Shown here piece after piece: positions 1 through 38,028 of a stretch of 38,028 bases of DNA (position 1 is its first letter; each line of letters starts with the position of its first letter). A program made the translations under genes and the position numbers. Below the pieces are notes generated by a model. That model saw nothing but the letters and a program-made list of their open reading frames with translations. It was not told where the DNA came from and ran no database searches. This DNA is from an uncultured Coriobacteriaceae bacterium (GTDB lineage Bacteria > Actinomycetota > Coriobacteriia > Coriobacteriales > Atopobiaceae): positions 1 through 38,028 of the forward strand of contig CACXDP010000106.1 in the NCBI GenBank assembly GCA_902766445.1. The letters run 5' to 3'.

Positions 1-1
1 A

Positions 2-3000
2 AGAGCGGACAGGATCCACACCAATCAGGCCCTCAGGGCGATAATCGCCGCGGGTCTGAGCCTTGCGATGGCGCTGGGTGGCGCGCCTGCGCCGGCGCTC
101 GCGGAAGCGACTGGTGATGTTGCAGCCGCGCAAGAGCAGGCCCAGGAGACCGGCGAGCTCGGCAAGGCTCCGGAGGCATCGGCCCAGGCGGTTGCCGACG
201 CGAAGTCCCAGACGGGGAAGAAGGTCGACTCCAACGCGGAATCCCTCGCGGTGACCCCGGACGCCAAGCCGGGCCTCGAGGCGCTTGCCGCAGAGGCGAC
301 GCCACACGTCAAGTACACGGGCCACGTACAACGCATCGGATGGCAGGACTACGTCCGTGACGGTGCGACCGCAGGCACGTCGGGACGCTCGCTGCGCATC
401 GAGGCGCTGCACGTGTACCTCGAGAACGCAGGTGCGGGCTCCTACGTCGACACACGCGGACATGTGCAGCAGATAGGCTGGACGAACTGGCAGCCCGGGT
501 ACTGCGGAACGAGCGGCAGGGGCCTGCGCGTCGAGGCCATCCAGCTCAAGCTCCAAGGACCAATCGCGAAGACGCATGACATCAAGTACCGCGTCCACGT
601 GCAGAGCATCGGTTGGATGAGCTGGGTCAAGAACGGCGCGGTCGCCGGCACATCCGGACGCTCGCTGCGCATCGAGGCCATCCAGATCAAGCTCGTCCGC
701 AAGCAGGGGTCGAGCGTGACGAAGCCCGCGACGCCCAAGCTCACGAGCGTAAGCGCGAGCGGACAGAACGTCACCATCAAGTGGGCCAAGCAGACGAAGA
801 ACACCAACGGTTACGAGGTGCAGGTGGCCTCCGACAAGGCGTTCAAGAACGTCGTCGGCACCTACACGATAAGCTCGAACGGAACCACCACGAAGAAGCT
901 CTCCAACATCGGCGAGGGCAAGACCCGCTACGCGCGCGTGCGCGCATACCGCAAGGTGAGCGGAAAGACCTACCGCTCCGCATGGTCGGGCGCCAAGAGC
1001 GCGACGACCGCCGTCGCGAAGCCGGTCGCGACCTCCATCACGAGCGTGAGCGCGAGCGGACAGGACGTCACCATCAAGTGGGCCAAGCAGACGAAGAACG
1101 CCAACGGCTACGAGGTGCAGGTGGCCTCCGACAAGGCGTTCGAGAACGTCGTCGGCACCTACACGGTGAGCTCGACCGGAACCACCACGAAGAAGCTCTC
1201 AGGCGTCGGCGAGGGCGAGACCCGCTACGCGCGCGTGCGCACATACCGCAAGTTCGGCGGCAAGACCTACCGCAGCGCGTGGAGCGCCGCGAAGGGCGCG
1301 ACGACCGCCGTCGCGAAGCCGGTCGCGACCGAGATGCAGGCCTTGGACGCCGCGGACGACTGGATCCGGGCGAACTGGATTCTCAAGCGCGATCCCGCTC
1401 ACCACGTGGACGGCTACGAGGTCCAATGGGCGGACAACGCGTCCTTCTCAGGCGCCAAGGTCGTGACCGTGAGCGACGTCAACAAGTTCCAAGCTACCAT
1501 CAGGGACGGCGTGAGGATCGAGACCACCTACTGGGCCCGCGTGCGCACTTGGCGCAAGGTGGGGGGCAAGACCTACCGCAGCGCATGGTCGAGCGCGAAG
1601 ACCGGGAAGACCGACGTGCGACCGCTGACGCCCATCAAAAGCCTCACGGGCCTGGAGGGCGGAGCCCGCAGCCTCGTCGCCACATGGTATCCGCTCGGCG
1701 ATGTGTCCAACCTCCAGGACAGCTATGAGGTGCAGTACGCCAAGGACGCATCGTTCAAGGCTGCTGCGACGAAGGTCGTCGACGGCCGCTCGGCGTCTAC
1801 CGTCACCATCGACGGACTCGAGGACGGAACGACCTATTACGTCCGCATCCGCACACGCCGCACGTTGCAGGGCAAGACGTTCTACGCGAACCAGTGGAGC
1901 GAGGCCATGAGCGCGACGACCGACAAGGCCGCCACCCCCGCCCCGACGCGATCCCCGACGCCAGCCAAGCTGTCCGCCCCGACGGGGCTCAAGGCGAAGG
2001 CCACCTACTCCGGCGCGGACCTGACGTGGAACGCGACCGCCGGGGCCGACGGGTATGAGGTCGAGTGGTGCCTGAACGACCTGTTCGTGGCGACGGAGAG
2101 CCTGAGCGCATCGAAGGCGTCCGCCTCGATCAACACCGTGGACGAGGGCTCCTTCGTGTGGGTGCGCGTGCGCGCCACGCGTGGGAGCGAGAGGTCCGAC
2201 TGGTCTGCCGTCGTCAGCTTCCAGACAACGGAGACCCCGCGTCCCGAGAAGCCGCAGAACGTGAGCGCCTCGCCGGCGGTGACGTCCGCGAACCTGTCTT
2301 GGGACGCCGCGAGGAACGCGAAGGGATACGTGGTCGAGATCGCGATGCGTGACGACTTCATCGGGTCCTGGACGCGTGAGACGACGGTTGCGAAGCTGTC
2401 CCTCACCGGTCTCAGGGAGGACACGCCGTACTTCGTGCGCGTGCGCGGAACCTCGACGAACAGTCGCGGCGACCGCATCGAGGGCGACTGGTCCGACACG
2501 AAGCTGTTCTTCACCGAGAAGGCGAGCGCTCCGGCGACCGACCCCACGACCCCGCCCGCGACCGACCCCACGACGCCTGACGAGAAGGGCCACTGGGAGA
2601 CGATCACGGTGACCGACAAGGAGGCCTGGGACGAGGTCGTGCACCACGACGCAGTGACGCACATCGAGCAGGTCGAGCACGTGGAGAAGGACGCGGAGCG
2701 CTGGCAGGAGGGATGGCGCGCCCACATGTGCCCGTACTGCGGTCACATTACGCTCACCTCCGCACACGGCGTGAACGGCGAGCACAACTCCTGCACAGAA
2801 GAGGAGGCCCTTGCCGCGATCAACGCGTACCGCGCGGAGAACGGCATGCCCCCGCAGGACTTCATCGACCCCGAAGGCGTCGACGCGCACAAGGAGAACC
2901 ACTTCACCCGCGGCACCACCTGCGGCTGGACGAACCATCACTGGAGCAACGGCCTCGGTCAGGAATGGGAGTACGACCACGCCAAGACCGCGGCGGAAAA

Positions 3001-3265
3001 CGAACGCGACCTCGCCAAGGTGATCGACGACGCGTTCGACGCGAACCCGTTCCCGCAATGGCTCCGTGACAAGATTGCCAACGGCAGCATGACGAAGGCG
3101 TCCGAGGAGTGGTGCTCCTGGAGCTTCGACCTGTGGGACCCCGTCGTCAAGACCCGCGCCTCCGTCTGGTACACGGACGAGGAGGTCGTCGACACGCCCG
3201 CATGGGACGAGACGATCCATCACGAGGCCGTGACGCACACGGAACGCGTCTGGGTGAAGGACTAG
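2..3265 (+). CDS. Secreted surface protein: ChW repeats, six FN3 domains, Cys/His-rich C-terminus (5' partial)
   Basis: The frame is open to the left edge, so the true start lies outside the window. Codons before the first ATG (68) encode a signal-peptide core (AIIAAGLSLAMALGG, then PAPALAEA). About residues 103-231 hold three ChW repeats, each with a GHVQ/HVQ..IGW motif and GTSGR.LR(I/V)EA. About residues 240-838 hold six fibronectin-III-like modules (YEVQ..., Y.RVR..., ...WS signatures). Modules 1 and 2 are almost identical at the DNA level, with a 297-bp period from nt 741. The C-terminus (from about residue 863) has CPYCG, several His residues and CGW, bracketed by two copies of a W-DE-(V/I)HH-(D/E)AVTH motif. 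No LPXTG anchor is visible, so attachment is probably through the ChW region or absent. ChW and FN3 point to wall, glycan or host binding at the cell surface. The ligand and the role of the C-terminal domain are unknown. A strong hairpin follows the stop codon. Confidence 0.85.
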   Translation, partial: RADRIHTNQALRAIIAAGLSLAMALGGAPAPALAEATGDVAAAQEQAQETGELGKAPEASAQAVADAKSQTGKKVDSNAESLAVTPDAKPGLEALAAEATPHVKYTGHVQRIGWQDYVRDGATAGTSGRSLRIEALHVYLENAGAGSYVDTRGHVQQIGWTNWQPGYCGTSGRGLRVEAIQLKLQGPIAKTHDIKYRVHVQSIGWMSWVKNGAVAGTSGRSLRIEAIQIKLVRKQGSSVTKPATPKLTSVSASGQNVTIKWAKQTKNTNGYEVQVASDKAFKNVVGTYTISSNGTTTKKLSNIGEGKTRYARVRAYRKVSGKTYRSAWSGAKSATTAVAKPVATSITSVSASGQDVTIKWAKQTKNANGYEVQVASDKAFENVVGTYTVSSTGTTTKKLSGVGEGETRYARVRTYRKFGGKTYRSAWSAAKGATTAVAKPVATEMQALDAADDWIRANWILKRDPAHHVDGYEVQWADNASFSGAKVVTVSDVNKFQATIRDGVRIETTYWARVRTWRKVGGKTYRSAWSSAKTGKTDVRPLTPIKSLTGLEGGARSLVATWYPLGDVSNLQDSYEVQYAKDASFKAAATKVVDGRSASTVTIDGLEDGTTYYVRIRTRRTLQGKTFYANQWSEAMSATTDKAATPAPTRSPTPAKLSAPTGLKAKATYSGADLTWNATAGADGYEVEWCLNDLFVATESLSASKASASINTVDEGSFVWVRVRATRGSERSDWSAVVSFQTTETPRPEKPQNVSASPAVTSANLSWDAARNAKGYVVEIAMRDDFIGSWTRETTVAKLSLTGLREDTPYFVRVRGTSTNSRGDRIEGDWSDTKLFFTEKASAPATDPTTPPATDPTTPDEKGHWETITVTDKEAWDEVVHHDAVTHIEQVEHVEKDAERWQEGWRAHMCPYCGHITLTSAHGVNGEHNSCTEEEALAAINAYRAENGMPPQDFIDPEGVDAHKENHFTRGTTCGWTNHHWSNGLGQEWEYDHAKTAAENERDLAKVIDDAFDANPFPQWLRDKIANGSMTKASEEWCSWSFDLWDPVVKTRASVWYTDEEVVDTPAWDETIHHEAVTHTERVWVKD
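741..1334 (+). repeat. Two tandem 297-bp units encoding FN3 modules 1 and 2
   Basis: The units begin at the shared TCACGAGCGT at 741 and 1038 and keep a 297-bp (99-codon) offset to the repeated GCGACGACCGCCGTCGCGAA at 999 and 1296. Differences are few and mostly single bases. This is a recent in-frame duplication within the surface-protein gene and could change copy number by slippage or recombination. Confidence 0.8.
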
Positions 3266-3295
3266 CGCACCTGAGCGCTTGACCATATCCTAGCC

Positions 3296-3337
3296 GAAGA
3301 GGGGGGAGAGACGGACATCCGTCTCTCCCCCCTCTTC
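3296..3337 (+). terminator. Perfect 20-bp stem hairpin after the surface-protein gene
   Basis: GAAGAGGGGGGAGAGACGGA (3296-3315) is the exact reverse complement of 3318-3337, with only CA between them. It starts 31 bp after the stop of the surface-protein gene. There is no T-run after the stem, so it is either an unusual intrinsic terminator or a processing or stability hairpin. Confidence 0.7.
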
Positions 3338-3390
3338 ATGTCAGACGCTCAGACGCGAAGAGTATCAACGCCGGCGCCAACCCCATCGAC

Positions 3391-4113
3391 GTGCTCGACA
3401 AGCTCGTGTCCATGAAGTTCAACTGGGACACCCAGGGCTACTATGCCAGGGCGGCCTTCCGAGTCGAGCTTGATGCCACGATCAAGGACGCCTGGGCGGT
3501 CGTCTCCACCTTCTACAATGCCACCGACCCTGCCGTCGCGTACAAGTACCAGCCCGAGCTCGACAACGTGAAGGCCGCGCTTCGGCAGATCGCCCTTCGC
3601 CCCGCCGGCCAGTCGCCCGAGGAGGTCCGCAAGCTCAACCAGGCAGGCAAGGAAATCAACGTGTACAGCCCTACGCTCGGCTACTCCATCAAGCAGAGTC
3701 GGCACATCAGTTGCGGCTACGCTTTTGGCGACCCGGGTGAGTTCAATGACCATCGGGCCCTCACCCGCACGGAGGAGTTAACGCAGGATGACCAGATCAC
3801 CAAGTACCGCGACCGCCTCTACAACGGCGACATCTGGGAGGACCTCAAGCTCGCCGGTCTCGACGCGGGCGACCCCTACAGTGATGCGGTGTACAAGCAC
3901 ATGTTCAACCAGGTGGGCATCGGCTTCCGGCAGGCCCTCCAGAGAAATGTACTATTTAATAAATCGTTCCAAATCATCGGTCAGAGTTACGAATCTTGGG
4001 TGAGGGGTCTGAGGCCCGACAAATCCATAGTGTCGAAGAAGGTCATGGAGTACTACGCGAATACCTTAGACATAGAGATATGGGGTCACTTCTACTGGTT
4101 CGACCGTCGATAA
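3391..4113 (+). pseudogene. Unrecognised 240-residue reading frame, probably a 5'-truncated remnant
   Basis: The longest candidate starts at GTG 3391, but no Shine-Dalgarno precedes it or the next ATG (3412). The same frame stays open back to 3274, through the hairpin at 3296-3337. That is what a gene that has lost its 5' end would look like. The protein has no signal peptide or membrane segment. It is aromatic-rich and polar, with stretches such as NWDTQGYYARAAFRVELD and IWGHFYWFDRR at the end. From about nt 3948 base composition turns visibly more AT-rich than the preceding 550 bp, suggesting a chimeric 3' end. I do not recognise the family. It could still be expressed as a small protein if translation starts without a ribosome-binding site or by read-through from upstream. 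Confidence 0.45.
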
Positions 4114-4157
4114 AACAGGCCTTGGTTCTCACCGCCGGTGTGCCCTTTGTGCTGCTT

Positions 4158-4197
4158 GGATGCTCCCCTTTGTGCATATGCGCCAAGGGGAGCATCC
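4158..4197. terminator. 13-bp perfect hairpin between convergent genes
   Basis: GGATGCTCCCCTT (4158-4170) pairs with AAGGGGAGCATCC (4185-4197) around a 14-nt loop. It lies 45 bp after the stop at 4113 and about 65 bp after the end of the minus-strand protease gene. It could terminate both converging transcripts. Confidence 0.65.
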
Positions 4198-4213
4198 CTG
4201 ATTTCTGAGCTGC

Positions 4214-4234
4214 CGCCCCCCGCTGGCGGGGGCG
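4214..4234 (-). terminator. GC-rich hairpin downstream of the C11 protease gene
   Basis: CGCCCCC (4214-4220) pairs with GGGGGCG (4228-4234). It lies 28 bp beyond the stop of the minus-strand gene ending at 4262. The stem is only 7 bp and there is no clear T-run on the minus strand, so this call is weak. Confidence 0.35.
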
Positions 4235-4261
4235 TTTCTCGGCCACCGGTACCGGCCGGCA

Positions 4262-6121
4262 TTACTGTTGCGGCTGGACCTCCACGAGGCGAGACTTGCC
4301 GCCCGACACCTCAAAGACGCCGTAGTCGGACGTCAAGCTATTGCCCGCGAGGTCGGTCACCACGAACTGGAGCCTGTAGCGGCCATCGTCTAAGGGCTTC
4401 TCCTCCACTCGGTTTGCGTCTTCCTCGCTCGTCCCCTTGGGTATGGTTACCTCCTCCTGGAGCTCCAGGTCGTCCCTTTTCATGCTTTTTGCCTCATAGG
4501 CTGCTATCCTGTCGCCTGCGTCGAGTGCGGCGTACTCGCGGGAGGGGATGCCGTTGACGTCTATGCCGCCCCACAGTGAGCTGTCGACGTACATCCCATC
4601 GTGGTAGTCGTCGGGGAACGCGTACACCGCGCAGAGGTCCCACTCCTCGCCGTTCGCCCGGACCGGCGCCGAGAAGGCCACGACGTGCGGGAGCATGAGG
4701 AAGACGTCGGTGAGCAAGTACTCGCCCCAAAGCGACGGCCAGGTGGGGCGAAAGTCGCTGGAGAAGCTCAGATGCTCCCAGTCCTGCTTGATGTCGCAGT
4801 CCGTCCCTAGGAGCGCGTAGGAGTCGGGGTCGGCACCGCTCTGCCTCGCGAGCGTGTATGTGACCGAGGTGAGGTACTGGCCGCTGTCTGGCGTGAGCGA
4901 GATTCCGAAGTCGCCGTTGTCCGTTATGCTGCCCCTGTCATCAAAGGCGAGCATCCGCGCCGGTAGTTTAGCGAAGCGAGTCTTCAGGAGCTCGGCGTAT
5001 GCCGACATGGGGCAGGACTTCACATAGCTTGTAAACTCTTCCCTGTCGTAGTTGAACGGGTAGTAGAGCGAGACGCCAGCGCTCTCGGCCTTGTCCCCCG
5101 CGACCTTGTGGACAACGAAGTTGCCGAGCGCCTCCTCGACCTTTTGGGTGTCCGGGCCCTCGTCAAACAGCAGGGCCGTGTCCACAAACCTCTGCAGGTC
5201 AAACAAGTTGCTGATGTTCTTGGCGCCGTAGATGGCCGAGAACTTGGTTGCGTTGGAAAGCTTGAAGGTGCTGTCCTTTGCGCTTTGCGTCTTGATGAGC
5301 TGGTCGGAGAGCTCGTTGACGGCTTGGATCACGTCGTCTGTGTGCGAGAGGTCCAAAAACGATAGCTCGGCGGTGTCCCCCTTGCCCTTTGACTCGCATT
5401 TCTTCTTGTAGGCCTCACAGATCTTGGTGCCGAGGTCTTTGTTTTCGGTAGTCGAGAAGTCCGTTACCAGAGAGGTGTAGTCGATGCCGCCCGAGGGCAC
5501 CACCTCTTGTGAGGCGATCATGTACTGGGCGTAGTCCCGTACCAGCGCTGCGTTTTCCAGCGTGGACATGAAGCAGGTGTCAAACACTATAAAGTCAAAC
5601 GTGAAGGGTAGTTCGGCGTCCTTAAAGGCCTCTGCGAGCTCTTTGCGGTCGAGCGAGTCGTAGTCAAAGTTCTCGTCGAAGCACACCCTGTCGGCAGACT
5701 TGCCGCCGTGGTCCCACATCACCAAGATGTTGCGCTTCGAGCCGTAGTTCGACGCGCCCCACGTCAAGAATTCCCTGAACGTGCTCTCGGCGCCCATGCT
5801 CGCGTTGTCGAGCTCTTCGAGCAAGACGAGCTGCTTGTCGCGCACCTCGTAGCGCTGGATCTTGTCGTTCTTTATGTCGTGGGAGCGCCATGTGCTGGAG
5901 CCGCCCGTCTGTATGACGACTCGGGTGTCTTGGGGGATGTCCGCGGCGAGCAACTCGTCGAGGTTCTTGCCCGCAAGACCCTGTCTGGTCTCCAGGTTCG
6001 AGCCGCACATATATATGAGGAGCGTGCGAGAGCTGCTTGGGGCTTGCCCGACGCAGGCACAAAGAGCGACGCACGCGAGGACAAGGACAACGGCGAGGCG
6101 GATGACATGCGGCTTTTTCAT
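4262..6121 (-). CDS. Clostripain-related (family C11) cysteine protease, lipoprotein
   Basis: 619 residues. The N-terminus is a lipoprotein signal (hydrophobic VVLVLACVAL, then L-C-A-C with Cys23 as the likely lipidated residue), so the enzyme should sit on the outer face of the membrane. The C11 domain begins at about residue 33 (LLIYMCGSNLE). The catalytic pair is visible: His138 in MWDHGG and Cys183 in FDTCFMS, the usual C11 spacing and context. C11 enzymes cleave after basic residues and are usually self-activated. The region after about residue 390 (to 619) is a less conserved C-terminal extension ending in a possible beta-sandwich. The start is fixed by an AAAGGAG box 7 nt upstream. The gene is monocistronic, with an extended -10 box upstream and hairpins downstream. 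Substrate is unknown; host or surface proteins are likely. Confidence 0.88.
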   Translation of the reverse strand: MKKPHVIRLAVVLVLACVALCACVGQAPSSSRTLLIYMCGSNLETRQGLAGKNLDELLAADIPQDTRVVIQTGGSSTWRSHDIKNDKIQRYEVRDKQLVLLEELDNASMGAESTFREFLTWGASNYGSKRNILVMWDHGGKSADRVCFDENFDYDSLDRKELAEAFKDAELPFTFDFIVFDTCFMSTLENAALVRDYAQYMIASQEVVPSGGIDYTSLVTDFSTTENKDLGTKICEAYKKKCESKGKGDTAELSFLDLSHTDDVIQAVNELSDQLIKTQSAKDSTFKLSNATKFSAIYGAKNISNLFDLQRFVDTALLFDEGPDTQKVEEALGNFVVHKVAGDKAESAGVSLYYPFNYDREEFTSYVKSCPMSAYAELLKTRFAKLPARMLAFDDRGSITDNGDFGISLTPDSGQYLTSVTYTLARQSGADPDSYALLGTDCDIKQDWEHLSFSSDFRPTWPSLWGEYLLTDVFLMLPHVVAFSAPVRANGEEWDLCAVYAFPDDYHDGMYVDSSLWGGIDVNGIPSREYAALDAGDRIAAYEAKSMKRDDLELQEEVTIPKGTSEEDANRVEEKPLDDGRYRLQFVVTDLAGNSLTSDYGVFEVSGGKSRLVEVQPQQ

Positions 6122-6148
6122 GCGTGGCTCCTTTGTTCGACACTCCTT

Positions 6149-6157
6149 ATCATAGCA
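6149..6157 (-). promoter_or_regulatory. Extended -10 promoter for the C11 protease gene
   Basis: On the minus strand the sequence reads TG-C-TATGAT, a good extended -10 element, about 28 nt upstream of the ATG. A convincing -35 was not seen, which is usual for extended -10 promoters. Confidence 0.45.
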
Positions 6158-6290
6158 AATGCGTGGGGGCGGCCGTCACGCGCTGGCGGTAAGGTTCAAG
6201 CGGGCAATCTAGGCTGATTTCGCTCCGTCTGTTTGGTTGGAAATCTATCCAAGTGCGGGCAGGGTGTTGGCGGGGAAGCAATGCCCAAAG

Positions 6291-6535
6291 CTAACGGTGC
6301 TCGCCGATGAATTTTTCCATCCAGATTACGTTGTACCAGCGGCCAAACTTGTGGCCGCACTTGTTGAACTTGCCAACCTTTACGAAGCCGAGATGCGCAT
6401 GGAACTGCTCGCTGTTGTCCGTGAGATACTCGTCCTCCACAATCGGGCTTGCGATGCAGGCGTACTCTCGACGTAGGGGGCGTATATGTCCAAGATGCGG
6501 GCAGCGTCTTTCGTGTTCGCAGTTCTAATCTTCAT
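6291..6535 (-). pseudogene. GNAT N-acetyltransferase pseudogene (phosphinothricin-acetyltransferase type) with internal deletion
   Basis: On the minus strand an ATG (6535) opens with MKIRTANTKDAARILDIYAP, the typical N-terminus of this acetyltransferase family. After about 25 codons the frame shifts. The shifted frame encodes the family's C-terminus: ACIASPIVEDEYLTD, HLGFVKVGKFNKCGHKFGRW, then WMEKFIGEH and a stop at 6291. The family is normally about 165-185 residues, so roughly 90 central residues, including the acetyl-CoA-binding core, are missing and the two ends are out of frame. It cannot make a working enzyme. Overlapping plus-strand open frames here are shadows of this remnant. Confidence 0.8.
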
Positions 6536-6605
6536 CGTTGCCTCCCACGACCCTCGCTGGAACCTTCTTCCGAATTCTAAAGCATGGGCGTGGGCAATGG
6601 GGGCA

Positions 6606-6635
6606 AGGGTGAAACGCCTCAGGGTGAAACGCCTC
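6606..6635 (+). repeat. Two tandem copies of a 15-bp repeat
   Basis: AGGGTGAAACGCCTC occurs at 6606-6620 and again, perfectly, at 6621-6635. It is followed by GGACAAACGTCCCCGTCCCCAC (6649-6670), which looks like a dispersed intergenic element. Apart from these and the GNAT pseudogene, the stretch 6158-6728 holds nothing I can name. Confidence 0.6.
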
Positions 6636-6728
6636 CCCGTTCACGCGCGGACAAACGTCCCCGTCCCCACTGTCCTGTTCACATATGACAGCTTGTCACC
6701 TAATCTCGCTGCAGGAACGGGCGAAGCG

Positions 6729-6737
6729 TGAGATAAT
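6729..6737 (+). promoter_or_regulatory. Extended -10 promoter for the sensor kinase operon
   Basis: TG-A-GATAAT at 6729-6737 matches an extended -10 box, 29 nt upstream of the chosen ATG (6767). There is no clear -35. Confidence 0.4.
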
Positions 6738-6766
6738 GCTTGGGAAGGACGCGAAAAAGGCTCGAG

Positions 6767-9322
6767 ATGCAAACAGCGAACAGGCGATACTTGATAGTTC
6801 TGGTGAACGTTGCCGTTATGATTGGAATCATCGGCTTCGTTTCGCTGTATGCGCAGCGGGCGGCCAACGATTCGATTGCCTCTGAGGTGAACCAGTTCGA
6901 GACGTCGACCGTCACCCTGGAACGGGTGACGGCCAATTATCTCGAAGGCGAGCAGGATATCTGCGACGTGTGGGCGAACTACATCAACAGCAGGCCCATG
7001 ACTATCGACGAGGCGGTGTCGTTCATCAGGTCTTCCCATGTGTCGCCGGACAACGCCGCACACATCGTCCTGACAGACGACGACTCGCTCGAGGGACTCT
7101 CGACGCGTCCAAAGATGGGCACGAAAGACGACTACGTCGTATCATACAAGGCGATTGGCCTCCCCATGCGGCCCGACAAAATGGTTGAGCAGGACGGTGC
7201 CATCAACGTCTCGCGGTCGTACACCAATCCCTTCAATGGCATTCAGTCGCTGGCGTTTTGCAACAAGATCACGCTTGCGGATTCCCGCGATGCGTCAAAG
7301 ATGCGCGAGGCGGTTCTCCTGCGTGTTATCCCCACAGAAAGGCTCGAGGAAAAATGGGTGTTTCCCAGCGACCGATACAAAGATGCTGAAGTTGCGCTCA
7401 TCGACATCGACAGCAACTACATCATCAAAGGCCGTGACTACAAGAACAACAACTTCGTCGAGTTCTACAAATCGTACAACAAGATTGATGTGGCCGGAGT
7501 CGAGGAGCTGAAAGAACGTCTCGCAACTCAAAGCGGCTCGTTTTTCATGCTCAACTCGCGTGACAAGGAGTGCCTGATTGCGTATGCACCAATCAGCGCA
7601 AACCAAGGTTGGACCATCCTGAAATACATCGAAATGAGCAATCTGCATCAAAGCACCATCGACTGGTTCCTGGTCTTTGGGGTTGCCTGCGCCCTGCTGT
7701 TCCTGCTGGTCTTTGACATGACCTTCATGAATTGGTTCAATGCGCGCCTGAACGAGGCTGCGAAGGAGGCCGAGGCGGCAAATCGTGCCAAGAGCGACTT
7801 CCTCTCGACGATGTCCCACGACATCCGCACGCCCATGAACGCGATTCTGGGGTTGACGACCATCGCGAAACGCAGCGTCGACGATCCAGCCGTTGTCAAG
7901 GACAGCCTGCACAAGATTGGGCTTGCGAGCAACCACCTGCTCACGCTCATCAACGACATCCTCGACATCTCCAAGGTGGAGAGCGGCAAGCTCTCCCTCA
8001 CGCCGGTCACCTTCTCGATCGTGGAAGTCACGGAGAACCTCGTCAACATCTCGCAGCCCATGGTCAAGGATAAGAGCATCGACTTCCACTTCCGCATCAA
8101 CGCCGTGGAGCACGAGTACCTCTTCGCAGACCAGCTGCGCATCAACCAGGTGCTCATCAACATCCTGTCGAACGCTCTTAAGTACACCGAGCCCCATGGA
8201 AGCGTTGCCGTCGACCTGCAAGAGCTGACGAGCGATGCGCCCGATAAGGTGCGTCTGGTCTACCGTGTGGCCGACACGGGCATGGGCATGAGCGAGGAGT
8301 TCATGGAGCACATGTACGAGTCGTTCTCGCGCCAAACCGACAGCCGTGTGAACAGCGTGCAGGGTACGGGACTCGGTCTCGCCATCACCAAGCAGATGGT
8401 CGATCTCATGGGAGGCACGATCGAGTGCGCGAGCAAGCTGAATGAGGGGACGACGTTCACCGTGACCCTTGACGTGCCCATCGCAGAGCACGAGGGCGAG
8501 GAAATGACGCTGGAATCCGTCGACGCGCTGCTTGTCGATGACGACGAGGCTCAGCTCGAGACCGCTCGGTACATGCTCAACGCGCTTGATGCGCACGTCG
8601 AGGTGGCTTCTTCGGGCGCGCAAGCGCTTGAGATGGTGAGAGCGAAGCACAGCCTGAACAATGGCTACGGCATCGTGATTGTCGATTGGAAGATGCCCGA
8701 CATGGACGGTGTCGAGGTCGTGCGTCGTATGCGCACCTTGGATGGGGGCCAGGCACCGACCATTCTCATCTCTGCATACGATTGGTCCGACATCGAGGAA
8801 AGCGCGAAGGAGGCCGGTGCTGACGGGTTTATCTCCAAGCCGATGTTCAAGACCACGCTGTACCGCGCGATCAACGAGCGGCTGCACTTGTCGGCAACGT
8901 CGGCCGCAGGCGAGGACGACCATTCCGACATCGCAGGCATGCACGTGCTCGTCGCAGAGGACAACGACATCAACTGGGAAATCATCGAAATGCTGCTCGA
9001 GATGCACGGCATCGAGGCCACGCGCGCCGAGAACGGCCAGGTCGCGGTTGATCTACTCGCATCATCTAGCCCAGGAGACTACGACCTCGTGTTCATGGAT
9101 GTTCAGATGCCCGTCATGAACGGCGTCGAGGCCACGAAGGCTATCCGCGTGCTGCCCGACGGGCGGATATCGACGATTCCGATCATCGCAACGACGGCAG
9201 ACGCGTTCTCCGAAGACGTCGCCAAGTGTATGGATGCTGGAATGAACGGCCATATTGCCAAGCCGCTCGATATAAAAGTCGTTTTGAAAGAGATTGGAAA
9301 GGTGAAGGAGGGCAAATTATGA
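6767..9322 (+). CDS. Hybrid sensor histidine kinase with two receiver domains
   Basis: 851 residues from ATG 6767, which has an AAAAAGG box 7 nt upstream; a TTG at 6740 is in frame but lacks one. A first membrane segment (residues about 8-30) and a second (about 299-322) enclose an extracytoplasmic sensor domain of about 270 residues, probably Cache-like. No HAMP domain is seen. The kinase core follows: H-box His351 in MSHDIRTPMN, N-box (NILSNALKY), G1 (DTGMGM) and G2 (GTGLGL). Two receiver domains come next, with phospho-acceptors at Asp640 (VDWKMPDMDG) and Asp778 (MDVQMPVMNG). No DNA-binding output domain is fused and no separate regulator lies nearby. The signal should therefore pass to an Hpt or regulator elsewhere, or act by protein contact. 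Its stop overlaps the start of the solute-binding lipoprotein gene by 4 nt (ATGA). Confidence 0.9.
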   Translation: MQTANRRYLIVLVNVAVMIGIIGFVSLYAQRAANDSIASEVNQFETSTVTLERVTANYLEGEQDICDVWANYINSRPMTIDEAVSFIRSSHVSPDNAAHIVLTDDDSLEGLSTRPKMGTKDDYVVSYKAIGLPMRPDKMVEQDGAINVSRSYTNPFNGIQSLAFCNKITLADSRDASKMREAVLLRVIPTERLEEKWVFPSDRYKDAEVALIDIDSNYIIKGRDYKNNNFVEFYKSYNKIDVAGVEELKERLATQSGSFFMLNSRDKECLIAYAPISANQGWTILKYIEMSNLHQSTIDWFLVFGVACALLFLLVFDMTFMNWFNARLNEAAKEAEAANRAKSDFLSTMSHDIRTPMNAILGLTTIAKRSVDDPAVVKDSLHKIGLASNHLLTLINDILDISKVESGKLSLTPVTFSIVEVTENLVNISQPMVKDKSIDFHFRINAVEHEYLFADQLRINQVLINILSNALKYTEPHGSVAVDLQELTSDAPDKVRLVYRVADTGMGMSEEFMEHMYESFSRQTDSRVNSVQGTGLGLAITKQMVDLMGGTIECASKLNEGTTFTVTLDVPIAEHEGEEMTLESVDALLVDDDEAQLETARYMLNALDAHVEVASSGAQALEMVRAKHSLNNGYGIVIVDWKMPDMDGVEVVRRMRTLDGGQAPTILISAYDWSDIEESAKEAGADGFISKPMFKTTLYRAINERLHLSATSAAGEDDHSDIAGMHVLVAEDNDINWEIIEMLLEMHGIEATRAENGQVAVDLLASSSPGDYDLVFMDVQMPVMNGVEATKAIRVLPDGRISTIPIIATTADAFSEDVAKCMDAGMNGHIAKPLDIKVVLKEIGKVKEGKL

Positions 9323-10644
9323 AAAAGTCTGTTGTGCGCTGCCTGTCCGTTTTGTCGATTGCGATCTTGTTGGTCGCCTTGGTGGCCTGCGGGGGATCAC
9401 CGGAGTCTTCCGGGTCTGGGACGTCGACGGAGCAAGCGAGTGAGCAGAAGAGCTTCGCTCCCTCGCTCGACACCGCCACGAAGTGCTCCATCTCCGTGGC
9501 CGGTGGTTACGACAACTTCGAGGCGCTTGAGGCCGAATTCGACAAGTTCAATGAGTATTATCCCGACGTCGAGCTGAGCTACACCAAGCTCGACGATTAC
9601 AACAACATCGTTTCCACCACATTGAATACCGATAACGCGCCTGACATCTACTTCGCATTCGACTACATGCTGGATGGCGATCAATACAATGCGGTCTTCG
9701 AGCATGCCGAGGACCTCTCCGATCCGGCGCTCGGCATCGACCTGTCGTGCGTGCGCCCGAGCCTGCTGTGCAAGGACGACGCGGGGGCATGCCCCATGGC
9801 ACCCATCTTTGCAGGTGTTTCCGGCATCCTCGTGAACGAGGACCTCTTCGATAAGGAGAAAGTCAACATCCCGACGACCTACGATGAGTTGCTTGCCGCG
9901 TGTGACGCGTTCAACAAGGCCGGGTATCCCACGCCCATCCTGTGCTACAACGAGGCGTCCGCGTACGGCAACCTCGTCGGTGAGATTATGTACACCGATG
10001 CCGTCAAGAACCCTGAGACAGTCGAGAAGCTGAATGCGCTCGACCCCTCGGCTGGCGAATACATGAGGCCCGTCCTCGAGAAGATAAGCGACATGGTGAA
10101 GCAAGGATGCATTAACCTCGACGTCTGCAACGAGCTGGAAGACGGCTACAACGCGCTGATTCTGAGGTTCTTTGAGGGTGACATTCCCATGGCGCTGTGC
10201 TCGGCCGACACGGCGTCGGGCACGGCCAAGCGCGAGAGCCAGTCCGAGGCGTTCGTTGCCCACCCGTTCGCGTACGCCCTCCATCCGTTCACGCTCACCA
10301 ACGAGGGTGCCTGCCTGCTCGACAAGCCATCGGTGCAGTTCGCGGTCAATAAGGAAGGCAAGAACCTCGACATGGCGAACGAGTTCATGCGCTTCCTGGT
10401 GAGCCCGCAGGAGCTCAATGACATCGCACGTGCGAAGCGTCTGATTACGGTGACGCCTGACCTCGCCTACGACGGTGTGTACGCTCCCTTCAGCACGATT
10501 GACTCAAGCCGAATCATTTCGACCCGTGAAGTCGGGCTGTCAGATGACGTCACCATCCAATACCGCGTTGCGGCCTATGAGGTTGCAAACGGGAAGACGT
10601 CGATCGATAAGGCGATTGCAGGCTTCGGTAAATATAAGCTGTAA
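9319..10644 (+). CDS. Extracellular solute-binding lipoprotein (ABC sugar-binding type)
   Basis: 441 residues. The start ATG overlaps the kinase stop (ATGA) and has AAGGAGG 8 nt upstream. A lipoprotein signal ends with LVAC-GG, so the mature protein is tethered outside the membrane. The body looks like a family-1 carbohydrate-binding protein: an N-terminal lobe with F-YYPDVELSYTK and the NAPDIYF segment, then a domain with WALHPF-like turns and VQFAVNKEGKN. No permease or ATPase gene is adjacent. Translational coupling to a membrane kinase with an external domain suggests the protein presents a ligand to the kinase rather than, or as well as, feeding a transporter. The ligand cannot be read from the sequence. 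A 15-bp-stem terminator follows. Confidence 0.85.
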   Translation: MKKSVVRCLSVLSIAILLVALVACGGSPESSGSGTSTEQASEQKSFAPSLDTATKCSISVAGGYDNFEALEAEFDKFNEYYPDVELSYTKLDDYNNIVSTTLNTDNAPDIYFAFDYMLDGDQYNAVFEHAEDLSDPALGIDLSCVRPSLLCKDDAGACPMAPIFAGVSGILVNEDLFDKEKVNIPTTYDELLAACDAFNKAGYPTPILCYNEASAYGNLVGEIMYTDAVKNPETVEKLNALDPSAGEYMRPVLEKISDMVKQGCINLDVCNELEDGYNALILRFFEGDIPMALCSADTASGTAKRESQSEAFVAHPFAYALHPFTLTNEGACLLDKPSVQFAVNKEGKNLDMANEFMRFLVSPQELNDIARAKRLITVTPDLAYDGVYAPFSTIDSSRIISTREVGLSDDVTIQYRVAAYEVANGKTSIDKAIAGFGKYKL

Positions 10645-10671
10645 GGTGCAAGCACTTGGTGCGCAAGAATT

Positions 10672-10715
10672 AAGGTGACAGGTGACAAGTCTCCCGACAA
10701 GTCACCTGTCACCTT
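10672..10715 (+). terminator. Terminator hairpin, perfect 15-bp stem
   Basis: AAGGTGACAGGTGAC (10672-10686) pairs exactly with GTCACCTGTCACCTT (10701-10715) around a 14-nt loop, followed by GTTACTT. It lies between the convergent solute-binding lipoprotein and HTH-fusion genes and can serve both. Confidence 0.75.
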
Positions 10716-10740
10716 GTTACTTCCTCTCAGTAAGGACTTG

Positions 10741-11565
10741 TTATCCGTGGAGCTCGACAAGGCCGCAGCTGCTTCCGTACGCGTACACCTTGCAAGGGCC
10801 TTGCAGCCAGAACTCGGCACGAGCCTCCTGCTCGGGATAGAGTCGCTTGATGCGCACGAGGTCGTCGCCGACGGCGGCGATGAACAGCAGATGGTCATCC
10901 TTGGTCATGGGGTGCGTTACGTGCGCGCGCTGGCAACCCGCTGTCACCTCGACGGTTGCGTCGAGAATGCCGTCGTTCTTCTTTGCTGTGAGCGGTTCGA
11001 GTACGTTCCCGCAACAGCTGACTGCGGCCTCGCCCGCTGACCACACGATGTTGTTGCAGTCGGGGCACACGTAGAATGTACTTCGCTTGAGGTTGGCCGA
11101 CACGTTACGGTTTTCCACGCCGCTCCACCGCTTGAGCGTGGGCAGAACCGCTCCCATGAACGAGACCGCCTCTTCGGCCGTGTAACCCGTAGCCTGCATG
11201 AGGTAGGGGACGTTGCGCTCGATGATCTCGTCGAGCCCAGCGCTGGTGAACTCCCCATCTTGGTAGCACCACCCGCAGTAGTCTGGGTTCTCCGTGCCGT
11301 CGGCGTTCGTCCCGAAGGGCATGTTTGGCACGTCGAAGGGGGTTCCGCAGCACTGGCAGGCGGGGGCGTCGGGCAGGTCGAGCAGACTGGTCACTGGCAC
11401 ACCGAGCACGCTTGCCAAGAGCTTCCGCATGTCGATGCCAGGCTCGCTCTCGCCGGTCTCCCACCTGCTCACAGCTTGCCGCGTCACGTACACCTTGCTC
11501 GCGAGCTGCTCTTGCGTGAGTCCCGCTTTCTTTCGTGCGTTTTGGATTGCCGTGCTGACGCTCAT
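10741..11565 (-). CDS. XRE-type HTH / zinc ribbon / desulfoferrodoxin-like fusion regulator
   Basis: 274 residues from ATG 11565, with AAAGGAG 5 nt upstream. Residues about 5-62 form a Cro/C1-type helix-turn-helix (GLTQEQLASKVYVTRQAVSRWE). Residues about 70-145 match the putative zinc ribbon seen in many uncharacterised bacterial proteins: C70, C72/C73, GTNADG, C97 and C100 in DYCGWCYQDG. Residues about 163-274 look like desulfoferrodoxin. The desulforedoxin-type iron site is present (C167, C170, C184, C185). The superoxide-reductase centre is partial: His218 (HPM), His225, Cys267 and His273 are there, but the first His of the EKH motif is replaced. That fits a redox or metal sensor better than an active reductase. 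It is the last gene of a likely operon with the macrodomain and sirtuin genes (55-bp gap) and may autoregulate it. Confidence 0.8.
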   Translation of the reverse strand: MSVSTAIQNARKKAGLTQEQLASKVYVTRQAVSRWETGESEPGIDMRKLLASVLGVPVTSLLDLPDAPACQCCGTPFDVPNMPFGTNADGTENPDYCGWCYQDGEFTSAGLDEIIERNVPYLMQATGYTAEEAVSFMGAVLPTLKRWSGVENRNVSANLKRSTFYVCPDCNNIVWSAGEAAVSCCGNVLEPLTAKKNDGILDATVEVTAGCQRAHVTHPMTKDDHLLFIAAVGDDLVRIKRLYPEQEARAEFWLQGPCKVYAYGSSCGLVELHG

Positions 11566-11620
11566 GACGTCTCCTTTCGTTCGTCCTACAAGAACAGCGT
11601 AGTGGCGGCGCCAGACGTTG

Positions 11621-12415
11621 TCACGCAATGGGCAATTGCGTCTCTCGACGGTAGATCTCCTCGTCCTTTGAAGAGAAGACATTAAACACTACGGAGATTT
11701 CCGAGTCGTGCGAATCCAGCCATTCCCGCACGGTGCGTACGGCAATTCTGGCCGCCTCGCGTTGTGGGAATCCGAACACACCGGTGCTGATGCAGCAGAA
11801 GGCGATTGAACGCAGGCCTTCGGCCGCAGCGGCCTCCAGGCAGCTTCGGTAGCACGAGGCGAGCTCCACGCGATGACGTGCCGTGGGCAATCCATTCGCG
11901 ATGGGCCCGACCGTGTGGATGACGCGCCGTGCGGGTAGGTTGTAGGCACCCGTGACCTTGGCTTTGCCTGTGGGTTCCTCGTGGCCCTGTTCGGCCATGA
12001 TGCGCGCGCATTCGGCTCGCAGCTGTATGCCCGCGAACGTGTGGATGGCGTTGTCGATGCAGCTGTGCAGCGGTGCCCAGCAACCCAGCATCTGGGAGTT
12101 GGCGGCGTTTACGATGGCGTCTGCGGCCAGCGTGGTGATGTCGCCACGCCAGAGACGCAGACGCGGGTCAAGCGATGAGGGTTCAGCCTCGTCTATGTCG
12201 TGTACGCCTGCCTCGGCGATGAGTCCCTGCAACAGCTCGTCCTGCATGGCTAGGAACTCTTCACCTGCGGGCCAGGGCGGCCGCACGTTCACAAGCGCGC
12301 GGAAGCGCAGCCAGAGGTTGTCGGTGATGACGAGTGAGCTCGCGTCCTGGCCGCGCTCCTCTTCCAACATCGTCACGAGCCGGGCGAGCAGTTCTTCCTT
12401 ACGCATCGCATCCAT
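11621..12415 (-). CDS. Zinc-type macrodomain protein, probable protein-ADP-ribose hydrolase
   Basis: 264 residues. After an N-terminal extension of about 85 residues the macrodomain starts at RLWRGDITTLAADAIVNAAN (N105/N106 region). The motif GCWAPLHSCIDNAIH carries Cys112, His117 and Cys119, the zinc-binding signature of macrodomains that accompany class-M sirtuins and remove mono-ADP-ribose from proteins. The later loop GVFGFPQ (diphosphate binding) is also present. The start codon lies 17 nt inside the end of the sirtuin gene, indicating translational coupling; a second ATG (12406) is possible. Known relatives reverse the ADP-ribosylation made by the neighbouring sirtuin. The cytosolic target here is not evident: the usual partner genes for a GcvH-like protein and a lipoate ligase are absent from the window. 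Confidence 0.88.
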   Translation of the reverse strand: MDAMRKEELLARLVTMLEEERGQDASSLVITDNLWLRFRALVNVRPPWPAGEEFLAMQDELLQGLIAEAGVHDIDEAEPSSLDPRLRLWRGDITTLAADAIVNAANSQMLGCWAPLHSCIDNAIHTFAGIQLRAECARIMAEQGHEEPTGKAKVTGAYNLPARRVIHTVGPIANGLPTARHRVELASCYRSCLEAAAAEGLRSIAFCCISTGVFGFPQREAARIAVRTVREWLDSHDSEISVVFNVFSSKDEEIYRRETQLPIA

Positions 12416-13271
12416 CGGTGTCTCCTTCCAGTAGCGCGTCTAGTACGGCGTCGATGTCTGCGTCCACAAGAATCGAGCGGTCTACGATCTCGCGTGCCGT
12501 CATCACTTGGCCTAGGTTCACGCAAGCATAGGTTGCCTTTGGGTTGTCATACACCAACTGCCAGAACGGATACTTGATGATGCCGGGGGTGTTGCCGCCC
12601 ACGCCCAGCTCAAGGTAGAGCACGCGACCATCTCGGTGTGAGTGCAGGTAGTCGCGGTAGCGATTGGCGGCTGCGTGCCAGCCCTCGTCCTCCACGAAGG
12701 TGTCGTCTGCTCGTAGGTTCATGCTCATGGGCTTGCCGCACACAGGGCACATGGGCACAAGCTCGCTTGGCACCCGCATGTCGCGCTGCTGCTCCACCAT
12801 AGCCATGACCGTCTCGTAGTTGTCATAGGTCTTGTCGTGGCATGGTACGCTGCACTGCCATAGCCCGTAGTCACCTTGCGTATAAAAGAGCCGCTCCTTT
12901 GGGCAGCCCGCCAGCTGGAACTGGTGGTCTACGTTGGTGGTGATTACGAAGAAGTCCCTGCCTTCTACTAGTTGCAGCAGCTTGGCATAGGTGTTCTTTG
13001 GTGCCGGCTCGTAGCGATTGCACCAGATGTGGCGGCTCCACCATGCCCACATCTCCTCAGGCGTGGCGAACGGGTAAAAGCCGCCTGAGTACATGTCGCG
13101 GATGCCGTACTTGGCGGCGAAGTCGCCGAAGAGTCGCTCGAAGCGCTCGCCGGAGTACGTGAGCCCGGCGGCCGTGGAGAGCCCTGCCCCTGCGCCGATC
13201 ACGACGGCATCGGCTTGGTCGAGGGCCTCCCTCAGCTGTTTCAACTGGCTTTCGCAGGTCTCGTTGTTCAT
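12399..13271 (-). CDS. Class-M sirtuin (SirTM), probable protein ADP-ribosyltransferase
   Basis: 290 residues. Residues 26-37 form the NAD-binding GAGAGLSTAAGL. TTNVDHQF at 111-118 contains the sirtuin Asn (N113). The position that is the catalytic His in ordinary deacetylases is Gln132 (TQGDYG), the hallmark of class M, whose characterised members ADP-ribosylate proteins instead of deacetylating them. The Asn-to-Gln spacing of 19 equals that in characterised SirTM. Zinc ligands are C140/C144 and C175/C178. The start has an AAGGAG box. It is the first gene of a minus-strand unit with the macrodomain hydrolase and HTH-fusion genes. Characterised SirTM systems modify a lipoylated GcvH-like protein under oxidative stress; no such substrate gene is adjacent here. 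Confidence 0.88.
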   Translation of the reverse strand: MNNETCESQLKQLREALDQADAVVIGAGAGLSTAAGLTYSGERFERLFGDFAAKYGIRDMYSGGFYPFATPEEMWAWWSRHIWCNRYEPAPKNTYAKLLQLVEGRDFFVITTNVDHQFQLAGCPKERLFYTQGDYGLWQCSVPCHDKTYDNYETVMAMVEQQRDMRVPSELVPMCPVCGKPMSMNLRADDTFVEDEGWHAAANRYRDYLHSHRDGRVLYLELGVGGNTPGIIKYPFWQLVYDNPKATYACVNLGQVMTAREIVDRSILVDADIDAVLDALLEGDTDGCDA

Positions 13272-13301
13272 GTCAGGCTCCTTCCGTGCGTGGTTCGGCT
13301 C

Positions 13302-13310
13302 ATGCTATCA
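13302..13310 (-). promoter_or_regulatory. Possible extended -10 promoter for the sirtuin operon
   Basis: On the minus strand the sequence reads TG-A-TAGCAT, about 30 nt before the sirtuin start, in the 99-bp divergent gap with the HAD gene. The match is moderate and no -35 was identified. Confidence 0.3.
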
Positions 13311-13370
13311 GGTACGATACGGTACTATAGGGCTATAAACAAATGCGGTGCCCGGAAAGGAGCGGCTCCG

Positions 13371-14003
13371 ATGAACGCATACGACTTTGACGGTACCATC
13401 TATCCGTCAAACTGCACGATCGGCTTTGCGATCTGGTGCATGAACCGTCACCCAAGGCTCTGGTTCACTTTCGCGCCGCGTGCCTTTATGAGCGTGGTCC
13501 AGTACAAGTTGGGAAAGATGCAGAGTTATCGCATGCTTCGCGTGTTGTACAGCTACCTCAGGGACATCGGCGACTTCGACGTTCAGATCGAGCGATACTG
13601 GGACAGGAACGCACGGAGGATTTCCTCCTGGTATCTCGCGCAAAAGAAGCCAGACGACATCATCATCAGCGCGTCCCCCTCCTGCATCATAGAGCCCATC
13701 GCGCGCAGGCTCGGCGTGGAGTTCGTGGCGACCGACTACGACCGGGAGCTTGGGGTCCTCGTGAACAACCTCATGTACGCGCGGGAAAAGTCCCGCTACA
13801 TCATCGACCACGGCTTTCCGGTGATTGACCACTTTTACTCCGACTCGCTCTCGGACACGCCGCTCGCCCTCTGTGCCGAGAAGGCGCATCTGGTGACCGG
13901 CCGGGCGCGCAAGGTGAGGGACTGGCCGAAGCTCGATGAGCTCACAAAGAAGAAGGTCAAGAAAAAGATCAATACCGGTTGGACGATTCATCTCGAAGAT
14001 TAA
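13371..14003 (+). CDS. HAD-superfamily phosphatase (subfamily IB-like)
   Basis: 210 residues from ATG 13371, with AAAGGAG 8 nt upstream. HAD motif I is DFDGTI (Asp5, Asp7) at the extreme N-terminus. Motif II is the Ser of ISASPS. Motif IV is YSDSLSDTP, giving the acidic pair for Mg2+. The helical insert after motif I and the SASPS signature resemble phosphoserine-phosphatase-like IB enzymes. The C-terminus is Lys-rich. Substrate is unknown. It is divergent from the sirtuin operon and followed by a separate promoter. Confidence 0.8.
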   Translation: MNAYDFDGTIYPSNCTIGFAIWCMNRHPRLWFTFAPRAFMSVVQYKLGKMQSYRMLRVLYSYLRDIGDFDVQIERYWDRNARRISSWYLAQKKPDDIIISASPSCIIEPIARRLGVEFVATDYDRELGVLVNNLMYAREKSRYIIDHGFPVIDHFYSDSLSDTPLALCAEKAHLVTGRARKVRDWPKLDELTKKKVKKKINTGWTIHLED

Positions 14004-14028
14004 CGTGTGTGCAGGGTGCCTAATAACT

Positions 14029-14037
14029 TGCTAGAAT
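14029..14037 (+). promoter_or_regulatory. Extended -10 promoter for the transglutaminase-like gene
   Basis: TG-C-TAGAAT at 14029-14037, 37 nt upstream of the ATG at 14075. No good -35. Confidence 0.4.
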
Positions 14038-14074
14038 GCTGTTACCTGAAGGCCCGTGAAAAGGGGTGGTTGAC

Positions 14075-16558
14075 ATGAGGAATAACGAACGGATCGAAAC
14101 GAGGGGTGGGGGAGGAGTGCTCGCGCTGAGGGCCTTTGCCTCACTCGTACTGGTGGTTGCGATGGGATTCGCAACCTTTGGAGTTGGCTATGCCATCGAG
14201 GTTGTTGACGAGCCGGCCATCGTCGCGGAGGGCGATGACATCGTTGCGGTCGACCCGACAATTCCCGAAGAAGAGACGATTGACGAAACCGAAAACGAAG
14301 GCATCGTCTCCGAGGACGAAGGCAACGTTCCGAACGATTCCGCCACCAACGCAGAAGAGGTGGCCAAAAGGGTTACCTTCATCGAGCCTATGACGCTGAG
14401 TGCTCAGTCGGATGACGATGATGCTATCGCTCAGTACCCCGAGCTTGCGGCAAAGATTCTCAACAACTACGTCAAGCGCAGCAGCGAGCCCATCGACATT
14501 TCGTCCTATGACATTGATTTCTCTGGCGTCCAGAGCATAGTGAATGCACTCCTCAAGCAGCATCCCGAGCTGGTTGACATATCGACGGGCTTTTCGATAG
14601 CCGACAAACAGTTTGTCCCCGAGTACATGTTTACTGATAAGCCTATCACCGAAATATTGGCCATGCGCCATAAGATGGCGAGAGAAATCGCTCATGCAAT
14701 GTCGTGGATTCCCGAAAATGGGACTGACCTTCAGAAGGTTAAAGCCGCACACGATTGGCTCGTCGCCCACATTTACTACGACTATGAAACCCTTGATTTG
14801 CTGAATACGCTTGACGCAGAGTCAGTGACTAGGAAATCTACGGCCTATGGAAACGTCCTTACCAACATCGAACGCTACGCTTACTGCGCCTATGGTCCGT
14901 TGGCAAAGCATACTGGCGTGTGTGATGGCATAACATATGCATTTATGCTATTGATGGATCAGTGCGGCATCGAGTGTGAGCATGCCGTTAATCCTCCAGC
15001 CGCCCATGCTTGGAATCATGTGAAGATTGATGGCAACTGGTATAACGTGGATGTGACATGGGACTTGAATGACACGAAAGAGGGGGGTGGAACCGACTAT
15101 AATTACAAAATCAACTCAGAAATCAATAGCGTCTATTGGAAGTACTTTTTACCAGGATACATTAAATACGATTACTTCATGAAGAGCGATGACTTTATTG
15201 AATCGCTCGATCAGAGCAAAGGCAAAGTAGAGCATGTCAATTATGACCCGTATGGCAATTACAGCCATTGTACCAATACGTCGTACGACAGCATAACGCA
15301 CGATGATTGGGAGGTGACCGCACCTCTTCCCAATGCTAAGTATACGGATGACGACGGGGCCCACGAAAAGACCCAGGTCACGTCCTTCGGTCTCTCCGCA
15401 ACGACGCTTACCCTGGGTGTCGGCGAGACCGGTCAGCTTGCGGTACAAAACGTCGACCCGGCTACCATAAGCCCGCTTGCGTCTACGTGGACCTCGTCTG
15501 ACACGAGCGTTGCCTATGTCTGCGCCGACGGCACCGTCGTGGGGATTGGCGAGGGCACCGCAACCATCACCTGCACGATGGGCGACGAGGACCTGCCGTG
15601 TGAGGCCGATAGGTGGGGCAGGATTGTGCAAACCTGCGAGGTCACCGTGGGGAATGAGGCGGTCGTAACCGAGCCGAAGTTCACAAATGCACAGCTCCTC
15701 CTTGGAGAGCAGATCAAGATGCGGTACTGGCTCACGGTGCCCGAGAACTTTGATGGCACCGATGCGTCTGCAGTCTTCTCCATCGGGGGAAAGAAGATGC
15801 GTACAACGGAGCCCATCACCATCGCTGACGCCACATACGATTCGGCCAACAGCCGCTACGCCTTTGACTTCGAGCTAAGCTCGATCGAGATGGCTGAACC
15901 TGTCACCTGCACCTTCACCTATGGTGATGGCGAGACGGTAGGGTTGGTTTACTCCGTGAAGCAGTACGTGCAGGCTGCGCTCGACTCGGATCGTCTGAGT
16001 GAAGCCGAGAAAGCCTGCGTGAGGGCGGTTGCAAACTACGGCCACTACATGCAGCTCTACCTCGCAACGTCGAACGGCTGGGTTATAGGCACGGACTACG
16101 CGGAGATGGACCTTAGCTACGAAGACGTGGATGCGGACGGCGCGGACGACAAAGTGACAGCAACAATGGGCGTGCAAGCCTACATGCCTCGGAAATCGGG
16201 AGATGGTGTCTCGGACATCAAGGTCACGTGCTCTCTGGGTCTTAACTCGTACACGACCCTTGACCTGTTCTTTACCCCCGCTGCCGATGCCGAATTCGAC
16301 GCGACCGCAACGTTTAACGGTCAAGAATACACGGCTACAAAGGTCGGCAATAAGTACCGCTTCCGCATAGACCGCATCAAAGCTGCCCAACTCGGAGATA
16401 AGGCTACCGTGACGGGTACGGTCAATGGCAAGGAATTCGATGTGGAAGCTGGGCCCCTAAGCTATGCGTGCGCGGTGCTCAACGGTTCTTTCGGATATGA
16501 GGCCGACAACGCTATGGTCGCACTTTACCACTACTACAACACCGCTAAGCAACTCTAA
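14075..16558 (+). CDS. Secreted transglutaminase-like protein with Ig-like (Big2) domain
   Basis: 827 residues from ATG 14075 (AAAAGGGG upstream; a GTG at 14066 is in frame). A signal peptide (ALRAFASLVLVVAMGFATFG) leads into an acidic, disordered stretch of about 80 residues rich in Glu/Asp. A transglutaminase/cysteine-protease-like domain follows. Its catalytic triad is visible as Cys283 (TGVCDGI), His311 (AHAWNHV) and Asp326 (VDVTWD). Next comes a bacterial Ig-like domain (TTLTLGVGETGQL ... SSDTSVA ... GIGEGTATITC). The C-terminal 300 residues are a beta-rich module of the sort found after LRR or Big2 domains in Coriobacteria and Clostridia surface proteins. It is likely exported and may cross-link or cleave peptides at the cell surface. 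The 31-bp palindrome pair begins 9 nt after the stop. Confidence 0.85.
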   Translation: MRNNERIETRGGGGVLALRAFASLVLVVAMGFATFGVGYAIEVVDEPAIVAEGDDIVAVDPTIPEEETIDETENEGIVSEDEGNVPNDSATNAEEVAKRVTFIEPMTLSAQSDDDDAIAQYPELAAKILNNYVKRSSEPIDISSYDIDFSGVQSIVNALLKQHPELVDISTGFSIADKQFVPEYMFTDKPITEILAMRHKMAREIAHAMSWIPENGTDLQKVKAAHDWLVAHIYYDYETLDLLNTLDAESVTRKSTAYGNVLTNIERYAYCAYGPLAKHTGVCDGITYAFMLLMDQCGIECEHAVNPPAAHAWNHVKIDGNWYNVDVTWDLNDTKEGGGTDYNYKINSEINSVYWKYFLPGYIKYDYFMKSDDFIESLDQSKGKVEHVNYDPYGNYSHCTNTSYDSITHDDWEVTAPLPNAKYTDDDGAHEKTQVTSFGLSATTLTLGVGETGQLAVQNVDPATISPLASTWTSSDTSVAYVCADGTVVGIGEGTATITCTMGDEDLPCEADRWGRIVQTCEVTVGNEAVVTEPKFTNAQLLLGEQIKMRYWLTVPENFDGTDASAVFSIGGKKMRTTEPITIADATYDSANSRYAFDFELSSIEMAEPVTCTFTYGDGETVGLVYSVKQYVQAALDSDRLSEAEKACVRAVANYGHYMQLYLATSNGWVIGTDYAEMDLSYEDVDADGADDKVTATMGVQAYMPRKSGDGVSDIKVTCSLGLNSYTTLDLFFTPAADAEFDATATFNGQEYTATKVGNKYRFRIDRIKAAQLGDKATVTGTVNGKEFDVEAGPLSYACAVLNGSFGYEADNAMVALYHYYNTAKQL

Positions 16559-16566
16559 GCGTAAGG

Positions 16567-16632
16567 TGACCACGATCCCACAGCGGGATTGTGGTCATTT
16601 TTGACCACGATCCCGCTGTGGGATCGTGGTCA
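16567..16632. repeat. Palindrome repeat, copies 1 and 2, head-to-head pair
   Basis: Copy 1 (16567-16597) has loop ACAGC and one stem mismatch. Copy 2 (16602-16632) is perfect with loop GCTGT. Each is a 31-bp element with half TGACCACGATCCC, a 5-nt loop and the inverted half. TTTT separates them, so the pair is itself a 66-bp inverted repeat. It probably terminates transcription from either side and resembles REP/BIME-type arrangements. Confidence 0.85.
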
Positions 16633-16692
16633 CTTTTCCTTGGCGATTTGTTCTAGGGCCTGCGCGACCGAATCGTCCTCCGCACTCCCGGA
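16630..16692 (-). pseudogene. Fragment: 3' end of a Cof-type HAD hydrolase gene
   Basis: Read on the minus strand, this encodes SAEDDSVAQALEQIAKEK and a stop. That is the same ending as the intact HAD gene at 19142-19954, and the DNA there (19142 onward) matches with only three differences over the first 54 bp. The rest of the gene is missing and is replaced by the metallopeptidase gene ending at 16701. As in the intact gene, the stop codon TGA is the first three bases of an adjoining palindrome. Confidence 0.75.
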
Positions 16693-16700
16693 TGGTTGAT

Positions 16701-19088
16701 TTATGCCGACGCTAACACCGTGGCATCCTCTGCGCTTGAGTACTCTGCGACGGTGGCAGATTCTTGTGTTTCTTCCGCATCGCCTGTGGAGGCGGACTCC
16801 GAAACGGTGCTCGATTCCTCCGTCGGGGTTTCAGTCGAGTTCACAGCAGTTTCGGCTTCCCCCTTCGGGGTATTGGTTGGGTTCGTCTCGGCGACAGGCC
16901 TCTCGGCTGAGACGGTATCCGAATCAGTCGTTGCGAGAGGCTCCTTGGTTACGGCGGCAGTGGTAGGTTTTTCTTCTGTGGTGGAAGACGTCGGTTTCTC
17001 GGCTGTAGCAGTGGGCGTCTTCGCTGCTTGTGGAAGGGCATCGGAGTCGGACGTGAGTTTGGTAAGCTCTTCCATCAGTTCGATGAGGTCGTTCGGGTCC
17101 ATCGAGGTCTTTCCCGCGCCAATGACGGTTGTGTCGCTGCTGACGCTAGAGGGTACCATAGTATTGGAGTCGACGATCTGATAGAGCGGCGAGGAAGACC
17201 TCTGCGTCGGATCCAAGGGCGTCGAATAGTCTTTGTCGAAGCCAAACAAGATGGATCCGTTGGGTATCCTGCCGTCGGGTAGGGCTTTCTCGATGCTAGT
17301 CATGTAATTAATGAAGTCGACAACAAATTCTATGGACTGACGGTCGCCGGCATATCCCTCCTCGCCGTTCCGCACAGCCGTCTCGCCCAAGATGAACTTT
17401 GCAGCAAAATCGTCAGTGCTGCTATAGGCACTCGCGCCGTTGTCGTCAGTAGAGATGTTCCGGATGATCTTATCCAGCGCCTGTCCCTCGTGCATCCACC
17501 GAAGAATGCAGTCAAGACCAGTTCGGATCTTTTCTGCGGAGAAGGTTGCCTGACCGCTCTCGTCTACGGACTTTGCCGAGTCGCCCGCGTATGCTTTCTG
17601 GTATGCGAGGTCACTCAGGTAGAGCGTCGCAAGATATCCGGATACATAGCGCGCGTTCCATGGCTCAATATCGACCGCACCCTCAGGCGTCTGGATTTGG
17701 AGGCCCTCCGCAAAGCCGAGAGGAAAGAAAGCGTATTCCCCATCTGGGGTTTTTGCACTTATGAAATTCGTGATAAGCGTACTTGGGTCCAGGATGTCTA
17801 GCGGTTTCCCGTCCTTCATCCTGAGGAGGTTGAATTGGTCATGGCGGTAGTTGTAGTTGTTTTCCATGCACGAGGCGGTGCCCTCTATGAACCAGAGTGG
17901 GTAGCGAAGCATCTGGAATAGCTGCAGTTCTTCATCGGTGGCGGTTCCGTTGAACAATCTCAGTGCATCCCCTGGTTCAAGGGCGCCGATCATGCCGGTA
18001 CGATTGTAGTCACCCATGAACGCGTGAAACATCTCGTGTACGATCGTGTTTTGAAGCGACTCGAAGTCCACGCCGCTGTGAACAAGCGTGTATTTGCCGG
18101 TGATGGGGTCGATTACGGGATTCTTGTTGGCGTCCATGAGGACAAGGGATGACGTGTCGACACCAAACATGTAACAGTATTTTGGTTGCCCGTCGAGCTC
18201 TCGAATCGAAGCCTGAACGTAAGCAAGCGTTTCTGTTGCTGCCTGATGCTCTGTCACCCCGTCCATGTCGCCTTGCTTGTAGTAGATGTACATGCCTATG
18301 CTTGTGCCGAGTTCGCTGTTGACGGACGCCTCTGTGAATGCGGGGAACTTATGGAGCAGAAGCTCGATGGCCTGGGGCTGCAGGTAGTTGAGCACGAGGT
18401 CGATGAGCCACTCCAGGTCTTCATCGGAAAACGCGTCGCGCGCGGTTTGGGCACAGTAGATTTCCACCAAGGATCGTTCGGCGGGCTTGGTCTCGGCTTC
18501 GCCCGGAGGGAAGGGTGCATCTGCCTTTCCGGTCGCTGGGGGAGCCGTGACAGCAGGAGATGCTGTATCGATAGACGTTGGCTGCTCGGATTCGGCGTTT
18601 TGTGCAAAGAGGTCTCGAAGGGTTGCGGGCAGGATGTAGGTAATGCCGCGCTGGGCGTCGTATACGGAGATGATATCGTTGGTGCCAAAGAGTTCCGTGA
18701 GTGAGTCCGAGAGGGTGACCGTGAAATCGCCGCCATCAAGTGCGTATTCCTGCGGGACGAAGAAGGCCAACACGGGCAGGTATTCGTGCCCCTCTTCTGC
18801 CGTGGTCACGATGGAGCGATCATCGCTCACCCACAGGGTGGGGATATCCCATGTGACGCCTTCGGCGGTGGTAACGGTTGCGGTGTCGTCGAGCTTTGCT
18901 CCGGGCTGGGGCTTGTCAACGTTGTCGATGCGCACGTTGGTGACGGTCATCGCCTGATCAGTCGTGAGGGTATGGTTGTCCAGTCTCACCGAGCGCTGTT
19001 CGGCAATAGCTGTGGTGGGCAGCGCGGTGGGTAGCAACAGTGCAATGCTCAAAAACATCGATAGCAGCTGTTTCAGTCTTTGTGTCAC
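16701..19088 (-). CDS. Secreted HExxH zinc metallopeptidase
   Basis: 795 residues from GTG 19088, with AAAGGAG 7 nt upstream. A signal peptide (LLSMFLSIALLLPTALPTTAIAE) is followed by a beta-rich N-terminal part and a Pro/Thr-rich linker (about 165-205). The catalytic region has HEMFHAF (His351, Glu352, His355). Glu402 in WFIEGTAS, 47 residues later, would be the third zinc ligand, a gluzincin-like arrangement. The last 130 residues are a low-complexity Thr/Ser/Glu/Pro stretch, typical of a wall-spanning stalk, but no LPXTG or membrane anchor follows (the end is VLASA). It is likely exported and acts on extracellular or surface proteins. It lies between two copies of a HAD 3' tail, which suggests this gene is an insertion. 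I do not assign a named family. Confidence 0.8.
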   Translation of the reverse strand: MTQRLKQLLSMFLSIALLLPTALPTTAIAEQRSVRLDNHTLTTDQAMTVTNVRIDNVDKPQPGAKLDDTATVTTAEGVTWDIPTLWVSDDRSIVTTAEEGHEYLPVLAFFVPQEYALDGGDFTVTLSDSLTELFGTNDIISVYDAQRGITYILPATLRDLFAQNAESEQPTSIDTASPAVTAPPATGKADAPFPPGEAETKPAERSLVEIYCAQTARDAFSDEDLEWLIDLVLNYLQPQAIELLLHKFPAFTEASVNSELGTSIGMYIYYKQGDMDGVTEHQAATETLAYVQASIRELDGQPKYCYMFGVDTSSLVLMDANKNPVIDPITGKYTLVHSGVDFESLQNTIVHEMFHAFMGDYNRTGMIGALEPGDALRLFNGTATDEELQLFQMLRYPLWFIEGTASCMENNYNYRHDQFNLLRMKDGKPLDILDPSTLITNFISAKTPDGEYAFFPLGFAEGLQIQTPEGAVDIEPWNARYVSGYLATLYLSDLAYQKAYAGDSAKSVDESGQATFSAEKIRTGLDCILRWMHEGQALDKIIRNISTDDNGASAYSSTDDFAAKFILGETAVRNGEEGYAGDRQSIEFVVDFINYMTSIEKALPDGRIPNGSILFGFDKDYSTPLDPTQRSSSPLYQIVDSNTMVPSSVSSDTTVIGAGKTSMDPNDLIELMEELTKLTSDSDALPQAAKTPTATAEKPTSSTTEEKPTTAAVTKEPLATTDSDTVSAERPVAETNPTNTPKGEAETAVNSTETPTEESSTVSESASTGDAEETQESATVAEYSSAEDATVLASA

Positions 19089-19113
19089 GAGATTCTCCTT
19101 TACTGTCTACGGT

Positions 19114-19144
19114 TGACCACGATCCCACAGCGGGATCGTGGTCA
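19114..19144. repeat. Palindrome repeat, copy 3
   Basis: A perfect 31-bp palindrome with loop ACAGC, in the 53-bp gap between the HAD gene (ending at 19142) and the metallopeptidase start. The HAD stop codon is formed by the last three bases (minus-strand TGA). The loop is inverted relative to copy 2, which adjoins the duplicated HAD tail. Confidence 0.85.
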
Positions 19145-19954
19145 CTTTTCCTTGGCTATCTGCTCTAGGGCCTGCGCGACCGAATCGTCCTCCGCAGGCC
19201 CGATGTGCCACCGGGCTGCGGCCGAGGCGGCGGGAGTCGCACCTGCCACGACTACCGAGTGCTCGACGGACAAGAGAATCGCCACGTCGTTGTCGGCGTC
19301 GCCGAACATCATGGCTTCATCATGAGACAGGCCGAGCGCATCGAGGAGCATTGGCAGCGCGGTGCCCTTGTTGAGGCCTTTTGGCAGCACATCGCACCAC
19401 TGCGGCGCGGGCTGCGCATAGTCGAAGCAGGGGCAGACCTCGCGGGCACGCTTCAAAAAGTCGTCGAGTGTCTGCTGGTCGCGGTTGCATGCTATGGTGG
19501 CGCCTATGATTTGGGTGTCGGGGACCTTCGGTATCGCGACTCCGTTGAAGCCGAACGTTCCCTTCCACGGGGCAATCTCCTCTTCCGTGGCGCCGATGCA
19601 GTAGACGAGGTCGGCTGGCTCGACTTCAAGGGGATATACGTTCACAAAGGTCTGGGGATACTCGCGTGCCAGCTCTGCTAGACGGGACAAGGACTCGTTG
19701 CTAAGCAAGGTCAGTCGTGCTAGCTCGCCGTCGACCATGATCTTCTTCCCGTTGGACAGGATGCCCGTGGCAAACGGCCACGCCTGCCCGCGAAACTGAC
19801 CGAGCAGTTCCGGTACGTCACGCCCCGTCGCCAGGCCGAACCGCACGCCCGCGTCCTGCACGGCCTTGATGGCGGCAAGCGTGCGTTGGGTGACGGTCCC
19901 ATGCCCTAAGGGTATGAGCGTTCCGTCCACATCCGACAATACGAGCTTAATCAT
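19142..19954 (-). CDS. Cof-type HAD-superfamily hydrolase
   Basis: 270 residues from ATG 19954, with GAGGAG 7 nt upstream; the frame extends further upstream without a ribosome-binding site. Motif I SDVDGTLI (Asp8, Asp10), motif II LATGRD, motif III Lys in LPKGLNKGTAL, and motif IV GDADNDVAIL are all intact, with a Cof-type C2 cap between. Such enzymes dephosphorylate sugar phosphates, nucleotides or pyridoxal phosphate; the substrate cannot be told. The start motif MIKLVLSD is shared with the HAD gene at 31431-32285, indicating paralogues. It is probably transcribed ahead of the metallopeptidase gene, with palindrome copy 3 in between. Confidence 0.85.
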   Translation of the reverse strand: MIKLVLSDVDGTLIPLGHGTVTQRTLAAIKAVQDAGVRFGLATGRDVPELLGQFRGQAWPFATGILSNGKKIMVDGELARLTLLSNESLSRLAELAREYPQTFVNVYPLEVEPADLVYCIGATEEEIAPWKGTFGFNGVAIPKVPDTQIIGATIACNRDQQTLDDFLKRAREVCPCFDYAQPAPQWCDVLPKGLNKGTALPMLLDALGLSHDEAMMFGDADNDVAILLSVEHSVVVAGATPAASAAARWHIGPAEDDSVAQALEQIAKEK

Positions 19955-19980
19955 GGGGGTACTCCTCGGGTTTTCTCGAA

Positions 19981-20046
19981 TGACCACGATTCCACAGTGG
20001 GATTGTAACCAATTTTGACCACGATCCCGCTGTGGGATCGTGGTCA
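19981..20046. repeat. Palindrome repeat, copies 4 (degenerate) and 5, head-to-head pair
   Basis: Copy 4 (19981-20011) has several substitutions in the stem and right arm (ends GTAACCA). Copy 5 (20016-20046) is perfect with loop GCTGT. The pair has the same 4-nt spacing and opposite-loop order as copies 1/2, showing that the pair is a unit. It lies between the divergent HAD and YD-repeat genes. Confidence 0.8.
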
Positions 20047-20129
20047 GAGCCAGCCGTGCATTTGATTGCCGTGCGTCGCTTAGATGCTTTGACCGCACCT
20101 TCGTAGCTCTCAATGCCCAAGCCAGCTGC

Positions 20130-20138
20130 TGATATAAT
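20130..20138 (+). promoter_or_regulatory. Extended -10 promoter (TG-A-TATAAT)
   Basis: A consensus TATAAT at 20133-20138 with TG one base upstream, 49 nt before the start of the gene at 20188. This is the best promoter match in the window. No strong -35. Confidence 0.55.
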
Positions 20139-20187
20139 CCGATACTCTAGTAATGTCACTCGCACGGCTTGTTGGCAAGGAGCACAC

Positions 20188-21933
20188 ATGGGAAGCGTGA
20201 CCAGAAGACAGTTCATTTCCTCGTCTGCGCTTGCATTCGCGGGTTGTATTCTCTATCGAGATGGTGAGAGCACAGTGCGACCCGATATCTCGTCGCGAGT
20301 TTTCGAGGCTGACAGATCGAACGTCGCCTCCAATGACATACCGTCCCGCGCTATGAGTATAGATGAATTAGCTGATGCTTTCGATCTATCTGTTCCTCAA
20401 AGGATGATCTCTGACGAGGAGCGTCTGGCGCTGAACTACCTATTGGAGTCTTTTCCAACTTTTTGGCAAGCACCAACCTCGGATGAGCTCCTATTGGATA
20501 TCGTTGGTGCCGCGAAAACGTCTTACGGAACTTATATCGACGCACTTATTCACCCATGGCGTAATATCCCTTCAGGTTTGGTTTCCCAAAAGTGGTTAAG
20601 CGATGGACCGTACCATTTACCCGCGCAATTTGGATACGACTACAGGCTATATTCCTTGCCCGAGGTGGGGGACTACCGATGCCGTCGTGAATACTCTCGT
20701 GAGTACGCCGTCAGTCTGAAGAAAGATGTCGAAGAGGAGGTCTTGTACAAAACGTGCGACTATCAATACGGAGATGATGGTCGACTTACGTGCTATGACA
20801 TGCATCCCGATCCCATGAGTATCCCCAACCCCGTGGAAAACTGGCATTGCACGTATGATGAGCGAGGTTTTCGCACCGAAGTGGTTGAGGCGTTAGGTTA
20901 TCGAATCAGTGGAGGTGGTGACAGAATCTACTATGATGTGAGCCGCACCAAAATGGAGTACGACGACGAAGGTCACGTAACAAGGATGCTGGAAGAGTCT
21001 ATGCAGGATAGCCCTTCACCCTACAGTCTGGACGAACCTGATGCTAATAGGACGATCGATTGCAGTTGGATATATTCACCGGAGGGCTACATTTTGGCTG
21101 CAAGCGAATGGAAATCATACTCTCGGAATGAAGAGGACATGATTTACTGGCGTGTGTTCGACAAGAAGGGAAGGCCTGTTCGTCTCGAAAAGCACAAAGG
21201 TAGCAAGGTCATGGACGGGTACGTAGGGATTGACTTCGATGACTACAATCGACCAATCGCGTGGCGAGGGTACGATGGAGAGAATCTGACTGCGCGTGAG
21301 CTTGAATACGACAATAAAGGTCGAATAACTCGCTCATTCGTTGAAGAAACAGGAGAAACTAAGGTCATTACCTACGTTGAAGACTACCACTTGACGATTG
21401 AAGAACGGGTAGTTGGCAACAAAACGATTGGTGTATGTGTAATCCAATATGATTCTGCTGGTCGGTTCGCGTACATGCACACGGATTACCGTGATTATGC
21501 GAGCCAGATCGTGTTGCGGGACGCCCAGGGTCATCCACTTTGTGTCGAGTCGTGGGCTTCGGAAGATGGCAGCTACAAGCTCGTAGAGCGCATCACATAC
21601 ACCTATGATGCTAAAAGCGGTCTGCTTTCTAAGGCCGCCAAAGCATCAACCCGACCCAAAGCGACCGTAACGGAGGGTATGCAGTCGAACCTTGGGCTTG
21701 GCCAGATTGATTACTACAAGATTGGGTATGCCTACGAATACTTCAATGCTAGCACGGGAGAGATCGGTGCGTCTGCCCACGTGGAAGACGGGGTCAATCT
21801 CTCTTTGGACGAGGATGAACTCCTCTGTCCCGCTCCAGATACGTGGCCGACGCAAGGTGTATTTGAAAAATGGAATCCGAAAGACCTGCCCTTTGAGGAG
21901 TCGCTTGCATTTGCCGATTCGCTTTCACAGTAG
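20188..21933 (+). CDS. Exported YD-repeat-like protein with Tat/lipoprotein signal
   Basis: 581 residues from ATG 20188, with AAGGAG 6 nt upstream. The N-terminus VTRRQFISSSALAFAGC combines a twin-arginine motif and a lipobox Cys. It is therefore likely exported folded and lipid-anchored. From about residue 180 on there are repeated YD-type units: YGDDGRLTCYD, YDERGFRTE, YDDEGHVTRM, YDNKGRITRS and YDSAGRFAY. These resemble RHS/YD beta-strand repeats but are short and without the RHS core or toxin tip. Function is unknown; sugar binding or surface display is possible. Its neighbour at 22095-23927 has similar repeats, so the two are probably related paralogues. Codon use is more AT-rich than the flanking genes. 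Confidence 0.75.
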   Translation: MGSVTRRQFISSSALAFAGCILYRDGESTVRPDISSRVFEADRSNVASNDIPSRAMSIDELADAFDLSVPQRMISDEERLALNYLLESFPTFWQAPTSDELLLDIVGAAKTSYGTYIDALIHPWRNIPSGLVSQKWLSDGPYHLPAQFGYDYRLYSLPEVGDYRCRREYSREYAVSLKKDVEEEVLYKTCDYQYGDDGRLTCYDMHPDPMSIPNPVENWHCTYDERGFRTEVVEALGYRISGGGDRIYYDVSRTKMEYDDEGHVTRMLEESMQDSPSPYSLDEPDANRTIDCSWIYSPEGYILAASEWKSYSRNEEDMIYWRVFDKKGRPVRLEKHKGSKVMDGYVGIDFDDYNRPIAWRGYDGENLTARELEYDNKGRITRSFVEETGETKVITYVEDYHLTIEERVVGNKTIGVCVIQYDSAGRFAYMHTDYRDYASQIVLRDAQGHPLCVESWASEDGSYKLVERITYTYDAKSGLLSKAAKASTRPKATVTEGMQSNLGLGQIDYYKIGYAYEYFNASTGEIGASAHVEDGVNLSLDEDELLCPAPDTWPTQGVFEKWNPKDLPFEESLAFADSLSQ

Positions 21934-21953
21934 TTCGGGACACTCGATAGTTT

Positions 21954-21984
21954 TGACCACGATCCCGCTGTGGGATCGTGGTCA
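21954..21984. repeat. Palindrome repeat, copy 6
   Basis: A perfect 31-bp palindrome, loop GCTGT, 20 bp after the stop at 21933 and preceded by TTT. It probably terminates the upstream gene. Confidence 0.85.
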
Positions 21985-22094
21985 GCCTTCGGAGCTTTCT
22001 GTTTCGCTTATTGCGCAATTCATGGTCTCTACCTGTGGTATCAAGATAGTGGTTTCTTCGACCGTCAATGCAAGTCAACCATAGGGAGGTAGCG

Positions 22095-23927
22095 ATGCGT
22101 TTCAAATACCGTAAGACAGCAGCTGGCCAATGGACAAGTGGATATCGCCCGTCAAAGCTATGGAGCGTTGTCGCGTTCCTGCTTACCGTGCTGTTGGTGA
22201 ATGGCAGCAGTGCGATTGCTGATACTGGCAAGAAGAAGACGGATAGTGGCGATATGGTGTCGCGCAAACTCGTGACGTCCTATCACCTGACTTGCGTAGA
22301 GAAACAGGACGAGGACCGTTACTACGAGGAATGGGTGAACGCTTCCTACGACGGCCAAGGACACATCACGCACAAGGAGATCCTTCGCGAGACCTCGAAG
22401 GAGTACGGGGGCTGGAATGGGGAAGTTACCTATTCGCTCGACTTTAAGTACAGCAAATCCGGGCGTCTGTCTAAGATTTCTGGCACAGAGGGCGACTGGG
22501 GCGCTGCGAGCCATGCCGAACTACCGGTGGAGTGGGAGATTGCATACAGCAAGAATGGTAAGAAGTCGCGCGCGGATGGTACGGAGCGCTCAGATCCGCG
22601 ACACGTTTATGATACGTATGACGGCGATGGCAACCTCATCGCCCGCGACTACCTCATCAGGGGCGGGCAGGCGCTTGACATCGGCACTCTTTCGCTCTCG
22701 TACGACGAGGAGGGTAGGGTCACCAGGCAATCGTGCGAGTCGTCAAAGGCAAGTCTCAGCTCAGGCGGTCAGCCATCATCGAAGATGAGTTACGACATGA
22801 GCGTGGGCTACGATCGAGAAAACCGTATCGCTTCGATTGATGCATACGACTCAGACGGAAAGAAAGTCAACGGATACACCTATGAGTATGATGACGAAGG
22901 CCGCCTGACTCGCAGAAGTCGCTATCTAAATGGGGAAGAACACAGTCAAACATACGCTTACGACAAGAGTGGGCATTTGGCGTCCGTCGATGGGAACGCG
23001 ACACATGCGACCTTCGTCACGGATGATGACGGCTCCATCATATCAGCGCGAATCGAGACTGACTACGATGTTCAGGAATACGAGATCGAGTACGTCACGA
23101 AAAAGACCCCGAGGGGCCAAGTGCCAGTCAATGCCGTTGACCTTACCGATCCGACGCATCCGGAACTCTACAGCGAGCTCTGGGTCTCGCACGCGTCCTC
23201 AGGTCCCACTCCGTTCGATGAGGCAGAGTTCCTCCGCGAGAACCGCAGATGGCGAGAGCTGCACGAGGTCGCTTCAAGCGAGGATTCTTCGAAACAGGAT
23301 TCGACGGGAACGACGAACGCGTCTAATGGCGAAAAGCCTTCGAACAAATACGAATCAGTTCTAAAGGAATATAGGGATGGTCTCAACAGCGATACTCAGC
23401 CCTCGTATGAGACCATCAACCTGGAAGCGTGGGCGGCACGTGATCGCAACAGGGATCGATACGCCTATGCACTCTACGACTTGAACGGCGACGGATCCGA
23501 GGAGCTTCTTATCGGCATCGAAGAGGACGCGCCTGTGTCAGAAGGGGGCTTGGACGTGAACTATCGTCTGTATGACCTATTTACAATCGTCAACAACAAG
23601 CCAACCAGGGTTCTGGATAGCGAAAAGATGGGTTCGCTCGGGTATAGGGCGTTCTGCATACCTTGTGAGAACGGCGTTTTGGTGACCGGTGGATCCGGTG
23701 GCGCCAACTACCACGTCTGCGAGTACTGGAAGATGGGGAAAAAGGCCAACGAGCTTGCATTGCTTTGCGGCGTGGTCGTGGACGGAGGCTCTTATACGTT
23801 TACCAACGATAGCGGCGACTCAGAGACCCTCACCGGCGAGGAGGCGATTGCCAAGTATGCCGGTATTGCCGCAGGATACACACCGATAGCCAGCTTTGAC
23901 TGGCGCCTGTTAAACGCGGATGCATGA
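22095..23927 (+). CDS. Secreted YD-repeat-like protein with C-terminal DxNGDG domain
   Basis: 610 residues from ATG 22095, with AGGGAGG 5 nt upstream; an in-frame ATG at 22068 has none. An internal hydrophobic segment (residues about 29-47, SVVAFLLTVLLVNGSSAIA) acts as a signal peptide. Residues about 70-330 carry YD-type units: YDGQGHITHK, YDGDGNLIARD, YDEEGRVTRQ, YDDEGRLTRRS and YDKSGHLAS. After a Ser/Thr-rich linker, the last 170 residues form another domain opening with a calcium-site-like DLNGDGSEELLIG. This domain type is common in lipoproteins of Gram-positive gut bacteria and has no assigned function. It is likely at the cell surface and a partner or paralogue of the gene at 20188. 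The stop codon abuts palindrome copy 7 directly. Confidence 0.75.
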   Translation: MRFKYRKTAAGQWTSGYRPSKLWSVVAFLLTVLLVNGSSAIADTGKKKTDSGDMVSRKLVTSYHLTCVEKQDEDRYYEEWVNASYDGQGHITHKEILRETSKEYGGWNGEVTYSLDFKYSKSGRLSKISGTEGDWGAASHAELPVEWEIAYSKNGKKSRADGTERSDPRHVYDTYDGDGNLIARDYLIRGGQALDIGTLSLSYDEEGRVTRQSCESSKASLSSGGQPSSKMSYDMSVGYDRENRIASIDAYDSDGKKVNGYTYEYDDEGRLTRRSRYLNGEEHSQTYAYDKSGHLASVDGNATHATFVTDDDGSIISARIETDYDVQEYEIEYVTKKTPRGQVPVNAVDLTDPTHPELYSELWVSHASSGPTPFDEAEFLRENRRWRELHEVASSEDSSKQDSTGTTNASNGEKPSNKYESVLKEYRDGLNSDTQPSYETINLEAWAARDRNRDRYAYALYDLNGDGSEELLIGIEEDAPVSEGGLDVNYRLYDLFTIVNNKPTRVLDSEKMGSLGYRAFCIPCENGVLVTGGSGGANYHVCEYWKMGKKANELALLCGVVVDGGSYTFTNDSGDSETLTGEEAIAKYAGIAAGYTPIASFDWRLLNADA

Positions 23928-23958
23928 TGACCACGATCCCGCTGTGGGATCGTGGTCA
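23928..23958. repeat. Palindrome repeat, copy 7
   Basis: A perfect 31-bp palindrome, loop GCTGT, starting at the base after the stop of the upstream gene and ending 39 nt before the SixA-CHAD start. No copy is present further right in the window. Confidence 0.85.
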
Positions 23959-23964
23959 AAAGCG

Positions 23965-23973
23965 TGATATGAT
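23965..23973 (+). promoter_or_regulatory. Extended -10 promoter for the SixA-CHAD gene
   Basis: TG-A-TATGAT just downstream of palindrome copy 7, 23 nt before the ATG at 23997. That would give a very short 5' leader, and the palindrome would occupy the -35 region. Confidence 0.4.
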
Positions 23974-23996
23974 GTGTTTGGATTTAGGAGGCTGCC

Positions 23997-25322
23997 ATGA
24001 AGAAGACACTCGTGATTATGCGGCATGGCAAAGCGATGCCGCCTGCGCAAGGTGAGAGCGATGTGGACAGGAGCCTGACCGGGGCTGGCATCTCGGCACT
24101 GAGCGAGCGGCTGCCTCATATGCTCCGACTCCTCGAAACCGAGAACGAAGACGTGCAGATTTGGACGAGCCCGGCGAAACGCGCTCGCCAGACCGCCAAG
24201 CTACTCAGGAAGGCGCTGCGAAAGAGACGCGTTGCGGCAAAGAAGATCGAGCCGCACGACTGCCTCTGGGAGCAGGACATCGACGGCTTCCTTGATGACT
24301 TGAGCGCTAGCAAGGCTGGGCTCATCTTCGTCGTCGGCCACGTGCCCTTTGCGGAGGAGGTCGTCGAAGCGCTTGCCGGTACGTCGCCGTCATTCTCGAC
24401 TGGTGCTCTCTGCTGCCTGGATGTGTCGCTGGCTGGCGAGGAAGAGAACCCTGACGCACCAGCGAGGGGAGATGCCCGGCTCCTGTGGTTCGCCCAGGGA
24501 CCAGTCTCCGCGGATTGGAACACGCTCATACAACTCCAGGCGACGTGCACTGAGATCGCCGAGAAGATCGAGGATCGACGCAAGGCCTTCTTTGCCACTC
24601 CGGAGGACATCGAGACGATTCATCGATTCCGGACGAACACCCGGACCCTGCGCAGTCTCATCGCATTCATCAAGCCGTGGCAGAACGCGGAGCAAAACGC
24701 CGAGACCCAGACCATCCTTAGGGATGTCGTCAGGTACACCTCGCGTCTTCGCGAGCTGGACGTACTCGTGGAGCAGGTGCGCACCGACGAAGATGCCTCT
24801 CCCAAGCTGCTGGCGTTCTGCGAGAAAGAGGCTGCCAAAGAGCGAGCCAAGGTGCTCAAGGTTCTTTCGTCAAAGAAGGTCTCGAAGCTTTTTGCACGGG
24901 CCATGTCATCGGTGAAGGACATCGCATGGAAGAAGCGCTTCGTGAAGCATGGGCTGCCGCAGAGCGTGGTGCGTGCGAGGTTCGACGCCATGATCGAATC
25001 GGTCAGTGCTGACCTTGACGCTTTGGACCTCAGCGACGCAGAACGCACGCACGACGTGCGTAAGCGTGCCAAGCGTGCCCGCTATGTCGCGGAGCACAGC
25101 AATGGTATTCTTGGGGCAGATGCGGTGGAAATCGCCGAGGGCATGAATGCCCATCAGGACAGCCTCGGCGAGGTGTGCGACGCGCGAGCCAACATCAGGC
25201 TGATTGACGAGTTCTTGTTGCAGAATCCTCCGAAGGCTGTCGTGCGAGACCTCGCGCGCATCCGGGCACAGAACGTTGACTTCTTGCGGGACGTCCTCAA
25301 GGCTGGCGAAGCTAAGGAGTAG
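23997..25322 (+). CDS. SixA-type histidine phosphatase fused to CHAD domain
   Basis: 441 residues with TAGGAGG 7 nt upstream. Residues 1 to about 150 are a histidine-phosphatase domain of the SixA type: RHG at 9-11 (His10 nucleophile), R62 and R64 in PAKRARQ, and His115 in VVGHVPF. SixA enzymes remove phosphate from phosphohistidine. Residues about 170-435 are a CHAD domain, an all-helical module rich in conserved His/Arg/Lys that binds inorganic polyphosphate (IHRFRTNTRTLRS, HDVRKRAKRARY). Cytosolic, no signal peptide. The fusion suggests an enzyme whose phosphatase activity is tied to polyphosphate binding, or recruited to polyphosphate granules. This is inference. Confidence 0.85.
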   Translation: MKKTLVIMRHGKAMPPAQGESDVDRSLTGAGISALSERLPHMLRLLETENEDVQIWTSPAKRARQTAKLLRKALRKRRVAAKKIEPHDCLWEQDIDGFLDDLSASKAGLIFVVGHVPFAEEVVEALAGTSPSFSTGALCCLDVSLAGEEENPDAPARGDARLLWFAQGPVSADWNTLIQLQATCTEIAEKIEDRRKAFFATPEDIETIHRFRTNTRTLRSLIAFIKPWQNAEQNAETQTILRDVVRYTSRLRELDVLVEQVRTDEDASPKLLAFCEKEAAKERAKVLKVLSSKKVSKLFARAMSSVKDIAWKKRFVKHGLPQSVVRARFDAMIESVSADLDALDLSDAERTHDVRKRAKRARYVAEHSNGILGADAVEIAEGMNAHQDSLGEVCDARANIRLIDEFLLQNPPKAVVRDLARIRAQNVDFLRDVLKAGEAKE

Positions 25323-25443
25323 CGCGAGCGCAAAAAAGCCAGGATCGCAGAGATCGGATTTGCTTGGACGTGCCCGCTCGTGTGCGTCCAACCGGATTAT
25401 CTGTGGTCCTGGCAAGGGAAAGGGAAGGCGGAGTTTGTTAGCG

Positions 25444-25758
25444 CTATTCAGTTGATTGCACGGTCGATTGCATGCTTTCGAGCATGGCGTTTACGTTGCG
25501 TCGGCCATGGTCTATGCCCGTGCGAAGCACCATGGCGACAAGGAAGGCCACGATACCAAGGCCGATTCCGAGCACTTGTGCCCATAGGCCGCCATTCTCG
25601 GCAAAACCCCAGTATCCCAGCAATACCGCTCCCGCAAGAATCGCATACGCAAGCCTCAGCCAAACTTGAAGGCGTTGTATAGCCAATGTCTGTGCGCGCG
25701 CCTCAGCAACCAAAGGGTTGTTTGTCGGCTCCCACTTACGCCTATATAGCTTGCGCAT
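25444..25758 (-). CDS. Small two-helix membrane protein downstream of the PTS operon
   Basis: 104 residues with GGAGGAG before the ATG. Two hydrophobic segments (about residues 35-50 and 60-78: AYAILAGAVLLGYWGF and VLGIGLGIVAFLVAMVL) are preceded by a basic N-terminus. No known family recognised. It follows the IID gene in the same direction after a 30-bp palindrome, so it is either the last gene of the PTS operon at reduced level or an independent unit. It might be an accessory subunit, but nothing in the sequence proves this. The 120-bp gap to the convergent SixA-CHAD gene holds only weak inverted repeats. Confidence 0.7.
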   Translation of the reverse strand: MRKLYRRKWEPTNNPLVAEARAQTLAIQRLQVWLRLAYAILAGAVLLGYWGFAENGGLWAQVLGIGLGIVAFLVAMVLRTGIDHGRRNVNAMLESMQSTVQSTE

Positions 25759-25772
25759 AACTCCTCCTTACA

Positions 25773-25802
25773 GTTTGGGGAGGGAACGTTCCCTCCCCAA
25801 AC
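25773..25802 (-). terminator. 30-bp perfect palindrome between IID and the small membrane protein gene
   Basis: GTTTGGGGAGGGAAC followed at once by its exact reverse complement. It is followed by TGTAAGG on the minus strand, with no long T-run. It could attenuate transcription or protect the 3' end of the PTS message. Confidence 0.6.
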
Positions 25803-25813
25803 CGCAGTTGCGA

Positions 25814-26647
25814 CTAGTAGGAAAGGCCAGGGTTGAAGAAGCCAACCAATACGCCGACGAGGGCGACGATTACCAGAAGGCCCATTACAACGGTGGGGGA
25901 CATCTTGCGCTTGGTCATGAGCCACCAGCAGAACCACACGAACACGAAGTTCAGCAGCTTGGGATAGATGGAGTCAAGCGTGTCCTGCAGCACGAGGCTG
26001 GAGTCGGCTGAGAAGGGCACCACAAGAGCCGTGGTGATGTTGATCCACGTTGCGGAGACGGCGCCGATAACCATGGTTCCCACCATGACGATGGAGGAAC
26101 GCAGGGCTGCGGACTGCGGGCCGACAAGAGCCTCGACGGCCGAGCCACCGAGCTCATAGCCCTGGTCAAAGGCGAACTTCATGCCAAAGTACATGGCGAC
26201 GTTCCACACCACAATGTAGAACAGCGGGCCAAGTACGTTGCCGCCGGTCGACAGGCCGAGGGCGATGCCGAGGAGGATGGGAATGAAGGTGCCGACGATG
26301 ATGGAGTCGCCCAAGCCGGCAAGCGGGCCCATGAGGCCGGCGCGGATGCCGTTGATGGTGTCGTCATCGAGCGGCTCGCCGTTCGCGCGTGCCTCTTCGA
26401 GACCTACCGTAAGGCCTACGACCATCGTGCCGATTTGCGGCTCGGTGTTGAAGAACGTGCGATACGTGGAGAGAGCCTGAACCTTTTCCACATCCGAATC
26501 GTAGAGCTCGTCCACGACGGGGAGCATGGCGGCGAGGTAGCCGAACGTCTGCATGTGCTCCTGGGAGAAGCAGGTCAGGTTGCCGTAAATCCAGCGGAGG
26601 AATGCGCTGTTGCGTGCCTTTTGGGAGACTTTTTTGAGATCAGCCAT
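25814..26647 (-). CDS. PTS mannose/fructose/sorbose family, IID component
   Basis: 277 residues. Membrane-embedded IID subunit with the typical N-terminal amphipathic region (FLRWIYGNLTCFSQEHMQTFGYLAAMLPV) and the GP.AGLGDSI(I/V)VGTFIPI motif. Hydrophobic segments occupy the second half and the end (MGLLVIVALVGVLVGFF). Together with IIC it forms the sugar channel, with IIB phosphorylating the sugar on entry. Its ATG overlaps the IIC stop (TAATG), so the two are translationally coupled. Specificity within the mannose family cannot be told. Confidence 0.93.
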   Translation of the reverse strand: MADLKKVSQKARNSAFLRWIYGNLTCFSQEHMQTFGYLAAMLPVVDELYDSDVEKVQALSTYRTFFNTEPQIGTMVVGLTVGLEEARANGEPLDDDTINGIRAGLMGPLAGLGDSIIVGTFIPILLGIALGLSTGGNVLGPLFYIVVWNVAMYFGMKFAFDQGYELGGSAVEALVGPQSAALRSSIVMVGTMVIGAVSATWINITTALVVPFSADSSLVLQDTLDSIYPKLLNFVFVWFCWWLMTKRKMSPTVVMGLLVIVALVGVLVGFFNPGLSY

Positions 26648-27513
26648 TATATGTCCTCCTCTTCCTCATCATCGAACGATGCCGCTCCAGCTGCTGCAAC
26701 TGCAGGACGGGCGGTCTTGAGCTGCTCTACCTTGAAGTTGATAAGGGCGAAGAACACGGCGATAAGTGCCGAGGCGATAAGGTTGCAGCCCATGACGGCG
26801 GCAAGCGTAAAGCCAAAGCCAAAGGTCACCCAGTCGAGAGGCTTCTGCACGACCTGCTTGCACAGGATGGCGACACCGACGGCGGGAAGCAGCGAACCAA
26901 CGGTAAAGAGCGTCTTCATGGCGATGCCATCCATGGGGAGGTATTCCTTCATGAGGCCTACCATGGACTCGCCAGCCATGCAAATGATGACGGTGGGGAT
27001 GAAGGAGAATGCGATGTGGCTGATCCAGGGCAGAATGAAGTCGACCATGGGGATGGTCTTCTTGATGCTATCCCATTTGCCGGAGTCCATGGCCTTCCAG
27101 CCGATGCCCTGCCATACGAGGTTGAGCGTGGCGGTGCCATAGAACAGGACGGTGCCGAGCGTGCCGACGGCTGCGCCGAGGGAGGCGGCCAGACCAGAAG
27201 CTGCCTCAGAGGAGGGATCGAGTCCCTGGGCACGGATGGCGAGGATCGCAAGGGGGATGCCGATATAGGTCACGGCACGAACGTCAGCGGAAACAGTTCC
27301 GCCAGGCGTGACAAGCGCGATGTACACGAGCTGAATGGAGGCGCCCACGATGATGCCGGTTTGGATGTCGCCAAGAATGAGACCGACAATGAGGCCGCCT
27401 ACCAGAGGACGACCAAGCGTATAGTTGCCGATCGTAGTACCGCCCATGCCAGGCAGTGATGCTAAGCAGGCAAAAAGGCCCAAGAGGACAGCCTGCACAA
27501 TGCCAATTCCCAT
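26647..27513 (-). CDS. PTS mannose/fructose/sorbose family, IIC component
   Basis: 288 residues, highly hydrophobic with several membrane helices. The N-terminus has MGIGIVQAVLLGLFACLASLPGMG, and GLILGDIQTGIIVGASIQLVYIA is the family signature region. It carries the sugar path together with IID. The C-terminus ends in an acidic cytosolic tail (DDEEEEDI), longer than usual. It starts 8 bp after the IIB stop with TAGGAGG as ribosome-binding site, and its stop overlaps the IID start. Confidence 0.93.
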   Translation of the reverse strand: MGIGIVQAVLLGLFACLASLPGMGGTTIGNYTLGRPLVGGLIVGLILGDIQTGIIVGASIQLVYIALVTPGGTVSADVRAVTYIGIPLAILAIRAQGLDPSSEAASGLAASLGAAVGTLGTVLFYGTATLNLVWQGIGWKAMDSGKWDSIKKTIPMVDFILPWISHIAFSFIPTVIICMAGESMVGLMKEYLPMDGIAMKTLFTVGSLLPAVGVAILCKQVVQKPLDWVTFGFGFTLAAVMGCNLIASALIAVFFALINFKVEQLKTARPAVAAAGAASFDDEEEEDI

Positions 27514-27521
27514 GCTTCCTC

Positions 27522-28019
27522 CTACTTAACGTTAAACTGTCCGCGGAACTTGGGCCACTCGCCGATGGAGGCTTCCTTGATGAGGGCGAACTCGACCGTG
27601 TAGCCAGCCTTGGTCATGTCTTCGAAGGCCTGTGCTTCCTCGGCCGTAATCGACTGGTTGTTGCCGAGCTTCACGGTGTCGGGGCGGTCGTTGCAGGGGC
27701 CAACGATGACGCGCTTGACATCGGAGGGAACAAAGCCGAAGTCCACGAGGATGCGCTTCATGTCGAGCGGGTTCTTGGTGATGAGGAAGTAACGCGTCTT
27801 GCTGGCGATTACCTTGTCGGCGCTCTCCTTGAAGTGATCCATGGTCCACACGAAGATCTTTTTGTCCGGGGCGGCACCCTTATAAGCGGCCTTGAGTACG
27901 GGGTTGGAAGCGGCGACGTCGTTGACGGCGATGATGCCGTCGCAAGGATACTCAAGGCTCCAGCGCGTTACCGTCTGGCCGTGAATCATGCGATCGTCGA
28001 TGCGTACAAAAGAAATCAT
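27522..28019 (-). CDS. PTS mannose/fructose/sorbose family, IIB component
   Basis: 165 residues, the normal size for a separate IIB. The active-site motif RIDDRMIHGQ places the phosphorylated His at residue 14. Soluble, cytosolic; it takes phosphate from IIA and passes it to the incoming sugar. It starts 27 bp after IIA with an AAGGAAGGG box. IIB here is separate from IIA, not fused as in E. coli ManX. Confidence 0.93.
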   Translation of the reverse strand: MISFVRIDDRMIHGQTVTRWSLEYPCDGIIAVNDVAASNPVLKAAYKGAAPDKKIFVWTMDHFKESADKVIASKTRYFLITKNPLDMKRILVDFGFVPSDVKRVIVGPCNDRPDTVKLGNNQSITAEEAQAFEDMTKAGYTVEFALIKEASIGEWPKFRGQFNVK

Positions 28020-28046
28020 TTCTACCCTTCCTTATTTGTCGTGCGG

Positions 28047-28478
28047 TTACAGATCTTCTTCGTCGTCGTCGGCGAAGGACAACTCAACGCGTCGCGCACC
28101 CTCGCGAGCCTCGCTGATAACGCTGTCGCAGAGTGCGTCATCGTCGAGCCCGTCATCAATGGCCATGAGCGCGCCGATTGCCATAGGTAGGCTGAGTCCA
28201 CCAAAGGCAATCGTGTTTGCGAGCAGCCCCTTCTGGGTGAGAGTGTTGAGAGTGTTGGTGAGCGGGGAACCGCCCACAATGTCGCCCAGCACAACAACAG
28301 CGTCATCCGCGCTAATGGGGGCGATAACTTCGGTGAGAGCAGCCACGAAGTCGTCAGCAGAAACGCCATCCTCCATGGAATAGCTCAACACGTTCTCTCT
28401 CTCGCCCAACAGCATTCGAATGACGCTGTGAACGCCGGGTGCCATGGTTCCATGGCTTACGAGCAGTAGGTACTTCAT
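28047..28478 (-). CDS. PTS mannose/fructose/sorbose family, IIA component
   Basis: 143 residues from ATG 28478 (AGGGGAG 8 nt upstream; a TTG six bases earlier is in frame). The mannose-IIA fold is shown by LLVSHGTMAPGV with phospho-His9, and by the VLGDIVGGSP loop. It accepts phosphate from HPr and gives it to IIB. It is the first gene of the four-gene PTS operon. The acidic tail (SFADDDEEDL) is longer than usual. Confidence 0.92.
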   Translation of the reverse strand: MKYLLLVSHGTMAPGVHSVIRMLLGERENVLSYSMEDGVSADDFVAALTEVIAPISADDAVVVLGDIVGGSPLTNTLNTLTQKGLLANTIAFGGLSLPMAIGALMAIDDGLDDDALCDSVISEAREGARRVELSFADDDEEDL

Positions 28479-28675
28479 AGGCAACTCCCCTTCCTATCCT
28501 GCAAGTGGCAGGCTCTTGCCGCACAGCACGGAGGGCATACCGGATTTGACCTTCGTTCACCATACGGCTTTTTTACGTAGTTTCATGATAAAAATCCCTC
28601 GTACCTGAAAATACCAACCGTGTTACCATTTCTTGCAAATTTGTGTGACTTTGCGAGGTCTGAAGAAGGAAAATA
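28479..28675. promoter_or_regulatory. Divergent control region between PTS operon and AraC-type gene
   Basis: 197 bp without a gene, AT-rich at the right end. It holds an inverted repeat GCAAA-N10-TTTGC at 28635-28654, a candidate operator close to the regulator's start. A small hairpin CCTGC-N5-GCAGG lies at 28498-28512 near the IIA ribosome-binding site. A TG-T-TACCAT extended -10-like box for the regulator lies at 28621-28629. No sigma-54-type -24/-12 promoter was found, unlike LevR-controlled mannose PTS operons. Confidence 0.35.
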
Positions 28676-29503
28676 ATGACTGAAGAAGAGAATGACTCAA
28701 CGACCCTCCTGACTACCCAGGAGATAATGGACGCTATTTCGTATGTCAACGAGGGGGGAGAGGAGGACGACCTTGCGCGCATCGTGACGTATTCCAAGCG
28801 TATGTACTTCATTGCGGTGAATACGCACATAACGTCGCGCGAGATCTCCGAGCAGTATGAAGGCTTTGCCTCGTTCATCTCGATGGGCGATTTGGAGGGT
28901 CTCCTCCGCTTCATTCGTACCAACATGCCCCTTATGGAGTTGAGGACCTCCGACGATCCGCTCCTGCAAGGGCGCACTGCCATCGCGTTCTTGGCAAGTA
29001 CGTGCGCACAGGCGGCTCGCAATGGTGGTCTTCCCGTGGCTCGCTGCTATGCCATCACTCAGGATTACATCAAGCTCGCCAACGAGTCCGTGAACGAGGA
29101 GCTCGTACACTATCTCATGCTGCCCATGATGCTCGAGCTTACCAAGGCAGTGGGGACAGAGGCGCTCGCGTATACCCATCCGTTATCACATCACGCCATG
29201 ACCTACGTGCGCAGCCACCTCAGCGAGCAGCTCGATGGCGATTCGGTTGCCGAGGCGTGTGGCGTGAGTCGCAAGACGCTGTGTACGCGCTTCAAACAGG
29301 AGACGGGGGAGACGTTTGCCTCCTATGTTCGCAGGCTGCGTGTCGAGCGTGCCCGAAGGCTTCTTGACACGACTGACTACGACATATCGCAGATTGCCTA
29401 CCAGACGGGCTTTTCTTCGCAGAGTCACTTCCAGAACGTGTTCAAGCAGATAGCGGGATACACGCCGCGCGAGTGGCGCATGCGCGAGATAAACGAGATC
29501 TGA
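28676..29503 (+). CDS. AraC-family transcriptional regulator
   Basis: 275 residues, with GAAGGAAA before the ATG. The last 100 residues hold two helix-turn-helix motifs of the AraC type: VAEACGVSRKTLCTRFKQE and ISQIAYQTGFSSQSHFQNVF, ending YTPREWR. The first about 165 residues are a helical N-terminal domain, not a recognisable cupin; a ligand or phosphorylation input is possible. Being divergent from the PTS operon, it is the likely regulator of it. Cytosolic. Confidence 0.88.
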   Translation: MTEEENDSTTLLTTQEIMDAISYVNEGGEEDDLARIVTYSKRMYFIAVNTHITSREISEQYEGFASFISMGDLEGLLRFIRTNMPLMELRTSDDPLLQGRTAIAFLASTCAQAARNGGLPVARCYAITQDYIKLANESVNEELVHYLMLPMMLELTKAVGTEALAYTHPLSHHAMTYVRSHLSEQLDGDSVAEACGVSRKTLCTRFKQETGETFASYVRRLRVERARRLLDTTDYDISQIAYQTGFSSQSHFQNVFKQIAGYTPREWRMREINEI

Positions 29504-29621
29504 CGCGGGGCATCGCCGGACCGCTGTAACGATAATCGTGGCGCGTGAGTAACACAGGTGGCATACACCAGTCGAATCTGCTGATACCATGACGGCAAAC
29601 CCACCGCTCGAAAGGTTCGAC

Positions 29622-30434
29622 ATGGCAATGAAACCGCAGACAAGCATCGTGTTCACCGACGTCGATGGGACGCTCGTGGGAGCCGACCACCACCCTCTGC
29701 CTGCAAGTGCATCCACCCTCCAGCGCGTTGCTCGTCGCATACCCGTTTGCCTGGTTTCGGCGCGTTCACCTGAGGGGCTCTATCCCATCCAGCAGCAGCT
29801 CGGCTTCGGCGGTCCGCTCGCCTGCTATTCGGGAGCATACGTGCTTGATGAAGACGGCACCGAGCTTTTGAGTGAAACGTTCAATGCCGTGGTGGCGGCC
29901 GACGTGAAGCGGTCGATCAAAGAGGTGTTTCCCGCAGTGACCATCGGCGCCTATGGATTCCACGACTGGATTGTGGATGACCGCAACGACCCGCGAATCC
30001 AACACGAGGAGTTCTTGGTGCAGGCTCAGTCGCGTGCATGTGGCGATTTGCTGGTGGCATTTGGCTCAAGCGGACTGCATAAGTTGCTCGTTATGGGTGA
30101 GCCCGACCAGATCAAAGAGATTCAGAGCCAATACAGCGCGCGTTATCCCGAGCTCAATGTCGTGCGCTCGAGCGCCACGCTTTGCGAGATAATGTCGAAG
30201 GCCGCGAGCAAGAGTCGTGCCGTTCGCGTGATCTGTAGTCATTACGGCATCGACCTCGCGAATGCCGTGGCATTTGGTGATGGCCCCAATGACTTGGATA
30301 TGCTCGAGACCGTTGCGACGTCCTACGCCATGGCGAACGCTGAGGACGTGGTGAAGCTGGCGGCCACCCATGTGCTGCCGTGGACCAATGAAAAGTGCGG
30401 CGTGTCGCGCGCACTCGACGAATTGCTGCCTTGA
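29622..30434 (+). CDS. Cof-type HAD-superfamily hydrolase
   Basis: 270 residues from ATG 29622, which has GAAAGG 6 nt upstream; an ATG at 29589 is in frame but lacks one. Motif I TDVDGTLV, motif II VSARS, motif III Lys in SKAASKSRAV, motif IV GDGPNDLDML. The C2-type cap lies between motifs II and III. Probable sugar-phosphate or cofactor phosphatase; substrate unknown. Placement beside the sugar PTS region hints at sugar-phosphate turnover, but it is transcribed separately. It is convergent with the channel gene (23-bp gap, no hairpin seen). Confidence 0.85.
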   Translation: MAMKPQTSIVFTDVDGTLVGADHHPLPASASTLQRVARRIPVCLVSARSPEGLYPIQQQLGFGGPLACYSGAYVLDEDGTELLSETFNAVVAADVKRSIKEVFPAVTIGAYGFHDWIVDDRNDPRIQHEEFLVQAQSRACGDLLVAFGSSGLHKLLVMGEPDQIKEIQSQYSARYPELNVVRSSATLCEIMSKAASKSRAVRVICSHYGIDLANAVAFGDGPNDLDMLETVATSYAMANAEDVVKLAATHVLPWTNEKCGVSRALDELLP

Positions 30435-30457
30435 CCTTGTGGTTTGGTATGCGAGGG

Positions 30458-31135
30458 CTATCTCTTCCGTGCGCCTCTGCGTATCTTGCGAACCGCCTTC
30501 TTGCCGGTGTCTACGACCTTGGGCTCTAGGTTCACGTTGGCGGGGGACACGAGGTCGAGGCGCAGCGAGATTTGCCTAAGCACAAGGACAACCGCAACCG
30601 TCAGGGCGGACGAGATCGTTTGGATCGCGTCTGTTGTGCGCATGCTGGCGCAATAGGTGACTGAGCCCATCACGGCGCAAAGTGCGTAGAAGTTGGACTG
30701 CCTAAAGACATGCGGCACCTCCCCGAGGAACACGTCGCGCAATATGCCGCCGCCGACACCGGTAATCGTTCCCATGAGTACGACGGCTGGGAGGTGGAGG
30801 CCGTTTGCGAGGGCCTTGTCAGTTCCGGCAATCACATAGAGCGCGACAGAGGTCATGTCTACCCACTCGTAGAGGTTGGGGAATCGCTGCATGGTGGTGG
30901 GGAAGCAGAAGCCCACGAGCGCCGTTACGACGCACAGGGGAATCGCCAGCTCAGAATCGAGGGCGTAGACGGTCCCCGTCTGCATGATGGCGTCGCGGAG
31001 CAGACCGCCGCCGAGGGCGCAGATGATGCACATCGCAATGAAGCCCACGAGATCGAGACCGTACTTCTGGCCGACGAGTACGCCGGCGAACGCACCGACG
31101 ACCACGGCGGATAGGTCAAGCCAGTTTGGTATCAC
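30458..31135 (-). CDS. TRIC/UPF0126-type membrane channel protein
   Basis: 225 residues with about seven hydrophobic segments. The two family motifs repeat as GGGLLRDAI and GGGILRDVFLGE, one in each half, showing the internal duplication of trimeric intracellular cation (TRIC) channels and their bacterial UPF0126 relatives. In bacteria these may conduct K+ or other cations or glycine; the substrate here is unknown. The C-terminus is very basic (KKAVRKIRRGARKR) and cytosolic. It lies 63 bp downstream of the small acidic gene and may share its transcript. Confidence 0.88.
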   Translation of the reverse strand: MIPNWLDLSAVVVGAFAGVLVGQKYGLDLVGFIAMCIICALGGGLLRDAIMQTGTVYALDSELAIPLCVVTALVGFCFPTTMQRFPNLYEWVDMTSVALYVIAGTDKALANGLHLPAVVLMGTITGVGGGILRDVFLGEVPHVFRQSNFYALCAVMGSVTYCASMRTTDAIQTISSALTVAVVLVLRQISLRLDLVSPANVNLEPKVVDTGKKAVRKIRRGARKR

Positions 31136-31198
31136 GGTGCCTCCATGGGTTTCGGGGTAGCCTCGCCTAAGGGTATGTACAGAGGGGCGAGCGTGACG

Positions 31199-31360
31199 TT
31201 ACGACTCGTCTTCCTCGTCCTCGGCCTCCTCTTCGTCGTCGGAGATGATCTGTACGAGGTTTTCTTCGGCGATGATCTCGTCATCCGCTGGCTCAATGTG
31301 CGCGATGAGCTCGCGCTGAGGCTTGACGTTCTCTATCGATGGGTTCTCTGCAAGAATCAT
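31199..31360 (-). CDS. Small acidic protein, 53 residues, unknown function
   Basis: Starts MILAENPSIENVKPQREL and ends in a Glu/Asp-rich tail (DDEEEAEDEEDES); 20 of 53 residues are acidic. The ATG at 31360 has a clear GGGAGG box 6 nt upstream, strong evidence that it is translated, although a longer frame upstream in the same phase exists. No family recognised, no membrane segment. It lies between a HAD gene and a TRIC-type channel gene on the same strand and may be a binding partner for cations or a basic protein such as the channel's Arg/Lys tail. That is speculation. Confidence 0.6.
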   Translation of the reverse strand: MILAENPSIENVKPQRELIAHIEPADDEIIAEENLVQIISDDEEEAEDEEDES

Positions 31361-31430
31361 AGTGACCTCCCAGCATGCGAAAGCAGCTTCCCGTATGAAA
31401 CAAGTATACTCTGAACGGCGATCTTTGGCT

Positions 31431-32285
31431 CTAGCGCATGAAGGCCGGCAGTATGTCCTCGGTGTCGCGCTCGTTGCACAGGCGGGCAGCTTCGGCGATT
31501 TGCTCGAGGGCGATGGCGACGCCGTCCTCCGCCGAGGCACCTACGTGCCAGCGAGCGGCACGCGCGGCGTTTTCATTGGCGTTGGCTACGGCACAGGAGT
31601 TGGGGATGTACTCCAGCATCGAGAGGTCGTTGTCCGCGTCGCCAAACACGCAGACCTCATCGAGCGACAGCTTGAGCGTCTTAATGAGCTGCCTGACTCC
31701 CTCGACCTTGCTCCATCCGCGGATGGAGACGTCCATCCAGTTGATGACCGTGTTCAAGAAATCAAACATCGGAAAGGCTTCCCGTAGCTCGGCCTGCAGT
31801 CCGGCGAGCGCCTCGTCACCTGCGAGGCAGATAACGCCCGCTTTGGCCACGGGATAGACGGGTAGCGTTTCGTGCCACATGCCTCCCGCCAAGAACGCGC
31901 GGTCGTACATGGAGCCCATCTCCTCGCGGGATATCCCGATCCAGTCGCCGAGGCCGTCCGAGCGATAGGTGACGAAGGCACAACCGGGCCTTCTTGCCAC
32001 CATCTCGGCTGCCTGGCGCAGAGGCGCATCATCGAGGTTTCTCTCAAAGACGAGCGAACGCAGGTAGTACACCTTCTGGCCGTTTACCGCCACCGCCGTG
32101 TTGTAGCAGCTGCGGTCTCCGCCAAAAAAACTCGCGAGCTCGGAGCGGTCGCGTCCGGTGGTCGGCCCGAAGTCCACCCCCTGCTCTTGGCACGCGTGGA
32201 TTGCGTCGATGGTTCGCGGGGAGACGCGTTCCTGTCCGAAGGGAATGAGCGTGTTGTCCATGTCCGAGAGTACGAGCTTAATCAT
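31431..32285 (-). CDS. Cof-type HAD-superfamily hydrolase
   Basis: 284 residues from ATG 32285, with AGAAGGAG upstream; an upstream in-frame extension lacks a ribosome-binding site. Motif I SDMDNTLI (Asp8, Asp10), motif II PTTGRDR, motif III Lys of GWSKVEGVRQL, motif IV FGDADNDLSML. The cap domain is of Cof type. It shares its start (MIKLVLSD) and the C-terminal ALEQIAE motif with the HAD gene at 19142-19954, so the two are paralogues. Substrate unknown. It is the first gene of a possible unit with the acidic protein and channel genes (70- and 63-bp gaps). Confidence 0.85.
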   Translation of the reverse strand: MIKLVLSDMDNTLIPFGQERVSPRTIDAIHACQEQGVDFGPTTGRDRSELASFFGGDRSCYNTAVAVNGQKVYYLRSLVFERNLDDAPLRQAAEMVARRPGCAFVTYRSDGLGDWIGISREEMGSMYDRAFLAGGMWHETLPVYPVAKAGVICLAGDEALAGLQAELREAFPMFDFLNTVINWMDVSIRGWSKVEGVRQLIKTLKLSLDEVCVFGDADNDLSMLEYIPNSCAVANANENAARAARWHVGASAEDGVAIALEQIAEAARLCNERDTEDILPAFMR

Positions 32286-32534
32286 GGGGACTCCTTCTGC
32301 TGGTGGTGGTTCCTCAACCATACCATGCCGGGGCGACAGGTGGACGTATAACTTGTCAACCCTGATACTCGACGTCGACTCGCTCTTTGGCGGACCGATT
32401 AGAGAGTTGCGCTAGGTGGTGATGAGTTATACATTTCCTTGTCTTCTTTCATGTCCCATAGGTGGCTTATGCTGGTGGGGGTTAGGGTTAGGATTACGTT
32501 GCGCGGTCGTGTCTCACGGGAGGTACAAGGGTTT

Positions 32535-34097
32535 ATGTCCTTACATGAATGCGTAAGCTATTTCGAGGCAAATGGTAACCAGGCCATTCTCGGAGTGTGC
32601 AAATCGCTTGTGAGCGATACGACACTTGACGCAGTCGAACGAGAGCTTCTTTCGGATGCATTGCCCGCCCCCTCCTCAATCGTCGATGAGGTACGGGGAC
32701 TCGTGCAAGCTGGTGGGGACCCGCTTGGTGAGGCGTTCATGCGCGTCAACCGTCCCGAAGAGCGGAGGGCTTTGGGATCGGTGTTCACGCCGGCGGATAT
32801 CGTTGAATCTATGATAGGTTGGGCAGGCGAGCGGGTTACTCCGGCGAGGGTGGTTGACTGTGGCTGTGGATCTGGCAGATTCGCATTGTCGGCTGCTCGT
32901 AGGTTTCCCGACGCGCATATTGTGGCAACGGATATATCTCCTCTCGCCACTATCACGTGCAAGGCGAACGCCATGGCGTCAGGCGTATCAATTTCGGTCG
33001 TTCGAGGCGACTTTGCCAAGACGAATTTGCCGTTTGGCGGGGAGGGGCCGACGCTGTGGATTGGCAACCCTCCCTACGTTCGCCATCATGATCTCACCAA
33101 AGAACAGAAGTCGCGCTATCTCAGTGACCTTCACTCTCTTGGCGTTCGAGGCAATGCCCTTGCAGGCCTTCACTCGCACTTCGTTGCGTCCATCGCCCGG
33201 CGCTTTGGAGTCGGTGATGTTGGCTGTCTCGTAATGTCAGCAGAATGGATGGATGTCGGCTATGGTGCGGCCATTCGGGACATCCTAACGAAGCGACTCG
33301 CCATGTCGTATCTTCGCGTGTTCGACAAGTCAAGCGAGCCATTCGTCGGTGTCATGACGTCTGCCGTTGTGGTTGGCTTCGACAATCTGCCCTGCGACAG
33401 GCATGTCTCCATTGGTGATACCGAGATTGCGCTGGATGAGTTTAAGGATTCTGATCGCTGGAGTGATGTGGTATCTCGCAGGTCTTGCGGAGTAACTGGT
33501 GAGGGATACGTCCGCCTTGGCGATATCGCTCGTGTGCATCGTGGGGTGGTGACCGGTAGGAATAGCTTTTGGGTTCGTCGTCCTGGCGAGGTGTCGGAGC
33601 AGCTGAGCGTTCCTATCGTAGCTCATGCTCGCGAGCTTGCTGGGGACAAGCCTGCATGCCGGGATGTGTCTGGTCTTTCAAGACTTGTCACGCTGCCCGA
33701 TGACATTTCGACATTGCCAGAAGAACTGTATGTCGAGGCAGAGGGCATTATTAAGGATGGTCTTCGCGCCGGGGTTGATGAGGGGTTTGTGGCTAGTCAT
33801 CGAAAACACTGGTGGAGCATTAAGGCTCCGAAGGCCCCCGCAATCATGATGACCTACATGGCGAGACATCCACCGACGTTTGTCGTCAATGTCGATGGGC
33901 TCGGGATGCTCAACGTGGTTCATGGCATATACCCTACCGTGAGCCTCTCCGATAACGCCATACGCAATCTTGCGGAGTATTTAAATCATAACGTTGCCGT
34001 TGGTGACGGTCGAGTTTATGCCGGAGGACTGGTGAAGTTTGAGCCACGCGAGGTGGAACACATAGTTGTCCCCTCGCCAGAAGTCTTGGAGGGATAG
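32535..34097 (+). CDS. N6-adenine DNA methyltransferase of a type II restriction-modification system
   Basis: 520 residues from ATG 32535, with GGGAGGT about 11 nt upstream; the frame opens earlier at a TTG (32439) without a box. SAM-binding motif I lies near residues 106-116 (VVDCGCGSGRFAL), followed by VATDISPLA. The catalytic motif IV is NPPY at 178-181, marking an N6-adenine (gamma-type order) enzyme. The C-terminal half is the target-recognition region. The endonuclease gene starts one base after its stop, so the pair is one operon. Predicted to protect the host at the site cut by the partner. The 249 bp upstream hold no gene and no control-protein gene; they contain one GTCGAC. Confidence 0.85.
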   Translation: MSLHECVSYFEANGNQAILGVCKSLVSDTTLDAVERELLSDALPAPSSIVDEVRGLVQAGGDPLGEAFMRVNRPEERRALGSVFTPADIVESMIGWAGERVTPARVVDCGCGSGRFALSAARRFPDAHIVATDISPLATITCKANAMASGVSISVVRGDFAKTNLPFGGEGPTLWIGNPPYVRHHDLTKEQKSRYLSDLHSLGVRGNALAGLHSHFVASIARRFGVGDVGCLVMSAEWMDVGYGAAIRDILTKRLAMSYLRVFDKSSEPFVGVMTSAVVVGFDNLPCDRHVSIGDTEIALDEFKDSDRWSDVVSRRSCGVTGEGYVRLGDIARVHRGVVTGRNSFWVRRPGEVSEQLSVPIVAHARELAGDKPACRDVSGLSRLVTLPDDISTLPEELYVEAEGIIKDGLRAGVDEGFVASHRKHWWSIKAPKAPAIMMTYMARHPPTFVVNVDGLGMLNVVHGIYPTVSLSDNAIRNLAEYLNHNVAVGDGRVYAGGLVKFEPREVEHIVVPSPEVLEG

Positions 34098-34098
34098 T

Positions 34099-35040
34099 AT
34101 GCCAAGGATGCCTGAGGTGTGGGATAAGGAACGGTTGAGCAATGATGCCGCCACATCGGTCGAGCATTTCAAGGAGAGCCGTATCACGGAGCCAGAACAG
34201 CTCTATGTCAACTTGTTTGTTGACTTTGCTTTTAAGGTTAGGCACGTGCTTGACATCACGGGGGATCTCGCGGAGCTTGAAAACAAAATGTCCGAGCTCG
34301 TGAGTGACGGGTACTACGACGTGGTGCGTTATTTGACGGCACCGCCGACCAGCGAGGATGATATGTACGTCATCGCCGAGTTAAGTAGCAAAAGTGCTCC
34401 GAGTAAGTTGGCTTTGCCGAGCAACGTTGAGAAGCTTTGTAGTTTCGTAAGCAAAACGCTCGACAAGAAGCGTTTCGTCTGGGTTGGGGAGTCGCGGGAG
34501 GCAACCGAACACGAGCGCACAACCTCCGTAATTGCGACAGCTGCGCTGATGGCGACGCAGCGCGCGCAGACACTACGGCGCAACCTTGCGAAAAGGAATC
34601 AGGAAGGCGCGTTGAAGAGGTATCTCGTTGATGAGTTGGGATACAAAGAGGTGCAGACACGAAGAATATCGACAGTAATTGATGCACCGAAGGCGCGACA
34701 GTTCTGTGGGGAAACGCCGGTTGCAGGCAAGAAGGCCGATGTTGTCGTGGGACTTGGAGACAATCGCTTTATGTGTGTTGAGTGCAAGGTGTCGAACAGC
34801 ACCGTCAACTCCTTCAAGCGCCTCAACCATGAGACAGTGGAGAAGGCGACGCACTGGTATCATGCCCTCGGTGCGAACGGGGTTGTCTGTGCCGGTCTTT
34901 TGAGTGGAGTGTTCAGTGTCGATAACCTCGTTTCTGCCCAGCAAGAGGGCGTGTCGCTGTTCTGGAGCCATGACCTGGATAGTATTGGCGACTTCATCAA
35001 GTCAACGTACCCAGTAACGACGGAAATGCAGGGAACGTGA
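34099..35040 (+). CDS. XamI-like type II restriction endonuclease
   Basis: 313 residues from ATG 34099, with TGGAGGG upstream; the gap to the methylase stop is 1 bp. The likely nuclease core is a PD-(D/E)xK-type set: Asp214 (KADVVVG), then Glu228-Cys-Lys230 in CVECKVSNSTVNSFKRLNHE. That segment and the overall length resemble the XamI restriction family, whose type member recognises GTCGAC. The match is from memory of the family, so the specificity is a hypothesis. Acts as a cytosolic dsDNA nuclease against unmethylated foreign DNA. It is convergent with the GNAT gene (2-bp gap, no terminator). Confidence 0.7.
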   Translation: MPRMPEVWDKERLSNDAATSVEHFKESRITEPEQLYVNLFVDFAFKVRHVLDITGDLAELENKMSELVSDGYYDVVRYLTAPPTSEDDMYVIAELSSKSAPSKLALPSNVEKLCSFVSKTLDKKRFVWVGESREATEHERTTSVIATAALMATQRAQTLRRNLAKRNQEGALKRYLVDELGYKEVQTRRISTVIDAPKARQFCGETPVAGKKADVVVGLGDNRFMCVECKVSNSTVNSFKRLNHETVEKATHWYHALGANGVVCAGLLSGVFSVDNLVSAQQEGVSLFWSHDLDSIGDFIKSTYPVTTEMQGT

Positions 35041-35042
35041 TG

Positions 35043-35531
35043 TCATCCTCGGGACGCCACGTGCTGGTATGCAACGCGTGGGGTCCCGTTGTCGCAGATG
35101 ATGATGCCGCACTCGGCGAAACCAAGGCGCGAAAGGGTGCGGCGCATGGGTGCGTTGTCCTCATGCGTGTCGATGCGCAGGTTTCGTACCTGCTCGCATG
35201 CCCATGTCAGACAAGTGCGGCCGGCGTGCGAGCCTTCGCGCGCGGCGATGCGATGCACCACGTGGTACGGCTCGTCATTGAGCCAGGCGCCGTCAATCTC
35301 GGTATAGGTTGGATCAGGTCCCGGGGCAAACAAGAACGCGGCGAGCACTACGGACTCGTCTACGCAGACGTATAGTGCGTCGCGCGCTAGGTCGCCCTCT
35401 ACGTCCTCTCTGCTGGGATAGCCCTCTGGCCACTGCGTGGGGTTTCCCGTTCGGCGCATGAAGTCGTGTGCCGCGTCGTAGATGTCCAGTATCTGCGGTA
35501 CGTCTGCTTGCGTTGCCATCCGAATGTGCAT
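35043..35531 (-). CDS. GNAT-family N-acetyltransferase
   Basis: 162 residues with a GAAGAGG box before the ATG. Starts MHIRMATQADVPQILDIYD, the standard GNAT opening. The central part has VVLAAFLFAPGPDPTY. The acetyl-CoA loop is altered: instead of R-x-x-G-x-G/A there is REGSHAGRTCLTWACEQ. The final DNAPMRRTLSRLGFAECG is the usual C-terminal GNAT motif. It transfers an acetyl group to an unknown amine. Divergent from the lipoprotein gene, sharing a 181-bp AT-rich gap that contains TATACT (minus strand, near 35580). Confidence 0.82.
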   Translation of the reverse strand: MHIRMATQADVPQILDIYDAAHDFMRRTGNPTQWPEGYPSREDVEGDLARDALYVCVDESVVLAAFLFAPGPDPTYTEIDGAWLNDEPYHVVHRIAAREGSHAGRTCLTWACEQVRNLRIDTHEDNAPMRRTLSRLGFAECGIIICDNGTPRVAYQHVASRG

Positions 35532-35712
35532 GGTCGAACCTCTTCGCTGCGGGGATGGAGTCTATTGTGGACTGTCTAGTATAGTAGATGCGGGTCGGCG
35601 GCTGTCCTTGGAGAGAAGTGTTGAGGTGGTTTGACTTGCTGTCGATATGGTTTGGCGTGATGTTGGAATAGAATACGAATAGCAATAGATACGTGTAGAT
35701 GGAGGATGGAGC

Positions 35713-36522
35713 ATGAGGATCGGGGCATCTCATGTGAGGTGCGCGGCGTTGTCGATGGTGATGGCGTGTGCGCTGGCAGTGGGCCTTGTGGGTTGTGGTT
35801 CTCAGGCGAGCACGCCCGAGGAATCCCAGCATCCGACGGTCGCGACGGAAACGGGGTATGTGGGCGAGACGGAAGCTGAGAGGAGAGAAAGAATCGCAAG
35901 CAGCTGGGCGTACAATACCGAGTTGCCAGAATCGATTATCGCTGGTGACGCCGCCGAGGTGATTGCTCAGGTGACGAACAACGGCGAGCAGGACGACTTG
36001 GGCTGGAGGATTCGTCCGGTGGTACTTCTGGCGACCAAGAAGGGAACCAACGGATCTGTCGAGAAATACGGGGTTTTGTGCCAGGCGAGTGTGGGCGGCG
36101 AGTCAGTCTGGTGCGTGCTTACCATCGACATGACGGATACGAGCGCTGACATCCCAAAGAAGGTCTTTGCGAACATTGATCCTGTAAATCTCGGTGTGGT
36201 GGAATCTTGGGAGGGGCCGTCAACTCAAGACGGTTGGAGTATGGCTGGATCCTACGCGGCGCAAACCCCTACTCTGCCTGCTGACGCGCAGAAGGTCTAT
36301 ACCAATGCGGTGAAGGCCGGTGACACGAGTGGCATCGCCGTTCCGCTCGCGCATATTGCCACGCAGATAGCTGACGGCGTGAACTACTTGTATCTTGTTC
36401 AGACGACATCCGCTGACGGTAGTGGGCCGACGCTCTCTTTCGTGACGGTGTCACGCGATTCGAAAGGTAGCTGCAGCGTCATCTCAAGAGAATATATGGA
36501 CATTGCGAGCTACTTGAGGTAG
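35713..36522 (+). CDS. Lipoprotein of unknown function
   Basis: 269 residues, with GGAGGATGGAG before the ATG. The signal peptide ends in the lipobox LVGC (about residue 28), so the mature protein is anchored outside the membrane. The remainder is a single polar domain of about 220 residues (NTELPESIIAGDAAEVIAQV ... IASYLR) with no motif I recognise. It ends 64 bp before tmk, which has its own promoter-like box, so cotranscription is uncertain. Confidence 0.75.
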   Translation: MRIGASHVRCAALSMVMACALAVGLVGCGSQASTPEESQHPTVATETGYVGETEAERRERIASSWAYNTELPESIIAGDAAEVIAQVTNNGEQDDLGWRIRPVVLLATKKGTNGSVEKYGVLCQASVGGESVWCVLTIDMTDTSADIPKKVFANIDPVNLGVVESWEGPSTQDGWSMAGSYAAQTPTLPADAQKVYTNAVKAGDTSGIAVPLAHIATQIADGVNYLYLVQTTSADGSGPTLSFVTVSRDSKGSCSVISREYMDIASYLR

Positions 36523-36551
36523 TCCGCTTGCGACCATCAGTTGCTTAAGCA

Positions 36552-36560
36552 TGCTATACT
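36552..36560 (+). promoter_or_regulatory. Extended -10 promoter for tmk
   Basis: TG-C-TATACT at 36552-36560, 26 nt before the ATG at 36587. No matching -35 at the usual distance. Confidence 0.45.
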
Positions 36561-36586
36561 CTATGCAGCGAACGAGAGGAGCGCAC

Positions 36587-37213
36587 ATGAGCAACAAGGG
36601 CCTGTTTATCACCTTGGAAGGTGTTGATGGCTGTGGCAAGTCCACCCAGGGTTCGCTTTTGGCTAATGCCCTAGAGGCGACCGGACGCGAGGTGGTGCGA
36701 CTACGTGACCCAGGAAGTGCGCGCCTCTCGGAGAAGATCCGCCTCATCCTGCTAGACCCTGCCAACGAGGACATGTGCTACGAGTGCGAGTTGCTGCTCT
36801 ACGAAGCAGCGCGTGCACAGATGGTGCGTGAACTCATCGAGCCTACCCTTGCGCGTGGTGTTACCGTGGTCTGCGATCGTTTCTATGATTCTACGTATGC
36901 CTATCAGGCGGCAGGACGAGGTCTCGACGCGCGTATGATTGACGAGGCAAACAAGCTCGGCAGTTGTGGTGTCGTGCCTGACGCGACTCTAGTGTTTGAC
37001 CTTGCAGCCGAGGAGGCTCTCGCGCGCGCAACGCATGAGGGTGCCGACCGGCTAGAGGGCGAAGGCATGCGTTTTCAGCGTCGTGTGCGTGAGGGTTACA
37101 TGCAGTTGGCAAAGGCCGAGCCGGAGCGCGTGCGCGTTGTGGATGCCGTGGGCACGGTCGAGGTCGTGCATGCGCGCGTGGTCGAGGCTCTGCGTGACGT
37201 GGTCACCCTCTAA
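36587..37213 (+). CDS. tmk: Thymidylate kinase
   Basis: 208 residues from ATG 36587 (GAGAGGAG upstream; an earlier in-frame ATG at 36551 has none). It converts dTMP to dTDP with ATP. The P-loop is EGVDGCGKST (about residues 11-20), the DR(Y/F) motif is CDRFYDST, and the Arg before it (RLRDPGS) replaces the more usual REPGG, a slight variation. The LID-type region follows. The length is normal for bacterial enzymes. The holB start lies just 11 bp after the stop, so the two form a DNA-replication operon. Confidence 0.93.
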   Translation: MSNKGLFITLEGVDGCGKSTQGSLLANALEATGREVVRLRDPGSARLSEKIRLILLDPANEDMCYECELLLYEAARAQMVRELIEPTLARGVTVVCDRFYDSTYAYQAAGRGLDARMIDEANKLGSCGVVPDATLVFDLAAEEALARATHEGADRLEGEGMRFQRRVREGYMQLAKAEPERVRVVDAVGTVEVVHARVVEALRDVVTL

Positions 37214-37224
37214 GGAGGTTTGTG

Positions 37225-38028
37225 TTGTCTGCCACGTCTCCTGTACCGCTGCCCCTCACTACCATCGAGAACCAGCCGCGAGTGCGCGACTTCCTCTCCA
37301 CCGCGTTTGTGACCGGGCAGCTCTCGCATGCGTACCTCTTTACGGGAATGCCGGGGGCGGGTATGACGGAGGCTGCACTTGCACTTGCGCAGTGCATCGT
37401 GTGTCCCAATCCCGAGGGGCCTGACGGTAACTGCGAGGAATGCATGCGCGTAGCCCATCATACGCACCCTGATGTCAAGCTCATCGCTCCGGCTGGCGTC
37501 TCGGGCTACCTCATCGACCAGGTACGCGAGCTCTCCGAGGACGTGCCGATGGCACCGGTGCGTGCCACGCGCAAGGTCTACGTGATAGACCGTGCCGACC
37601 AGCTCCGAGGAGCCTCAGCAAATGCCCTGCTCAAGACTCTCGAGGAGCCGCCCGATGACGTGATGTTCATCCTCATCGCGCGCTCGGTGGATGCAATGCT
37701 GCCCACTATCGTCTCGCGCTGCCAGCAGGTGCCTTTCCGCGTCGTGCCGCCCGAGGTCGCTGTGGCGACGATTGCGCGAAGGGTTGGTGGCGACGATCGT
37801 GATGCCCGCATTGCTCTGGCGGTGACGGGGACACCAGAACGGGCTGCGGAGTTCCTGCGCTCGCCTGACCGTCGAAACGTCCGGCTTGCCATGGTGCGCA
37901 CGCTTTGCGAGCTTGCACGTGACGATCAGTGGGACGTGCTACAGGCGGCGCAAGGTCTCGTGGAAGAAGTACAGATATCGGTGGGTCTTCGCCAACGCGG
38001 GAAGGCCGCACTCAAGCGCGATAAGGTC
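37225..38028 (+). CDS. holB: DNA polymerase III subunit delta' (3' partial)
   Basis: The frame runs off the right edge; 268 residues are present. The start is probably TTG 37225 (AAGGAGG 6 nt upstream) or the GTG three bases earlier. Subunit of the clamp loader. SHAYLFTGMPGAGMTE is the Walker A region with Met in place of the catalytic Lys, as expected for the non-ATP-binding delta' subunit. A zinc module C-x2-C-x9-C-x2-C (CIVC...CEEC) follows. Then come KVYVIDRADQL (Walker B region), ALLKTLEEPP (sensor region) and the SRC motif (TIVSRCQQVPF). Cotranscribed with tmk. Confidence 0.92.
   Translation, partial: MSATSPVPLPLTTIENQPRVRDFLSTAFVTGQLSHAYLFTGMPGAGMTEAALALAQCIVCPNPEGPDGNCEECMRVAHHTHPDVKLIAPAGVSGYLIDQVRELSEDVPMAPVRATRKVYVIDRADQLRGASANALLKTLEEPPDDVMFILIARSVDAMLPTIVSRCQQVPFRVVPPEVAVATIARRVGGDDRDARIALAVTGTPERAAEFLRSPDRRNVRLAMVRTLCELARDDQWDVLQAAQGLVEEVQISVGLRQRGKAALKRDKV

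Follow-up and report, generated by a model that had tools for sequence, protein, structure and literature searches.

Inverted REP doublets in two related coriobacterial genomes: a REPIN-type repeat family without the GTAG tag and with a probable cognate HUH/Y1 transposase

Among the closest described systems are the REPIN-RAYT systems (Bertels & Rainey 2011, PMC3116915; Nunvar 2010, PMC2817692), in which an inverted doublet of REPs serves as the replicating unit, each transposase gene has its own type of REP and is flanked by it, the copies are intergenic, and insertion leaves no target duplication; the REPs carry a GTAG or GTGG tag, and the invariant ends of GI REPINs start 71 bp apart. The TIRYT enzymes and their TIRtrons (Di Nocera 2013, PMC3733652) combine a RAYT-like HUH/Y1 enzyme bearing a C-terminal helix-turn-helix (HTH) with inverted repeats devoid of GTAG, some of which form moderate families and some of which occur in dimers, the motif GGGGWSAS being present in the flanking repeats of the majority, not all, of the described cases. 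Near the genes of TnpAREP subclass 2.1, no REP-like sequences are reported (PMC6006769). In E. coli, the REPs of the REP/BIME system lie near stop codons (PMC12306157) and the activity of TnpAREP, which is deployed with a GTAG guide, needs an unpaired bulge in the REP stem (PMC8266576), while the enterobacterial RU elements are described (PMC2759123) as small mobile repeats of 103-168 bp that lie inside or at the ends of genes and carry reading frame into them. No description of RAYT families in the Coriobacteriia was found in the open literature, although absence from that literature is not proof.

The repeats characterised here were recognised in a 38,028-nucleotide stretch of DNA (the window) from a Coriobacteriales-type host, and they work like a REPIN-RAYT system yet are not GTAG REPs. 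Likenesses to REPIN-RAYT include the inverted REP doublet as the apparent replicating unit, a separate REP type for each transposase gene compared, a REP-flanked gene, intergenic copies and the lack of target duplication; the differences, besides the host, are the missing GTAG/GTGG tag, a 4-nt spacer, a C-terminal HTH on the transposase, and element ends that double as stop codons. The enzyme type, its HTH and the GTAG-less inverted repeats are shared with TIRYT/TIRtrons, and the earlier dimer families of Di Nocera (PMC3733652) limit novelty; by way of difference the window family's REPIN lacks GGGGWSAS, a motif that three sibling RAYT loci in the genus do possess. In contrast to what is reported for genes of subclass 2.1, the transposase gene is flanked by REPIN doublets with dozens of dispersed copies. 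The transposase fold, the stem bulge and the position near stops recall the E. coli system, from which the family differs in having no GTAG guide and in a stem that begins on the stop codon itself, and in comparison with RU elements the unit is only 66 bp and of other sequence. Taking these comparisons together with the data below, we consider it highly probable that the palindromes represent the REPs of a non-autonomous mobile family of the REPIN type with a cognate HUH/Y1 transposase, and that recombination subsequently occurred between REPs.

The first-pass annotation of the window had reported seven 31-bp palindromes, all of which were located at the positions given (Table 1), although perfect palindromy held for only five of the seven. 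Searches with the half-site TGACCACGATCCC, allowing up to two mismatches, gave 13 matches in the window compared with a mean of 1.29 and a maximum of 4 in shuffled versions of it, and all 13 fell within 16567-23958, in keeping with the annotated restriction of the copies to 16.5-24 kb. The distribution of the sites over five consecutive intergenic gaps, with one or two copies in each, was likewise as annotated, as were two head-to-head pairs with a 4-nt spacer, which are inverted doublets with spacers TTTT and ATTT (the latter at 20012-20015). The density of five clusters within 7.4 kb greatly exceeds that of the genome, the expected number being ~0.15 on the assumption of ~80 clusters genome-wide (our own estimate), and the clustering has P ~5e-7, or ~3e-4 once the choice of place is allowed for. 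Perfect palindromes, 5/7 of the window REPs, accounted for 0/84 of the doublet REPs elsewhere in the sample from the same genome; the window copies are atypical, and the 31-bp perfect palindrome is an unusual form of the family.

Table 1. Coordinates of the repeats in the window and of the segments associated with them.
Feature	Position	Strand	Intergenic gap	Remarks
REP, left half of REPIN doublet (TGACCACGATCCC ACAGC GGGATTGTGGTCA)	16567-16597	+	16559-16700	One stem mismatch; 8 bp past stop of gene 14066-16558
4-nt spacer TTTT of REPIN doublet	16598-16601	.	16559-16700	Consensus over 66 doublets: NTTT/AAAN
REP, right half of doublet	16602-16632	+	16559-16700	Perfect palindrome; next come CTTTTCC and a degraded copy (58 bp) of the tail of the HAD gene
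REP singlet	19114-19144	-	19089-19141	Perfect palindrome; HAD gene (19142-19954, minus strand) takes its TGA stop from the final three bases
Degenerate REP, left half of doublet	19981-20011	+	19955-20112	Five stem mismatches
REP, right half of doublet	20016-20046	+	19955-20112	Perfect palindrome; 3.9-kb segment missing in G008 has its left breakpoint here
REP singlet	21954-21984	+	21934-22067	Perfect palindrome; between both genes of the variable segment
REP singlet	23928-23958	+	23928-23996	Perfect palindrome; abuts the stop of gene 22068-23927; 3.9-kb segment has its right breakpoint here
3.9-kb segment absent from G008	20047-23958	+		Genes 20113-21933 and 22068-23927 (the latter a YD/RHS-repeat protein)
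Second segment absent from G008 at the locus	14004-16717	+		Gene 14066-16558, REPIN 16567-16632 and the copied HAD tail

Wider analysis was based on pattern searches across genomes and on 80 sampled stretches, the window's own genome (G000; 4.07 Mb in 484 contigs) and that of a close relative in the genus (G008) both being fragmented assemblies. Exact half-sites numbered 117 in G000 and 76 in G008, with a single example across the other 14 genomes of the genus, and 163 were recorded in G000 with one mismatch allowed; the reversed control returned 0 in each case. The doublet core GGGNNNGTGGTCA-N4-TGACCACNNNCCC was detected in G000 (40) and G008 (22) only, among 140 genomes at the level of the host's taxonomic family. 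The palindromes belong to a family of small mobile-DNA-like repeats, about a hundred in number, in G000 and one close relative, and their annotation as a dispersed REP-like element was supported: the genome-wide searches revealed neither just seven copies nor a random scatter inside genes, the two outcomes named beforehand as contradicting it. No exact copy of the GATC-type doublet core was present in viral contigs, and no phage vehicle was found.

Across 40 sampled stretches plus the window, 102 REPs were located in 60 clusters, of which 42 were doublets, 38 with a spacer of exactly 4 nt. The 31-bp palindrome originally put forward as the element is consequently a real repeat but not the mobile unit, which appears to be a 66-bp inverted doublet (REPIN) made up of two non-palindromic 31-bp REPs and a 4-nt spacer, mostly NTTT or AAAN. 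One arm of each REP is near-constant (CACGAT-CCC; fixed arm TGACCACGATCCC) and the other variable (CTAG, TTT, AAA and others), doublets being present with the variable arms outside and with them inside. Among 66 doublets, pairing between the two REPs was conserved in 88-100% of sequences at every position, as opposed to just 8-56% for pairing within a REP at the variable positions; because of this difference the doublet is taken to be copied as a unit and an internal bulge to be normal in each REP, and the occurrence of whole-doublet subfamilies also points to the doublet as the replicating unit. The predicted single-strand fold was one long hairpin of ~-40 kcal/mol, single REPs giving -7 to -16 kcal/mol, and the outer arms TGACCAC/GTGGTCA formed a highly conserved dyad.

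With a length of 31 bp and about 100 mostly intergenic copies, these repeats answer the description of a REP (an imperfect palindrome of 20-40 bp with many extragenic copies), and the 66-bp doublets that of a REPIN (two inverted REPs with a short spacer, folding into one hairpin). Membership of the canonical, GTAG-tagged REPs nevertheless fails because the GTAG/CGTC end tetranucleotide is missing: the ends are TGAC/GTCA, and none of the 8 flanking positions nearest the element had a fixed base. At the borders, direct repeats were no commoner than in shuffled pairs, and a reading of the elements as DDE-type MITEs was rejected for want of a target-site duplication.

The first-pass annotation had recommended a search for a RAYT-type (Y1 transposase) gene, and such a gene is present in G000. 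In both G000 and G008 a gene for a 251-aa protein with a Y1 transposase domain (PF01797) adjoins rpsL, with a complete REPIN immediately on either side of it; the first TGA of the REPIN downstream serves as its stop codon. Between the two genomes the protein shows 98% identity. The catalytic residues, H60-V-H62 and Y119-IHQ-NP, were invariant at the catalytic positions of the alignment, so that the enzyme shows the HUH motif and single tyrosine with Y---NP expected of a RAYT, together with a gene flanked on both sides by a dispersed repeat family. A C-terminal HTH was recognised as PF02796 at residues 217-247 (24.7 bits against a cut-off of 23.8), HTH_23 scoring just under its cut-off, and the AlphaFold model of the G008 protein had helices at 214-250 (pLDDT 83). 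The best PDB fold match of that model was 4er8 (E 5e-6), the E. coli TnpAREP in complex with a REP hairpin, which was also retrieved by a sequence profile built from a broader alignment; a RAYT profile from the genus members alone retrieved no PDB sequence at E 0.01. The score against NCBIfam NF047646 (REP-associated transposases) was 57.9 bits, below the cut-off of 80, which is consistent with a divergent subclass and does not earn the curated name. By virtue of its HTH, the transposase probably fits RAYT group 1/TnpAREP subclass 2.1 and the TIRYTs.

What most strongly links enzyme and repeat is the pairing of one enzyme with one repeat: a RAYT from another member of the genus (G013), 41% identical, has on its flanks a different repeat of which 37 copies occur in G013 and none elsewhere in the genus. 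At 14 of the 27 Y1 loci of the genus a stretch of 16 bp or more is common to both flanks, and no strongly IS200-like locus is among these 14. As a separate observation, repeats of their own flank most of the RAYT-like genes of the genus (loci L051-L075); G000 has a second RAYT-like gene (L052; G000:C27:4199-4528) with different repeats nearby (GGACAAACGTCCCCGTCCCC), possibly a second repeat family.

An association with gene ends was evident throughout, bearing out the annotated preference for sites just after genes. Open frames were assigned with a simple gene caller; of the 49 gene 3' ends next to an element, 24 overlapped it by exactly 3 nt (the TGA) and four more abutted it. Long open frames entering the element used the TGA frame 30 times in G000, compared with 9 and 7 for the other two frames (P ~1e-5), and 31 times against 9 and 9 in G008 (P ~1e-5), the two sets of counts not being independent owing to shared ancestry; at several loci (L087, L111 and L140) a single element closes open frames on both sides. 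Within the window itself the claim that several copies abut or form stop codons was correct in kind and overstated in number, a stop being formed once only (TGA of the HAD gene, 19144-19142, minus strand) and abutted at 23928. HAD relatives lacking the element mostly extend for a further 10-13 codons, and the extension is 2 codons in the two nearest RmlD relatives; in the HAD and RmlD genes the element has accordingly replaced the stop. After gene 22068-23927, by comparison, the element was inserted directly behind the TGA; TGA is likewise the final codon of the G003 and G014 relatives, at approximately the same length. That last case, and the dominance of the exact-overlap class (24/49), might be read as a target preference for TGA stops in place of the survival of in-frame insertions; we regard this as unlikely, since the stops of the HAD and RmlD relatives lie elsewhere and are mostly not TGA, and the comparison of three genes favours survival of in-frame insertions near gene ends over strict TGA targeting.

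The same gene-end position, strong hairpins and a CTTTT directly after 16602-16632 and 19114-19144 would suit intrinsic, possibly bidirectional, transcription terminators held at gene ends by selection. A terminator role had indeed been proposed by the first-pass annotation, and it fared poorly: a full stem with a short T run occurs at those two sites only, these being the two of the seven window sites with a full stem that loosely qualify as a GC-rich stem plus T run, and the 11 terminator-like sites in the region represent no excess over the 9.1 in shuffles. Selection for termination also sits badly with the absence of the doublet core from 138 of the 140 related genomes, with the location of 51 placed copies (33 between tandem and 10 between divergent genes), with stems that often begin at the stop codon and mostly lack a T run, and with the bracketing of the transposase gene by copies. 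As an account of the family it is very improbable, though some copies possibly have a secondary termination effect, including a terminator role at the two window sites. Still harder to credit, and in our estimation extremely unlikely, is a regulatory dispersal in which the repeats are double-stranded operators for the HTH of the transposase or for a nucleoid protein: the conserved TGACCAC/GTGGTCA dyad and the HTH itself would accord with it, whereas most copies lie at gene 3' ends rather than promoter positions, and doublets with matched variable arms appear to be copied as whole units.

Matched flanks were mostly 90-99% identical between G000 and G008. The 250 kb of alignment contained 51 synteny breaks, and for 22 of these an element was no more than 40 bp away, a distance within which 1.1% of aligned positions fall; the 22 probably include a few alignment artefacts, and misassembly at short repeats could contribute by mimicking breaks. 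At the window locus, G008 has a single REPIN linking the HAD gene to the SixA/CHAD gene, an exact REP-to-REP fusion whose halves match window 19981-20046 and the window from 23928 onward; because both ends are matched in this way, the 3.9 kb is missing exactly between two identical direct 31-bp REPs. Gene 22068-23927 has no other copy in G008, and a 61%-identical relative occurs at other loci of G003 and G014. Adjacency of HAD and SixA/CHAD was not found in the outgroups, and the 3.9-kb difference is compatible with gain as well as with loss. Other segments of ~1.7-2 kb start or end at elements, doublets and singlets alternate at the same site, and searches of G008 with two accessory stretches (L108 and L086) gave almost only element matches. 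No filled/empty pair for a single insertion emerged from the G000-G008 flank comparison, in which elements with matched flanks were common to both. From these alignments the elements appear to mark sites of rearrangement between the two chromosomes, and the first-pass suggestion of recombination points gains support from the breaks and the REP-bounded segments. In the region of the second missing segment, gene 14066-16558 encodes a transglutaminase-like protein with a bacterial Ig-like domain, and G008 has another palindrome (TGACAAGGCGACAGGTGCCTTGTCA; L118:18765-18825) where G000 has the transglutaminase-like gene.

The HAD tail copy (16633-16690) is identical to 19145-19202 at 53 of 58 positions. 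Because this copied tail is found alongside REP-bounded segments and the local excess of perfect palindromes, the window array is probably the remnant of a recombining, locally homogenised set of copies, in which recombination or conversion, and not seven separate insertions, was responsible for the spread. To extend this into a purely segmental duplication of gene-plus-REP cassettes, with the family immobile, would account for the five near-identical perfect REPs, the copied tail and the breaks at elements; it is improbable, however, in view of copies at dozens of loci with unrelated flanks and of whole-doublet subfamilies that recur at many sites.

For the preferred reading, that of a REPIN-type mobile family, the following sequence of events is envisaged. 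The 66-bp doublet of two bulged 31-bp hairpins would be the replicating unit, copied and inserted via single-stranded DNA by its cognate HUH/Y1 transposase, either now or formerly. No target duplication would accompany insertion, and the insertions that survive would be mostly those at gene 3' ends, where, given that each element end starts with TGA on the inward-reading strand, an in-frame insertion near the gene end would create a new stop. The 31-bp copies would then provide short homologies for recombination by which gene segments might be gained, lost or moved between REPs, and the window array would be a local, homogenised product of such recombination rather than seven fresh insertions. 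By analogy with the bulge requirement of the E. coli enzyme, the transposase may act poorly on the window's perfect palindromes.

A more ambitious proposition, to which we attach tentative and distinctly limited confidence, is that a RAYT group 1/TIRYT enzyme maintains tag-less REPINs that act as portable stops and gene-exchange joints and are recognised by way of the bulged stem and an HTH/TGACCAC contact. Were it true, one element between convergent genes could end both, insertion at a gene end would be nearly harmless, REPs would be joints for segment exchange between strains, and the enzyme would read the bulged stem plus the TGACCAC dyad (via the HTH) in place of a GTAG guide.

The family provides a clear REP/REPIN partner for an apparent member of the HTH-bearing branch of REP transposases, in a gut/rumen lineage of Actinobacteria where each transposase compared has a private repeat. 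It offers a second, GTAG-less recognition system in which to study the choice of DNA by domesticated transposases, and a possible explanation for repeats gathering at gene ends, namely that they bring their own stop codon along; the elements also flag where genes appear to have been exchanged between two close species.

Two individual loci are of note for the flanks of their REPINs. A further perfect inverted repeat, at least 20 bp long (TTCAACAACCGC...GCGGTTGTTGAA), has the REPIN at L107:3595-3660 at its centre; this REPIN may have landed in the loop of a pre-existing hairpin. At L082, REPINs at 17653-17718 and 19334-19399, 1.7 kb apart, share a near-identical left flank (atacatggcgcctcatttcc...), and the pair is a duplication that includes flanking DNA.
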